Of a DNA stretch of 64,000 bases, positions 1-64,000 are shown piece by piece. The notes beneath the pieces are model-generated. The model was not told the DNA's origin. It did not search any database and saw only the letters and a list, made by a program, of their open reading frames with translations. The position numbers and the translations under genes were made by a program. The stretch is taken from contig JAMAHW010000065.1 in the NCBI GenBank assembly GCA_023627715.1, positions 124,001 to 188,000 on the forward strand, in the 5' to 3' direction. Origin of the DNA: Periconia sp. R9002. Taxonomy: Eukaryota > Ascomycota > Dothideomycetes > Pleosporales > Periconiaceae. Each line of letters begins with the position of its first letter. The first letter of the stretch is position 1.

Positions 1-2061
1 GTGTAGCATGCTCTAAGCGACAGTCCGAATGCAAATACTCGGATGCCGCCAACCTCATCGCCGCCTCAGGGTAAGTCATCCTATCCCATCTACTTACCCC
101 TTCACCATCCAATCATTCATTCATTCATTCATTCATTCATGCTTGGTTAGACGCAATGGCACTCCCATGGCCTCACGATCCAAGAAACCCTCGGCAAAGC
201 CCGTCTCGGTGTCTGCGTTGCCAATCAAGCCCGAAACCCATGCTAGCAGTAGCGGTAGTCCTCAGGTACGTCGCCTTATTCCCGTTCGTTAATCTCACCA
301 AAAAAAAAAACTCGTCGGATCCTACTGTACATCATGGCCGATCAGCGCCCAGACAGATCCAAAGCTTGTTTGTGCCCGCTGGTAATCCCCGGCTAACCCA
401 CACTCCCAACAGCTTCATCTACTCCCAGCGAGCACACCGAGGCACAAGTACCGAAGTGCTTCCCTGTCATCCACGGCATCTTCACCCTTTCTGCTCTCCA
501 ACATCCCCTATTCCAACCACACTTCACCATTCTTCGGTCTAGGATCAGAGCACCCCTTTGCCAACTACTGGACCAATCGAGGCGGATTACCCGAGGTGAT
601 TGGCGCCTTGCCTGCAAAAGATCATGCCGACATTCTGGTGGCCAAGTACTTCGATGCAGTCGACCCCGTGTATCCCATGGTGCATCGTCGCAATTTCTAT
701 GCCGACTACGAACGCTTTTGGTCCCTGCCTATCGAAGAGAAGCAGGTTGCCGACCCCGTCTTGGTCGCCCTTCACTTTGTTGTCTATGCCATGGCTACCA
801 CGTTTATCAATATGTCTAGTGACCACGGCCAGGCCCAGATCGCCGAATTCTACGTCTCAGCATCTCAGCAGGCCTTGAGGCTGTCCTCCTACCTGAGCAA
901 AGCCTCCGTCAGGACCCTGCAGGCCATGGTGTTGATCTGCTATTTCCTCATGAACGATAATCATGCCTCGGATGCTTGGGCCTTTGGCGGCGTCTTGGTT
1001 CGCCAGTCGTACGCCATGGGTCTTCACAGAGACCCAGACATCATGACCCCGCGCTGTTCTCGAAGCGATAAACAGCAGAGGCGGAAGCTGTGGCAAGCCA
1101 TCTTCTTTCAAGACACTTTCCTCACGGTTCTTCTTAAACTTCCACCGACGGCCACATTTTCTGACGTGCGAGTGGAATCGCTTACCGATGAACTGGATGA
1201 TTATGCTAACGGGGCCACCGACTCGGCCATCAACCCTATGAGTATCAGTGAGTCTACACTCATCTGTGATTTGTGCTATCCAATCGAGCCCCATTTCGCT
1301 AACAACACGCCCAAAGGCAATATAGCGCCCATGTCAGACACATTTCCTTCATACGAACTGGCGGATCGTCAGTACATCAGATCCATGTGGCACATGGCTA
1401 ATCTGGTGCAGCGCACAGTGTGCACGCCGCGGTCACTCGGCCATTCTCTGACCAAGTCGCCGGAGGAAAGGGCAAAACTCATCAACGAGTATCATCAGCT
1501 CTTTGCTTCCTTCCCTTCTTCACTGACTACATCGGACGAACGTGCCATCCGCGAGCTCGCAGACACCAATCCCCGCCGTCTGCGACAAAACCTGTTCCTG
1601 CGAAGCAACTACTGGCATTGTGTCATGGCCATCCATGCCGACGAGAATGAAGCGGGTGATGTTATGTGTGATATTCGAGGCGCGTTAGAAGCCGCGAGGA
1701 TGGCTTTAAGTTCCTTCTTCCACTTCTGGGAGTATCTTCGAGTTGATGCAGGAGTGTGGTGGGTGTTTCAGCACCGGGCTTTCGAAGAAGCGGTACGTAT
1801 GGTCCTTAAACCCCAAGTCTCCCTCCCTTACTAATCAACATCCACCACCAGCTCCTCATCGCACGTATTCTGGGCACCCAGGAACAGGCTCTGACTCCCG
1901 ATCCCGATGGTGATGCAAGCCCCGCAAGAGACCCGGTCCTCACCAGCGCCAAGCACGACGCAAAGAAAACACTCGACATTCTCGAGATGGTGAGTGCACC
2001 CGAGGCACGCAAGACGAGAACAGACGTCCTCAAGACGGCGTTCAACGACATCACCTGGTGA
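1..2061 (+). CDS. Zn2Cys6 fungal transcription factor (5' truncated by window)
   Basis: The window opens inside the zinc binuclear cluster: frame from base 3 reads VACSKRQSECKYSD, which carries the last two cysteines (C-x6-C) of a Zn2Cys6 motif. Introns are inferred at 71-150, 266-412, 1248-1316 and 1793-1851, and joining them gives one frame ending at TGA 2059-2061 (about 568 residues present). A Ser/Pro-rich linker is followed by a fungal-specific TF middle-homology domain (NYWTNRGGLPEVIGALP, then the VDPVYPMVHRRNF, HRDPD and LWQAIFFQDTF segments typical of Fungal_trans). Such proteins are nuclear DNA-binding regulators. The target genes cannot be read from the sequence. The exact acceptor of the second intron is the least certain point. 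The start codon and the other zinc ligands lie before the window. Confidence 0.85.
111..140. repeat. (ATTC)n microsatellite in intron 1 of the transcription factor
   Basis: About seven tandem ATTC tetranucleotides sit inside the intron at 71-150, close to its acceptor. It is a simple-sequence repeat with no inferred function. Confidence 0.8.
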
Positions 2062-3237
2062 TTTTTGAATTCTCCCAAAAGTTGGTGTTTGTGTGTATCC
2101 CCTTGTTTTCGGTCTTTCCAGGGTGCGGCGGCGGCGATCTGGCTTCCTCGATTGTATTAACAGTTTCATCTTTGTCTACATGTTGCTATTTTATGGTTAT
2201 ATTCAGAATAAGTCTCTGCCCGCACGCATTCTGCGGTGGTAGCAGCTTGGCATTTAGAGCACAACAATACGATGTCGCAGTGTCCTGAGGGTGGGACAGA
2301 CAACTTTGGCGTTACCGCCATCATCTTGCCAACGTCCAATTCCCGGTCCCTTGACAATGCGAGAAAACTACCTGCTATGATGTGACACGAATCACATCTG
2401 TGTTACGAACATCATCATCATCATCCAGTAGTGAATTCACGACATTCGTTAAATCTCCCCTAACTCACCTCCAACCCTCATGCCGAAACCATACAAAAAA
2501 CCCTCCCTTCCTTTCCTTCATCTCCATTTGATCAACGACGACAGGGGGCAAGAATAAACCACCCAGTACAAGCAAATCATAAATTCTAAAAAAAAAAAAA
2601 AATAACGGTAAAGCATTCCTATTTATTACCCACTTTCTCAAATTCCTCAACTACCTACCTACCTACCTACCTAGCTTAATTACATAAGAGGCCGTGTACC
2701 GTACCGTTTACGTACTGTTACGTATAATGAAAACCCCTAACCAAAATCGTAAGAGATGAGAGATGAGAGAGTTAACTCGGGGAGAGAGGAAGAATGGAGG
2801 AGAGATGTGACGTACTTGCCGTTACAGTCCAATCAAAAAAGGAAAACAAGGAAAAAGGAAGACAAAGGGAAGGGGTAAGGGGAAAGTGGGGAAAGGGAAA
2901 GAAAGATGCCCGTCCGGTTGAGAACCGAGCGTGGGTTGGTGGGTAGGTGTGTGCGAGGTAGGGTTGCCCGCATTGCTACCACACACACAGTGAGAGAGAG
3001 GGGGGAAGGGGGGGGGGGGGGAGAACCGGGTTAATTTGGTTTTCATCCCCGGAATTTCTCCCTCGCTCTCTCGCTCCTAGGAAATAGGGGAAAGGCAAAG
3101 ACAAAAACAATCTGTGGGAGTTTCGAGAGACAACAAACCAACAAGCAAGCAACAACACCAGTGAAGCAGAGAACCGAGACGGGACTCAGTGCCACACACA
3201 CACACAAAAACAACAACACCCCTCACTTAGATCCCAC
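2062..3237. other. Intergenic, simple-sequence rich
   Basis: The stretch lies between the stop codons of two convergent genes. It holds low-complexity DNA: a poly-A run near 2588-2601, (CTAC)n near 2648-2673, purine-rich blocks 2750-2900 and a poly-G run near 3008-3021. I see no coding region. Confidence 0.7.
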
Positions 3238-6200
3238 TTAAGTATACGACCTCATAGCATCCTGATACCCCGTCCCGCCCCGCATATCCTCCTCAAACGT
3301 CGTGTGCGCGAGCATGACGCGGCGGACGTACGCCATGCTGAAGACGCCCTTTTCGGCCACGGCGATGGCCTGCGAGGTTTTGACGGCGTTTTTGATCTAC
3401 CGTTGTGTTAGACAAAAAGAGAGTCGTGGAAAGGGGGAAGGAGGAAAAGGGGGAGAGAAGGGAAAAGGGATAGGAGGGAGATCTTACCTGTCGACCATTC
3501 ATGACCTTCTTACTCAGCTCGTCGTAGTCTTCGTCGGTGAAGGGTTTGCATTGGTTCGTAGGGGGTTGTTCATCCTTGTTTGTGGTCTTGTCGACGTTTT
3601 TACTCTTGTCCTTGTCGGCGGTACTCGCCAGCGCAGACATGGCAAGTACATTCCCCACATGATGCCTCCAAATCTTCCGCCTCGCCTTCATGGTCAAATC
3701 CTCATACCTAATCCCCATATGAATCCGACTCTGAAACGCCTCATCGAACGTCGCAACACGATTCGTCGTCAGGAACAAAATCCCCTGGTAGTACTCGGTC
3801 AGACGCAGGAAGACGCTAACGAGGGCGTTGCGGTGTATGTCGTGGGGCTGGCGGGCTTCAAGGAAGACGTCGGCTTCGTCGAGGAGTAGGATGGCGCCCC
3901 ACGCGTGCGTGATCTCCATGATGCGGTTGAGGTCGCGCTCGAGCTGCGACGCGCTGGTGCCGAGTTCGCCTGACGACACGGCGTAGAGGGGGCAGCGGAG
4001 GAACTCGGCGATGGATTCGCCCGTCAAGGTTTTGCCTACGCCGGGGGGACCGTGGAGGACGACGTTGAGGCCTTTGCCTTTGCCGACGATGACGTCGTCG
4101 ATGGTGCGGGCGGCGTTGAAGCGGTGCGAGGAGACGAGGCCTTTTAGGTTTTGTTTGATTTGCGGGGGGAGAACGAGCGTGTCGAAGGCCGAGGCGTTCC
4201 ATTCGATTTCCTTGAGCCCCGCGAGGGAGAATTCGAGCCAGGCTTTTTCGGAGAAGGAGAAGCCTAGGACCACGGGGGAGGAGATGAGGAGTTCTTCTTC
4301 GGTGAAGACGTGCTTGCTGCAGTCGAATTCCGGGTCTTCGGTGTCGGCGACGACGTCGAGTTTTTCGGCGGTCATGTCGGGCCCGGATTCAGAGGCTTCG
4401 AGGCGGATGAGGAAGCGCTTGCCTTCGTTGTTTTTCCACATGACGACGCGGCCGCGCGGTTTCTCCTTTTTCTCGCTGTCGGAGTCGTTGTCTGAGTCGG
4501 AGTTGCACTCGCAGTCGGAACAGCCTTCTTCGGAGCCTTCCTCGTCGTCTTCGTCCTCGTGGCTGAGGTCGTCGGCTTTGATGTACGAGAGGGGGTAGTT
4601 GGCGTTGAGGCGACGGAAGAGTGCCGGGTCGACCATGACGCGACCGTTGATGTTGAACTTGCGGACGGTGCGTCGGTACTTCATGTATGCGAGTCCCGTT
4701 TGCATCCTGTAGTTCATGCCTTGTAGGGCGACAAACTTCTTGCCGCGTTCAACGAGCTGCTCGCGGAGCGCGTCTGGATTCTTGTGGAAGGACAAGGGGT
4801 AGGCGTCGACGTTGGCGATCCGACGGGGGCCCTTGAACGAGTGGATCTGGATGAAAATGTCTCCCAGCCCAAACACTTTGCCGTCGTACTCCAGATAGCG
4901 ACCCTCGATGTTCCACTTCTTGTTGCCGAACCAGTCCTCTTCCTCGTAGCAGTAGTCGACCTTGAAACACCTCGGATCATCCTTGTTCCCGTACGTCGGC
5001 GTGTAGATGATCGTGTTTGGTTTGAAGAGGGCCCACACGAGGTTGTAAGTAATGGTCCCGGCTTTGAGCATAGGCTTGAGTGTTTTGCGCGTGTCCTTGT
5101 AGTCTTCGTCTATGTAGCGGAGAAGAAGTTTGCACTGGGCTATCTGGTCGGTGATTTGTTTCTTATCCTTGCGCTTTTTCGCAGAGCGGAGTTCCGACTT
5201 GAGCGTCTTTTTTGTGTGCTTCTTGATCTCCTCGTAGAAATGGTATAGCATGTTGGGTTGGATCTATGCACGCACACATTAGTCTCCTACGAGCAGTTTA
5301 AGGGAGGGGGGTTCTTGGAACTTACACTAGGCTTGTCCTCAACTAAACTGATGCTCTTACAATCCTTGAAGATCACCTGTAAGGCATTGCGCAAGAGCTT
5401 ACTCTTAATGTCGACTTGCGTTTCAAGGTATTTGTTGTCCCAGCCAAACTTTCGCCGCACCGTGAAAACGCTGTCAAACTCATCTTTCTGCTCCTCTGCA
5501 CTCTCCATGTACTTGTAGTCGCGGATTTTCGAGTCCCACACCTGGTCCACACGCTTGAAGTCAACGCCGTTCTTTTTGCGTTTTTTGCTTGGCGCATTGG
5601 CGGCTGTTGTGGTCGTACTCGCAGTAGCGGTGTCTGCTGGCGGTTGAAGCGCAGCTGCAGCTGCAGCTGTGGCGGCGAGTTGTTTTCGAAGCAGCTCTTG
5701 CTTCTTAAGATTCAAATCAGCTGTGCTAACTGCTCGTGTCGAAGAATCGGGTGTATCTTCCTGCTCGGTTTCGGATGAGGAGTCATCCTTGGCGGCTTTT
5801 GATTTCTTGCTCTTCTTCTTGCTTTGCCTACGCTTCGGCTTCTCATCCTCTGATGAGTCGCTCTCTGATGACGAAGATTCACTTGATGAAGAGCTGGAGT
5901 CGTCGCTTGAGCTCTCGTGCTTCTTGGATTAGAAAGGATATCAGTGTGTTGAACGCAGCACTGGGTTAAGCACATGAACTCACCTTCTTCTGTTTAGCTT
6001 TCCTTGCCTTCGCCTTCGCCTTTTTCTTGCGCTTGACTTTTTCCTCTTCGGAGGAGTCTTGTTCAGACTCTGAGTCGCTGTCTGAGGAGTCTGACTCATC
6101 GCTAGATTCGACCTTTTTGCTCTTCTTGGCCTTCTTCTTTTTTGCCTTTTGTTTGGCGGCTTTCTTTTTCAAAGCAGCTTTCTTCGCCTGCTTCTTTTTC

Positions 6201-6724
6201 TTCTTTCGCTTTTCTCGCTCGTCCTCGCTACTTTCGTCATCGCTTGAGGGTTCGTCGTCGCTGTCATCGCTGCTGTCGTCGCTGTCGCTGCTACTCTCCG
6301 ATGATGAAACCTCGATGACTGGTTTCACCTTCTTTTTCTTTTTCAGCGACGATGACTTCTTCCCCTGCTCCTTCGCCTTCTTTCCGTCCTCGGTCTTGGT
6401 TTTGGGCTTGGCACTTGTCTTTTTCTTTTCCTTCTTGTCCGCAAGGCTAGCCTTGGCGTCATCTTCCTCCGGTTTTGGGTCAGGTGGGGCAGACTGCGGG
6501 TTTACCTGACTGTCTGGAGATGCAGGCGTCTTGGTTGTCTCTTCAGATGATGCTGCCTTTCCCGCTGCCTCCCCGGATTCGTCCATGAGTGCAGAGTGGA
6601 CGGTTGAATCTGGGTCTTCCAGCGATGTGGGTGTTGATACTAGAACCGGGGACGATGAGCCAGTAGAGGAGCTTTGCTTTACAACAGTACTCGAGGAAGT
6701 GAGGTTGGTGGTTTGTTTGTTCAT
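3238..6724 (-). CDS. AAA+ ATPase with long Ser/Asp/Lys-rich N-terminus
   Basis: Four exons join in frame (introns 5923-5983, 5264-5325, 3397-3487) to about 1,090 residues; the last exon ends at TAA 3238-3240. Residues 1-360 are low complexity, with alternating acidic Ser/Asp/Glu and basic Lys blocks. A middle region (roughly 370-780) resembles the N-terminal domain of uncharacterised fungal AAA ATPases, and contains a second acidic patch. The C-terminal ATPase has Walker A GPPGVGKT (near residue 850), Walker B ILLLDEADVF (near 905) and a sensor-like LFLTTNR. Such proteins hydrolyse ATP to remodel macromolecules; the substrate is unknown. The charged N-terminus suggests a nuclear or nucleolar protein, which is inference. 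The 3' terminal exon was added by splicing, because the unspliced frame runs into intron sequence. Confidence 0.85.
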
Positions 6725-8054
6725 GTAGAACGGCGAATACTTATAGGCGAGGGAAATATAAGGAAGTTTGTGGTGGGGACGGGGCGGATGTGTGAATTAT
6801 ATAGGTTTTGCCAGACGGCCGATCGTTTGATTCTTGCCGCAAGTAAGTGAATGATGATTGAGAGCTTGCTGACCGGCTGCACGTGATTGTCTGGGTGATA
6901 GACACAACCTTGGAAGAGGTAAGTGGGAAAATCAAAGGACTGACTGAGGACGAGTGGTTGAATTATGCTCGTGTCTAGATGGTGAAGAGGCCGCCAACAG
7001 CTTTCCGAGTGTGCAACAGAGCCTCAAGCAATTTTCAAGCTCGTAGGCAATAGCGGTTGCCTAGCACTTCCAATATGAAGAAAGCTGACCATACAGCCAA
7101 CCGGTGGAGAGATGGACCAATACAACTTGGAGCCTTGCTTGCCACGCTGTCGCTGAACTCGGAGCTGGAAGACGGGTTCTGGACTGATCAATGGCGGCAG
7201 TTGTCTACCTACGTCTTCAGCCTTGTTCTGTCGAGAGCTGTGGGTTAACACGATGTCTGACTGCGGGTGGCGGGTAGGGCAGGGCAGGGCATCTCGATAT
7301 ATAGGTGCATGCAACCGGTGATCTATGATTATCTATGCGCGCGCACACAGACGCGAGGCTGCCTACCAGGCGTGCATTGGGTATGCGCCGACTCATTGTG
7401 TTGGTCGCGGATATGTCCGAGCGCAGGCGGTATTCACACGCAGCAAGGCCATGACTGGGGAAGAAATATTTAGTCGTGGGAACACAAGGTCAGGATTGAC
7501 GACGGTAAGACTACACAAACGCCTAGATGGGACACGATTGGCCCTGCCCTCACCGCCTCACACAACTCGATAGCTCGTCGAACGGGCGTTCGCCTCACTT
7601 TCAGGCTAGCTGACGAGAACATGATACTCAGTGGTGCTGTACCTGGCTAGGTAGGTAGCTTCATTCATTATGTACCGTGGCTTCAAGGAAACACAATCCA
7701 TTCTTTCAACCCCGAGGGAAAGCCTTCAACATCGGTGCAGCGCATCTTGCTTGACACCACATCATGCTTTGAACGGTATGCAACTTGGATACATGATTCT
7801 TTGGGTATACTCCTCCCGCTCCACTGTGACAAAGCAAAAATATCCTCGTGAACAAATGACCCGACTGCATCCGCGGCAATGTGTTGTACAAAATGCTGTG
7901 GGCATTCCATCCTCCAACGCCTCGCGAATGCGTTAGTTATGCACTCTGCAGCACCGCACGTACTTCTGATACGTCCGTAAACCCACGCCGGCAACTATCT
8001 TGCCCTATCCTGGCCATTCTATCTTTTCTGACTCCGTCTACTCTCCGGCTTGTG
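6725..8054. other. Intergenic upstream of AAA ATPase
   Basis: About 1.3 kb between the AAA ATPase start and the phosphatase stop. Only short ORFs without recognisable content occur. The first part is presumably the ATPase promoter and the last part the phosphatase 3' UTR. Confidence 0.6.
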
Positions 8055-10019
8055 CTACGAACTGAGCTCCTTCGCTTTTCCTATGTGACCAAGCGCATGT
8101 TCCTTGACTGTCTTTAGCTTGTCCGCCGGCTGGCCGTCGGGTAGATCGCCTGTCAATACATGCTGCTTGCCAGTCACAACTCCTTCCGCGCTGCTGTTAT
8201 CGCTCGCCTTGCTGTGTGCTGCACCATCAAATTGACTTGACGTCGAGGAAGGAGCTATCTTCGGCCCGCTTTGGCTCCCGTCCCCACTTGCGTCGCTGGT
8301 GCCAAAACCCATGCGACCTTTCAAACCAGGTTCCTTAACAACATGCTCCCCATTGGGACCGTGGGATTTTACACCATCTGTGTCGCTCTCTTGGCTTGCT
8401 CGACCAGGTACTGTTATGATTTGCTTGGGCTTTTCGTCCGCGTTCGCCTTGATGCTGCTCGCCTTGCTGATGTTGGTGTTGGAATCGGTCGGGCTGGACG
8501 TGCGAAGACCTAGATCTTTATCTTCGCTTGGTGCAACGGTGCCACTCGTACCCGTCCAGTCTGCGGGCGAAGACTGCTTGACTTCTTCGCCTTCTTTGGG
8601 CTCGGTAATCACAACAGGAGGCTCTCCTTCGTCGGCTCTCAGCGCTTTCCAGACAACGGCAATTTTTTCAAAGGCCTGTGATCCCTTGCGTGAGGATCCC
8701 TTAATCCCATCCATAGCATCCCACTCAATCTCGAAGACGCCTGCTTCATCGGCGGCACCGTTCTGCTCGGGGCCATTGCCCTCAAAATAAGCATTGAACC
8801 AGACATGGGCAACGGCTGTTACCATAGTGAGGTCGAAAGCGGCCTTGTTGCGTCGTTCAACATCAATGTTGACATCATTGGTAGGTAGGATCACGCGCCG
8901 CGAAGGCCGAAACACCACGTCTCCTGTTCCCATGTTCTCTTTCGCTTTTTCAATTTCGTTGCTTTCGGATGTCCTGCCAATGGGCCTGTGCTCCCCAAGC
9001 TCCTGCTCCCCTATTGACGTGGTCCCCTCTGTTTTTGGTGCTCTAGGATTTGGCCCTTTCTTGCTCGCTGATCTTCCGAGACCATTCTTATACATGACTT
9101 CCTGTACAGCCTGTGTCATGGTTGTGGTTTTGACCTCGCCACGCACAATCTCTCTTTCTTCCCGGGTAAAGGTGTGGAAATTCTTGATGAGCTTGCCATC
9201 TTCAACAAACCCTTCCACCTGTATCTTGACACCATCGCGCAAGCCCCAACAGTGAATTTCAAGCACTTCAATCTGTCGCTCCACGTACAGTTTGTTGTGT
9301 TTCCAGCGATCCACATACCCTATCCATCGCAGTTGGCTCGGGATGCTGACGCCCTTGCCCATGTTTGGTCTCATACGCCGTTCCGTGAACCTCTGCAGGG
9401 CCTTTTCTACGGGCCAGCCCTCTTCACTGATCAGATAGCTGCAGCTGGCGGTTCCGCTACGGCCTTTGCCAGCCTTGCAGTGTACGACGACGACCCTCCC
9501 TTCCTTCTCGCGCAACCAGTTGCGCATCGAGGCCATGATGTTGGGTATTAAGGCGAAGGGCGGAGGATGATGGTCTGGGAAAGGGTAGTGGTAGATGCGG
9601 TTGTAGACTTCGGAATCGGGGTAGCCAGTTCCTTCGGCGCGGAACTCCCATATTGCCCAGTCTTCGCCGTGTTTGTAGTCGAGGAACTTGACGAGGGAGT
9701 CAAGGGGGTTACGATAGGCCCGCTGGGGGTATGTGCCACTGGGACCTGAGGTAGCGATGATGTTCTCCGTGACATAACAGAGATCCAGTCCGGCTTCTGC
9801 GTGTCTGGCCCGCGGGCCTGCTACAATCTGGCGCAACAAGGATGCCTAGGGCGCACATGGTCGGTTAGCTCTATGCGAAACGGCGAGAAACGACGAGGAG
9901 ATGGAGCGAAATTGGGATTGGAAGTCTGGGGCAGGTTGTCGCGTGCTATGGTGTTTTGTGGAGAGTCTATTGTTGTTGCGAAACCTTCTGCGCTGGCTTG
10001 GCGCATAAGTACTCACCAT
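8055..10019 (-). CDS. PTEN-like phosphoinositide/dual-specificity phosphatase
   Basis: The protein of about 597 residues carries the PTEN signature P-loop HCKAGKGRSG near residues 123-132, with a preceding dual-specificity phosphatase fold (LDLCYVTENIIATSGP, YHYPFPDHHPPPF). A C2-like region (IEVLEIHCWGLRDGVKIQVEG) follows, then a long Ser/Gly/Asp-rich tail. PTEN enzymes remove the 3-phosphate from PtdIns(3,4,5)P3 at membranes. The family N-terminus MASLLRQIVAGPRARH is recovered only if the first exon is just the ATG at 10017-10019, spliced (intron 9846-10016) to exon 2 at 9845. The catalytic Cys, Arg and both P-loop lysines are present, so activity is expected. The tail beyond about residue 250 is divergent and may be disordered. 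Confidence 0.88.
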
Positions 10020-11285
10020 GATGCTTGGAATGTGAGGTAATAGAAAGCTAAGAGGAAAGTGGCCGCTTGTCGAGCGGGGCCTGCATCTGCGAATGTTGCC
10101 AGACGTTTGGTTGGGTTGACAGCAACTTTCTGATGCTGCTATGACGAGACAAGGCTGCGTGATGTCATCCCTGTCGCGGTTCCCTGCATGGCGACGGCGA
10201 GGGCGCCGACGTGTTTTCTGGGAGGATCAAGCCTCAGATGTGAACGTTGGTTTGAAGGAACAGCCCAGCACCGCCTCATCACGTGATTCTCACGTGGTTC
10301 TAACGTCAACCACCACAGCATTGGTTGGAATATCATATCTAAGTTACTTGAAATTGACATCAACAACATCGCATCATGTACATGCACAAATGTATTGAGG
10401 AACATATTGTACCAAAGAAGCCAAGCATCACCTCCATATGCGTTGACGACGCTGAGAGACCTGTGCATGTAGCCTCATGTATCATCTATATGAATCTACA
10501 TTGTACCCGCGTACACATAGCAATGGCTTTGCCCTTTGGAGCCTCAGGTCTTCTTTTTAGCGTCTAGCACTCGAGGCTTCTCGTCCCGGATTGCCTAGTC
10601 ACCCCCGCTCATTTCCGTCCACCTTCCACACTCATCCCTCCTCCGGGGGGCTTCCCCACATCACCATCCCCATACCTCCCTCTCCCCACCAGGACAATCC
10701 ACCCACAACGACATTTTCAGCCGTCCTATTACCGCTCTAACTGATAACCCCCGATCGTGCTGCGGCTTGATCCCTCTTGGCCACGACACCAAACCCCGGG
10801 ACAGCATGCATCGCCAGGGGTGCTTGCAATTAACCGCGATATCGCCACCAAATCAACATCGGTTGCACCTCATCTACTGATATTATGGAACCTTCTAAAG
10901 CGCTTCTTCCGTTCCGCTTGCGGCGCGATCGAATCCCATGCTTCCCAGATGCCACTAGGGAACTATTGGGAACAGATACACGGGTAGCCAGGCTCTACAC
11001 CTCAACTGATTTGCCAACCCAGGTTTGAGACGGTGGGATAAATTGCGCGCCACTGCAGATGAGCAATATCTTCTCGAGTAAATGACCACAAGTCTTCTGT
11101 CGGCCCTGTGCCACGCCGCGGCGCTAATCTAAATGTCCTTGGTAATCTACTAGGTATCGTGATGCCGGACCGTTGTAAACAAACCCCAAAGCCAAGTATA
11201 AAAATCCAAAGAGCACCTCATCATGCTGGGTCATTTCGTCACTTCTTGCTCAACTCTCCTGACGGGAACCAAAGCTTGATATACA
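10020..11285. promoter_or_regulatory. Promoter region of the GH7 gene
   Basis: No gene is seen. A TATAAAAA box lies at about 11197-11204, some 85 bp before the GH7 ATG. Sequences matching the CreA carbon-catabolite core SYGGRG occur (CTCCGG near 10637, CCCCGG near 10795), but they are short and could be chance. The segment also contains the phosphatase 5' region, with TCACGTGA-like palindromes near 10278. Confidence 0.45.
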
Positions 11286-12809
11286 ATGGCTCCTTACACC
11301 ATTCTCGCCGCAGGCCTTTTGGGCCTTGCAACTGCCCAGACCCCAGGCTCGACACCAGAAGTCCACCCCAAGCTCACAACATGGAAGTGCACCAACGCCG
11401 GTGGTTGCCAGGAACGAAACACTGCTATCGTTCTTGACTCGGCTTCCCATTGGATCCACCAAAAGGCCGACCAAAGCAAAGGCTGCGGCAACTGGGGAAG
11501 CGGTCCAGATGCAACTGCCTGCCCGGATGAGGCGACGTGCGCCCAGAACTGCATCATGGAAGGCATCCAGGACTACTCTACCTACGGTGTGACTACTCAA
11601 GGTGGTTCCTTGGCCTTGAACATGTTTGGAGCCAACGGTGTCTCGAGCCCTCGTGTATACCTTCTCGGTGAGGACGAGAAGAACTACGAGATGATGGAAT
11701 TGACCGGCAACGAATTCACCTTCGACGTGGATGTCTCCAAGCTGCCATGCGGTATGAACGGCGCCCTGTACCACGTCGAAATGGAAGCCGACGGCGGAAG
11801 GTCTGAGCTCAATGAAGGCGGGGCCCAATATGGCACGGGATACTGTGACGCCCAGTGCTTTGTGACTCCTTGGGTCAACGGTGTTGTAAGTAGTCCAGTT
11901 TTGGATACACATCTTCAAAAATTCGAGATCACGTGACGCGTCACCTGACAATTTTTGAGCTGGGCCCAGACAACCCAGGCAGTATTCGTACTATTAAAAG
12001 CGTCTATATCATATAACATATATCAAAAACGTTTTGGGACGTTATGCTAACACCAACACCAGGGTAACATCAAGGCACAAGGCATCTGCTGCAACGAGAT
12101 GGACATCTGGGAGGCCAACAAGCGCGCAACCCAGATCGCACCGCACACGTGCTCCAAACCAGGCCTCTACCGCTGCACGGGCGACGAATGCGGATCCGCC
12201 GGCGTGTGCGACAAGAACGGCTGCGGCAAGAACCCCTACCGCACCGACAAGTCGTTCTACAACCCGGACAGCGGCAAGGTCGATACCAACCGACGTAAGT
12301 TGCGCCCAAAATCCACAAATCCACAACCCAAAAACCTCACACTAACAACATTTGTAGCTTTCACCGTCGTCACCCAATTCCCCGCCAAAGACGGCGTCCT
12401 CCAATCCATCAACCGGCTGTACGTGCAAGACGGTAAAGTGATCGAGGACGTCAACTCGCAGATCCCCATGGACGACGCGTACTGCAGCGCCAACGGCGCT
12501 TCTACCTTCATGAGCAACGGCGCCATGAAGGGCATGGGCGAGGCCATGTCCGCCAGCAGACCCATGGTGCTCGCCATGAGCGTCTGGTGGGACGAATCCG
12601 GCTTCATGAACTGGCTCGATGCCGGCGACGCTGGGCCCTGCAATGCTACTGAGGGCGACCCTAAGGTCATCCAGACGATTGAGAAGGCGCCTGCTGTTGT
12701 TTTTAGCGGGATTAAGTGGGGTGAGATTGGCTCGACGTTTGGGAATGGGACGGTGGGGAATTCGACGGCGGGGAGGAGGGTGATGCATCGTGCGCTGCGT
12801 TACGAGTAG
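11286..12809 (+). CDS. Secreted GH7 cellulase, endoglucanase type
   Basis: Exons 11286-11885, 12063-12294 and 12358-12809 join to 427 residues. A signal peptide (about residues 1-17, ending LGLATA before QTPG) is followed by a GH7 catalytic domain. The catalytic motif is NEMDIWEAN, giving nucleophile Glu212, Asp214 and acid/base Glu217. The many paired cysteines (CCNEM, ECGSAGVCDKNGCG) are typical. GH7 enzymes hydrolyse beta-1,4-glucan with retention. The length and the NEMDIWE form fit the endoglucanase I branch better than cellobiohydrolase; this choice is inference. There is no linker or CBM1 after the domain, so it is a core-only enzyme. The first intron is unusually long and carries a dispersed repeat. 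Confidence 0.93.
11967..12007 (+). repeat. Dispersed repeat core, copy 1 (in GH7 intron)
   Basis: The segment matches 21748-21789 with the same order: CAGACA, CCAGG/CTAGG, GTACTATTAAAAG, GTCTAT. Over the first 34 bases the only differences are four transitions. A CACGTGA palindrome lies upstream of both copies. This copy lies within the 177-bp first intron of the GH7 gene. Confidence 0.6.
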
Positions 12810-13751
12810 AAGGCTCTGCTTTGTAGATGAAGTGAGCGCTTTTTTTTGGAGCTTGTATATAGAATGCCCCGTCTTTTCTTTTGGTTTCGTTTTGATTGTA
12901 CATACGCCCTTCTGTCAGATGTAAAATCTAGATTTCTTTTCCCCCGAAATCCATGCGGGGAAAGGAAATAATAAACCTTCTGTTTTGATGCTGAATTAGC
13001 TTTCTGTGCCTTTTTTTCAACTGTTGTCGTTGTTGCCCCATCTTGAAATGAGTCGTGGTGGAAAGGGAAGGTGATGATGAATAGATGATCTAATTTCTAC
13101 TTAGTTGTATAAATGTATTGCTATTTTTGGCCGTGGTAGTGATGCCTAGGGAGTGCTTCGACCCCCTTTTTTTTGAAGATTTACAAGGTTGGTACTGGTG
13201 GAACTACGCAACCTACAGCTACTATACCAATGAAATATTTACAGAATCGTCGACTATCGGGACACCACGTGGTGCGGCATATTGAGACAACAACCATGTA
13301 CTGTAAATACCCTAGTTGCACGTAGCAAACTTTGTAACCTAGCGATTTAGTAATCGAATCTTGGGAGAAACGTATGGTTTCGCGAGGTCAAGACTCATCA
13401 GCACGGTTTGAACAAGGGCAGCGCGAGTTGTGGATTTTAACAATTTGATTTTCATTTGTTTTTTGGTTGGGTTTTGACTCATTTACTTTCCTTACGTGAT
13501 TCCTATCCACCTTCATACTTTATCCAAAAGTTCACCTCACAGTCCGACCCAACCCCCGATATCCATGGCCGGGGCAGGAGACGAGCTCTTCTCTAGCCCC
13601 CTATCAATTATATACAACAAGTTTGAAAAAAAGACGCAACATATGAGTGACGACAAAGGGGAATAACGCTCCAATCTAACGCAAATCAGCAAAACGGTGG
13701 TATCAGAATGAAGAAAGAAAAAGCTCAAGCGGTTCACACCATCTACGTTTT
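12810..13751. other. Intergenic between convergent genes
   Basis: About 0.9 kb holding the 3' ends of the GH7 gene and the next minus-strand gene. An AATAAA-like signal is at about 12969. Nothing else is recognised. Confidence 0.6.
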
Positions 13752-14814
13752 TTAGATGGTGCGCACGCCCCTCGCAGCTTCGTTCTTCACTCTTCTCCTG
13801 TACTGATCGCGGAATTGGATACGGCCAACCGTGCCCAGGCCGACAACGCTCGTGAATAGAACCATCCATATGCCAGTGATGATCACACCTTGAGGGCCGA
13901 CCTCGCCAATGCCGGTGCCGGGCAGTTTGAAGGGTGCTACTGACGCGATGGCTGCAGAGGCAGAGGCAGAGGCGGCTTGAGGGTCCGTGGGAGAGGCTTG
14001 CTTCGCGAAAACACCGTTCACAAAGGATGCTTCTTGCGAAGAAAGTGTGGTTTTCTCCGGTTGGCCGGCAGGGTTGTTGGCAGTGAGCTCGATTTGAGGG
14101 ATCAACAGAGGCTGGAGAGTTGCTCTGCAAATGTATATGTCAGACTTGTATAGAAGCGTATTGGTGAGGGGTTCCATCTACTTACTGTGTCATGGCAGTG
14201 CCCATCAGGTTGGCATTGATTTTGCCGACGTAGTTCAGCACTTTGAGCTGCACTGGCATGTTGGGGCTTGGTGCTTGCCTCTCCATGAGAACACCATCCA
14301 AATCGCGCGCCTTGATGGGCGGGTATGCTACATCACGCTTGGTGAAGGTAGCATTCATGTTCTGTACCGTAGCGCCTAGGTAGGATAGCGTCATGCTAAC
14401 ATCGGCAGCTTGAATACCAGTCCAGGGTGCAATGGGCGCGGAAATATTGTACATGCGTAGCTCCGCCTGGAAGATGCCAGTCTGGTTGTCGAGGAAGGGC
14501 AAGTTGTAGCACACAGCGAGGCCACTGGGGTTGGATGCTTGGCCATTAAGGGTCATAAGTTGGTTTTCGCAGGCGGACTTAGTTTGCGATTCCCATTTTG
14601 CCAGATCAATCATGGATGCATCGCCGGAGGCGGGAGAGGCCTGTGGCGCACTGGCATCTTGTCGACGAGTGAGAGTGGCCTCGAGATTGGCGTCCCGTCG
14701 CATCTCTTGTTCAAAATCATTGCTGCGTCTGAGAAGAGCACCGTGTGCCTCTGGTTTTGAAGAGGCGCACCCGACGAGAAGAAGAGTGGCCCACAGGGCT
14801 GTGTTGTAGAGCAT
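13752..14814 (-). CDS. Secreted, C-terminally membrane-anchored protein of unknown function
   Basis: Two exons (intron 14125-14185) give 333 residues. An N-terminal signal sequence MLYNTALWATLLLVGCASS is followed by Arg-rich dibasic sites (LLRR, LTRR), an extracellular region with a few cysteines and N-glycosylation sequons (NQT, NIS, NAT), and one hydrophobic span near the C-terminus (GVIITGIWMVLFTSVVGLG) with a short basic tail. The topology suggests a type I membrane protein with its bulk outside the cell or in the secretory lumen. I do not recognise a named domain. It is most likely a conserved ascomycete hypothetical protein. Confidence 0.75.
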
Positions 14815-16910
14815 GATGAAGTATGGCGAAGGGATGCTGTATTAGATAGAGGCTGAGATATTAAAGTTGATATGATGGAATAAAGGGTTGTTGAATTGCC
14901 GGGCTGGCCAGCAGCGAGTGATGAAAAGACGAGGGTGAGAAGAGAATGGTAGAAGAGAAACAAAACGAAAAGGAAGTTTGGACAGGTCAGTTGATCATGA
15001 GAAACCGGCTCTGCCAGCGAGTCACTACGGTACCGTAGGTGGGAGGGAAGTGGGCGATGGGCGGGTTAAGAAAAGTCAGAATAGCGGGGAGGCAGCCAGG
15101 CCAGCAAGCTATGGTCACAACGGCGGAAAGCGATGGCGTGAGGGACGAGGCAACCTAGACTCGAAGAGCATCATGAAGCTAAAGTGAATCTTACATGGCA
15201 CGGTTGAGACAGTGTCGAGACGGGGAGGTGAAGGCATGATTATGCAGTGGCCGTGAGAAATGCGTAGAAGGGGTGTGCATCGGGCCGCTTGTAGCGTAGC
15301 GAGGGCCCATTTGGATGGCGCGAACGACAGATCCAACCAAGCTTTGGCTTGGACCGTGAAGTCTTGCAACAGGCATGAAGACGATGAACCCCTTGAGACG
15401 ATTGGAGTTGAGGTTGTCGACGATGGGCGCACAGACAAACGGGCAGCGCTTCATAACGAGCCGACGTCGTCTTGGCCGGCCAATCACGTTGGCGAGTCTG
15501 GGTTTCATCATGGCCCTGATGATACGGCTGGGGACGGATCGTGGTTGAGCCGCGTCGCAATGTCGCAGCAGCGCCTCGCCCAAGAGTCAGGCAGGGCTAT
15601 GCTGGCGTGTACAAAAAATAAAGAGTGCCCACCCAAAATTGTGGGTGCTGCTATGTAGGACGTCGTTGGGTGTTCGCGGGTGCCCAGCTGTGGATACAGA
15701 ATGGGGCAGCCTATGGTCGTGTCATGTGGACAACATGGTCATGTCGTGTGATGCCTGATATTTAAAAGTAAAGAATACAATGGTTTGATGCAACGAATGA
15801 TGATTTTGTAGCCTCACCGTTCCTTTGTGGTGTGGTGTGTGTTCAATATCTGCGTCCTTCACAGAGGTACTGTACAGTACATGTTGCAAAAGCGCGAGTC
15901 ATGACATGTAGACTCACGTGATGCGAGTGCACGTGTTCCCATGTGTCTGGGTAGCGGGTTCGGCGACGTCAAGAGACTGCACAAGCATGCAACCCTCATC
16001 GTCAACACCAGAAATACACACATACATATCATGTACATGTACGTGATGCTTCCTGCCATGCCGCCAAGTATCGAACAGCATCACATACAGTGTTACATGG
16101 CTTCACTGAGGCGCTGGCGGCCACTCCCGCTCCGCCCGCCTGCTCGCTCGCTTGCTCATAGCCTCACCGTATAAATCCTCGCCTTGCACATCATAGTACA
16201 CATGTACAGTACACTGCACAAGAGACCGCCAGAGCAAGACGACCTTCTCTCCACACCGTATATAACCAAAACAGTCCTCCGTTTTCTCGATGATCTGGCA
16301 CCACACGACCACGGCTGACGTCCCGCTGCCTGCGAACACAATGCACCCCGTGTGTACACATGTACTTCGCTCTTCCTAAGCCGCTCCTATCTTGCCACGT
16401 CGCTTGCAGCATGCTAACCCTCCAAGGGTGCCATCGTGCCCCGTCTGCATTCGCCCAACTCCCCAACTCAAGCCCGTAAACTAGATTGTTGCAACCCTTC
16501 CCTTAGCAAACTAATGCCGTCCCAAATACTCTCGACTAATTGCCAGCACATCGATGGCTTCTGCCCACCCTTTGCACTCACCCTGCCCTGCCGCCTCCGG
16601 CACCCAGGCCCCCCAGCCCTGCTACCGCAGTACATCTAATAGCTACGCTGACGTCCCAACTTGCTGGTCTGATGCCTCCTACGCTTTCCCTCCTTGCTGC
16701 TATGCACTTTTTTGCTTTTTGATGCTGCTGTTCCCGGGCGCCCCCTTTGCCCTGAACACCAATAGTCCCCCGTAGCCTCATTGCCATTCTTGTGCGACCT
16801 TGTGTCGATACGCAGGTAGCATTGCCTCACTTCCATGTGGCCCGCCCGGTTGTTTTCTGCTTAGGGATTCCAGTTTATTTAGACCTCGTCGAGGTCGAAT
16901 TGCTCCCAAC
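14815..16910. other. Intergenic, about 2.1 kb
   Basis: The stretch is shared by the upstream regions of two divergent genes. ORFs of up to about 130 codons occur on the minus strand at 15.2-15.6 kb but show no domain, no codon pattern and no plausible intron structure. CT-rich sequence before 16911 looks like the kinase-like gene's 5' UTR and promoter. Confidence 0.55.
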
Positions 16911-18911
16911 ATGCAGCACGGCTCCAGTCCCTGGCGAACTACCGCCTCTGAATATGCTAAGCCGCAGTATAATTTGCACACCACCATGTCCATGGTCAAC
17001 TTGCACGAGGAGTCGTCCAACTGGTATTCTCGAGGGCCTCCCTCGCCAACTGCGTCCTCCATATCCTCCTCCACAAGCCGAAGTGCGACCCCGGTCTCCA
17101 GCAACAACAACACTAACAATCCGTGGTTGAATACCATGTCAAGTCCGGCATCTACCCAATCCAGCAATTCAGCCAGCTCTTCCCCCAAGGAAAGCCCCAA
17201 TCATACACCTAAACATACGAGTCGCTGCACGACTCCCATCGCTCCTCAACCACGGCGCCCCATCAATCCTGCAGGTTTTGTTCCCATGTCTCCGCCTCTA
17301 TCCGTTTCCGGGGAATCATTCAGAGGCAATGAGTACCCGGCTTCTCCAAACCCATACCGACAGCCAATGGCTATGTTCTCGCCGCTAGTCAACGGTTTCA
17401 TCAATACGTCCTGGCTGTCCACGCAAGGACAATCTCTTTCGGGTTGGTTCTATGAACTCGCGAGAAAGCAATTTATGGATCCGGCCATGATCAGGAAAGT
17501 TTGGCAGTGGACCTTGTCCAATCCCCGGCTAGCGATTTTGCTGGCGGTATGCGACGATGTGGCCTCGTGGCGACAAGCGGCGTTCTTTGACCTGCGAGAC
17601 GAGAATCTCCCATTTCCAGAAGATCGCCTGCAAGGAATCGTAACAGATTCCAGCCGAGTGGTCGAAGAACAGTGGCGGGCGACCTCGAAAGAGCTATCGT
17701 TGAATGGTTCTCATGTCGAGTTCAACTCTCGCGAAACCGTACCGCTGAAACACATCAACCTGATCCGCACATCGAGAGGCTCTGAGAAAAGTGTCGATCT
17801 TGTGCGTTTACTGGGAAATGGCGATGATCGTATCTTCATCAGAAAGCGATTTGTCCTCGCTCGACCCAATCAAAAAGCGGCACTCCTAGAGCAGATCAAC
17901 AAATACAGGGCACTGGATCACCGGAACATCGCCAGCCTGCTTTGCTCGTATGCTCAATCCAGTCACGTGGGCATTATTACTGCCAGGGCACAGTGCAGTC
18001 TCGACGATTATCTGGACCTGGCAGCCACCGAGCCCAACCGCCCCAAATTTCTAGTCGATTGGATGTTCGATCTGTCATCCGCCTTAGATTACCTCCATTC
18101 TCAGTCCATCTGCCACCGAAGCATCCGACCTCGTAAGATCGTCATCGAAGGCTCACGTATTTTATTCTGTGCATTCGGGATCGGCGGAGCAGAAAACATT
18201 CCCACTCCCGCAGCATCCACCTCGCAGCGTCTCGACCAACGCACCTACTTCCAAGACCAAGCCTACATCTACGCCGCCCCCGAAACCTTGGTATCGCGCG
18301 GGAAGCGCTTCTCGGACGTTTTCTCTCTCGGATGTGTGTTCCTCTCCATGATGACGGTAGCCCAAGGCGAATCCCTTTCCCTCTTCGCCCAATACCGCGC
18401 CCGCTCTTCGCACGACGCCTCCTTCCACAACAACCTCGACCGTGTGGCCAGCTGGCGGAACCGCCTCCACGCGATGACCACCTCGGGCCAGCGGGGTGGA
18501 AACGTAGGGTCCGGACGCAAAGCGCGCCAGCTCAAAGCCGAGGCCGACTGGCTCCAAATCATCGAGGAAATGATACGCCAGAAACCCAAGGAACGCGCCA
18601 AAATCTCGGCCATTGTGCATGTGTATGGGAGCGGCAAGTCGGTGGGGCTGCGGAGGAGGAGTCTGGATGGGGGCGGGTATAGCGGGCAGGCGGCGGCGAG
18701 TCTGGGCATGGGGAGTAGTCGTCAGTCGTCGCATCATCTCGCTTCGGTGCCTTCAAATGGTGCGGGTGGTAGTGCGGGCGTTGTGGACAAGACGCCGGAA
18801 TTGAGTGTTTTTGATGGGTATTTCAAACAGCAGGAGCAACAGCAGGAGCAACAGCAGCAGCAACGGCAACAACAGCACAAGAGATATGACTCGGCGGATG
18901 TGTGGGGATGA
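16911..18911 (+). CDS. Predicted pseudokinase (protein kinase-like fold)
   Basis: A single open frame of 666 residues; ATG 16911 is the first in-frame methionine with a good context. Residues 1-190 are Ser/Thr/Pro-rich. Residues roughly 300-600 are kinase-like: FIRKRFVLARPNQKAALLEQ, YRALDHRNIASLL, a helical SALDYLHSQSICHRSIRPRK and a PETL-type APE motif (AAPETLVSRGKRFSDVFSLG). The catalytic HRD is CHRS (Asp replaced by Ser near residue 403) and the metal-binding DFG is AFG (near 422), so phosphotransfer is unlikely. A poly-Gln stretch lies near the C-terminus. It may act as a scaffold or allosteric regulator in signalling; that role is inference. Confidence 0.8.
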   Translation: MQHGSSPWRTTASEYAKPQYNLHTTMSMVNLHEESSNWYSRGPPSPTASSISSSTSRSATPVSSNNNTNNPWLNTMSSPASTQSSNSASSSPKESPNHTPKHTSRCTTPIAPQPRRPINPAGFVPMSPPLSVSGESFRGNEYPASPNPYRQPMAMFSPLVNGFINTSWLSTQGQSLSGWFYELARKQFMDPAMIRKVWQWTLSNPRLAILLAVCDDVASWRQAAFFDLRDENLPFPEDRLQGIVTDSSRVVEEQWRATSKELSLNGSHVEFNSRETVPLKHINLIRTSRGSEKSVDLVRLLGNGDDRIFIRKRFVLARPNQKAALLEQINKYRALDHRNIASLLCSYAQSSHVGIITARAQCSLDDYLDLAATEPNRPKFLVDWMFDLSSALDYLHSQSICHRSIRPRKIVIEGSRILFCAFGIGGAENIPTPAASTSQRLDQRTYFQDQAYIYAAPETLVSRGKRFSDVFSLGCVFLSMMTVAQGESLSLFAQYRARSSHDASFHNNLDRVASWRNRLHAMTTSGQRGGNVGSGRKARQLKAEADWLQIIEEMIRQKPKERAKISAIVHVYGSGKSVGLRRRSLDGGGYSGQAAASLGMGSSRQSSHHLASVPSNGAGGSAGVVDKTPELSVFDGYFKQQEQQQEQQQQQRQQQHKRYDSADVWG

Positions 18912-20993
18912 ATTCATTCGCATCCAATCATAGATGTATGGTGGCGTTCGTCGGGCACACGACACAAGTAAGAGGGAGGGGGAATACGGAATAGAAATGC
19001 ATGCATTGCAGCGAAGGCGTCTGTCTGTCTGGAAGTTTTAAATGCGAACGAAACGAAAGCAAATCTGGAAATTCTTTCCCTCACGACATAGAAATCCCCT
19101 TAGTTATTTCTATCTCTCCTTCCTCCTACTTTTTCTTCTCCATCATTCAAGGAAGCGGCATCATTCACCACCATAAACACTGACCTGACCATCAACTTCA
19201 CATTCATCACCCTTTCCTCTGCAAAGTTGAATCTTTATTTTTTCTTCTTCTATAGGGCATTTGATACCCCCACCTCTTCTAGTATATACATACATACATC
19301 CATAGGTCCCATCATTCCAATCCAAACTTAAAAAATTCAAAAATCATACTTCAAATTACCTACCTACCTACCCTAAATCTCACCCACGCAAAAGTGAAGT
19401 TAAGAGTAGTAATAACATGAGGGAGGAAGGAAGGAATGAAGGAAGGAGGGAGTACATATAGAGTTTGAGATTAATTGTTACTATTGATGCTCCTTCGTTT
19501 CTGGTATATGTATGGGGTTTTAGAAGGGGGTGGTGGAGGCGGTGGAGGTGGTGGGGGGTGTTGAGGAGGATGGATGGATGGGGGATGTGGTGTAATTTCT
19601 ATGAAGTTCTTCTTTTTCTTTTCCTTTCTTTTTGGGTCGCTTTGGACAGGAGGGGTTCACGGAATGTTTGTAATGGGGTAAGTTTATAGGTACGAATGGG
19701 ATAGAGATGTTTGCGTGGAATGATGAGAGGGAGAGAGAAGTTTGGGGGTGTTTTTTTAAGGGGGGGTTGTATGGGTTTGTTGGTGGGTGGTGCGAGTGAA
19801 GGTAGGTAGGTATATCTAATCAAGGAACGTCAGGGTCTCATGGATGTATATGTATATGTGTATTCTGTTGGTGTGCTAGCTAGATTACTATTCATTTTTT
19901 GGACTTTGCTTTTGTTGTCTGGAGGGAGGGTGCCCATTGTTCAAAATGGATCCTATTCCTCCCTCTGAAGTAAGCCAGTGGCCGACCATGTTTTGGAAAC
20001 CGGACTTCAGCGGTGGTTAGTAGGATGGCATTCAGCAACCAAAGAGTTCGTTCTATGACTATTGGGGCCGGTTTGGCTGCTTTGGTAATATGTATGAAGT
20101 CGGTGAGTGAGGTCAGGGATACGGGAAGTGTTTCGTTTTGATGGTAAATTTGTATGTAGCATTATCCCACTTTAGTAGTGCTTTCCCCTAGAGATTTATT
20201 ATGGCGAACAGAAAAAAAAAGGCGTACCACAGAAGCTCCTGTGCGCTGGCGTAAGGTCGTGATTAACCGACACTATTTAGACCTCATCTAGGAATAAAAC
20301 GACTACAGACGGTTACAAAAACTATCGATCCAGGAACGCTGGGGTAAGATCGGTGTACAGGTCACGTGACATGTACCTACTTCTCACGCCATCAGTGCTG
20401 GCGTAATAGTAATTTTTATCTGGTTTTGCATTAACATACCCTAAAACCGATAAGTTGTATTTCTGAATAGCCCAATAAGCTTTTTCGTGCTTCAGCTTTG
20501 GCTTATGAAGCGGAGGAATTACACAAACACCCTTGTTGTAGACATAGACATCTCCGCGGTTGAGTAATATCGTGCGGCTCTGAACGGAGAAGCGTGTATT
20601 TGGATTATACCCCGACTTTTTTTGATTGGATATTCAAGCCCAGGATCTAGGTTGGAAAGAGTAAGAGGAGATACCTTGTTCCCCCGTTGTACTTTGTCTA
20701 TTGTTGAGACGGCGAGGAGAGTACTCCTGTTCATTGTATTTCCTCCGACCGGTCGACTCATCAACGTCCGTATCACGGAGGGTTGCATTTAGCACAAACT
20801 ATCAAAGGCTTAAATAGGCAAAACACAGCATTCTCTCCGTTTCCCTCTCTACCTCACTAGAACTATATAAACTAACCCCCAAACCTCCAACCATCTCCTC
20901 ACCAGCTCTTCACATCAATCACTCACTAGTCTTCAAATCCCACATTCTTTCCAGAAAACCTACCTACATCTTCCCACCAACCAACCCTCCAAA
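18912..20993. other. Intergenic, about 2.1 kb
   Basis: No supported gene. Low-complexity tracts occur: GGAAGGAATGAAGG near 19430, GGTGGAGG near 19530, and CTAC repeats near 19365. A TATATAAA box at about 20864-20871 lies 125 bp before the next ATG. An 89-codon minus-strand ORF at 20519-20788 has no recognisable feature. Confidence 0.55.
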
Positions 20994-21450
20994 ATGCAGC
21001 CCATCCTCCTCGCCCTCACTCTCGGCAGCGTGCTCGTCTCGCAGGCCGCCGCCACCGTTGCTTTCGGCTCCCAAGGCGGAAACAAAGTCGCCTGGATCTC
21101 CGGCGACGATCCATGCAACGCCGATAACGTCGTCAAGATTACGTCTAGTGACAAGATTCCTTGTGATCAGAACTTTACGCTTCGCAACGGCTTCTCTTAC
21201 CAGGTATGTCACTTCTCCATACTTCCTCAACCGTGTAACTAATGCGGTTTGCAACAGTTGCGCGGCTGCGGTACTCCTACCTTTGCCCTCTGGAACGCAG
21301 ACGGCTCGTTCAACGCCATCGCCAACTCCAGGGGCCAACTCATTGGCTGGTAAGTTTGAGGAGACGAACACCCCAATTTCACAAGAAAGGTCACTAATAA
21401 ACCGACTCAGCGACCAAGTACCGGATATTCATCAAGAGTGGGAGTTCTAG
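20994..21450 (+). CDS. Small secreted cysteine-containing protein (effector-like)
   Basis: Three exons (introns 21204-21257 and 21350-21410) give 113 residues. A clear signal peptide MQPILLALTLGSVLVSQAAA is followed by a mature part of about 93 residues with four cysteines (DPCN, IPCD, RGCG, IGCD) and a short acidic/aromatic C-terminus HQEWEF. A TATA box and CT-rich leader precede it. Four cysteines in a short secreted protein would allow two disulphides, a pattern common in fungal apoplastic effectors or surface proteins. No family is recognised. The splice sites are canonical and keep the frame, which supports a real gene over a chance ORF. Confidence 0.75.
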
Positions 21451-24093
21451 ACGCATTTGAAGCTTTTCAAAGGGGAATATCGCATGGGCAAGCTCCCTTT
21501 TCATCGCAGTCGCATGTCGGGCTGATCGACGCACGGCTGGGCTTGTGGTGTCAATATGCGTTTCCTTTTCATTCACTGGGGTTGAGAGAACATGCTGGAG
21601 ATGGGAAGATGCGGTAGATCTTTTAGTCGCTCATTTAGGATGGAACTTATATTGGTGAATATATGGGTCACGTGACCACATTTTTTTCGACCACACTTTT
21701 TCCGCCTTTATCATAAAATTTTCATCAACACCTTTTCAAACTAGGAACAGACAGCCTAGGTAGTATTTGTACTATTAAAAGTTGTCTATGAACTATGTAC
21801 CTTGTTTTTGGGATTTTTGTTGATCATCACGAATTGACTTATGTTGTGCCTCGCCGGTCGGGGGCACTCAGCCCTTCAAACGCACGGCTTTCTCACCCCA
21901 AAAGGTAAGAGAGAAAAAGAATCTCGGAATGCAAAAAAATAGCAAAAATAGAAATGTCACCATGAAAGGTCGAACCGACTGCCGTGACGCAAGATACCTA
22001 CTAAGGCAGCCCCCGACTACTAGTACCAAGTTCACTAAGTGGACGCCAGCCCCATTTCTACAATCTGAAAATTATTGCCGTTTAAGAAATATATATACTA
22101 TCGAAAATAATATTTGATATGTAAAGGGCACGAAGGAGTGGTCTGTGCGGACGTACAGGTAAAGGTGAAAGAGGCAAGCACGTCACGCCATGTGATTGGG
22201 TGTAAATAGAGTCATCATTAGCTACAGACTCTGATTCCTCACTCTCACAAAATTATTGTGAAGATCAAGGGACGCATCCAAGTTTGGTCTACGCTGGTTA
22301 TGATCAGAATTTCCAAGATCGAGCAGCGGGATTTTCCTTTGTAGGACTGCGTAGGTACTCGGAAGTTTGGCAAAGCAAGACTTCACTAACTTTAGTTCTC
22401 CATGTTTGAAGGGAGGATGCGAAAGAGGGTTTCTGCGGTTAGCTATGTGTGGTCGTATAATATTGGGAATATGTAGTCACGTTTTTCTGGCCAGATGTCG
22501 TCGACTTGTAATTTATCTACTAGGAACTGGCGGACAGTTTAGAACTCGATAGGTGTTGAATTGAACTTACAGAAGCCACTCATCATTGCAGCTATGGTTC
22601 ACGAGCTCCCCGGATTTATTTATTTCTAGGTACCATCCAGGGGGTAGCTCAGGGAAGTTTAGTTGTCGTATCATCGACGCCTGATCAACAAAGCTGTTTT
22701 GTATCCATGTTTTAGCCGTTCGCGTGTTTGTCTAACGTGTTTGTCCAATAGTAGATCTAGCGTATGGAAGACAAGGTGGACAGCAAGGCACAGCCACGAT
22801 TGATATCACATGCAACCTCAATGAATCATTCATATAAAACCCGCGTTGGATTGTCTCCTTCATCTCGTCAACCATGAGTCACAGGGCGGATTCTACATAG
22901 TAGAATTAGAAGTGCCAGTGATGTCGAGTCGATTAGGTACTTCCTGATAAGGTGTAAATAAGTACCCCCACACATTGTTTCAAGGGTGAAGTTGATGTTC
23001 TTTTTCCAAGATCAATTTGTACGTATACTGCAGGTCGTTCGCATCCTATGCGCAGATGCAGTCTGAAACCACGGCGCGCGAGCTGTAGGATATTAATGGC
23101 ATGAACGCTGGGGAGAACTATTGCGGGAATCCTCCCATTATTTCGAGACTTTTGATCCGGATCGAACGGAATGGAAAGGCTTTAGATAATCATTATAACC
23201 ATGTTCGTGTTTCACCCACTTGACGGCCAGCCGGTATTCTAACGTCCTCGTTGAAAACCCTCAATCTTTGTCTCTGTGTATTGCCAAACCCAAATGATGC
23301 TCTTTTCGTGGAATATGATAAAAAGGCTCTCGAACGAGGGTTTACATGGAGTCGAGGAATTAAAGATAGTTCACGCTCAGTCAGTTCCTAAATCTCCGAC
23401 TCTACAAAATTGGTACAACGACGAGACATGCAAAAACTCCCCACTTGATAAGGATTTGCGAGGCTGAATCTTGTAAGCATAGGGAAATAAACTTGGTCGC
23501 AATTTTCGTGGAAATTAACGAGTACTGCGGGAGAATTATTATACCGATATGTGGGGGCTTACAATGATAGTAGAGGAGCGCACCGGAATAGTTACATACC
23601 GAAGGGTGGGGGCTGGTAAGTTTGCTATCAGATCAGTGACCGACACTTTTCGGCTGAACCGATATTGAACATTGTTCTATAGGTAGTAAAATAAGCCCAA
23701 AGCGTCCTAAATACGTCTCCTATTGCCTTTAATAGTTCGCATTCTCGTCGACTTCAATAAGCCCACAAGCCCTTTTGGGATTTGATGATCTGCACGTCCA
23801 CTTTTATGTCTTTGTTTTGCATGCGGCCCCAGGTCCAAATTCTAAGTAATATTAGCTGGGCGATGAGTAAGGTGTGCCACTCAGATAATAGGGTGGTGGT
23901 AACCATCCCCTGTACAAATGAAAGTAGGTCATTGGTCATCCTCACGCAGAACGCATATCATGTACTCCGAACTCAGCTCTCCTCGACCATGTACATGTTC
24001 TATAGGGGCTCTTGGAAGTAAATATTAAAGAATCTACGCGATGGTAGTAAGTACCGGATACTATCCCGAGTTTTTTCCCCTGGTTTTTTCAGA
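21451..24093. other. Gene-poor, AT-rich decayed region
   Basis: About 2.6 kb without an intact gene. It holds copy 2 of the dispersed repeat and short broken frames; for example, the frame near 23,283-23,385 reads as a stretch of about 30 non-repetitive codons before a stop, which might be a gene relic. Frequent TA-rich stops in all frames fit mutational decay such as RIP, but this needs dinucleotide statistics. Confidence 0.5.
21748..21789 (+). repeat. Dispersed repeat core, copy 2
   Basis: Matches the core in the GH7 intron (11967-12007) apart from four transitions and small changes after the AAAAG. A GGTCACGTGACC palindrome is about 80 bp upstream at 21668. Here it lies in gene-poor DNA 300 bp after the small secreted protein gene. 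Confidence 0.6.
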
Positions 24094-25028
24094 ATGGCGA
24101 CATGCTATCTGCAAAATGGAGAGGAAGCTGCAAGCAACAAGGTACCTTGCAATGGCACCGCTGTTGAAGAAGGAAAACACTCTTCTTGCTGTACCAGCAG
24201 CCATCAGTGCTTATCCAATGGTCTATGTCGAGACCCGCATCAAGAAGCCGCAGAAAATTTCTACTGGCGAGTCGCTTGCACGGACAAAACATTTCAAGAT
24301 CCTGCATGTGCAAGCCACTGTCCTGGTATGTCTCTTAAACCTCGTAATGCTGCAGTGAAAAAGCTCATTCTCTAGATTATGGCGACGGATCGTACCTAGT
24401 TTGGAAATGTCCAGAACCGGGAAAGTGGTGTTGTAATGGAGGCTATATCGCACCTCTCGAACAACGCCAGCACCGCACCAACACGTCGTGTTGTAGTGTC
24501 AACGACTTGGTATTCCAAGCTTCAGACCCCGTCATTTACACGACCGCCGCGGCTCACTTTCCAATGCCCACGAGAGTAACTGTCCCTTTTACGATGAAGA
24601 CGGTATCTACGAATTTTACGTCGTTCACAAAATTAGAAAGGCCTGCGACGACAACCTTGGATTCCACAGTATCCACGAGTTCATCCTCCATGGCAACCAA
24701 TCCGCCAAGCTCGGCATATATACCCCCTCCTCCCTCAACTCCCAACCGGCTGGGTATCGGATTAGGGGTTGGCTTGGGCGTCTTACTTCTCACTTCTATT
24801 GCTACCCTATTGTGGTGGTTGCATAGGAGGAAGACAGCAAATACTCCTGAAGCACCCAAGTCTATTGAAGCATTCGAAATAACGGGTCGGGAATTCTCTG
24901 AGGTGTCGGGACAAGGAATCTGTGAATTGATGGGAAGCGACTGCGCTGAGCTTCTTGCAGGTGAAGGAACCAAAGAGCATCAAGTTGCCATGCTCTGCAA
25001 TAACATGACTACCCGACATGACTCATGA
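24094..25028 (+). CDS. Cysteine-rich single-span membrane protein
   Basis: Two exons (intron 24326-24375) give 294 residues. The N-terminal half is cysteine-rich, with CC pairs (SSCCTSS, KWCCNGG, TSCCSV) in the pattern of a fungal family whose ectodomains begin A-T-C-Y-x-x-N-G and carry the segment PCN-x-T-A-V-E. A Thr/Ser/Pro stalk follows, then one transmembrane segment (GLGVGLGVLLLTSIATLLWW) with a basic stop-transfer HRRK and a cytosolic tail. Relatives usually have a signal peptide just before ATCY; here the ATG directly precedes it and a possible acceptor (TTTTTTCAG) abuts it, so an upstream signal-peptide exon may exist or may have been lost. Function is unknown; surface sensing is a guess. 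Confidence 0.65.
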
Positions 25029-25282
25029 GTGTCTTCTGTCTGGGGAATCTGGGTGTTTGGAGTTTTGGTTATTGATAGATACGGTGGCTGCATCAAATCG
25101 GTGACTCCAATGCATTTAGGGGGTCTGGTTTTACAGGGATTCTTGTATATAGCTATTATGGAACTTTTTGGTACCAATTACAAACGTCCTCGCCTGGGGA
25201 TTTCAAATGAAATGAATTTTTATACATAGGAAGATTCATTAAAAAGGCGGGACAATTACATCAGCAAAATGTAGTTGGATAT

Positions 25283-25406
25283 CTATATTGCGGGCATAGA
25301 GTTAGTTAAATGTAACTAGGGTGGTTGCACATTATCATAGTCTCAATACGCTACATCACGTAGTGTCTCGATACAAAAAATAAGTCTATACCTAGAGTTT
25401 AACATA
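25283..25406 (-). repeat. Introner-like repeat, copy A (not in a CDS)
   Basis: Read on the minus strand, it matches the carboxylesterase introns over nearly full length, from ATGTTAA through GCGTATTGAGAC, CCACCCTAGTTACATTT and the branch-site-like TTAACTAAC to the terminal AATATAG. It lies about 70 bp past the carboxylesterase stop, in the same orientation. Its left end lacks the GT donor. Confidence 0.8.
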
Positions 25407-25474
25407 TGTTTTGCTAAGAACGACATATCCGCCAATGATCCATCATATAAATGTCATAGATAGTGTCGTATCCT

Positions 25475-27292
<1,818 letters not shown>

Positions 27293-27573
27293 GTTGGGAT
27301 TATGGAAAATGCATCATCTCGAGTGAATGCAAGGAAACATGAGCTTTTCTCTTATTCGTATCTTGTGGCCCCCACATGCAGTCAGCAGTTTTCATGGAGT
27401 GTTGAACAGATAGGAAGGATTGAACGCGGGGTTAAAGCATATCTACATGCCTAAACAGCCTTAGGGTATCTATTATCGCTTCCTTCGATTCGAACTTGCG
27501 CTGTTATTACCATATTAAGGGAAGTCCTGTTTACTCAACATGAAGAAACATCTCTTCCTACACTACTTATTCT

Positions 27574-28747
27574 TTAGTCTCGCGCCCCCAACGCGTTCAC
27601 AAGATCATCCACCAGTCTTTTCGTCATATTCAACCCGGGATCATGATCAGGATTGACCTCCGCAACCTAAGTTCGCGGGTATCAAATCAGCTTAAGTCAA
27701 GCCCAAGTGTTGATTTGATGTTATTTCGCACGGGAAAACTCACACTAACCGCAGCCAACTTTCGACTCCCTAAAAAGACCCTGACCGCTTCCAAGCAATT
27801 CTCGTATTCCAGCCCTGTCCAGTTCGGCACGTTCGACAGCGGAAACGTACCAGGGTCAATAACGTCCACATCCAGATGAACAACAATTGCGTCGACTCTG
27901 TCTTCCATCCACTGCAGTGCTTCTCTTGCGCGGTCTACGGGCGCGTTTTGCACGGCTTTGGAGGTGATTACGCGGAAGTGGTTGTCGAAAAGGTAGGATA
28001 TGTGGTCTGGGTTGTTGACGGACGCAATGTTCGTCCCAAAGAGAACGATGTTGGAGTTTGAAACTACGCCTGAGCCGTCGGGGCGGGAGAAGGGTGTCAT
28101 GCTTTCGAGAGCGCCGGGGCGGCGAAGGGTTAAGTGGGTGAGGGTCATACCTGCTGAAATAGTAAGTAATTGATACTACTTATGCTGCCTAGGTCCAGTT
28201 TGAAAAAGTTGGTAAATGGGTGTTTGTAAAAAAATTGTATACCTGCTATAGTTCCTGTGGCATTTGGTTCCACAGGAGTGTATAGGTCGGTATCCGCATC
28301 TATGTAAATGATACCCACTGTCTTCTCTTCTGCTACCGGACGCGATGCTGCATTGAGCTGGTGCCAGTACGCCGAGAGTATGGCTGGCGTGTAAAGACAT
28401 TCTCCGGAGAGGATAAATTGGAGAGATGATTTCCCATGCTCTTTTTCACTGGTTTTCAGAGCTTCGGTGACTCTTTCTTTGACTAGATGGCATGCTTGAA
28501 CTGTTTCGGCTTCGTTCCTCGCGCCATTTGGTGATTTCGCACTTGATCGCCAACCACCAAAAGCAGTGGTGGAGAGCGACGACAAAGAGCTTGGGAAGGC
28601 ATCGTATTCACTTACTGCAAAACCAGAGTCTCGGAGTTTTTGTTGGAGACCGGCTGCAGCGAAGGCAGCAGGTGCTCGACTTTTACCAGAATATATGGAG
28701 CCTATGTCCGAGGGAACGTTGATGATGTCGATCTGTCTTGTCACCAT
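27574..28747 (-). CDS. Arginase/ureohydrolase-like protein with altered metal motifs
   Basis: Three exons (introns 28151-28242 and 27667-27743) give 334 residues of the ureohydrolase fold. The C-terminal metal motif VHLDVDVIDPG matches the family DxDxxDP, and AVSVAEVNPDHDP matches the arginase AxExNPxxD end. The two upstream motifs are altered: the usual GGDHS is SGECL, and DAHxD is DADTD (IYIDADTDLYTP). Arginases split arginine to ornithine and urea with two Mn ions; with His ligands replaced, either the metal site is different or activity is lost. It could be an amidinohydrolase of unknown substrate. Intron 1 ends in a tandem CAGCAG acceptor, so one residue may vary. Confidence 0.82.
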
Positions 28748-29495
28748 GTTGGATCAATACTCACAATTTGAAGGCAGATGAAAAGATATATCTGTTCCTA
28801 TTGTGCAAATACCTCAAACCGTTTTCTTATAAACAAGGACATTTGTCAGCATAATTGGTATTATAGGTAGGTTGACGCAACGATCTCTATGAATTCTTGG
28901 GGATGATTACCAATCGTATGTACGCCTGTGTGGTTAATGCTCACGACAGCAACCTAATTGTGGTATATTGACGTAATAGTACATGGAAGAATATGCGATG
29001 TAGGCATACAGGCGATGATACCTATATCGGGTTTACGAAGTCAACTTAACACAACCAGGGGTGATACAAAGAGTGATGGATGTCTCAATACACCACACCA
29101 CATAGTGTCTCGATAATAAACGACTCTGTACCTGGAGTTCAACATAGCTGAGATGCAGTGGTAAGTAGTAATGTGACAAAAATGTTTGGTCCCTTGTGTC
29201 ACTAAGCCATTCGAAATTGATTCCGAGGCACGCAAAGCCATTCAATACTGTACATGCTAAATTGCCGACTCTATCCTCACATTGTTGATGCAACAAATAT
29301 AGTACACGGGTGCTACTCGGGCTGGCCCCTTTTCAGCTCCTCCTCCTTGCTGAAGTGAATACTACACCCTCGTCGTTTCTTCCAATGCTTTGCCCAAATA
29401 ATACCATAACGAAGAAAAAGATCCTCCCCAGATGCAGTCAAATGCAAAACTAGACCTGGGAAAACCAGAAAGCACCATTTGTACACACTCGTGTC
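28748..29495. other. Intergenic holding repeat copy D
   Basis: About 0.75 kb between the arginase-like start and the ribosomal protein stop. Its main content is copy D of the introner-like repeat (29022-29146); nothing else is recognised. Confidence 0.6.
29022..29146 (-). repeat. Introner-like repeat, copy D (intergenic)
   Basis: On the minus strand it aligns along its length with copies A and B: ATGTTGAACTC, GTACAGAGTCGTTTATT, TCGAGACACTATG, GTATTGAGACAT and terminal CGATATAGGTATC. The branch-site region is changed (GTTAAGTTGAC in place of TTAACTAAC), so this copy looks decayed. It has the same orientation as the other three copies. Confidence 0.78.
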
Positions 29496-30725
29496 CTACA
29501 CAATAACCTCACCGCAATCCACCATATTCGGCTTCCAGTTCTTGGGGTGAAGCTCGTTTTCTGTACTGCTTGGCACAGTGACATCCAATGGCTTGTACAA
29601 ATACCACGCCTTCAACGCAGCGGCAGCAGCCCTAATCTTCGCTTCTTGCAATGAACTCCCCGCACCTTCTCCAAGCTTGTCTTTGCCACTGTAAATTCCA
29701 ACCACGAACACAGGATGCCTACTCAAACGACCGGTCTCCGAAATGAGACGTGCAACAGGCGGCTCAAAGCCCTCTCTTGCACAGAGCCGCGAAAGATCGC
29801 GGGTAGGCACGCGGAAATCGAAAAGAGATGCCAGATCGAGCTGACGGCTGAGGAAGTGGTCCCTGAAAAATCGTTTAACTAGAGGTGTGCCCAGATGCAA
29901 TTGCAGTGAACCGATCAGCGCGCGTACAAATGACTGCGCTGCCTCCTCCACGGGAACGGGGGTGCCTTTGAGTGCGTGTGCGCTCGCTGGCTTTACGTCG
30001 GAGCCGAATTCGTCCGTATTGACAATTTTGTGGGTAGTCGTTTTTTCCCATTTCCACGGTAGCTGCCGCTGCAATGCAGCAGGAAGATCGCTTCCGGGCC
30101 GAAGCCTCTTGAACTGCAAGAGACCCGGATCCACCTCACCACCAGGCGCCGCTGCTGTCTCAATACCCCACTCCCGGGCGATCAAAGCCAACGCTTTGGG
30201 TCCGATATATGCGTCGTGTGCTGCGAAGACAACATCCATGGGGAGGCGAGGGTAATTACATAGAAGATACTCGGTTGTGTAGTATCCCAGAAGATTCCCT
30301 CCGAGGATGGAGAGGGAGGCGTTGTTGAAGGCTGGGTCGGCATCTGCGGAGGGGTGTACTAATGTTCGGGCGAGAGATTGCAGGGGAAAGCGCTCGGGGA
30401 GGGAAAGACGGGACCGCAGGGCAGCCAGTTTGATCGATTGAGCGGCGGCGCGAGGATGTGGAGAGGGAAGGTGTTCGAGAGGTAGGGGTTTCCTGCCGGG
30501 GGACCGTGATGGAAACTTGGGTGTCGAATCAGGGACAGGAGCCTCTTCCACCTCTGCCATCATCTCCGCGAGTCCGTCATTGGAGGTCGCCGCGGTCGTT
30601 TGAAGACGGACTTGCCATTGTATTCTATGATTGTGAGGCGCGACGTTGTGAATGCATGATGCACGGCGAGGAGTGCTGCTGGCCAGCCGCTGTGTGGCGC
30701 ATCTGGAGAAGGGTATTCGCTTCAT
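29496..30725 (-). CDS. Mitochondrial large-subunit ribosomal protein L3 (mL44 family)
   Basis: The protein of 409 residues starts with a basic mitochondrial presequence (MKRIPFSRCATQRLASS). It contains an RNase III-like domain (ALRSRLSLPERFPLQSLART, LSILGGNLLGYYTTEYLL, AAQSFVRALIGSLQLHLG) and a C-terminal double-stranded-RNA-binding region (GIYSGKDKLGEGAGSSLQEAKIRAAAAALKAWY). This is the layout of fungal mitochondrial L3, a structural part of the mitoribosome in which the RNase III site is normally inactive. I placed the start at 30725 because the frame upstream lacks family character and the presequence begins here. It is divergent from the next gene, with about 300 bp between the start codons. 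Confidence 0.85.
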   Translation of the reverse strand: MKRIPFSRCATQRLASSTPRRASCIHNVAPHNHRIQWQVRLQTTAATSNDGLAEMMAEVEEAPVPDSTPKFPSRSPGRKPLPLEHLPSPHPRAAAQSIKLAALRSRLSLPERFPLQSLARTLVHPSADADPAFNNASLSILGGNLLGYYTTEYLLCNYPRLPMDVVFAAHDAYIGPKALALIAREWGIETAAAPGGEVDPGLLQFKRLRPGSDLPAALQRQLPWKWEKTTTHKIVNTDEFGSDVKPASAHALKGTPVPVEEAAQSFVRALIGSLQLHLGTPLVKRFFRDHFLSRQLDLASLFDFRVPTRDLSRLCAREGFEPPVARLISETGRLSRHPVFVVGIYSGKDKLGEGAGSSLQEAKIRAAAAALKAWYLYKPLDVTVPSSTENELHPKNWKPNMVDCGEVIV

Positions 30726-31025
30726 TAAAAGTGAGATTGGAACAAAAGAAGGAAGAAGGAGAAGGAGGGAGGGGAAGAAGGCACAAGAATTGGAGCTTTC
30801 AACGTTGGGCGTGTCGCTCGTCTCGTCTCGTCTCGTGCCGTCTTGAGCATCCCCAGGAGCTCCGACATGGAAGTTCTCTCCAAAATTTCCAAAGCCATTA
30901 CATAAGCACGCTTTCACGCATTGGGCTAACGCACCTCTCTGCTCATGCCATGCTATGCGACCTCATTCCAAAGTTCTCACGACGGAGACTCGCAACAAAC
31001 CACTACACCACTCTACACTTTCACA

Positions 31026-31423
31026 ATGGGTGGCGGAGGAAAAATCCCGTAAGTGGGGAATGCCAATGGCTTTTCCGTGCTACACAACATCGATTCTGAC
31101 CGCGCCATACAGGTACCCAAAGCACGTCTGGTCGCCGGCCGGTGGTTGGTACGCTCAACCTGCCAACTGGAAAGCCAACACGGCTATCGCAGGCGCTGGC
31201 ATGCTCTTCATTGTCGGCTGCGGCTTCATGCTCAGCGCGAACCTCGAGCACCGAGACAAGATGCCTGAACCCGGTAGATTCTTCCCGAGCCGATAGTACG
31301 ATACCTCCCACATGTCGCCTTCCTCGTGGGGACAAGAGCTGACGGAGCTACAGTTGGAGCAAGCAGATCATCGAGCACGAACGCAAATTGAAAGAACAGA
31401 AGGAAAGAGAAGGAGGACAATGA
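31026..31423 (+). CDS. Small single-span conserved protein, probably mitochondrial
   Basis: Three exons (introns 31049-31112 and 31296-31353) give 91 residues: MGGGGKIPYPKHVWSPAGGW, a hydrophobic span (AIAGAGMLFIVGCGFMLSA), then EHRDKMPEPGRFFPSRYWSK and a charged C-terminal helix. The size, the single transmembrane helix and the KHVWSPAGGW motif fit small conserved inner-membrane proteins of ascomycete mitochondria, possibly an accessory respiratory-complex subunit. That assignment is inference; I cannot name the subunit. Its divergence from a mitoribosomal protein gene supports a mitochondrial role weakly. Confidence 0.75.
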
Positions 31424-31468
31424 GTGAATGGTGGCGGCGGGGCCTTGGGAGTGTGCGCTGGAAGCGCG

Positions 31469-32567
31469 CTAAGGCTGTACATACTTATCCAGCCTTTCTT
31501 TGAAATGTAACATCCTATCTTCGACATGAACGCCATTCCATGTTTCGCCTCTCTCGTCACGAGATAAAACCGGCATACCAATCTGCTCAATCGCAAAGCT
31601 GGCTGATATGGATCCCCAAATCGCTGCTTCTTCCAACCCCTCAATACCTCCTTTCACTAAACCCATTGCTAAACCTCCCAAAAAGCCATTTCCACCTCCA
31701 GTGGGGTCAACGACTGATTCTCGTGACTGATGATAGGCAGGCAACCACTTGTGGAACCCAGGCCTAGCAACGAAACATCCGTCCTTCCCAGCGCGAACAA
31801 CCACCCCGCCTCTCCCCTCTGGACCGATGCCACTCTTCAACCAATCCTCACACAACTGCTCGATCCTTCGATAGTTGACATGATTCACTTCGTCCGTACT
31901 TTCGCCAAAGAAACCGCCCAGCTCCGAGTTGTTTGGGCTAACGACGTCGATGAATGGTAGTGCTTTGAGGCAGTTGTCAAACTCATCCGGTACGCACAAG
32001 TCAGGCACCGGCTCCCAGATGAAGAGCGGGCGTGGAGCTGCTTGGTCGCGCAAGGCAAGTATGTTTTGGACCAAGTCGATGCACCGCAGTGGAGAGCAAA
32101 TCAAGTGGAAAGATTTGGACCAAAGCAGGGGTGTATCAGCCAGGGCTTGATGATCCAGGCGGAGCTTTGGGGTAGTGTATCGGAAAGCTCGGTGTTCGTT
32201 GTCACCATAGCCATTCCAGCCTCTGGTGGTCAGTCGCTGGGGAGTCTCGCGGAAGACGACACCAGTCTCCCATTTGGCAATTGTATGTCTCAGTTCGGAA
32301 GGGAAATCAGATCCGCAATCTACAATCCACCCCACCGATTTGGATCGTGGGGGTGGGGAGAAGAGGCGGGCTCCCAGTGCCGAGTAGGAGCCAGCACCTC
32401 CAAGGATGTCTTTGACAGGCGGCTTCGGTGGAGGAAACTCAATCTCATCTAAGCGATTTTAGTACCGTAGCCATGTCAAGTGACGCAATATGGAGATGAA
32501 AAGACCTACCGATTATGAACATGCCAAGGGTGCAGAAATCAATTTCTGCTGCATCTTGAGGTGCCAT
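31469..32567 (-). CDS. Mak32-like PfkB-family carbohydrate kinase
   Basis: Two exons (intron 32449-32509) give 345 residues beginning MAPQDAAEIDFCTLGMFIID. The PfkB fold is shown by DILGGAGSYSALGARLF near the N-terminus and by the C-terminal signature DPTGGGNGFLGGLAMGLVKG. In ribokinases this site is DTxGAGD with a catalytic Asp; here the matching position is Asn (GGGN), as I recall for Mak32-type proteins, so sugar-kinase activity is uncertain. The yeast relative MAK32 is needed for maintaining the killer dsRNA element. This gene is divergent from the cyclase-associated protein gene with about 500 bp between. Confidence 0.82.
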
Positions 32568-33064
32568 TTGGCGTGCTTGAAGAGGCAATTACAAAATCTC
32601 AGGACTATCTTATATATGTATAGACGAGATGTACCAATAAGGCACGCAATAAAAGTATCCCAGTATGCACAGCAGAGCTCCAATTCACGATTAGCGGGGA
32701 GCTGTGGCATGGCTTGGCAAAAGTCACAGCTGGATGCATGCAAGGGTTCGTCGTTTAGCGCATCAGGAGAGGCCCCCCGACCTCTGCTTTCACTCCTCCA
32801 TACAACGTATCCTGCCTACTTAGGTAGCATTTCTCTATTCTTACTTCACGAATACATCTCCCTTTGATAGCCCGAAGCTCTCAGGTAATCCTTGTCGCCC
32901 CAAGACACAGTAGTCAACACTGTGCCGTCAACGGGAAGTGCGGCTGCCTGTCCTGTCTCACTCTAACCTCACCCTCATTCATACCCGGGGGCTGCACTTG
33001 CCTACTCGCACGATCCTTCAGGCCTATTTGATCAATCGTTTTGTATCCAAAGAATATTGTTCCC
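32568..33064. promoter_or_regulatory. Shared upstream region of the Mak32-like and CAP genes
   Basis: About 500 bp between divergent start codons. A TATATATG sequence lies near 32612. No other motif stands out. Confidence 0.5.
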
Positions 33065-34855
33065 ATGGCTCAGAACAACATGAACAACTTGACAACCCTA
33101 ATAAAGCGGTGAGTTTCGCTGCATACGCCCATGCCCTGACTGCCTACCCGACTTCACTTCTTCCGCCGTCTTTGGCTTTGCATGTTGTCGCATGGCACAT
33201 CTGACCATCCTCAAATACCAGGCTTGAAGCTGCAACTTCAAGACTCGAAGACATAGCTTCGTCGTCCGTTGGTTTCGAATCCAGTGGCTCCAGCGCACCT
33301 ACCGTCGCCGTTACCTCCGCCAACCCTCCTCCGAACGCTCCCCCTCCTCGAGCCGTAGAGAGCTTGCCGCCATCTATCGAAGCCTTCGATACACTGTTAA
33401 ACACGGAGCTGAAGGACTGGACCGATCGCAGCAGCAAGCTAGGCGATGCCATCGACAGTCAGGTATGATGATCTGGCCGCTACACCTGTCTCCTCGGCAT
33501 AATCTAACTACCTTGCTAGGCAAAAGCTGTGCAGCAAGCCTTTTTGGCCCAAAGGGAGTTCCTTCTGATTGCTACCAAGGCGAAGAAGCCCGACATTGCC
33601 ACCATCATAGCGATTAACACAGACCTCCAGGCAGCTATAGAAAAGGTCGATGCAGTCCGCCTGGACAACAAAGACCCAAATTTGAGAAACGCCCTCACAT
33701 TGGTCTCAGACGCTGTGGGAACACTAGGCTGGGTTACAATAGAACGTAGCCCTAAGCCTCATGAATATATTGACGAGCTGTTTGGTGGGGCTCAAATGTA
33801 TGGCAACAAGATACTCAAGGAAAACAAGGAAAACCCCGACCAAAGCACAGTTGAATGGGTCAAGTCGTACTACCAGCTCTTCAAAGCTCTTTCCGCCTAT
33901 GTGAAGAAATATCACACCCTATCCGTGGCTTGGAACGACCATGGAATCGATGCAAAGGAAGCTGCCAAACAGGTCAAAAACGGCTCGTCGGGCGCCCCAG
34001 GGTCCAGCATACCACCTCCACCACCTCCGCCTCCTGGAGGCATTCCCCCGCCCCCTGGGCCTCCCCCACCACCGGGCCTACCCCCACCACCGGGTGCTGC
34101 GCCTGCGAAGAAATCCGCTCCCGACATGAATGCTGTGTTCGATGATTTAAATCGAGGAGAGGCTGTCACCAAGGGATTGAAGAAGGTAGACCCCAGCCAG
34201 ATGACACACAAGAATCCCTCCTTGCGAGCGAATGCCCCAGTACCTACCCGCAGCGACAGCAATGGTTCCCTTCGCAGCAAAAGCCCAGCTCCTCCGAGGA
34301 GGCCCAAGCCCGAGAGTATGCGGACTAAGAAGCCTCCCAAGAAGGAGCTGGACGGGAACAAGTGGATCATTGTAGGTGTCACCCTCGCTACCAGAGTTCC
34401 GTGTTGCTGACAATTACCAGGAACATTTCGATAGCCCCGGCGAAATGGTTGAGATTGATGCTGAAATGCAACATTCCATCCTCATTTCGCGATGCAAAAA
34501 CACCACCATCCGTATTAACGGCAAAGGCAATGCTATCTCGATCGATAACTCGGAGAAGACGTCCATCGTGATCGACTCCCTCGTTAGCTCCGTCGACGTC
34601 ATCAAATGCCCGAAGTTCGCCCTGCAAGTTATAGACACTCTGCCCACCTTGCTCCTAGATCAGGTTGATGGTGCTACCGTTTACCTGTCCAAGAACTCTA
34701 CGAACACGGAAATATTCACCAGCAAATGCTCCAGTGTGAACATCAACTTGCCCACAGCAGACGATGACTTTTCGGAAAGCCCTGTGCCAGAGCAGATCAG
34801 GACGTACGTTAAGAACGGGCAGTTGGTGAGTGAGATTGTTGAGCACGCGGGTTAA
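33065..34855 (+). CDS. Adenylyl cyclase-associated protein (CAP/Srv2)
   Basis: Four exons (introns 33109-33221, 33463-33519 and 34372-34420) give 523 residues. The N-terminus NLTTLIKRLEAATSRLEDIA is the coiled-coil that binds adenylyl cyclase. The helical CAP-N domain follows (VQQAFLAQREFLL, WVKSYYQLFKALSAYVKKYH), then a polyproline segment that recruits SH3 or profilin partners, a WH2-like basic stretch, and a C-terminal CARP beta-helix (MQHSILISRCKNTTIRINGK, VSEIVEHAG) that binds G-actin. CAP recycles ADP-actin from cofilin and links Ras/cAMP signalling to the cytoskeleton. The length agrees with fungal homologues. Confidence 0.95.
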
Positions 34856-35989
34856 ATCAGCCGTGTTCGACCTGTACAAGATATGTTTTAGTTGTATGTT
34901 GTTTTGGCCGCATTGGGTGGAGTTGATATAACATTCTGTACTGGTGTCCTGGACACCTTTCTTGCTCAAGTGTATGTAGCGGCAGAAATCTTCGCAAAAC
35001 CGGAAACCGTTCAACTTCGCTTGTTTAATTTATGTGTACTGGATTGGAGCTGAGAGGTGTCGTTCTATTGTAGAATATACGTACGTACATACGTAACATG
35101 ATACAAACCCATCGTGCCTATATAGCCCGAATCTATATCACTCGATGCACGGTAGCATTGTCACGTAGGATAAATCTCAATGTCCGTCCCATCTTTCGCC
35201 CCAGTTCTCTTTTAACCATCTACCCGTACCATCTCTCTCCCCCCAATGCACCCCAAGCTCACGACCCGAAAACCCTTCCACCCTCCCTCCGTTCCCGCCT
35301 CCCAATTCCATCCCCACACACACGCCATTCAATCCAATAAAACCCAGCCCCAGAACATGTGCGCACCTGCGTGCAGCGTGGCGATGCAAATACCTAAGAT
35401 ACGTATGTATGTAGTTACCTCGTTCCCTACCATCCACAATGTCCCATTTTACCCGGTTATACGGTATTCTAGCCGGGGGGAGGTTCTCCGCATGCATGCA
35501 ACTTCAATCTATTCTTTTACCTACATTAAAAAGGCCGCGCAATGCCTTGTTCGCTGCACAGCCCGAACACTGCATATATTTTTCTGCTCCCAGGGGGGGT
35601 GCCGATACGAGATTCGGTGGAGTTTTCTTCTGGGTTCAGGTGGGAAAGGTGTACGTAACGTAGATGTATGTACGTATGCGAATGCGTATGTATGTATATA
35701 AAAGGTGCTGGGGTATGGATGGATGGAACCTGCACCGGATTGCATGCATGGTGGATGGATGGATCAAGGATGGGAGGAAGGGATGGTGACGGTGCTAATG
35801 CCGGGTATACGAACAATTGAACCTGGTAGAGTAGAAAGGTAAAAAAAGGCGTGATGTGATGTCTCTGTTCTCATAGGGTACTTCATCTCTCTCTCTTTTT
35901 TAACTCTTTACTAACTCACTCGCCTCTGCCGTGCATTCGCTTCCATCCTCTCTCTGCCTTCTCAGAACCTCACCCACACGCCGCCCAAC
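34856..35989. other. Intergenic, about 1.1 kb
   Basis: No supported gene. It contains GTACGTAC and TATG microsatellite-like tracts (35083-35097, 35660-35700) and GGAT repeats (35715-35765). An open frame at 35246-35701 has no recognisable feature. Confidence 0.55.
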
Positions 35990-36557
35990 ATGCACATCAC
36001 AACCCTCATCTTCGCCACGGCGATCAGCTCCGTCCTCGCCTCTCCACACCCCGCCGCCGTAGCTATCGCACAGTCCACGCCGTCAGATATCCCTTCGTCG
36101 AACAACGCGACGCAGCCTCGCGCGGGCGGACATAGGAATAGGCATAGAGAGTATCTGCCTGTGTTTAGGACGCCGTGCGAATGTGTGAAACCGATGATGC
36201 CGGTGGGGTTGTTGAATGATAAGGAGGTGAGTTGTCGAATCTCTTCGTCGCTTTTGTTTTGTTGTGTTTTTGTGTGTGGGGGAGGTGGTTTGGAGAAAGA
36301 GAAGTAGTTGGCGCTGGCTGGTGGTTGAAGCGAGAAAGGGGACTACTATTGGTGAAGAAATCGGTTTTACTGATTCGTTTTTTCCTTGGTTTGTGCAACA
36401 GCAATGCAATTTCAGGTACTACCAAGACGTGTCTTGCTTCAAGGTCAATCCTGGATGTCCGGAGCCGGTGTTCAAGGTAAGTCAGATAATGGAGGGGTTT
36501 TTTTGGTTTTTGTGTCGGGGATGAGAGGACGTTGCTGATTGTTATGTGTAGTGCTGA
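35990..36557 (+). CDS. Small secreted six-cysteine protein (effector-like)
   Basis: Three exons (introns 36227-36401 and 36477-36551) give 105 residues; the last exon holds only Cys and the stop. The signal peptide is MHITTLIFATAISSVLAS. A short Ser/Asn pro-region and a basic RAGGHRNRHRE segment precede a compact C-terminal domain with six cysteines (CEC, QCNF, SCFK, GCPE and a final Cys). A terminal cysteine supplied by a micro-exon is unusual, but it gives an even number for three disulphides. No family is recognised; the layout suits an apoplastic effector or an antimicrobial peptide. It lies 1.1 kb from the UstYa gene on the opposite strand. Confidence 0.68.
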
Positions 36558-37689
36558 GGTATGCCTGATTGATGCGAATGGTGGAATTGACGGGGGTGGG
36601 GATGTTATGGGGATTGTGTTGTGTCGTTGGATCAATCGTTTACGATGATAAACAAAACTTGACTGTGAAGAGTGTAGTAGGGAGGTAAATGCCAAAAACT
36701 GATAAGACTATGATGAACAGAGAGAAACGGAATACACTAGATAGTTATCACTATATTCGGAAAGCAGATTGATGCGCGTGTTATGAACTTCTAATCTTGT
36801 CCTGGTACTTAACCAAGTACTGGACTTCTCCAATACACAAAGGTCATTCGAGAACAGCCCAACGTATGTTTTCAGTATCCAGCGATAGATCCATATCGTT
36901 CTTGAATCCTCTAGTCGTTGATTCTTCGGAAATGAAAGAAAGAGCTGGCGGGTGAGGTTTCCCTTGACAAGGTAGGTGGAATAATACAGAACCTAGGTGT
37001 CTGTTCGGGCAAACTTCTTGCCTTGGTGCAGTCGTCTCTATACAGAGTCCCGGTGGATGAGTTGCTACCGGGGTTGATATGAAAAAAAAATCTGAAATGA
37101 TACTCGGATATCGATTTAAATGTGTACGTGGGATCGCAAAGGGGTGTATAAAACGCTTTCCCTTGGGAACAATGAACAAAATTCGGAAACAAAAAATTTA
37201 CGAAGACTGCCGCGGCACGTCGAAGTCCCGGCAATTTCTAAACTTTCTAGAATACGTGTCGTTCCAAACATTGATTCCCATAGCTCTACTCTGCGCTGGC
37301 GTTCCATAGCCTCACCGTCCGCCTTCACCGACTGGCAAGAGCCTAGCATACGTAGTATAGGGGCTGTTGTGGGTACAGCCAAGACCTATCAATGCATAAT
37401 GAGGTTATAGACATTGCGAAACGCGGTGAAACGCGGAAATAAACCGCTAACAACAACGTTTTGGAATCGTACACACACCTTGCCGAGGTTTAAACATAGA
37501 GTAGGGCACGTGGCATTGTGACAAGAGTTTGGGGACAAGTCTGAATCAAGCCAAGACTGTAAGGGCTTGTGGGAGGATGGAAATTCGTAAGATAATTAGG
37601 TATGTATTGTGGGTATCATTGGGTTTTGATCTATTTCTCCTCCTCTTCGATGGAAAATGTTTCGGTTTAAGGCGAAAGCTAAGATGAAC
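36558..37689. other. Intergenic, about 1.1 kb
   Basis: Between the small secreted protein gene and the UstYa stop. AT-rich, with short frames only; nothing recognised. Confidence 0.55.
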
Positions 37690-38626
37690 TCATCTGCTGG
37701 CAGAAGAAATCGCATTGTCCTTCGCCCATTGCTTGATGGTGTCGAAATTGCGGCAAACGCGGTTCGATTCGTAGTCGGCGGCGATGCCCTGACCTACTTG
37801 GCTGTACGTGTATACACTGACATCAGAAAGGCACATCAGATCCTCCCTGAGCATCTCAATGCATTGATCTACATTCATTAATACTCGATATCCTCTTTAG
37901 CGTATCAAACAAGTAGAGACTCACCAAGATTCTCTCTCACGGTAACCGCCTCGTTATGTGGAAGCCTCGTAGCGTAGTCCGAATGGCTTGCCATGCGAAG
38001 CAAGTTGAGACATTTCAGTTGGTGGAAAACTCGCAATCCAGCTCGGTAGCCCATTTCGCCGGTCTGAGGATCAGAGACTTTGACCGAGGTCGTGGGTTTG
38101 CCGAGTTTTGGGAAATCCTCGGAGGAGATGATATGGTCGGGTACTAATATCATGAGTTAGTGTATGCATGGATAGGTAATGTTTATTGATATGCTTACGG
38201 GAACTGATTTCGTTCCAGGCATTGTCGACTGCGGCGTCTACACCTACGTATTTTGAAGAGTTGGTAGGGTGTGCGAGTTTGAACTGGGATCGCTGGTATT
38301 CTGCTATGCCGGCAACGGGAGCTGTAGGGTGGTAAGTTTGGTTTCTCGCATTGAAGGGATTTGTTCAAAAGCGCATCGTTTGATCACTTACAAAATAGAC
38401 CGATTTCATCCATCAATCCAGCAGTGGTGTAACTTGCTTTTGAATGTTGCATGTATATGGCGCAAACCAGCGTCAAAGCAGACATTATGAAAACAAAAAG
38501 GTTGGCTAGGAGAAGGTATTTGATGCTGTTTCTTCTCACCGACTCCTTCACGGAGCCGTTGAGGAAGGATGTGTTCTCGTCGCCTTGGGAGCTAGCATCA
38601 TCATAATCATGATTTTGCTTTTCCAT
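37690..38626 (-). CDS. UstYa/DUF3328-family oxidase-like protein
   Basis: Four exons (introns 38322-38391, 38144-38198 and 37869-37924) give 251 residues. A cytosolic N-terminus is followed by one transmembrane segment (YLLLANLFVFIMSALTLVCA, about 37-59) and a lumenal domain: SPVAGIAEYQ, KYVGVDAAVDNAWNEI, MGYRAGLRVFHQLKCLNLLR and NLDQCIEMLREDLMC. This is the UstYa layout (type II membrane protein with two HxxHC motifs). UstYa proteins modify ribosomally made peptides, mostly by oxidative cyclisation, in fungal RiPP pathways. Both motifs are altered here: HQLKC for HxxHC, and NLDQC for the second. Either metal binding differs or activity is changed. The ATG at 38624-38626 is the first in-frame start. 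It is divergent from a Kex2-repeat precursor. Confidence 0.88.
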
Positions 38627-39686
38627 TGTGATCAACTGTTATTGATGTTCTATATTTGACGAGCGCTCCTAGGTATTAATAAGTCGTATAATAGATGGCC
38701 AAAAATCGATCAAGATATGTAACAATGAGACAAATATGCGGCCAGCGCTGAAGAAAGTGAGGGAAGGAGGACAGGAGACTCGAGAGCGCACAACATACAT
38801 GTACCATGCAATCCTCAATGGGTATGTAGCATAACAAGCTTTTACCAAGATTTTAAGCGACGGAGACCAATGCAATTGTGAGAATGGCAGGCGTTACATG
38901 GGAAAATCCCAGCCATACGAAAACAGGCGCTTCTACCTGTTTCGGCTGTTTTGATTCTTCACCATCGTTTCACCTTGGCGATCTAGCGGAGAGCAGCTCC
39001 GCGCCGGGGTCAGAAACCAGTCTGATACTTTGGTGGCGCATTCACCACCCGTCTACTCCCGCTTCCAGAAGAAGGAGGGTCTTGTTCAGGTGTGGCGGCA
39101 TTTTTCCACGCTGCAACCAGGCCAATCATCGCTCATGAGGCCCCGTCAAGCATCGTTTCAGCCTGCCAACTCTCTCCAAGGCGCCGCGATTTCTGGGCAT
39201 TTCAAACACCAACGACACCGCCATACAGATTCCAAGGTGGTCTTTGGGTGAACGCTATGCCGCATCAGTCGCTTTGCCGTGATTCCCTCCATCGTGATAT
39301 CCTACCACACCTCGCTGAGACAGTGTCGTACACTCACCCGAAGCAGCATATGTCAGGAGTGCCAAACTGAACGATGCCGTATGCCATCTATGTCTTCAGG
39401 CTCCGCAGTTTCCTTGTCACTGCGGGCCCAAGATCCTAGGAGATTCGATGCCAGCCACTCAAAGGCGAGAGCCTGTAAAAAGCAGTTCCAGAAGAGAGTT
39501 TGGATATAAAGCGCTCGCATGTACGATCACCTTATATCCTCAGACAACTATCGTTCTCAAACTTGCTCAGTCGTCCTTCCTTCTCTTTCCTTCTCAATTC
39601 CTTCTATTCGTTAGTGGCCGGACCACCTTTTCAATCGTTGAACTTTGTGATCCGTCAGCGTTTCATTTACACCCTAGCCATTAACA
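38627..39686. promoter_or_regulatory. Divergent promoter between UstYa and repeat-precursor genes
   Basis: About 1.06 kb between divergent start codons. On the precursor side there is a TATAAA box at 39505-39510 (about 180 bp before the ATG) and a CT-rich tract near 39571-39606, a pattern of strongly expressed fungal genes. No regulator site is identified with confidence. The arrangement would allow coordinated expression. Confidence 0.55.
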
Positions 39687-40842
39687 ATGAAGTTCTCCGG
39701 CCTTGCCCTAATCGCACTCGGTGCTTCCACCGCAGCTGCTTATGTGGTCACTGAGAACACTCCTAATGCCCTTGGAGCCCGAGGTGTTGGATCTGGCCCG
39801 GTACTAGCCAGCACTCTCCAAGCTCGTCACCGTTAGTGCCATCCTGCCTTAAAGTGTTAACGTCATTTCTAACTTGTAAACAGACAAGGGTCGCAAGAAT
39901 AACCGCCGTGAAGTCGAAGCTGCTGTTGAGGCTCGCGATCCTCACCGTAAGTGCTCAACATCTTTCCCCAATTCTTCAGTGATTAACATCATCATAGACA
40001 AGGGCCGCAAGAACAACCGACGCGAAGTCGAGGTTGAAGCCCGTGATCCTCACCACAAAGGTCGCAAGAACAACCGTCGCGAGGAGGAGGACGACTCCGA
40101 GCACGACATTGAAGCTCGTGACCCTCATCACAAGGGCCGCAAAAACAACCGACGTGAAGTTGAAGTTGAAGCCCGTGATCCCCACCACAAGGGTCGCAAG
40201 AACAACCGCCGTGAGGAGGAAGAGGACGACGACTCTGAGCACGACCTTGAGGCTCGCGATCCCCATCACAAAGGACGCAAGAACAACCGCCGCGAGGAGG
40301 AGGATGACTCTGAGCACGACCTCGAAGCCCGTGACCCTCACCACAAAGGACGCAAGAATAACCGACGTGAGGTTGAGGTTGAAGCTCGCGATCCCCACCA
40401 CAAGGGCCGCAAGAACAACCGTCGTGAAGAAGAGGATGATGAAACCGACCTCGAGACACGTGATCCTCACCACAAGGGACGCAAGAACAACCGCCGCGAG
40501 GAAGAGGAGCACGATGCTGACCTAGAAGCCCGTGACCCTCACCACAAGGGTCGCAAGAACAACCGCCGCGAGGAGGAGGACCATGAGGCTGACCTCGAAG
40601 CTCGCGACCCCCACCACAAAGGACGCAAGAACAACCGCCGCGAGGAGGAGGACGACTCTGAGCATGATCTCGAGGCCCGTGACCCTCACCACAAGGGACG
40701 TAAGAACAACCGTCGCAGCCCTCACCACAAGGGACGCAAGAACAACCGCCGTAGTCCTCACCACAAAGGCCGCAAGAATAACCGCCGCTCTGTCGAGGTC
40801 GAGGCTCGCGAGCCACACCACAAGGGCCGCAAGGGTAACTAA
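39687..40842 (+). CDS. Secreted precursor of Kex2-type tandem repeats (RiPP-like)
   Basis: Three exons (introns 39832-39883 and 39947-39997) give 350 residues. A signal peptide MKFSGLALIALGASTAAA and a leader of about 30 residues precede 15 tandem units. Each has an invariant basic part, HHKGRKNNRR, preceded by DP in most units, and a variable acidic spacer (EVEVEAR, or EEEDDSEHDLEAR and relatives). The RR is a canonical Kex2 site, so Golgi processing would release many near-identical 12-25-residue peptides. Units 12 and 13 have only Ser-Pro as spacer; the last ends KGRKGN. Kex2-repeat precursors next to UstYa genes encode dikaritin-type RiPPs. Unlike known cores, this one has no Tyr, Phe or Trp. 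Alternatives are a processed surface repellent/structural peptide or a His-rich antimicrobial. Confidence 0.82.
39884..40839 (+). repeat. Tandem coding repeat, about 15 units
   Basis: Units of 36-81 bp encode the basic segment HHKGRKNNRR plus a spacer. The basic part is nearly invariant at protein level while synonymous codon changes are scattered (GGC/GGT/GGA, CGC/CGT), pointing to selection on the peptide. Spacers change in length and sequence but stay acidic. Two introns fall at the same codon (His, CAC split C|AC) in the first two unit boundaries. Confidence 0.9.
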
Positions 40843-42226
40843 ATATCTCGTCCATAACCGGCAAATCCATCCCGAGCAAGCCTATGGAATAGAGTGTATG
40901 TCGTGCACTGGTATGCAAATCCCCCTTGTATATATAGGTCGAGAACTGGCTTCTTTTGTTTTGGGGTTGTTTCTTTCTCTCGTTGGGGTAAATTTTTCTT
41001 CTTCTTTCTTTAAAATGAGTGTATCTAAATAGTGAAATGGTGGGATGTAGCATAAATATGAATATCATGAGCATGACCTTCAAACTGAATTTGGCTCTTC
41101 CTAAATGTGTTACGCAGTCATATCCGTTGTAGTGAATTCATACAGTCATTTTGAAGGGTCTTGGCCTATAACGAATTATGAACATCAATTGATGCTGTCG
41201 AATTCCCTAGATTCCGAAACTTTACCCTAATGCATTTACAACAGAAAAGAATCATACGTACAGTGTTCACGTTATGCAGAGATAGCCAAGGCAGATGATC
41301 TCTCCAACCCCACCATCCTCTACAGGTTCATCTCCGCACCCCATATCGTCATTCCAGAAATAGATACTCTTGCAGAACCCCAAGAAAACAAATTAGTCAC
41401 GGCTTGAGTGTTCGCATCCGCAGAAACAGAGAAAAGAGTCAATTGCACAAATAACACTAGCAAAAAATCAACCGGTTTGAATAACTTGACACGCCTAGAC
41501 CCCGGCCATACCCGGGTCCCCACAGTTTGCTACTGAATCGCCTCATCAATACGAGTCTCTACGAGAAGTTTTCCTCATGACTCAAAATGAAATTTACAGC
41601 AAGAGTATCTCAGCATGCTGATTCATACTAAAAATACGTAATTACTCAACAATGGCACTACAATCACTCAACAGCCCGCCAAGCAACATTTGTTTGTACA
41701 AGCCATCTATCGCTATCACCAATCAATCCACCACCATCCCCGGCCCTAACCTGCTTTACCCGAAGTACCAGCTACTTCGAGTCACCAATTCGCGTTTATT
41801 CATCACGTCCCGTATTCGCGCAGGCGGGGCACGCCCTTTGACATTGACATTTTATTGTTACGCGGTTCCACCACAGTTACCCACGGCGAATTAGATAGAA
41901 GTACTTGTCTACTTTGAAAGAGATTGGTTTAGTTCCTCCGTTTCTCGGTCCACGAAAAAGGCAAAGAGCCGAAGGATTGAGTCAAAGGTTTAAGCTTTTT
42001 TCTTTCTGAAGACAGATCGGGGGTGTGTACTTAAAGCTGTGGTGCGTGAGAACTGTTCCCGCATCCTCCGTGCAATACTGATATGTTGTGGGCAGCGAGC
42101 GCTTGATCAGTAAAATAATATAGCGAAGAAGTACACCAAAACGATAACACAACACCGCGTACAGAAGAGTTATATCGGACATCAAAAACAGGACTGGATT
42201 GTCGGGAGTAAATCCACACCAACAAA
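40843..42226. other. Intergenic, about 1.4 kb
   Basis: The 3' region of the precursor gene and the promoter of the Egt2-like gene. Only short frames; nothing recognised. Confidence 0.55.
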
Positions 42227-44003
42227 ATGCCATTATCATCAACAACAACAACACCAACGAAAAACCTCCCAGAGATCCTCAACGCCAAAACAAAAGATGG
42301 CGTTAAATTCGGTAAAGAGTTGCTGCGAAAGGAATTCCTGATTGAAGACGGATACCGAAACTTGAACCACGGTATTTCACGCCCATCATCCTTCCCATTT
42401 TTCTACCCATCCCATCCCATCCCCCAACCCCATTCCGACCCTCCTCCTTCTTTTTATGGCCAGATCGAATGACTGACAATCGAGTTTACACAGGCTCATT
42501 CGGCACATACCCCCGTTCCGTCCGCGATGCACTCCGTTCTTTCCAAGACCAAGCCGAGGCGCGACCAGACGATTTCATACGGTACAAGTATCCCGCTCTA
42601 CTCGACGAGTCGCGGGAGGCGGTTTCAAAAGTACGTGACACTCCTTAGTGCCTCTTTTCACTCCACCTCTCTCCATAATCCACATTCGACGTACATACCA
42701 CACGAGAGACTTCTGCACCTTCTTACCAACATGACCCACAGGTCCTCAACGCACCAACCGACGAAATCGTCTTCGTCCCCAACGCGACGACCGGCGTGAA
42801 CACCGTCCTTCGATCGTTGGTGTACGAGGAGGGCGATTACATTTTGTACTTCGCGCCTATATACGGGGCGTGCGAGAAGACGGTTGCGTATTTGACGGAA
42901 AGTACGCCCGTGAAGGCGGCGAAGGTCGAGTATGTGTATCCGGTGGAAGATGATTGTACGTTATCCTCTCCCTCCCTCCCATCGATCTTCTATTCCAAAA
43001 TCGACAAATTTGGAGAAAAAAAGCGACATAAGCTAAATGAAATCCAGTCCTCGTAACTGCCTTCACCCGCAAAGCGCAACAAATCTTCGCCTCGGGCGGA
43101 CGCGTCAAAATCGCCATCTTTGACGCCGTAGTCAGCATGCCAGGCGTGCGGTTTCCATTTGAGGAACTCGTGGCCGCATGCAAAAAGCTGAACATCTACT
43201 CCCTTATCGACGGCGCACATGGAGTGGGCAATATCGAGCTTGATCTGCGCGCCCTCGACGCTGATTTCTTCGTCAGCAACTGCCACAAGTACGATCATCT
43301 CCCATTGCCTCCCCACTTTGATCTGATAGCTGACGGTCGTAGATGGCTACACGTCCCCCGCGGCTGCGCGGTCCTGCACATCCCGACTCGCAACCAACCA
43401 CTCATCCGTTCCACACTCCCTACTTCGCACGGCTTCATCCCGCGTGACGCCGCTAACATCATCAACCCTCTCCCTCCATCCAGCATCCCCAAAAGCAGCT
43501 TCGTCACGGCGTTCGAGTTCGTAGGGACGATCGATAACGCGCCGTACCTCTGCATCCCCGCGGCGCTCAAATTCCGCGAACGTCTAGGCGGTGAGAAGGT
43601 GGTGCGGGAGTACTGCCAAACGCTCGCGGTGCACGGGACGAAGCGCGTGGCGGAGATGCTGGGGACGAAGGTGTTGGATAACGAGGGGGGGACGTTGACG
43701 CGGTGTCCGATGGTGAACGTGCTGCTTCCTCTCGAGCCGAGGAAGATGGAAGGGATTGCGGCGAAGGCTGGGATTGAGAGGGAGGCGGTGGGGATGGCGG
43801 TGCGGAATTGGATTGCGCAGACGCTGGTTAGTGAGTATGCGACGTTCATGGCGGCTATGTTTTATGATGGACGGTGGTGGGTTAGGTTGAGTGGGCAGGT
43901 GTATTTGGAGATGGAGGATTTTGAGTGGGCGGGTAGGGTTTTGAGGGAGGTTTGTCAGAGGGCGGGACGGGGGGATTGGGCTGGAGGGAAGAGTAAGCTT
44001 TGA
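42227..44003 (+). CDS. Egt2-like PLP-dependent cysteine lyase (aminotransferase class V)
   Basis: Five exons (introns 42372-42493, 42631-42741, 42956-43047 and 43289-43342) give 465 residues. Family segments in order are RNLNHGSFGTYP, ARPDDFIRYKYPALLDESRE, FVPNATTGVNTVLRS, VVSMPGVRFPFEEL, LIDGAHGVGN (the PLP-binding Asp region) and SNCHKWLHVPRGCAVL with the Schiff-base Lys at about 246, then STLPTSHGF. This pattern is that of fungal hercynylcysteine sulfoxide lyase (Egt2), which cleaves the C-S bond in the last step of ergothioneine synthesis. Related isopenicillin-N-epimerase-like and cysteine-desulfurase-like enzymes occur in secondary metabolism, so the substrate is not certain. It lies 1.4 kb from the repeat precursor, on the same strand. 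Confidence 0.83.
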
Positions 44004-44535
44004 AGAGGGGGAGGAAGGGCTGAAGGTATAGAGATGGGATGGTTTGTTTAGACATGATATGGATAATGACTGATCTCCATTCTGTTCAGTAATGGAGTAT
44101 GTTGTCAACTGTGATGAGCCATCAAAGAGCATGCTCAGGTGTACGCGGTCAATGGATCTTTGCTTGAAGCAGCCTACATAACGAACCTGGTAACATTCGT
44201 AAGCCATAGCTGTAGATGGATAGATGAGAATACGGTTGTGGTTTCTATAAATTTGGCCTCCAACATCATATCCAACACCATCTTGTCCTAGGAGATACCA
44301 GCAGGACATGATATCTTAGATAGTCAACACAGGGTCAATCTTTTTCATTGAATAATATGCCCAGGTATAATGAGTAATTGGGTCAGAGTCATGGCCTTGC
44401 AGAGCCATAGACGCAGGTGAATAGAAGCTGTTTTCCTTTGTACCACTATCCCGAAGACCTTTCCACGCGCGCTTGAGAGTGGAACCATTGCTCTTCGTAT
44501 ACATTAAGACGGCATTTCCATGGTTCGCTCGTAAC
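44004..44535. other. Intergenic between convergent genes
   Basis: About 0.5 kb of 3' flanks. A 62-codon minus-strand frame at 44316-44504 is not supported by any feature. Confidence 0.5.
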
Positions 44536-44987
44536 TCACAGATGAACGTTATGGGCAGGGTTGCAGTGAGTGTACTTTTCGTCGCATTTCTGGCACTTTG
44601 GCTGTATTAGTATCAATCTGACCAGCTGTCTGAGGAAGAACCAGCGGAACACAATGCACTTACTTGCGGAAACTTTCGGCACATGAAAGCGGAGCAAATG
44701 TCGGCGCAGTGCTCGATGTTCGTTGAGGGCCCAAAGCCATACTACAAGGGTATATCAGGACACTATTTGCAAACCATCATATTCGTTATGGCGATTTTGA
44801 ATACCTTCATGCATACGGCGAGATTTTCAGCGCAGTCATCGCAGTTGACATAAGGCTCCTGTCGAACTATCATCCTGTCTGCAGCAACTTCGCGGAATTG
44901 TCCCGCGTCGAGGGGAGGAGCTGGAGCGGCACAGACGGCGGTCGCGGCGACAAAGACGGCGAGGACGTTGGTCAGGGAGAGCTTCAT
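44536..44987 (-). CDS. Small secreted cysteine-rich protein (effector-like)
   Basis: Three exons (introns 44742-44804 and 44602-44663) give 108 residues. The signal peptide MKLSLTNVLAVFVAATAVCA is followed by a short pro-region with a possible processing Arg, then a domain with nine cysteines arranged as CDDC, VC, HC, DIC, MC, CQKC and HC. The CxxC pairs suggest several disulphides or a metal site. Intron phases are all 0, so each exon is a whole-codon module: signal, middle, C-terminus. No family is recognised; candidate apoplastic effector. It is convergent with the Egt2-like gene and about 0.5 kb upstream of the Eaf7 stop. Confidence 0.72.
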
Positions 44988-45472
44988 GGTTGCGGTGTTG
45001 TTTTGGCCGTCTTCGTTGTCGCTTCCGCCAGGCTCGAAGGGAAAGAAGCGCTGTCGCAGTTTGAAAAGGGTATAAGATAATGGATGGGTGTGGTGCAAAG
45101 GAGTGGATTGGTTGGTTAGGTAAGGTTGAGAAGGAGATGGGGAAGGGAGAAGAGGTCCAGGATATATGACAGGCAAACAAGAATTGAATCAGAGAGATGC
45201 GGGGTGGGCAAGGGCGTTTACTTTGGTACGGAAGGAACGGTCACTTAAGGCAGGCGGTGGGCAGGGTCGTGCTGTTTTGCCATACGTTCCCGCTACCTTC
45301 ACTCTGTACTACCGTCGTCAATTGTACTGTGGACGTGCATTGGAACACAAATGCCGGCCATGCGACAGAGACAACGAATCCAAATAGGTAGAGGATGTGG
45401 GACAAAAAAGCCCGGGTATCATATTGAACAATCCATAATTTACAAAACGGCTCCCGTTGAGCGTTACGCTGC
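44988..45472. other. Intergenic, 0.5 kb
   Basis: Promoter of the small secreted protein gene and 3' flank of the Eaf7 gene. Nothing else is seen. Confidence 0.5.
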
Positions 45473-46351
45473 CTACCTCTTTCGCGTCCGCTTGGGCGCA
45501 GGTTTCGCCTTCGCTGCACTTCTGTTCGTCCGTCGCGTACTGGGAGCCGTCTCCTCCTCCGATTCAGTGCTCGATTCTTCCCCTTCTTCCTCATCCTCTT
45601 CCTCGTCTTCCTCTTCGTCTTCTTCTTCCTCGACAGAGTCAGACACGGCAGCCTGTGCCCTAGTGCTCTTTGCCGCCTGGCCCTTGGTGGCCTTTCCAGT
45701 CTTAGCAGCCGCTCTGCTGGCTCTTGTGTTTTTAGTACCCCTAGAGGCGGATGCGGATGCTGCAGCAGATGCGGCATCGGCGGCGCTTTCCACCTTTTGC
45801 GAGAGCACGCCGTCTGGCAGGTCCTTTAGCAACCCGATACTCGGGTGATATAATGCCTTTTCGTCTTCAATGGGTATGAGTGGTGGGGATGATGGGGTAG
45901 GCGATTCGGGGTCGTGGAAGCGGGCTTGCCATATAAGCTCGCCATAATCCTCCTCGGGCAGCTCGAACTCGGGCATGTTGGCTGCATCTTCGGGGTCGTG
46001 TGGGTCCGCATCATCGCCAAAAGCATACGAGTTCTCTCGATCGTCTAGAGCTCGCAGGTCGTACAACTGGTGCAGTTTGCGCCAGATGCCGGGAATGCGG
46101 GTGTGAGGAGCGTCATCGGTTGCGAAGCCATGGGAGCGCATGTCGGCGTGTATGGAAATCATGCGGAAATGCTTGTGGATACCTGTGGGCTTCCATTTCA
46201 TCATACTCTTGAATAGTTGCGTCTCCTGGTCGTCGGCCCAGGGATCGTGAAGCAGATCGGTGTTGGGATCGAGCGGTTGCGGTGTCTTTTGCTGCGCGTC
46301 GGCGAGAGGCGTCGACGCCGCACTTGCTTTGGCCCGTTTTCGTGGCGGCAT
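45473..46351 (-). CDS. NuA4 histone acetyltransferase subunit Eaf7
   Basis: An intronless 292-residue protein. Residues roughly 35-115 form the CT20/Eaf7 domain: ETQLFKSMMKWKPTGIHKHF, RMISIHADMRSHGF and IPGIWRKLHQLYDLRALDDRE. The remainder is Ala/Ser/Lys-rich, with a long Glu/Asp run and a basic AT-hook-like C-terminus (KPAPKRTRKR). Eaf7 (MRGBP in animals) is a component of the NuA4 complex that acetylates H4 and H2A.Z in the nucleus; it pairs with Eaf3. The gene is divergent from the GCP6-like gene, with about 430 bp between starts. Confidence 0.9.
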   Translation of the reverse strand: MPPRKRAKASAASTPLADAQQKTPQPLDPNTDLLHDPWADDQETQLFKSMMKWKPTGIHKHFRMISIHADMRSHGFATDDAPHTRIPGIWRKLHQLYDLRALDDRENSYAFGDDADPHDPEDAANMPEFELPEEDYGELIWQARFHDPESPTPSSPPLIPIEDEKALYHPSIGLLKDLPDGVLSQKVESAADAASAAASASASRGTKNTRASRAAAKTGKATKGQAAKSTRAQAAVSDSVEEEEDEEEDEEEDEEEGEESSTESEEETAPSTRRTNRSAAKAKPAPKRTRKR

Positions 46352-46779
46352 GATACGAACCAGTCCAATTGAAGCGGGTGTGCTCTTCCTCTAGCTCCAA
46401 TGTGCGTGTTCAGTGATGGCGACGAAGATGGTGTGAGGTGGGACGTGTTGGCAAACGACGCGATGCACCTTACCTACTGAGCTGTTGTTATCGATAACGC
46501 ACCTGACATGATGAAGGATGTTGTTCTCCATTAAGGATAACAACACTACAAAATAATTCTGTTTGTATGCTAAGCTATTGCAAAATGTATTGTGCCAGAC
46601 AGAAAGGTCTACGCGTTTGATCATGCTTCGGTTCCATTGTTCCTCTGGTCTTGCAGTTCATCCCGCTTCTCTTGTTCGCGAGAAGCAGTCTGGAAACATC
46701 AACCACCACCACCACCTCCACCTCACCGTCACCACCAGCCGTAAATAGCTGCATGTTGAGGGCTATTTGCCGCGCAGCA
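46352..46779. promoter_or_regulatory. Divergent promoter, Eaf7 / GCP6-like
   Basis: About 430 bp between divergent starts, with CACCACCAC repeats near 46697-46740. The open frame extends upstream of 46780, so the GCP6-like start could lie inside this stretch (an ATG at 46753 is in frame). Confidence 0.5.
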
Positions 46780-49636
46780 ATGCAGCATGACGCTGACGAA
46801 GACTTGCTGCACGATGCTTTTGCAACCGACCATCTATGGAAATCGTCTTCTCTGTTCGACGACGCTACTGCATACGAATCGCTGCTCTTTGCGCCGTTGC
46901 AGCTAGATGGTGAGGGTCGACCCGGACGCGTCGCGTCGCTTTTTCCCAAGTAGATTGATTGTACTGATTCCATCTGTCTGTCCAGTGCCTTCCATTCAAC
47001 TCAATCATCCATATGCCCCAAAAGTACCTCTCGATCAAGAGCTGCGATTGCCAGATCCGGCTACCTTTGAATTCGGTTCTCTCCCGGCCCTTGATTCTTC
47101 CGATCACTCGACCACTTCTCTTGAACTTCCACCCACTGAGCCAGAAGACGTACAAGATGACCTATGGCAAATCGCCTTGGACCTTGGACCAGCAAACAAA
47201 CATGTCATCTTCCACAGCTGGGAGACTTTTGAAAATTCCACCTATTCAGAACGCCAGTCACCCTACTTTGCTGAGGCTGGCCAGCAGTTTTTCGATGCTG
47301 CCCTGGCCAGGGATGGGGAAACCACGCCGGCTGGAAGAGTGCTGCAGCCCAACTTCCTACTGGATTCCCTCTGGAATCTGGGCATTGGACGTTCATCCAT
47401 TCTCTTTTCTTTCAACACCAAAACATCATCCTTTGAACCTACCATAGCCGATGGAAGAGCATCTGGATTGAGTTTCCGCGCTGCCCAGAGCATCATAAAT
47501 CAGTTCATCGATACTGGGAATATCTTCGTGTACCTGCGCTCCTTCGTGGAACGAACTTTTGCTGCCACTGCTTCCATCTCTGCTACGGTCGCGTTAGCTA
47601 CGTCGATATCGAGTATCTTGTCCACATTTGAACACTACCTCGGTCAGCACTCTGGAGAAATTAAATCTGTGCTTCAGCTGCAGCGTCTATTTGAAAAGCC
47701 ACGCAACATTCTTACCTACATTGTGCACACTGTGGACGCAATCAAGTTTGCCAGATCGAATGACGAGTTGTCATCGATCCTGTACCATCGTGCTTTGGGG
47801 GTAGAGGAAGGCGAAGATGCTATCCGACGCTTGTCATGCGAGATTCTCAGGCTCGTGTCAAAACCCAGTCTAGATGTTGTGGGACAATGGATCGGTATAC
47901 AACCAGAGCAGCAGACTGTCCCCGTTGCGGAGCGAGGCAGTTTTGTGCGTGTTGAAGACAGCTCAGAAAATGGCCCCCAGGAGTATACATATCATCCTGA
48001 GACAATGCCTACATATATATCTCCTGAGGACGGGAAGACTATATTCGAAACCGGCAACAGTCTTCGGTTTTTACAAATGCATCATCCAGAGCATCCCATG
48101 GCTTCGTTGAATAAATACAATATGCACCCACCCTCTCTCGAATGGAAGTTTGGGTGGAAGGATATTGAAGAAATTTCTCGACGAGCAAAGGACTACGAGG
48201 AACAGTTACGAGCTGCGATATTGAGATTCCCAAAGGGTCAGGGCCCACCAAGTGCCACATCAATGCCCTCATCAGGTGCCAGCCGATCTATCAACGAAAA
48301 CCACCTTGGAGACAATTTTCAAGCGTATCTTGACGAATCTATCAAGGTATTCGATGCGTTACCTAGTCAGCTGCAAGGCCAACTACCCGACGAGCTCATG
48401 CAAACCACCGAGCACATACTGAACAGCACGTCTATTTCTAAATTCAGCTCTTCCGAAAACTTTTCACCTCCTCTATCTACCACATCTACGTTCTCATTCC
48501 GTCCTCTGCTTACAGCTCAAGCGAAATTGGTCAATGCCACAACTTTACGATTGTTTTTTCGCTCGCACCAACTTCGATTACACTTTGCTTTACAGCGACA
48601 GTATCAGCTATTGGGCGATGGTGTTTTTTCTTCCCGTCTAGCATCGGCTCTTTTCGATCCAGAGCGTGAGAGCGCTGAGCGTCATAAAGGACAGATGCGT
48701 AGCGGAGTTCACATGGGTCTTCAGCTAGGGTCTCGAGAGAATTGGCCACCTGCGAGCTCAGAACTAAGACTTGCGCTGATGGGTGTGCTGAGTGAAAGTT
48801 ATTACTCGTCGGCCCTTTTCTACTCAACCCAAATCCAAGAATCCATGTCGCAACGGAAACGCAGAAATGACGAGTTGCCAGGGCAGCTCAACTTTGCCGT
48901 GCGACAGCTCACTGAAGTAGAGATGGAAAAGATTATGGATCCTTACGGTCTCTACGCCATTGACTTTCTCCGCTTGCAATACGTTCCCCCCAGCCCCCTC
49001 AATCTCGTCATCAGCACATCCTCTCTCGAAAAGTACGACACCATTTTCAAGTTTCTTCTCCGTCTCCTGCGATTACTTTTTGTAGTCGCACGTCTGCCTC
49101 GGCAATACCCTGATATCGAATCCCGTTACTTTAGGACAGAAGCGCACCACTTTGTCACAACGCTTTCCACATATATCTTCCAAACCGGCATAGCGGAACA
49201 TTGGGATACTTTCAATTCGTATCTTGTCACATTAGAGCGAAGACTATCGGACGAAGACGCAGTGTCCGAACTGGGCACTCACGTCACTGAAAGCTTAGGC
49301 AGTCTTCGCGACGCCCATGAGAAATGCCTCGATGGCATCCTATTCTCTTTACTCCTCCGAAATCGTCAACGCAAAGTCATGGCTCTCATGGCAGAGATCT
49401 TCGAACTGATTCTTCTATTCGCGAAGAAGCAAAATCCCGAGTTGAATGTCAAAGAGAATACAAAAGACCTCTATGTAAACCTGAGAGGTAAAATCAGAGT
49501 CTTTTTAGACGTTTGTAGGCAGTTGACGGGCAAGAAGGGGTATGGGAAAGGGAGAGGGACATCAGAAATGAATACTCTGGAAAGGCTTAATGTGTTGATG
49601 GAGATGAATGGTTATTTTTCCAAAAGCACCACTTGA
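46780..49636 (+). CDS. Gamma-tubulin complex component, GCP6/Alp16-like (Spc97/Spc98 family)
   Basis: Two exons (intron 46910-46985) give about 926 residues. The N-terminal GRIP1-type region (LDSLWNLGIGRSSILFSFN, RAAQSIINQFIDTGNIFVYL) and the C-terminal gamma-tubulin-binding region (YGLYAIDFLRLQYVPPSPLN, LVISTSSLEKYDTIFKFLLR, HFVTTLSTYIFQTGIAEHWD, DAHEKCLDGILFSLLL) identify the family. The long insertion and N-terminal extension fit the GCP5/GCP6 branch; choosing GCP6 is inference. These proteins build the gamma-tubulin ring complex that nucleates microtubules at spindle pole bodies. I chose ATG 46780 (MQHDADED), since 46753 is also possible. Confidence 0.85.
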
Positions 49637-50039
49637 TGCAAGGCTCGCCAGTTTCGAGTAATTCTTTTTCCATGGTGCGCCAGCGCTTTATTCTCGGTGA
49701 AGCCAAAAACCGCAGAGAAAAGATGCGAGTGATTGCAAGCGCCGGCTGATTATTATACCTTTTTACACCAATACTCTGTGATGATCAACTCAAAATACAA
49801 AATTCCTACCCTTTTACACAAAAACCATATTTTATTTTGTGTAACATTGTACAAGCGAGGCAACAATCGCGTGCGCTAAGAGGTGGGCTGTGATTGCTTG
49901 AGCACCTCGCCGCACTGCATAAAGCGTATTGCGCCGACATTTGACCTTAATCTCAGCCTTTCTTGAGAACCTTCTTCGCTATTTCTGGTACGCATACTCT
50001 ACACCTGAGTAACTCAAAGCTGAACATCGAAAATAGAAA
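49637..50039. other. Intergenic, 0.4 kb
   Basis: 3' flank of the GCP6-like gene and upstream of the phosphotransferase pseudogene; AT-rich, nothing recognised. Confidence 0.5.
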
Positions 50040-51091
50040 ATGGGTGTCACCACGGAAGAATGGCAACAACAGGAGAGAGAGGTAATTGATGAATTCTTCA
50101 AAGTCAAGGTTCCTGAAGTTTTCAAAGATAGGGCGGACACTACCTGTACCGAAGACTCCTGCATTGAATTTGGGAAACAAGTCATATAGGCCGATGACCT
50201 CGAGCTTGTCCATAATCAAGGTAGCAACAGCTTTACCCTGGTATGCCATCGCAAGTCAAAGATTATACGTTTCCGCTTGCGACCTTTCGATACTACGATT
50301 ACGGACTTGGCCCATCAGATCTACGGCACACAGGTCCCTCGAACCGACTTTCATGGCGGCTTTCCTCTGCCGCTGTATACCAGCGACATCATACCTGGAA
50401 AGGTCCATGTGCTTCAACCATTTCCTGAAGAATTCCCGATAGTAAAACAGAAAAAGACAGTCATTGATCTGGGCCAATTCGTCGCAAAAGCAACTCACTT
50501 TCCACAGCCTAAGGCTTCGTACCGGGTGAATAGCTGGACTGTGAAGTCAAAGGAAACTCTCGACCGGCTTCATCGCAACTCGTCTGTCCAAGCTGCTCCA
50601 GAGATTGCCGAGATAGTGGCACGTCTCCTGGAAAAGGCTCACCTCCTTGAACTTCTCCCTGCTGTCTTGATACATCATGACTTCTCTGAAGTAAATATCC
50701 TCGTAAACGACACTGGGCATGTTACAGGCGTCATAGACTTTGACGCGGCAGGCATCGAAGCAGTATCTGGGGAGTATATGAGTGCTTCCTTGGCTCTATG
50801 AATGACGGGAAGTGGTCCTTTCACAATCAAACTGCGGCTGGTTATCCGGGACAAACAGTTCGTGGCGTGCTGGAGACAGCGTTCTGGGATTCACTGTGGT
50901 CTGACGTCTCTCAAGAACTGAAAGAGAAGCGAGAAGAGTTGGAAGCTGCGGTAAGGGTGGCTTTAAGCATTGGGGTTATTGATCGATACTTTATTAGGGG
51001 CATGATGGACAAGATTGACGAGAGCATCAAAGTTCATCGTTTGTCGCTGGAGTACGCTAGGGGCATTCTGCCAGCTGTTTGGAAGGATTGA
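50040..51091 (+). pseudogene. Aminoglycoside-phosphotransferase-like (APH) pseudogene
   Basis: The frame opens MGVTTEEWQQQEREVIDEFF and continues for about 250 codons with APH-family features (LLPAVLIHHDFSEVNILVN, the HxDxxxxN catalytic loop, and VTGVIDFDAAGIEA, the metal site). It is broken twice. An in-frame TAG at 50187-50189 follows KQVI; in this position a CAG codon changed by one C-to-T transition would be the simplest origin. A frameshift after GIEA (near 50755-50762) moves the rest (IWGVYECFLGSMND to ILPAVWKD) to another frame. No GT..AG intron explains either. Fungal APH-like genes are large families of unknown substrate. The intact loop motifs suggest recent inactivation. Confidence 0.8.
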
Positions 51092-51099
51092 AAGCGATC

Positions 51100-51613
51100 G
51101 AGAGCCAGCCTCCACCGGCAAATGTTCTCCGTGACATTGGTCGCCTCTTTGTCGACCACGGCGTCAACAATGATGTCGAAACAAGCACTTCGAGCTTGAA
51201 AACGAAGAAGCCATGGTTCATGGACTTCGTTGCCTGCTATATGGCTGTTGAGACATTCTAGATGAGGGTATAAACACCCGTGCCTGATTACCTCTTGTTT
51301 CCAAGCTAATTTGTATCCGGACTGTAGTGCCGCCAATGAGAGACTAGAGGGCGCTGCCTTCTTTCTGCGGAACAATGAATACCAAGCTTTTGAATACGAG
51401 CATGCGGAATCCCTCAACCTGAGCACGGGTTTCCTTCACGAGTTGCGAGAGTTTCTTCTGCAGAACAAGCTCCAGAACCATCTTGCTCTCTCCAGCTTTG
51501 ACAAAGAACATTCAAAGTTTATGGAACACTGCGAGGATGACAAAACGTACGACGGCATCATCATCCGTATATGCATTCCTTGGACAGTTCATTCAATCGA
51601 GAATCTGGCTTAA
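51100..51613 (+). pseudogene. Frameshifted remnant of a fungal hypothetical gene
   Basis: One frame reads VLRDIGRLFVDHGVNNDV; the next sense-like segment, KHFELENEEAMVHG (about 51184-51225), is in a different frame; a third segment, AAFFLRNNEYQAFEYEHAES to DGIIIRI (about 51340-51575), follows after stops. Read together they resemble a fungal protein of unknown function with the segments DIGxLFxDHG, RHFELENEEAMVH and EYQAFEYEHG. The broken frames and the lack of a start suggest a pseudogene. It starts within about 10 bp of the end of the phosphotransferase pseudogene. Confidence 0.6.
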
Positions 51614-52532
51614 TTATAGCTAACTCTGCTCCACACTCTAGCTCACAGTCGCTTATATCAAACACTTAGTCTAGGCGCTATCGGGCAGTGTTAAGTCTCA
51701 GAAGAAGGCGAGGCATGCCCACGTCAACTATAGTGGCTGGCGGTCGAAAAGTGGCGAATATAGAAGGAGCAGTAGGATCAAATTCTCCTAGCTATCCTAA
51801 CAATTCCTCTATGATTTATCACGTACATTAGTCAAGAGCGACCGCATGTGTTTCTCTTCACAATTCCCTCAAGCTCCACAATAGCTGTTTTGATTCGTCG
51901 CTTTTTCTCACACGGAAAGATTAGGACGTGAGGATCCCGCTGGATCGATGTAGCACGTCAAATACTACGACATCATGGGTCCACTCGGAACTACCCGTTG
52001 AAACCTTACTACATAATATGTAATCGTACAGAAGGGCGACACACCGGGAGGTCACACATCGGGTAGCTAGTGTACCAGGCGTTATCCACAAACTAGAGAA
52101 CTATAGCAGACATACTACGTAGGTCGAAAAACGTCTAATTCGGAGAACCATTTAATCCTCCTGATATGTAGCCTGCCGGCGTCTCACTCCCCTTCCATAC
52201 GTACACAGACAGGTACGAGCCATTGGCGCTACAAAGGGTATGCACTTCGGCTTCCAAAAAGCCCCCACTTAGCTCATTCTGGGGCCCGGAAGAGTCAAAC
52301 GCCGACATGGAAAAAATCGAACGTTATGTCAATTGATTGTCAAGACGCCGGCAAACACAAACCGCATATGTACATTTGATCATGTGGAACAGGTATTATA
52401 GTGGGTTGACGCTTTAGTTTGGAACGACCAGTCTGTATCTGCTCGATTGTTCGTGATAGTCCTGCTCGTTGGCTTTTGCTGCGACTTCAATTCCCAACCA
52501 CCGATCAGCGCGCGTTGTCTCTTCTTGCATAA
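51614..52532. other. Intergenic, 0.9 kb
   Basis: Between the pseudogene remnant and the MFS transporter start. Only short frames are present. The 3' part is presumably the transporter promoter. Confidence 0.5.
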
Positions 52533-53944
52533 ATGGCAATGGAAAATACATCACACGAAGATAGGATTGAAGGCAATCAGACTTCAGTCACTTCGCCTCC
52601 GTCTCAAACCTTGTTCGTTGGAAACGAAAGGACAGAGCCGACCGAAACCCTCCACATTGACGACGATGAAGAAACAAACGGTTACCCAGAGGGTGGCAAG
52701 CAAGCATGGCTAGTCGTAGCTGGAGCTTGGTGTGCCATGATCCCGTCAATGGGATTGCTCAACACCATCGGTGTCCTCCAGGCCTGGATGGCTGAGCATC
52801 AGTTGAAGGGTTATTCCGAGTCCAACATTGGTTGGATTGTTTCCGCCTACGCATTCTTCTTGTATATCAGCGCTGCGCAGATCGGACCCATCTTTGATGC
52901 GCACGATATAAGATTCCTGATTGTTCCAGGGAGCGTGGGTATCGTGGCAGCGATCATGTGCTTCAGTGTTTCTGAGTGTTAGTCTTTCATCCCTTACTAT
53001 ACGCCAGTGACCCATTGCTAACCAACACCGACTATCCAGCATACTACCAACTCTTCCTCTCCTTTGGCGTCCTCGGCGGCCTCTCAGCCTCGCTTCAATT
53101 CACGCCAGCCATCTCTGCGGTCGGACATTGGTTCTGCAAACGGAGGGCCCTCGCCACAGGAATCGCCTGCACGGCCGGGGGCATCGGCGGCATCTTCTTC
53201 CCCCTCATGATCCTCTACCTGGCACCACGAATTGGCTTCCCCTGGACCATCCGCATCATCGGCTTCATCTGCGCCATCATGGGCATCCTCGCCAGCATCC
53301 TCCTCCGCAAGCGCCTACCCCACAACAAAGCCGCCGGCGCCTCCATCGACCTCCTCGCGCTCAAAGACACAAAATATGCCCTCACCACCCTCGCCGTCTG
53401 GCTCGTCGAATTCGCAGTCTTCATACCGTACACGTACCTCTCCAGCTACGCCATCTCCGCAGGCATGCAACAGCAACACGCGTACCGCCTCATGGCGCTT
53501 CTCAACGCGGGCGCGATACCAGGCCGCGCGCTGCCGGGCTACGTCGCGGACCGCTTCGGCGCGTTCAACACCATGTCTGCGACATCATGCATCTGCTCCG
53601 TCTTCATCTTCGCCCTCTGGCTAACCGCCGGCAGCAGCGAAGTCGCCATCACGGCGTTCGCCGTCCTCTTTGGGTTCTGGTCCGGCGCCGCCATCAGTCT
53701 GACCCCTGTGTGTGTCGCCTCCGTCTGCAAGATTGAAGACTATGGCAAGAGGAATGGGACGACGTTTTCGCTGGCGAGTTTCGCGGCTTTGATTGGAATT
53801 CCCATAGCTGGTGCAATTTTGAAATCAGGAGGAGGAGAGTATACGGGTTTGATTGTTTTTGCGGGCGCGGCTTATGTGGCTGCTTTTGTGGCTTTTGCGA
53901 CGACGAGGGTGGTTTTTGGAGGGCGGGGGTGGGTTGTTTGGTGA
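52533..53944 (+). CDS. MFS transporter, monocarboxylate-permease (MCT) type
   Basis: Two exons (intron 52978-53039) give 449 residues. A hydrophilic N-terminus ends in DGYPEGG-like NGYPEGGKQAWLVVAGAWCA, the family signature of fungal MCT-like permeases. About 12 hydrophobic spans follow, with ESNIGWIVSAYAFFLYISAA, LSASLQFTPAISAVGHWFCK, the loop KRRALATGIACTAGGIGGIFF and a C-terminal half with GKRNGTTFSLASFAALIGIP. Such carriers move monocarboxylates or secondary metabolites across membranes by proton symport; the substrate is unknown. The R/K-rich loop between helices 4 and 5 is intact, so the gene looks functional. Confidence 0.88.
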
Positions 53945-54478
53945 GAGGGGATGTGGTGGAGTGTAATTTCGAGGATATAAAGTAAGATATCTAGATCATC
54001 AGCTCCGAATGCTCAATCTACTCAACTCACGCATCGGTCCCCAAGCTTGCAGGAGAGTCCCTTTTGAAATATGTAAACATGAAATCCGTAATTTTTAGTC
54101 CTAGTTTCTAGTTAATTGGAGAGTTACATCGACATTATTTCTCAATGTTAATCAAACGAAATCAGTGCTACACACATAAGCCCGTATCCCACTCTCTAAG
54201 TGTAGTCGAAGCTGTTTCGTTTCGGTTAGTAAAGGGGGGAAGCAAGACCTCACTTCAACGCGATAGCAATCAAAACAGCATTTACTGGTCACTGCTGAAG
54301 CAATTCTGCTTACAGCTAAATATATACATTGATCGACCTTTTACGATGCTAAAAAATAAGTATTTACATGCAATTTTTTCGTTCGCCTTCCTTCACGAAG
54401 AAAAAACAAAGAACGATTGTGCCCCAATCTCTACGTCCCCTAAAGAATCACATACGCATTCCAGAGCAAGAAACACGC
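53945..54478. other. Intergenic between convergent genes
   Basis: About 0.5 kb of 3' flanks of the transporter and esterase genes; AT-rich, nothing recognised. Confidence 0.5.
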
Positions 54479-55418
54479 TTAAGCAATCAACTTAAAGAAA
54501 CGAAGCATATTGTCTTCGTTAGTGGGAGCAAAGTGACCAACATTGGTTCCAAAGTATCCAACCAACTGGGAGCCGTCGCCGTAGGAATCCTGTTGCCATT
54601 GGGCAGAGGGAACGCCGGAGCTGCTCTTGGTGAGGGTGAGGTTCATGACGGCGGACCACTGCTTGAGGGCTTCCCTGGCGCACTGAGGACGCACCAGCGT
54701 GTCCGACAAGCCGTGCCAGATCTGCATGCGGGTGCGACGGCCGGTGTATCCGGGGTACGAGTTTTTGACGAAGTTGGCCCATTCGGCAGGCGTGTGCTGG
54801 AGGCCTTGAGCGCAGGTCTGGTTGGAGCTGGCGGGCGTCGGGGGCTGGGTGGAGCCCGCGAAGCAGGCGTGAGCGACGCCAGAGTAGACGGATCCGGCCT
54901 CGAAGACGTCGGGGTAGGAGCCGGCGAGTACGTTGGTCATCATGGCGCCTGAAGACGAGCCCGTGACGTAGACCTTGGATTTGTCGCCGTTATACTTGGA
55001 CAGTGTGTAGTTGACCATGTTGACGATGCCCTGCGCGTCGCCGCCAGCCCCGTGTGTTAGGGTGGCCGCGTTTTGCACGTCCCAGCAGTTCATGTACTTT
55101 GTCGTTCCCGGGTAGATGAGGATGAAGCCATTCTTGTCGGCGTAGGATGGGAGCTTGGTTTGGCCGTAGTATCCCTGGGCGCTTCCTCCGCAAGGGTGCA
55201 ACTACACGGTATGTTTTAGCAGTGTTCTGGATACAAAGTTCGCTTTGAGGGAGACTTACTCCGACGATGATGGGTGGGTTAGCGGCCAGCTTATCAGGAA
55301 CGTAGATGTAGAACTGCAGGCTCGTTGGGTTGGAGCCCCAGTTGTTTACTGCCTGCAAGGAGGCGCCGAGTACGGTCGTGGCCGAAGCCGTCAGGGCGAA
55401 GAGCTTGGAGAAGATCAT
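54479..55418 (-). CDS. Secreted CE1 acetylxylan esterase
   Basis: Two exons (intron 55202-55259) give 293 residues. The signal peptide MIFSKLFALTASATTVLG precedes a CE1 / PHB-depolymerase-like alpha/beta hydrolase: LQFYIYVPDKLAANPPIIVG, LHPCGGSAQGYY, the nucleophile elbow VYVTGSSSGAMMTNVLAGSY (GxSxG), MQIWHGLSDTLVRP (Asp/His region) and GTNVGHFAP with the terminal catalytic His. These segments are those of fungal acetylxylan esterase A, which removes acetyl groups from xylan and assists xylanases. Feruloyl esterases are the closest alternative. No CBM1 is attached. With the GH7 enzyme it indicates plant cell-wall use. Confidence 0.9.
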
Positions 55419-57738
55419 GGTGAAGCAATTGGTAGACCGCGAGGCTGAACAAGAAGCTGTGGAACGTCTATGGCATTGTTCAGAACTAGCATTCTCCCAG
55501 GGGACTTATATACTCACGATACTCTGCCTTGAACTATCTGGAATTGTGGGGAAGGGATCCGCGTTCATTAGGAGCTATGTTGATCTTCGCGTAGAGTAAC
55601 CCCAGCCGATGGCATTTAATCAAAACTACCGTGGCTATCGTTTTATGGTTATTGAGCAGAAAAAATCTCCTCACTCCAACCCACTACCAGGCAACTAACT
55701 TCGGCATGTAAAGCATATAATTGGATTAAACACGTTTGCGCACTATCGTCGATGACCCGGATTCGAAACCTTCTAGCAACCCAGGAACTCAGAAGAACAA
55801 AACGCGATTCCTCCAATCGCGTGCCGGCCACGACGTCAACTGATTCGCGCGCGTTCAACGTCTATACCCAAACGTAGCGGTTCATATATATTTGGCCAAT
55901 GGCGTCGAGGGTGGACGTTGCCAAGGGTTAGGGATCCCGCGACGAGCACCCGATTTAGGCAAATTGGTACTCTACTTGGGAGCCCGTTCAGGTTAGATGT
56001 TTCATGCATGGCACTTTGCTATTTCCCTTAATGAAACACCCGGGATCAAATTTCGGGAACACAGCTATATGAAATCCTGGGCTGGAAGGCTGGCGATATC
56101 GGCAGGGAAACACGGGAGTAGAATCTGTTGGTGAGGGTGAGTGACAGGAAATTCAGTGTTAATGAAAAGGTATGACGTAGTTGCTTCTCGTGTCTGAAAA
56201 AGGACTGTAACTATCCTTAAAGGGAAGTCTTGCTATAATGAGGTACAGTCAAGGTGCATAGGGCATTTAACCTAGTCAACACTGGCAGTGTATGCCGAGA
56301 AATAGAAGTGGAGCCCTAGGGATGGGAAACGTTCATGGTCAGCCCAGTTTGATGTTTCTGGTCTGTGTTCCTACCGTGCCCAGTGCACTCGTAGACAATA
56401 ATGGTGGGTGTTTTACATTGTGTTGGTTATACCAGAATCATGAAAAATTTGTTGCGTACGAGTAAGTACGCCGGCCACTACGTATTCAGCCAGCAGCTAC
56501 GTCCCTTCAACAACGACATTTTTTCCAGGCGCCAAATAATATCAAGATATCCCATGGTGTAGCGTTCTACGACTATGATCATTCTCTGAATCACCACGGA
56601 CTGACTTCAACTATGTACACACGAAGCAAAGCATTGGTTATCAAGGCCGCCTCCCTATTACTCCTTTACTTCAAAGGCTTTTAGATCCCTTCTTTTGAAG
56701 GGTTTCTTCACTAGGTAGAACACCTTAGAATAGTTTTTTTTGTATATAATATGGATTTTTTAAGGGTGGGGATAGCCCTTAGTACTGCGGTACTATAAAA
56801 TATCTAAATCTGATGAATAGTTTGTCTTTTGGAAAAATATACACACGAATTGCAGGGTGTTCTTTACTGACATCAAATGGGGGCTTTCCAACGTGGAATA
56901 GATCAATTTAATCGTCATCCGCGGTAGGTATCAACACGAGCAATGGAATGGAAAAGCACAAGAAAGTATGAGCCCGAGACGAAGTAACGAGCACACTAAG
57001 AAAGTAAAACGAAGAAATTTTTATTATTTCCAATAACCCAAAAAGTCAGCACCGAACCTAGCACATACTTCAAAGTTCGTACAAAAACCATTCACAAACT
57101 CCAACCATCCCGTCAAGCTTCCCCAAGCAACAAACAACCAACATTGAAGCAACCAGAAAAAAATAAGAGAAACATATTACATCACACAAGTCAGCACTAC
57201 CTCGGCTCAACACCATCCCCTACGAACTCCTCATACCGCACTCTCCTCAGTTCTCCAAGCCACTGCGGCTCCGCACATCAACACACTCAAAGTCTGCGGG
57301 GAAATTAGTCCCGATAGGGTAACTTCAACCACCCACCAGACATCTAAGTTCGCACATACATATACAGATAAAATATCCAGTCCTGCGGATTCTCCCTTCG
57401 TGTATCTTTTTATTCATTTTACATTTGCTTGTTCTCGCTGCTTTCCCCATATATACAGAGGTACTCTTTGTATATTTCGTCAAGAAGGGAAATAAGAAAG
57501 TCTCGCACACACACACACGCCCTCTATATATCGTACACGACGAATTGGTTGGAACGAGTCTAATATCGGAGCTACACGGATTTACCAAACGAGATATTGG
57601 ATCGACGTATATACCTTCTCCTCACTCCCTCTACAAAAAGAAGAGAGGACCACCGTTCAACACCACACCCTCGATCCGGATACCCACCAACCTCTACCAC
57701 ACCGCCACCACCTCAAACAACGAAAACCAACAAAAAAA
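55419..57738. other. Gene-poor AT-rich region, about 2.3 kb
   Basis: No supported gene. The sequence holds many stops in every frame and AT-rich tracts (56720-56830). The last 300 bp, CT/CA-rich, are the likely promoter and leader of the GFA-family gene. It could be a decayed repeat, but no second copy is seen in the window. Confidence 0.5.
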
Positions 57739-58353
57739 ATGTCCACCAAAATCACCATCCACCCGTCCTTCCCCCACCTCACCACCTCCCCTCCACCAAC
57801 CACCAACCCTCCTCCCACGACCCTCACCCTATCCTGCCACTGCGCGACCTCCCCCGTAAAAGTCACCCTCTCATCCCCCATATCCCACAACCACTTCTGC
57901 GGCTGCACACAATGCTGGAAGCCCTCCTCTTCTCTCTTCTCCCTAATCGGCGTCGTCCCAACACCCTCCCTCGCCATAACCTCCTCAGCCTCAAAACTCC
58001 ACATCATCGACCCATCCGCAACCATCAAACGGCACGCGTGCCGCGCGTGCGGCGTGCACATGTTCGGCCGTATTGATGCTGACACGCCGCATGCGTTCCA
58101 GGGGCTGGATTTCGTGCATGGGGAGCTTGCGGTGGGGGGGATGGAGGGGAAGGTGCCGCGGCCGAGGTTTGCGGGGTTCGTGAGTAGTGTTATTGAGGGC
58201 GGGTATGAGAGGGAGAGGATGGGGGAGTTGAGGGGGGTGTTGAGGGGGAAGGGGTTGGAGGTTTATGATTGTTTGAGTCCCGAGTTGATGGATTTGATTG
58301 CTGGGTTTGCGGCGGAGAGGAGGAAGGAGGTGGTGGGGAAGGCGAGGTTGTAG
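57739..58353 (+). CDS. GFA-family (CENP-V/GFA) zinc protein, glutathione-formaldehyde activating type
   Basis: A single-exon protein of 204 residues with the zinc-ligand pattern of the GFA family: LSCHCATSPVKVTLSS, HNHFCGCTQCWKP and RHACRACGVHMFGRID. The segments FSLIGVVP and FQGLDFVHGEL also match fungal S-(hydroxymethyl)glutathione synthase-like proteins. The reference enzyme condenses formaldehyde with glutathione; fungal members are mostly uncharacterised, and some are epimerase- or lyase-like accessory enzymes. The Pro/Thr-rich N-terminus is longer than usual. G-rich codon choice at the 3' end (many GGG) is unlike the C-rich 5' half. Confidence 0.85.
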   Translation: MSTKITIHPSFPHLTTSPPPTTNPPPTTLTLSCHCATSPVKVTLSSPISHNHFCGCTQCWKPSSSLFSLIGVVPTPSLAITSSASKLHIIDPSATIKRHACRACGVHMFGRIDADTPHAFQGLDFVHGELAVGGMEGKVPRPRFAGFVSSVIEGGYERERMGELRGVLRGKGLEVYDCLSPELMDLIAGFAAERRKEVVGKARL

Positions 58354-58610
58354 GGCTGGTGAGGGAGGGTGGAGGGGAGGGAATGGGGGGGTGCGGGAAG
58401 GGAGGTGGATGGGCGAGGGTTTTGCTATTTTTGTTTTGGTTGAGAATGGTTTGCGATGGATCTGGGAAAACAAGGGGAAGAAAAGATAGGATCGTTATCC
58501 AATGAATGAATAATGTTAGGTTTGAATTGGTAGCTTAAGTAGGCGATGATTTAAACCACCTATCCTTATTCTGCTCTCAATTCATTCGAGCTGGTAAGCC
58601 GTCTTTCCCC
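58354..58610. other. Short intergenic region between convergent genes
   Basis: About 260 bp of G-rich then AT-rich 3' flank; nothing recognised. Confidence 0.5.
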
Positions 58611-59883
58611 TCACCGCGACGCCTTCTCATCCTCAATCTGTCTCCTCAGGTCCTCAAGCACCTCTTTCCTCCGTTCCAAGTGTCCCTGCAGACCCTCGAC
58701 CTGCTCTTTGACCGTATCAATCTCTTCTCTGATGCCCGACAGCCCCTTGACGGCACCACCATCCCCGCTATCCAATTCCCTGAGCACTCCTCTCTTGTAG
58801 TCCAGCAGCATCTCCAGCTCCCGCTTCACCAGCGCCGGCTTGCTATCGGTTCTCCTGCCATGTCGCCTGTTTTCGCTTTCCTTCTCTACACGGTCGATCT
58901 TCTCCTCAAGCTCCTTGAGTTGCTTCTTGAGACGGACCTCTTCCCAGTCCTCGGTCGTGCGGCCTCCATGGTCGGTTCCGCGCGCGCGGGCGCCATAATT
59001 GTTGGCTCGGTCGCCCACTCCCAGTCGTGTGAGGTAGGCATCGCCAAACTTTGCCTTCTTGCCTGCCGTAGTGTTCTCGTCGCTGCGCTCTGCCCATCGG
59101 TTGCCTGTACGCTCTACATCGTAATCAATGTGTGCCTTCTCGAAACTTGCTCGCAGACTGGGCGGTACGCTGCGAGGAACTCGGAAGCCCTCACTCCTCT
59201 GGTTTAATATGTGTAAAAAGGCAAGGCAAGCATCTTTGGCTACGGTCTCCCCCGCTTTGGGATTGACTAGATTCCAGGCGAAGCGCACATCGCTGTCCGG
59301 TACGTTGTCTAAGCTGTCGAAGAGGGGTTGCAGGGTGTGGAAGGAGACGTTTCCGTGTGAATCGCGGTTCGCCGTATATATCTCTTCGTATTTCGACTTA
59401 TCCGTCGGCGACATGTACCAATCGAAGCCGTCTCGCAGGCCTGGTGTATCGTCATCGTCTTCGACCTGTTCGAATTGAGGTAGCGAGCCCGTCATGGCGC
59501 GATTGGCCTGGACGAGATGGGCTTTGGACTCTGGCACAAGCCAGTCGGGGAGGGTTTTTGGGACATCCACAGACTCCTGTAGGAAGTTAGGCCCGATCAT
59601 TCTTCAGCTCCCGCGAGCATCGCGGCATGCGAATAAAACGTACCCCGTTGATCAAATCAAAGATTAAGCGCATAGCGACGCAGAACTCCTCGAAATCGAG
59701 CTTTCCGTCGCCGTCCACATCGGCCAAATCCCACACACGCTCTAGCTGGTCATCGCGGAGGTGTGAGTTCTTAAGGACGGGGGCTGCCTGCGCGCCGTCG
59801 AGATGTGTCGAACCATTGGACAGGGAGCTGAAAATCTCCCAGTACTTTTCGATTTCGTCTTGTTCTATGCGGCGGGGAGCCAT
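58611..59883 (-). CDS. Actin cytoskeleton-regulatory complex protein End3
   Basis: Two exons (intron 59577-59643) give 401 residues. The first EH domain starts at residue 5 ([20 protein letters not shown]) and has an EF-hand loop [14 protein letters not shown] second EH-like domain follows the linker [13 protein letters not shown] ([20 protein letters not shown]). The C-terminus is an Arg/Glu-rich coiled coil (about 270-400: [36 protein letters not shown]). End3 works with Pan1 and Sla1 at actin patches during endocytosis. Length and order match fungal End3. Confidence 0.93.
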
Positions 59884-60453
59884 TGTGAAGTACCGGTCGA
59901 GGCTGAGTAGATTGGTGTGGGGTAAAATGTGGTTTAAATGCTTTGGGGCTGATAGAGTTGGGGGTTGGGGGTGCGGCGCTCATGTCGGCCATCGGCGCCT
60001 CGGAGCTGCTTACATCACTCATCACTTGCGTACGCATGTATTCGCAGGATTGTATAGGTATGTATGTTTTATGCACAACGTCTCTCACTCTAACAGAGAA
60101 CTATTTACCGCTACCCGATTATCATTACTCCAAATGTACAGCGCTTGAAACCAACTAGTGAATTGAGAAATAAAGGAAAGTAAGAGTATGCAAATGACTC
60201 CCATCCTACACCGAGATTCCTGTATGCCAATGATGCTCCCAATCTTAAAACAACGAAACGCGACATTGCTGCACATAGAGAGTGATTTCGACTACGCCAT
60301 AAGCCGACCCGACAAAAAACAAAGTCTTTTTTTGTCTTCTTCAGTTGATCCCATGAAGGAAAAGCAAAGAAGAGGAACCTCATCGTCAACGTGAGGCAAA
60401 CAAGATACGTGAAAGAACGCTGATGCTGATGGAGGGAAATATAACAAGTCTCT
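59884..60453. other. Intergenic, 0.6 kb
   Basis: Upstream of End3 and downstream of the chitin synthase stop. Nothing recognised. Confidence 0.5.
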
Positions 60454-63400
60454 CTACGCCATGTTCGCCAGTTCGTGGTCGATTTGCTGGCTGAGGAAGA
60501 TGCGTCGCTCTCCCGTAAGTTGTGTCTGCAAACGCTGCTCTGCAAGGGCGACCAACTGTTTCTTGGTGACGTTGTCCAGATCCGCTTCCCTCAGGCACTG
60601 CTGAACGGTTTCAATGATCACGGCGTCACTCGGGCCGCCCATCATGCTCTGGAAGTTGGTCGTGCTGCCCGGACGGGATTGTGCGTAATTTCCGAGAGGG
60701 CTGCGTCCCCTGATCGGGGGAGTCGAGGTCATGAGGTTGTCAGAGCTCTGGAATCCGCCAACGGAAGGTCGGTTGCCATAAGGTGACGTATTGGGATGAT
60801 CGCTCATGCCACCCATCGACATGAGACGCTCATGTGGGTTGTCTTGGTAGCGAGAGAAATTGGAGTAGGAGGAGTGGCGTGGTTGCATGCCCTGGAAGGG
60901 TCCAGGTGATTGCGGTGGCATATGCGAGATGTGATGCATGTTGGACATGATGGTTGATGCCGGCTTTACCGAAGAGTAGACCGATTGCATGTCGTTCATT
61001 TCGTATCCATCATCCTCATACGCACTGAAGCCACCCTTCTCAGACGTCTGGCCAGCCAGGCCACGGCGCCCAGGAAGGCTGTTGGCTTGTGCGTAATCGT
61101 CCCATCGTTGCAGAGGAATACTCTTGGGGTCAAATCCTTCGTCACCTTGAGTAACAACTTGCTTGACGCCCTTCTCACCAATGACAACGCGAGTGTTTCC
61201 CCACGAAAAGTCGTCTTGCTTCCAAAAGGAGTAGACAGGAAGGACAAACGAGTAAATGGGGAAAGCCAAGATGTAAATGATCATCCATCCAACGTGTTGC
61301 CACTGACGCTTGACGATGAAGATAACAGCCTGTAGACCATAGGCAGCCGCAAGCATGATAATGGAGAACAGTGGGAACTGCCCTGTGCCAGTCGAGACAT
61401 TGTAGATGAGATAGCCGATGTAAACGGGAACTGACGGGAGGACAATGGTACCAAAGAGATCGATGAAAACGACGAAGCGCATACTGAAACAACAGAAACC
61501 ACACATGTCCTTGAGAAGGAGAAGTTCCGCTAGGTTGTGGATTGTGGAGTTGATCCATCGACGCCTTTGGGAGAGCAAGACACTCCATGACTCAGGCGCA
61601 GCAGTGAGAGCGTAGGCGTCTGGGACGAACTTGTAAGACATGTTGGGGAAATGTTTCATCATGAGAGTCGTAAGGAAACGATCTTCTCCCAAAGATAAGA
61701 GATTCTTTTTGTGTAGCGTGTCCACGTTGCAGTCGGAGTATTCACGAATGACCTTGTCGGCGATGATCAATGGCCTACCCTTGTCCGCAGTACGAAGGCG
61801 GTACATGCAAAAACTGACACAGTTAGCGGAGAATGCGAATGGACATGTGCTAAACTTACCATCCAGGCAAACAGGTGACGCTGCCGAACAAACTCTCAAA
61901 AGCCTTTGCCATGTGATGGGAAATGTAGTATTCGTAGACCTGGATCATGGTCCACCAACTGCGCTCCTCATTTTCAAGACTGGTTTCGCCACAGATTCCG
62001 GCAATCTTCGAGTCATTGGCACAGCCTGCCACGAGGCGATTCAAAGCGTCAGGCTTGACCATAGTATCGGCGTCGACCATGAGCAGGTATTCGTAGAGCT
62101 CGGGATCCACACCAATGATGTTGTTGATTTGATGAAACATTTCCAGCTCGAGAGGGTTCATAGCGGATCGATGGTGCACACGATTAAGGAAGCTCATCAG
62201 CAAAATCTGGGAGTCTCGTTTTCCTCGATTACCTGGCTTCGACTTGCTTTGTTCAGACTCTTTACCCATCTTGACTACGACAATATACGGAACGACATTG
62301 CCTTCGAATTCGTAGAGACCAGAGTATACCTTTCCGTAATTGAGTTGCTCACTGCCCGTGCCAACAGATCTGAAGGGGAGAGCAGGCGGGTCTACCTTAG
62401 GATCGACACCAAGGATATCCAGTACAATCTTGGGAGTAGGCCTATCGTTGCCACCTCCGACAATCATACCGTCGCAAATGACACAAATTAGCTTTCTCTT
62501 GTTGTCATAGGCTAGCGCAGTAAGAGAGTCCAGACCCTTTCGTATATGATCCTCTCCCTCAGTGTAAGCAGGGACCTGGCATATGACGAACTTGTCCTGG
62601 TTGGCAGGACGTCTCTTGGATCCGAGCTGAAGCGCAGCCAAAAACTTGACGACGATGACTGTAATGATGATGGCAGCGAAAACAAGAAGGAGATAGTCAT
62701 TGACTTGGCAGCGAGCAGTCAAGCGGAAGTCGGTAATACCAATGAAAAAGGTGGACTCGAGGCACTGAACGTTCAGAGTGCGATTCCGTGGGCTAAGACG
62801 CTCAAATTGCTCAGTAAGGTCGGTTCCGGCATTGTTCTTCACCGCATCCTCAATTTTGGAATCCAGGAAATGAGTATTAGGCTGATCGTTCGATCTTTTT
62901 TGGGTGTAGAAGTAGTCGGTCAAGTCGTAGACACGGTTGCCCAGTCGGAACCAATAATGATTCAGGTTCTTGCCCTCGTCCTCAATCTTCTTAGGATCCC
63001 AGACCAAGTCACCCTTTCGAAACTCTTTGATCTTCTTAAGGAAAACATCTCCATACCAGTTTTGGTTCCTCAAAGCCTGGCTGTCTGTGGAGCTTCGATT
63101 TCCGTAATTGTGATATGCTTCAGGATGCTCGGGAGTGTTGTTGGCCTGGAGGGTGAAAGTATAGTCTGTAACCAGCTCGACGCAAGACTGATAGGGTAAA
63201 GGCCTGATGTATGGGTCCATATCCGCACCAGCCAAAGGCATCATGGTATCTTTATTTGTCGGTCTACCAGTGCTGTCACTGTGCTCCCTCTGCCAGAAGT
63301 TGCTCAGGTCGTAAACAGATCCCATGTGACTAACGAAGTAATCATCAGCGCCTTGATGATGCGATACTTCAAGACGGTTCCACGCTTTGTCTTTGGCGGG

Positions 63401-64000
63401 ACAAATTACTTTACCGAACCCGATGATGAAGAAGATAATGACGGCGTTGAACAAAAAGATCATGAAAACCAGCACCAGTTTTTCTCGCCAGGCCATTCGG
63501 ACGTCAGGTCGCTTCATACGACCGACATACTTGAGGAGCGGTGAGGGTATCCAGAAGGTCAGGCCCCATACCAGAGCAACCCACATCCGTCGAAGTGCGC
63601 CGATGGGAGCTTCCGTAATAACTGTGTTGCCACCGGACTCAGCATCATAATACGTAACACCCTTATCTTCGTCACCTTTCGATCCCAACCCGTAATCACC
63701 GGGACGGTTCTGTGTGGTAGGAGCGGTCGTGGGAGCCACGAATCTGGCATCGAGAACGCTTCGAGCGTCGTTGGCTTGCCGGTCCAAAAGGCCAGTTTGC
63801 AACTGCGTCTGGCTATCTTGAGGCGCCATGGGAGGCATGGGAGGGAAGAAGCCGCTACCTGCCGCGGTGTTTGCGGAGTATCCGCTTTCAAGGCCACCGG
63901 CGCCAACCATGTTTCCAAGCATGCCAGCGCCACCGACATCTTGCACTTTAAGGTCAAGCTGCGATTCTGCTTCCCACCACGTGCCTTCTCGTACCCAGAC
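60454..64000 (-). CDS. Class V/VII chitin synthase, C-terminal part (N-terminus beyond window)
   Basis: The minus-strand frame enters at the window end and, with one intron (61814-61859), gives about 1,167 residues. In order they show: a Pro/Gln-rich linker after the expected motor domain; transmembrane helices ([20 protein letters not shown]); a cytochrome b5-like domain ([32 protein letters not shown]); the chitin synthase core with [35 protein letters not shown] and the catalytic QRRRWINST; several C-terminal transmembrane helices; and a DEK-type C-terminal domain ([38 protein letters not shown]). This layout is that of the myosin-motor chitin synthases, plasma-membrane enzymes that polymerise UDP-GlcNAc at hyphal tips and septa. 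Class V and class VII cannot be told apart without the N-terminus. Confidence 0.93.

Follow-up and report, generated by a model that had tools for sequence, protein, structure and literature searches.

When a repeat precursor lies next to a DUF3328 gene, the pair is usually taken for a RiPP cluster. The locus described here, from Periconia sp. R9002 (contig JAMAHW010000065.1, positions 124,001 to 188,000, a stretch of 64,000 nucleotides referred to below as the window), raises the question of what such a pair makes when the repeated core offers no aromatic residue as a crosslink site. The features of the locus are collected in Table 1.

Table 1. Position and strand of the features of the KEP-A/UstYa locus, numbered from the first letter of the window.
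Feature	Position	Strand	Remarks
UstYa/DUF3328 homologue	37690..38626	-	251 aa; HQLKC (aa 160) and NLDQC (aa 191); PF11807 match
UstYa exons (n=4, GT-AG introns)	38626-38392, 38321-38199, 38143-37925, 37868-37690	-	
UstYa first copper motif	38010..38024	-	HQLKC instead of HxxHC
Divergent intergenic region	38627..39686	.	1060 bp between both ATGs
KEP-A precursor gene	39687..40842	+	350 aa, 15 HHKG units; ATG 39687, stop ends 40842
KEP-A introns (n=2)	39832-39883 (52 bp), 39947-39997 (51 bp)	+	
KEP-A signal-peptide segment	39687..39740	+	MKFSGLALIALGASTAAA; assigned by eye
KEP-A unit 1	39828..39909	+	HHKGRKNNRR straight after LQAR, without X-Pro; intron 1 splits the second His codon
KEP-A exon 3	39998..40842	+	Rest of unit 2 through unit 15

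The precursor gene, KEP-A, shows the attributes of a KEP, namely a signal peptide (recognised by eye), near-identical units and Kex2 sites between the units, at which cleavage is predicted. The signal-peptide protein with 15 repeat units described in the first-pass annotation was recovered as a two-intron gene, and its reading as a Kex2-type repeat precursor agrees with the RR and [L/I/V]x[A/T]R sites flanking the units. In exon 3, acidic spacers are followed by [LIV]x[AT]R or RR, X-Pro, HHKGRKNN and RR. Fourteen of the 15 units read HHKGRKNNRR, while the last is HHKGRKGN, and RR follows the core in 14/15. Upstream of the core stands [L/I/V]-x-[A/T]-R in 13/15 units and RR in 2/15, and an X-Pro dipeptide precedes it in all units except the first (14/15). 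The protein has a single Phe, at residue 3, and a single Tyr, at residue 19, both N-terminal to the repeats; no unit contains Tyr, Trp or Phe, as had been claimed for the core, which is thus, His excepted, non-aromatic. The core had also been given as DPHHKGRKNN, of which the HHKGRKNN repeat stands, while DP should not be counted into it, X-Pro being a separate dipeptide upstream. At the DNA level no two of the 14 full cores are alike, and a DNA repeat artefact was therefore rejected. With 14 different strings, pS at 0.54 (synonymous) and pN at 0 (nonsynonymous), the peptide repeat is kept by purifying selection and is more than a recent DNA repeat.

The spacing between the upstream Arg and the core is regular. 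All 35 HHK units considered (15 from KEP-A, 10 from its paralogue KEP-B and 10 from protein P0001 of Mytilinidion resinicola) follow Arg and (X-Pro)n, where n is 0, 1 or 2, and never an odd gap; the variants found before HHK are none, DP, SP, EP, AP, DPSP and EPAP. In KEP-A unit 1 and KEP-B units 1-2, n is 0, so that the same N-terminus, HHKG, is predicted for them. KEP-A carries the signature of Ste13-processed KEPs, in which X-Pro or X-Ala separates the core from the Kex2 site. In Pichia pastoris, a KEP product is reported to have had its X-Ala/X-Pro removed (PMC9769878), and the signature is reported to be absent from toxic cyclic-peptide and epichloecyclin precursors (PMC6339444). In KEP-A and KEP-B together, Leu/Ile/Val at P4 is combined with Arg at P1 in 23/25 units, the other 2 having RR; in P0001, Leu/Ile/Met stands at P4 of only 5/10 upstream Arg sites, a point against Kex2 processing. 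An expanded Kex2 motif, LxxR with a tolerant P2, has been described, but the leading alternatives given there for P2 do not include Ala (PMC8528282), so Kex2 cutting at xEAR may be slow. The genome carries one Kex2-type P_proprotein match, as well as two full-length DPPIV_N matches and a partial one.

The UstYa/DUF3328 gene that had been placed about 1.06 kb from the precursor was confirmed at 1060 bp, with a full-length match to PF11807 (158.5 bits for a cut-off of 25, profile positions 4-220 of 220). DUF3328 enzymes have a binuclear copper site, HxxHC...HxxHC, and Ala mutants of the conserved His/Cys of CctR are reported to be inactive (PMC12435403). The window UstYa retains both motif Cys (2/2) and a single ligand His (1/4), and thus lacks the set of four His and two Cys that marks a copper-dependent DUF3328 enzyme; this degeneration had been overlooked in the first-pass annotation. 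Its nearest relative, from Periconia macrospinosa (Pleosporales, Massarineae), is 85% identical and intact as a protein, and has none of the ligand His (0/4). A splice error was rejected as the cause of the lost motifs, as HQLKC lies within exon 3, the intron spanned by NLDQC is of the GT-AG type, and P. macrospinosa agrees. In the UstYa tree, the loss of ligands is common to a clade of nine rows (support 96/88), in which it is stepwise and the protein is full-length throughout; the remaining 22 rows keep all four ligand His, and the other Pleosporales rows are intact, with HQLHC/HLDHC. The tree excluded the fragment rows P0032 and P0033, and includes P0027 and P0029, which were not among the 20 intact rows used when the columns were counted. 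The second motif of P0008, NSDHC, looks distorted by the gene model. A PDB sequence search with a Curvularia relative of UstYa returned only ABC transporter matches (E 0.8), which were taken as chance. The survival of an unbroken UstYa with 85% identity in P. macrospinosa points to a function, either present or only recently lost. Judging from its motifs, the window protein is probably a pseudo-oxidase, either vestigial or non-catalytic. The proposal that it oxidises the core could not be upheld, since three of the four ligand His are missing and these His are described as essential in CctR (PMC12435403). The alternative offered in the first-pass annotation, a different task for UstYa, may apply instead.

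KEP-B, the paralogue in the same genome, is a protein of 304 aa with 10 units and the core HHKGRGKKNN, encoded on contig C56. It was found with P0001 as query (E 0.026). The pattern PHHKGRK had 13 genome matches, all at the KEP-A locus (reversed control: 0), and missed KEP-B because the latter reads HHKGRGKK. A third HHKG paralogue was not found in the genome, where two further places, on contigs C32 and C36, had E > 1 and another search gave 10 matches, all within KEP-B. No PF11807 or UstYa-protein match was found on contig C56 by exon-level genome searches; the part of it read directly was a 3.2-kb stretch (L041). The first-pass annotation had itself counted widespread precursor homologues lacking a UstYa neighbour against its proposal, and in part, for this paralogue, that is now the case. 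The two precursors differ in charge: KEP-A is nearly balanced (88 Lys+Arg, 83 Asp+Glu, and 36 His), while KEP-B is net acidic (68 basic vs 85 acidic), which was counted against the explanation preferred below. Outside this genome, a search with full-length KEP-A returned one relative, P0001, among proteins of about 192-612 aa; it scored the 7998 candidates sharing most words, of which acidic low-complexity proteins may have displaced others. With a 58-residue region devoid of long acidic spacers, none of 96 candidates (proteins of about 137-437 aa) reached E <= 10. The single relative from both searches suggests that KEP-A has few relatives, or that gene callers overlook them or their lengths fall beyond the limits. 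Among the ORFs flagged at the UstYa loci, a fourth one, of 862 aa at locus L037, and the other reading frames of KEP-A were set aside by eye as not being KEPs.

We consider it fairly probable, from sequence features, that KEP-A is a Kex2/Ste13/Kex1-processed repeat protein releasing linear peptides of the HHKGRKNN type, beside a UstYa that is a non-oxidising pseudo-oxidase. The signal peptide would be removed first, after which Kex2 would cut behind [L/I/V]x[A/T]R (or RR) on the N-terminal side of each core and behind RR downstream. Kex1 would trim RR from the C-terminus of the core, and a Ste13-type dipeptidyl aminopeptidase would take off X-Pro (DP, SP, EP). The secreted products would be cationic, linear and nearly identical peptides, at most 15 of them, starting with His-His-Lys-Gly (HHKGRKNN), whose charge the acidic spacers may offset in the precursor. 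UstYa, with its incomplete copper site, would leave the peptide unoxidised; it could be left over from an earlier partnership, act as a partner without catalysis or be a neighbour by chance. An enzyme encoded elsewhere in the genome, for example among the about 34 UstYa loci, could also act on the peptide in trans. As for the role of the peptide, self-signalling or an antimicrobial/metal-binding activity can be guessed at. A bolder and unlikely extension is that the DUF3328 protein was long kept after the loss of its copper site because it serves its peptide partner differently, be it as a scaffold, as a chaperone or by forming a dimer with an active UstYa, and that the HHKG peptides, whose His-His N-terminus is free, act as metal-binding signals once secreted, the two forming a dikaritin-derived pair of pseudo-oxidase and linear peptide.

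Whether the two genes belong together at all can be questioned, as KEP-A may have arisen or moved beside an unrelated, vertically inherited UstYa gene. The UstYa tree resembles vertical descent across Pleosporales, whereas a relative of KEP-A turned up in a single other species; the contig of KEP-B gave no UstYa match, and about 34 UstYa loci (grouped matches) in 42.9 Mb allow for chance neighbours. However, a rough estimate (about 40 UstYa genes, 14,000 genes assumed) puts chance adjacency at ~0.6% per gene, and KEPs in general occur with DUF3328 genes far more often, 1647/5372 of them in ascomycetes (Umemura 2020, PMC7329392), so that something other than chance may lie behind the pairing; coincidence is a possible but doubtful account. 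A history compatible with our explanation of the present-day peptide, though itself unlikely, is that UstYa and a di-His KEP, possibly of type G-8, once worked as a pair in ancestral Pleosporales and made a modified peptide, and that modification was abandoned in one branch inside the Massarineae, the copper site decaying and the peptide becoming linear. The intact motifs in other Pleosporales rows and the stepwise loss in the nine-row clade are in line with this, as is the presence of 7/18 G-8 genera among the named UstYa relatives (Colletotrichum, Paraphaeosphaeria, Bipolaris, Exserohilum, Ascochyta, Pyrenochaeta and Periconia), but two length-limited, word-filtered searches found a KEP-A relative only in Mytilinidion and none in P. 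macrospinosa, though Periconia is a G-8 genus. We find it improbable that the locus is a working RiPP cluster in which UstYa would act on His, Lys, Asn or Arg of the core in spite of altered motifs. The divergent adjacency, the full-length UstYa in all nine clade rows, the peak of DUF3328 genes next to KEP genes and the DUF3328 company of the di-His types (57/64 for G-3 and 45/49 for G-8; PMC7329392) would suit such a cluster, but it is weakened by the loss of 3/4 copper ligands here and 4/4 in P. macrospinosa, essential in CctR (PMC12435403), by KEP-B on its contig devoid of UstYa matches, by the X-Pro register, reported absent from toxic cyclic-peptide precursors (PMC6339444), and by the lack of a tyrosinase match on contig C65. 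An uncut, intrinsically disordered and charge-patterned protein of the cell wall or for metal buffering, with which the near-balanced charge and the many His of KEP-A would agree, is very improbable, as nothing other than processing obviously accounts for the dibasic sites, for [LIV]xxR or for the X-Pro register.

Neither the HHKG family nor a copper-ligand-free or inactive UstYa clade was found described in the titles and abstracts listed by searches of the open-licence PMC literature. For other repeat precursors beside DUF3328 genes, the locus shows that the copper motif should be checked before a RiPP cluster is assumed. The UstYa relatives also offer a testable, naturally graded DUF3328 series with 4, 2, 1 and 0 ligand His, and the HHKG family offers two paralogues in one genome, one adjoining UstYa and the other on a contig that gave no match to such a gene.

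With regard to known systems, di-histidine KEP types accompanied by DUF3328 genes, G-3 and G-8, are already catalogued, with Periconia among the 18 G-8 genera (PMC7329392), so that the proposed new class of His/Lys/Arg-rich peptide was too strong a claim. KEP-A resembles both types, as far as their text description goes, in its di-histidine and Pro repeat and the nearby DUF3328 gene. It also resembles KEPs with a Ste13 signature, such as ascomycete alpha-pheromone precursors, in its signal peptide, tandem units, dibasic sites and X-Pro before the core (PMC6339444, PMC9769878). The core HHKGRKNN differs, however, from the WxW of alpha-pheromones and from the PYGXPXG given for Pleosporales (PMC6339444, PMC7329392), the latter being the core of one Pleosporales subgroup (PMC6339444). 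Unlike in those precursors, [LIV]x[AT]R and not KR would serve for the majority of upstream cuts, and the acidic spacers are long; an alpha-pheromone precursor was rejected given the lack of a pheromone motif in the core. Histatins and further His-rich cationic peptides are short and rich in His and Lys/Arg, and the predicted HHKG peptides are likewise short and of such composition, with no homology claimed. As in the dikaritins (ustiloxin, phomopsin, asperipin-2a), a Kex2-type repeat precursor adjoins a DUF3328 gene. Tyrosinase is a nearby tailoring gene in ustiloxin and phomopsin; a Pfam scan of 28 of the 225 stop-to-stop ORFs of at least 90 aa in the window and of the two spliced proteins found no P450 or methyltransferase. 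Unlike the dikaritins, KEP-A has no aromatic crosslink residue in its units and has the X-Pro signature, and its neighbour has degenerate copper motifs in place of two HxxHC. The window UstYa shares with CctR and the DUF3328 copper enzymes the full-length PF11807 domain, a hydrophobic segment in the N-terminal region and both motif Cys, but differs from CctR in the copper-ligand His, of which it keeps one of four and its P. macrospinosa relative none.

The pairing recognized in the first-pass annotation, a repeat precursor gene (KEP-A, a KEX2-processed repeat protein, KEP) divergent from a gene of the UstYa/DUF3328 family (PF11807), is real, and the features of this and related loci are collected in the table below. 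The genome comprises 42.9 Mb in 267 contigs, the window corresponding to contig positions C65:124001-188000. The Pfam scan covered 28 of the 225 stop-to-stop ORFs of at least 90 aa in the window. The other window genes with a match are ordinary-looking: CAP/Srv2, a PfkB kinase, a dsRNA-binding protein, a carboxylesterase, arginase, a class-V aminotransferase, Eaf7, a gamma-tubulin complex protein, an MFS protein, an APH-type kinase, a PHB-esterase/S9-like protein, a GFA protein, End3 and chitin synthase. No tyrosinase match was found anywhere on contig C65.

Features of the KEP-A locus and of other precursor or UstYa loci in the genome (C, contig; L, separately read DNA stretch; unprefixed positions refer to the window)
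Feature	Position	Strand	Description
Small ORF	35990-36307	+	signal-peptide-like start, no Pfam match; between the CAP and UstYa genes
UstYa gene	38626-37690	-	divergent from KEP-A; four exons; 251 aa; full-length PF11807 match
KEP-A precursor gene	39687-40842	+	two short introns; 350 aa; 15 HHKG units
KEP-A intron in unit 1	39832-39883	+	splits second His codon
KEP-A intron in unit 2	39947-39997	+	splits second His codon
KEP-B precursor gene	about C56:130512-131473	-	304 aa; signal-peptide-like start; one intron 5' of the repeats; ten units, core HHKGRGKKNN
Precursor exon	L019 5046-5405	-	WYDITYIDK units; flanked by two UstYa genes with intact HxxHC
Precursor exon	L022 2892-3101	-	VAYPESYKRE units; two UstYa genes with HxxHC motifs nearby
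Repeat precursor, secreted type	L026 3489-4163	-	TNIYPGVKYPGDADEVAKR units; amid several UstYa genes, one with DCYQC for HxxHC
UstYa exons (locus G000)	C64:200325-202541		tyrosinase match at a distance of about 0.5 kb

The usual layout of a KEP-A unit is (acidic spacer)-[L/I/V]-E-[A/T]-R / D-P / HHKGRKNN / RR. A genome search with P0001, the Mytilinidion resinicola relative of the precursor, revealed a second precursor, KEP-B, which shares the string YVVTEN with KEP-A. When the gap separating every HHK from the closest Arg upstream of it was inspected in KEP-A (15 gaps), KEP-B (10) and P0001 (10), all 35 gaps proved to be exact X-Pro dipeptide runs (none, DP, SP, EP, AP, DPSP or EPAP); since units are copied from one another, the independent evidence amounts to these seven variants rather than 35 events. 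The dipeptide is missing from unit 1 of KEP-A and from units 1 and 2 of KEP-B, where HHKG directly follows LxxR. Such a register would fit the need of a dipeptidyl aminopeptidase such as Ste13, which would leave an identical N-terminus on every copy. Leu, Ile or Val occupies P4 at 23 of the 25 upstream Arg sites of KEP-A and KEP-B (RR in the other two), residues described as part of an expanded Kex2 motif (PMC8528282), and Leu, Ile or Met does so at 5/10 sites in P0001. The genome has one profile match to P_proprotein (Kex2-type), and two full-length and one partial to DPPIV_N. The acidic spacers of KEP-A nearly offset its basic cores (88 Lys+Arg vs 83 Asp+Glu), and KEP-B is net acidic (68 vs 85).

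Strong selection acts on the core. The 14 exact KEP-A cores are encoded by 14 DNA strings (pS 0.54) and the seven of KEP-B by six (pS 0.49); pN is 0 in both by choice of exact cores (14/15 and 7/10 units), the omitted units being end units or early variants. Spacers are more variable (pN 0.02-0.10 among those of equal length). The KEP-A introns are confined to the first two units, and one seems to have been copied along with a unit.

The first-pass annotation also considered the UstYa protein as a possible oxidase of the core, which is unlikely, as only one of the four copper-ligand His is left. The motif pair of DUF3328 enzymes, HxxHC(x)nHxxHC, forms a binuclear copper centre in CctR, where Ala substitution of its His and Cys is reported to have abolished all activity (PMC12435403). 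The nearest relative of the window protein (85% identity) is from Periconia macrospinosa (Pleosporales, Massarineae), so the genome is probably that of a Periconia or of a fungus close to it. In a tree of 31 sequences, 22 have all four ligand His and nine do not: two remain in Paraphaeosphaeria (two sequences), Paraconiothyrium, Bimuria and Didymosphaeria, one in Byssothecium, Massarina and the window protein, and none in P. macrospinosa. These nine form a single clade (96/88), within which the window protein pairs with that of P. macrospinosa (100/100), and all keep both motif Cys. Periconia, Byssothecium and Paraphaeosphaeria belong to Massarineae, as does Lentithecium, which keeps all four His, so the loss arose within the suborder and does not mark it as a whole. 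Of a further 56 alignment columns that do not vary among 20 intact sequences, the window protein keeps 45 vs 1/4 ligands (Fisher p 0.036) and P. macrospinosa 45 vs 0/4 (p 0.003), in tests that ignore shared ancestry. As 45/56 is the lowest count among the nine, constraint elsewhere is relaxed too. Judged by its sequence, the window UstYa is a probable pseudo-oxidase; given its intact reading frame, it probably is still used, or was until recently.

Twenty of the 33 other UstYa loci were read, and 18 have at least one exact HxxHC. Degenerate or exceptional copies occur on C61 (YQLHC), C123 (none found) and C100 (one gene with DCYQC), so that degeneration is not unique to the window. Repeat precursors with Tyr in their units were seen at three of the 20 (L019, L022 and L026), each near at least one UstYa with intact motifs; L019 is a good dikaritin-type candidate, and G000 is a possible ustiloxin/phomopsin-like cluster.

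The KEP-A locus most likely works as a linear-peptide KEP, and oxidation of its peptide by the window UstYa is unlikely. Neither the 61 PF11807 exon matches nor the 14 matches from the other genome search include any on contig C56, which carries KEP-B. Precursor homologues without a UstYa neighbour would, if widespread, count against a link according to the first-pass annotation; this genome has a paralogue with no UstYa match on its contig, on contig-level evidence (the sequence read there being the 3.2-kb stretch L041). The peptide and the UstYa may be an old pair, a scaffold arrangement or a coincidence.

Two HxxHC motifs serve to recognize RiPP-related DUF3328 proteins in one study (PMC12048977), and the window UstYa does not have them. 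DUF3328 genes are reported within 15 genes of 1758/7878 KEPs (Umemura 2020, PMC7329392). The same catalogue lists di-histidine KEP types G-3, with DUF3328 in 57/64, and G-8, with DUF3328 in 45/49 and 18 genera including Periconia; a KEP that bears HH, lacks Tyr and lies next to DUF3328 is therefore no new kind, and to propose a new class of fungal peptide goes too far. Precursors of toxic cyclic peptides and of epichloecyclins are reported to lack the Ste13 signature, and KEPs carrying it are regarded as peptide hormone candidates (Le Marquer 2019, PMC6339444).
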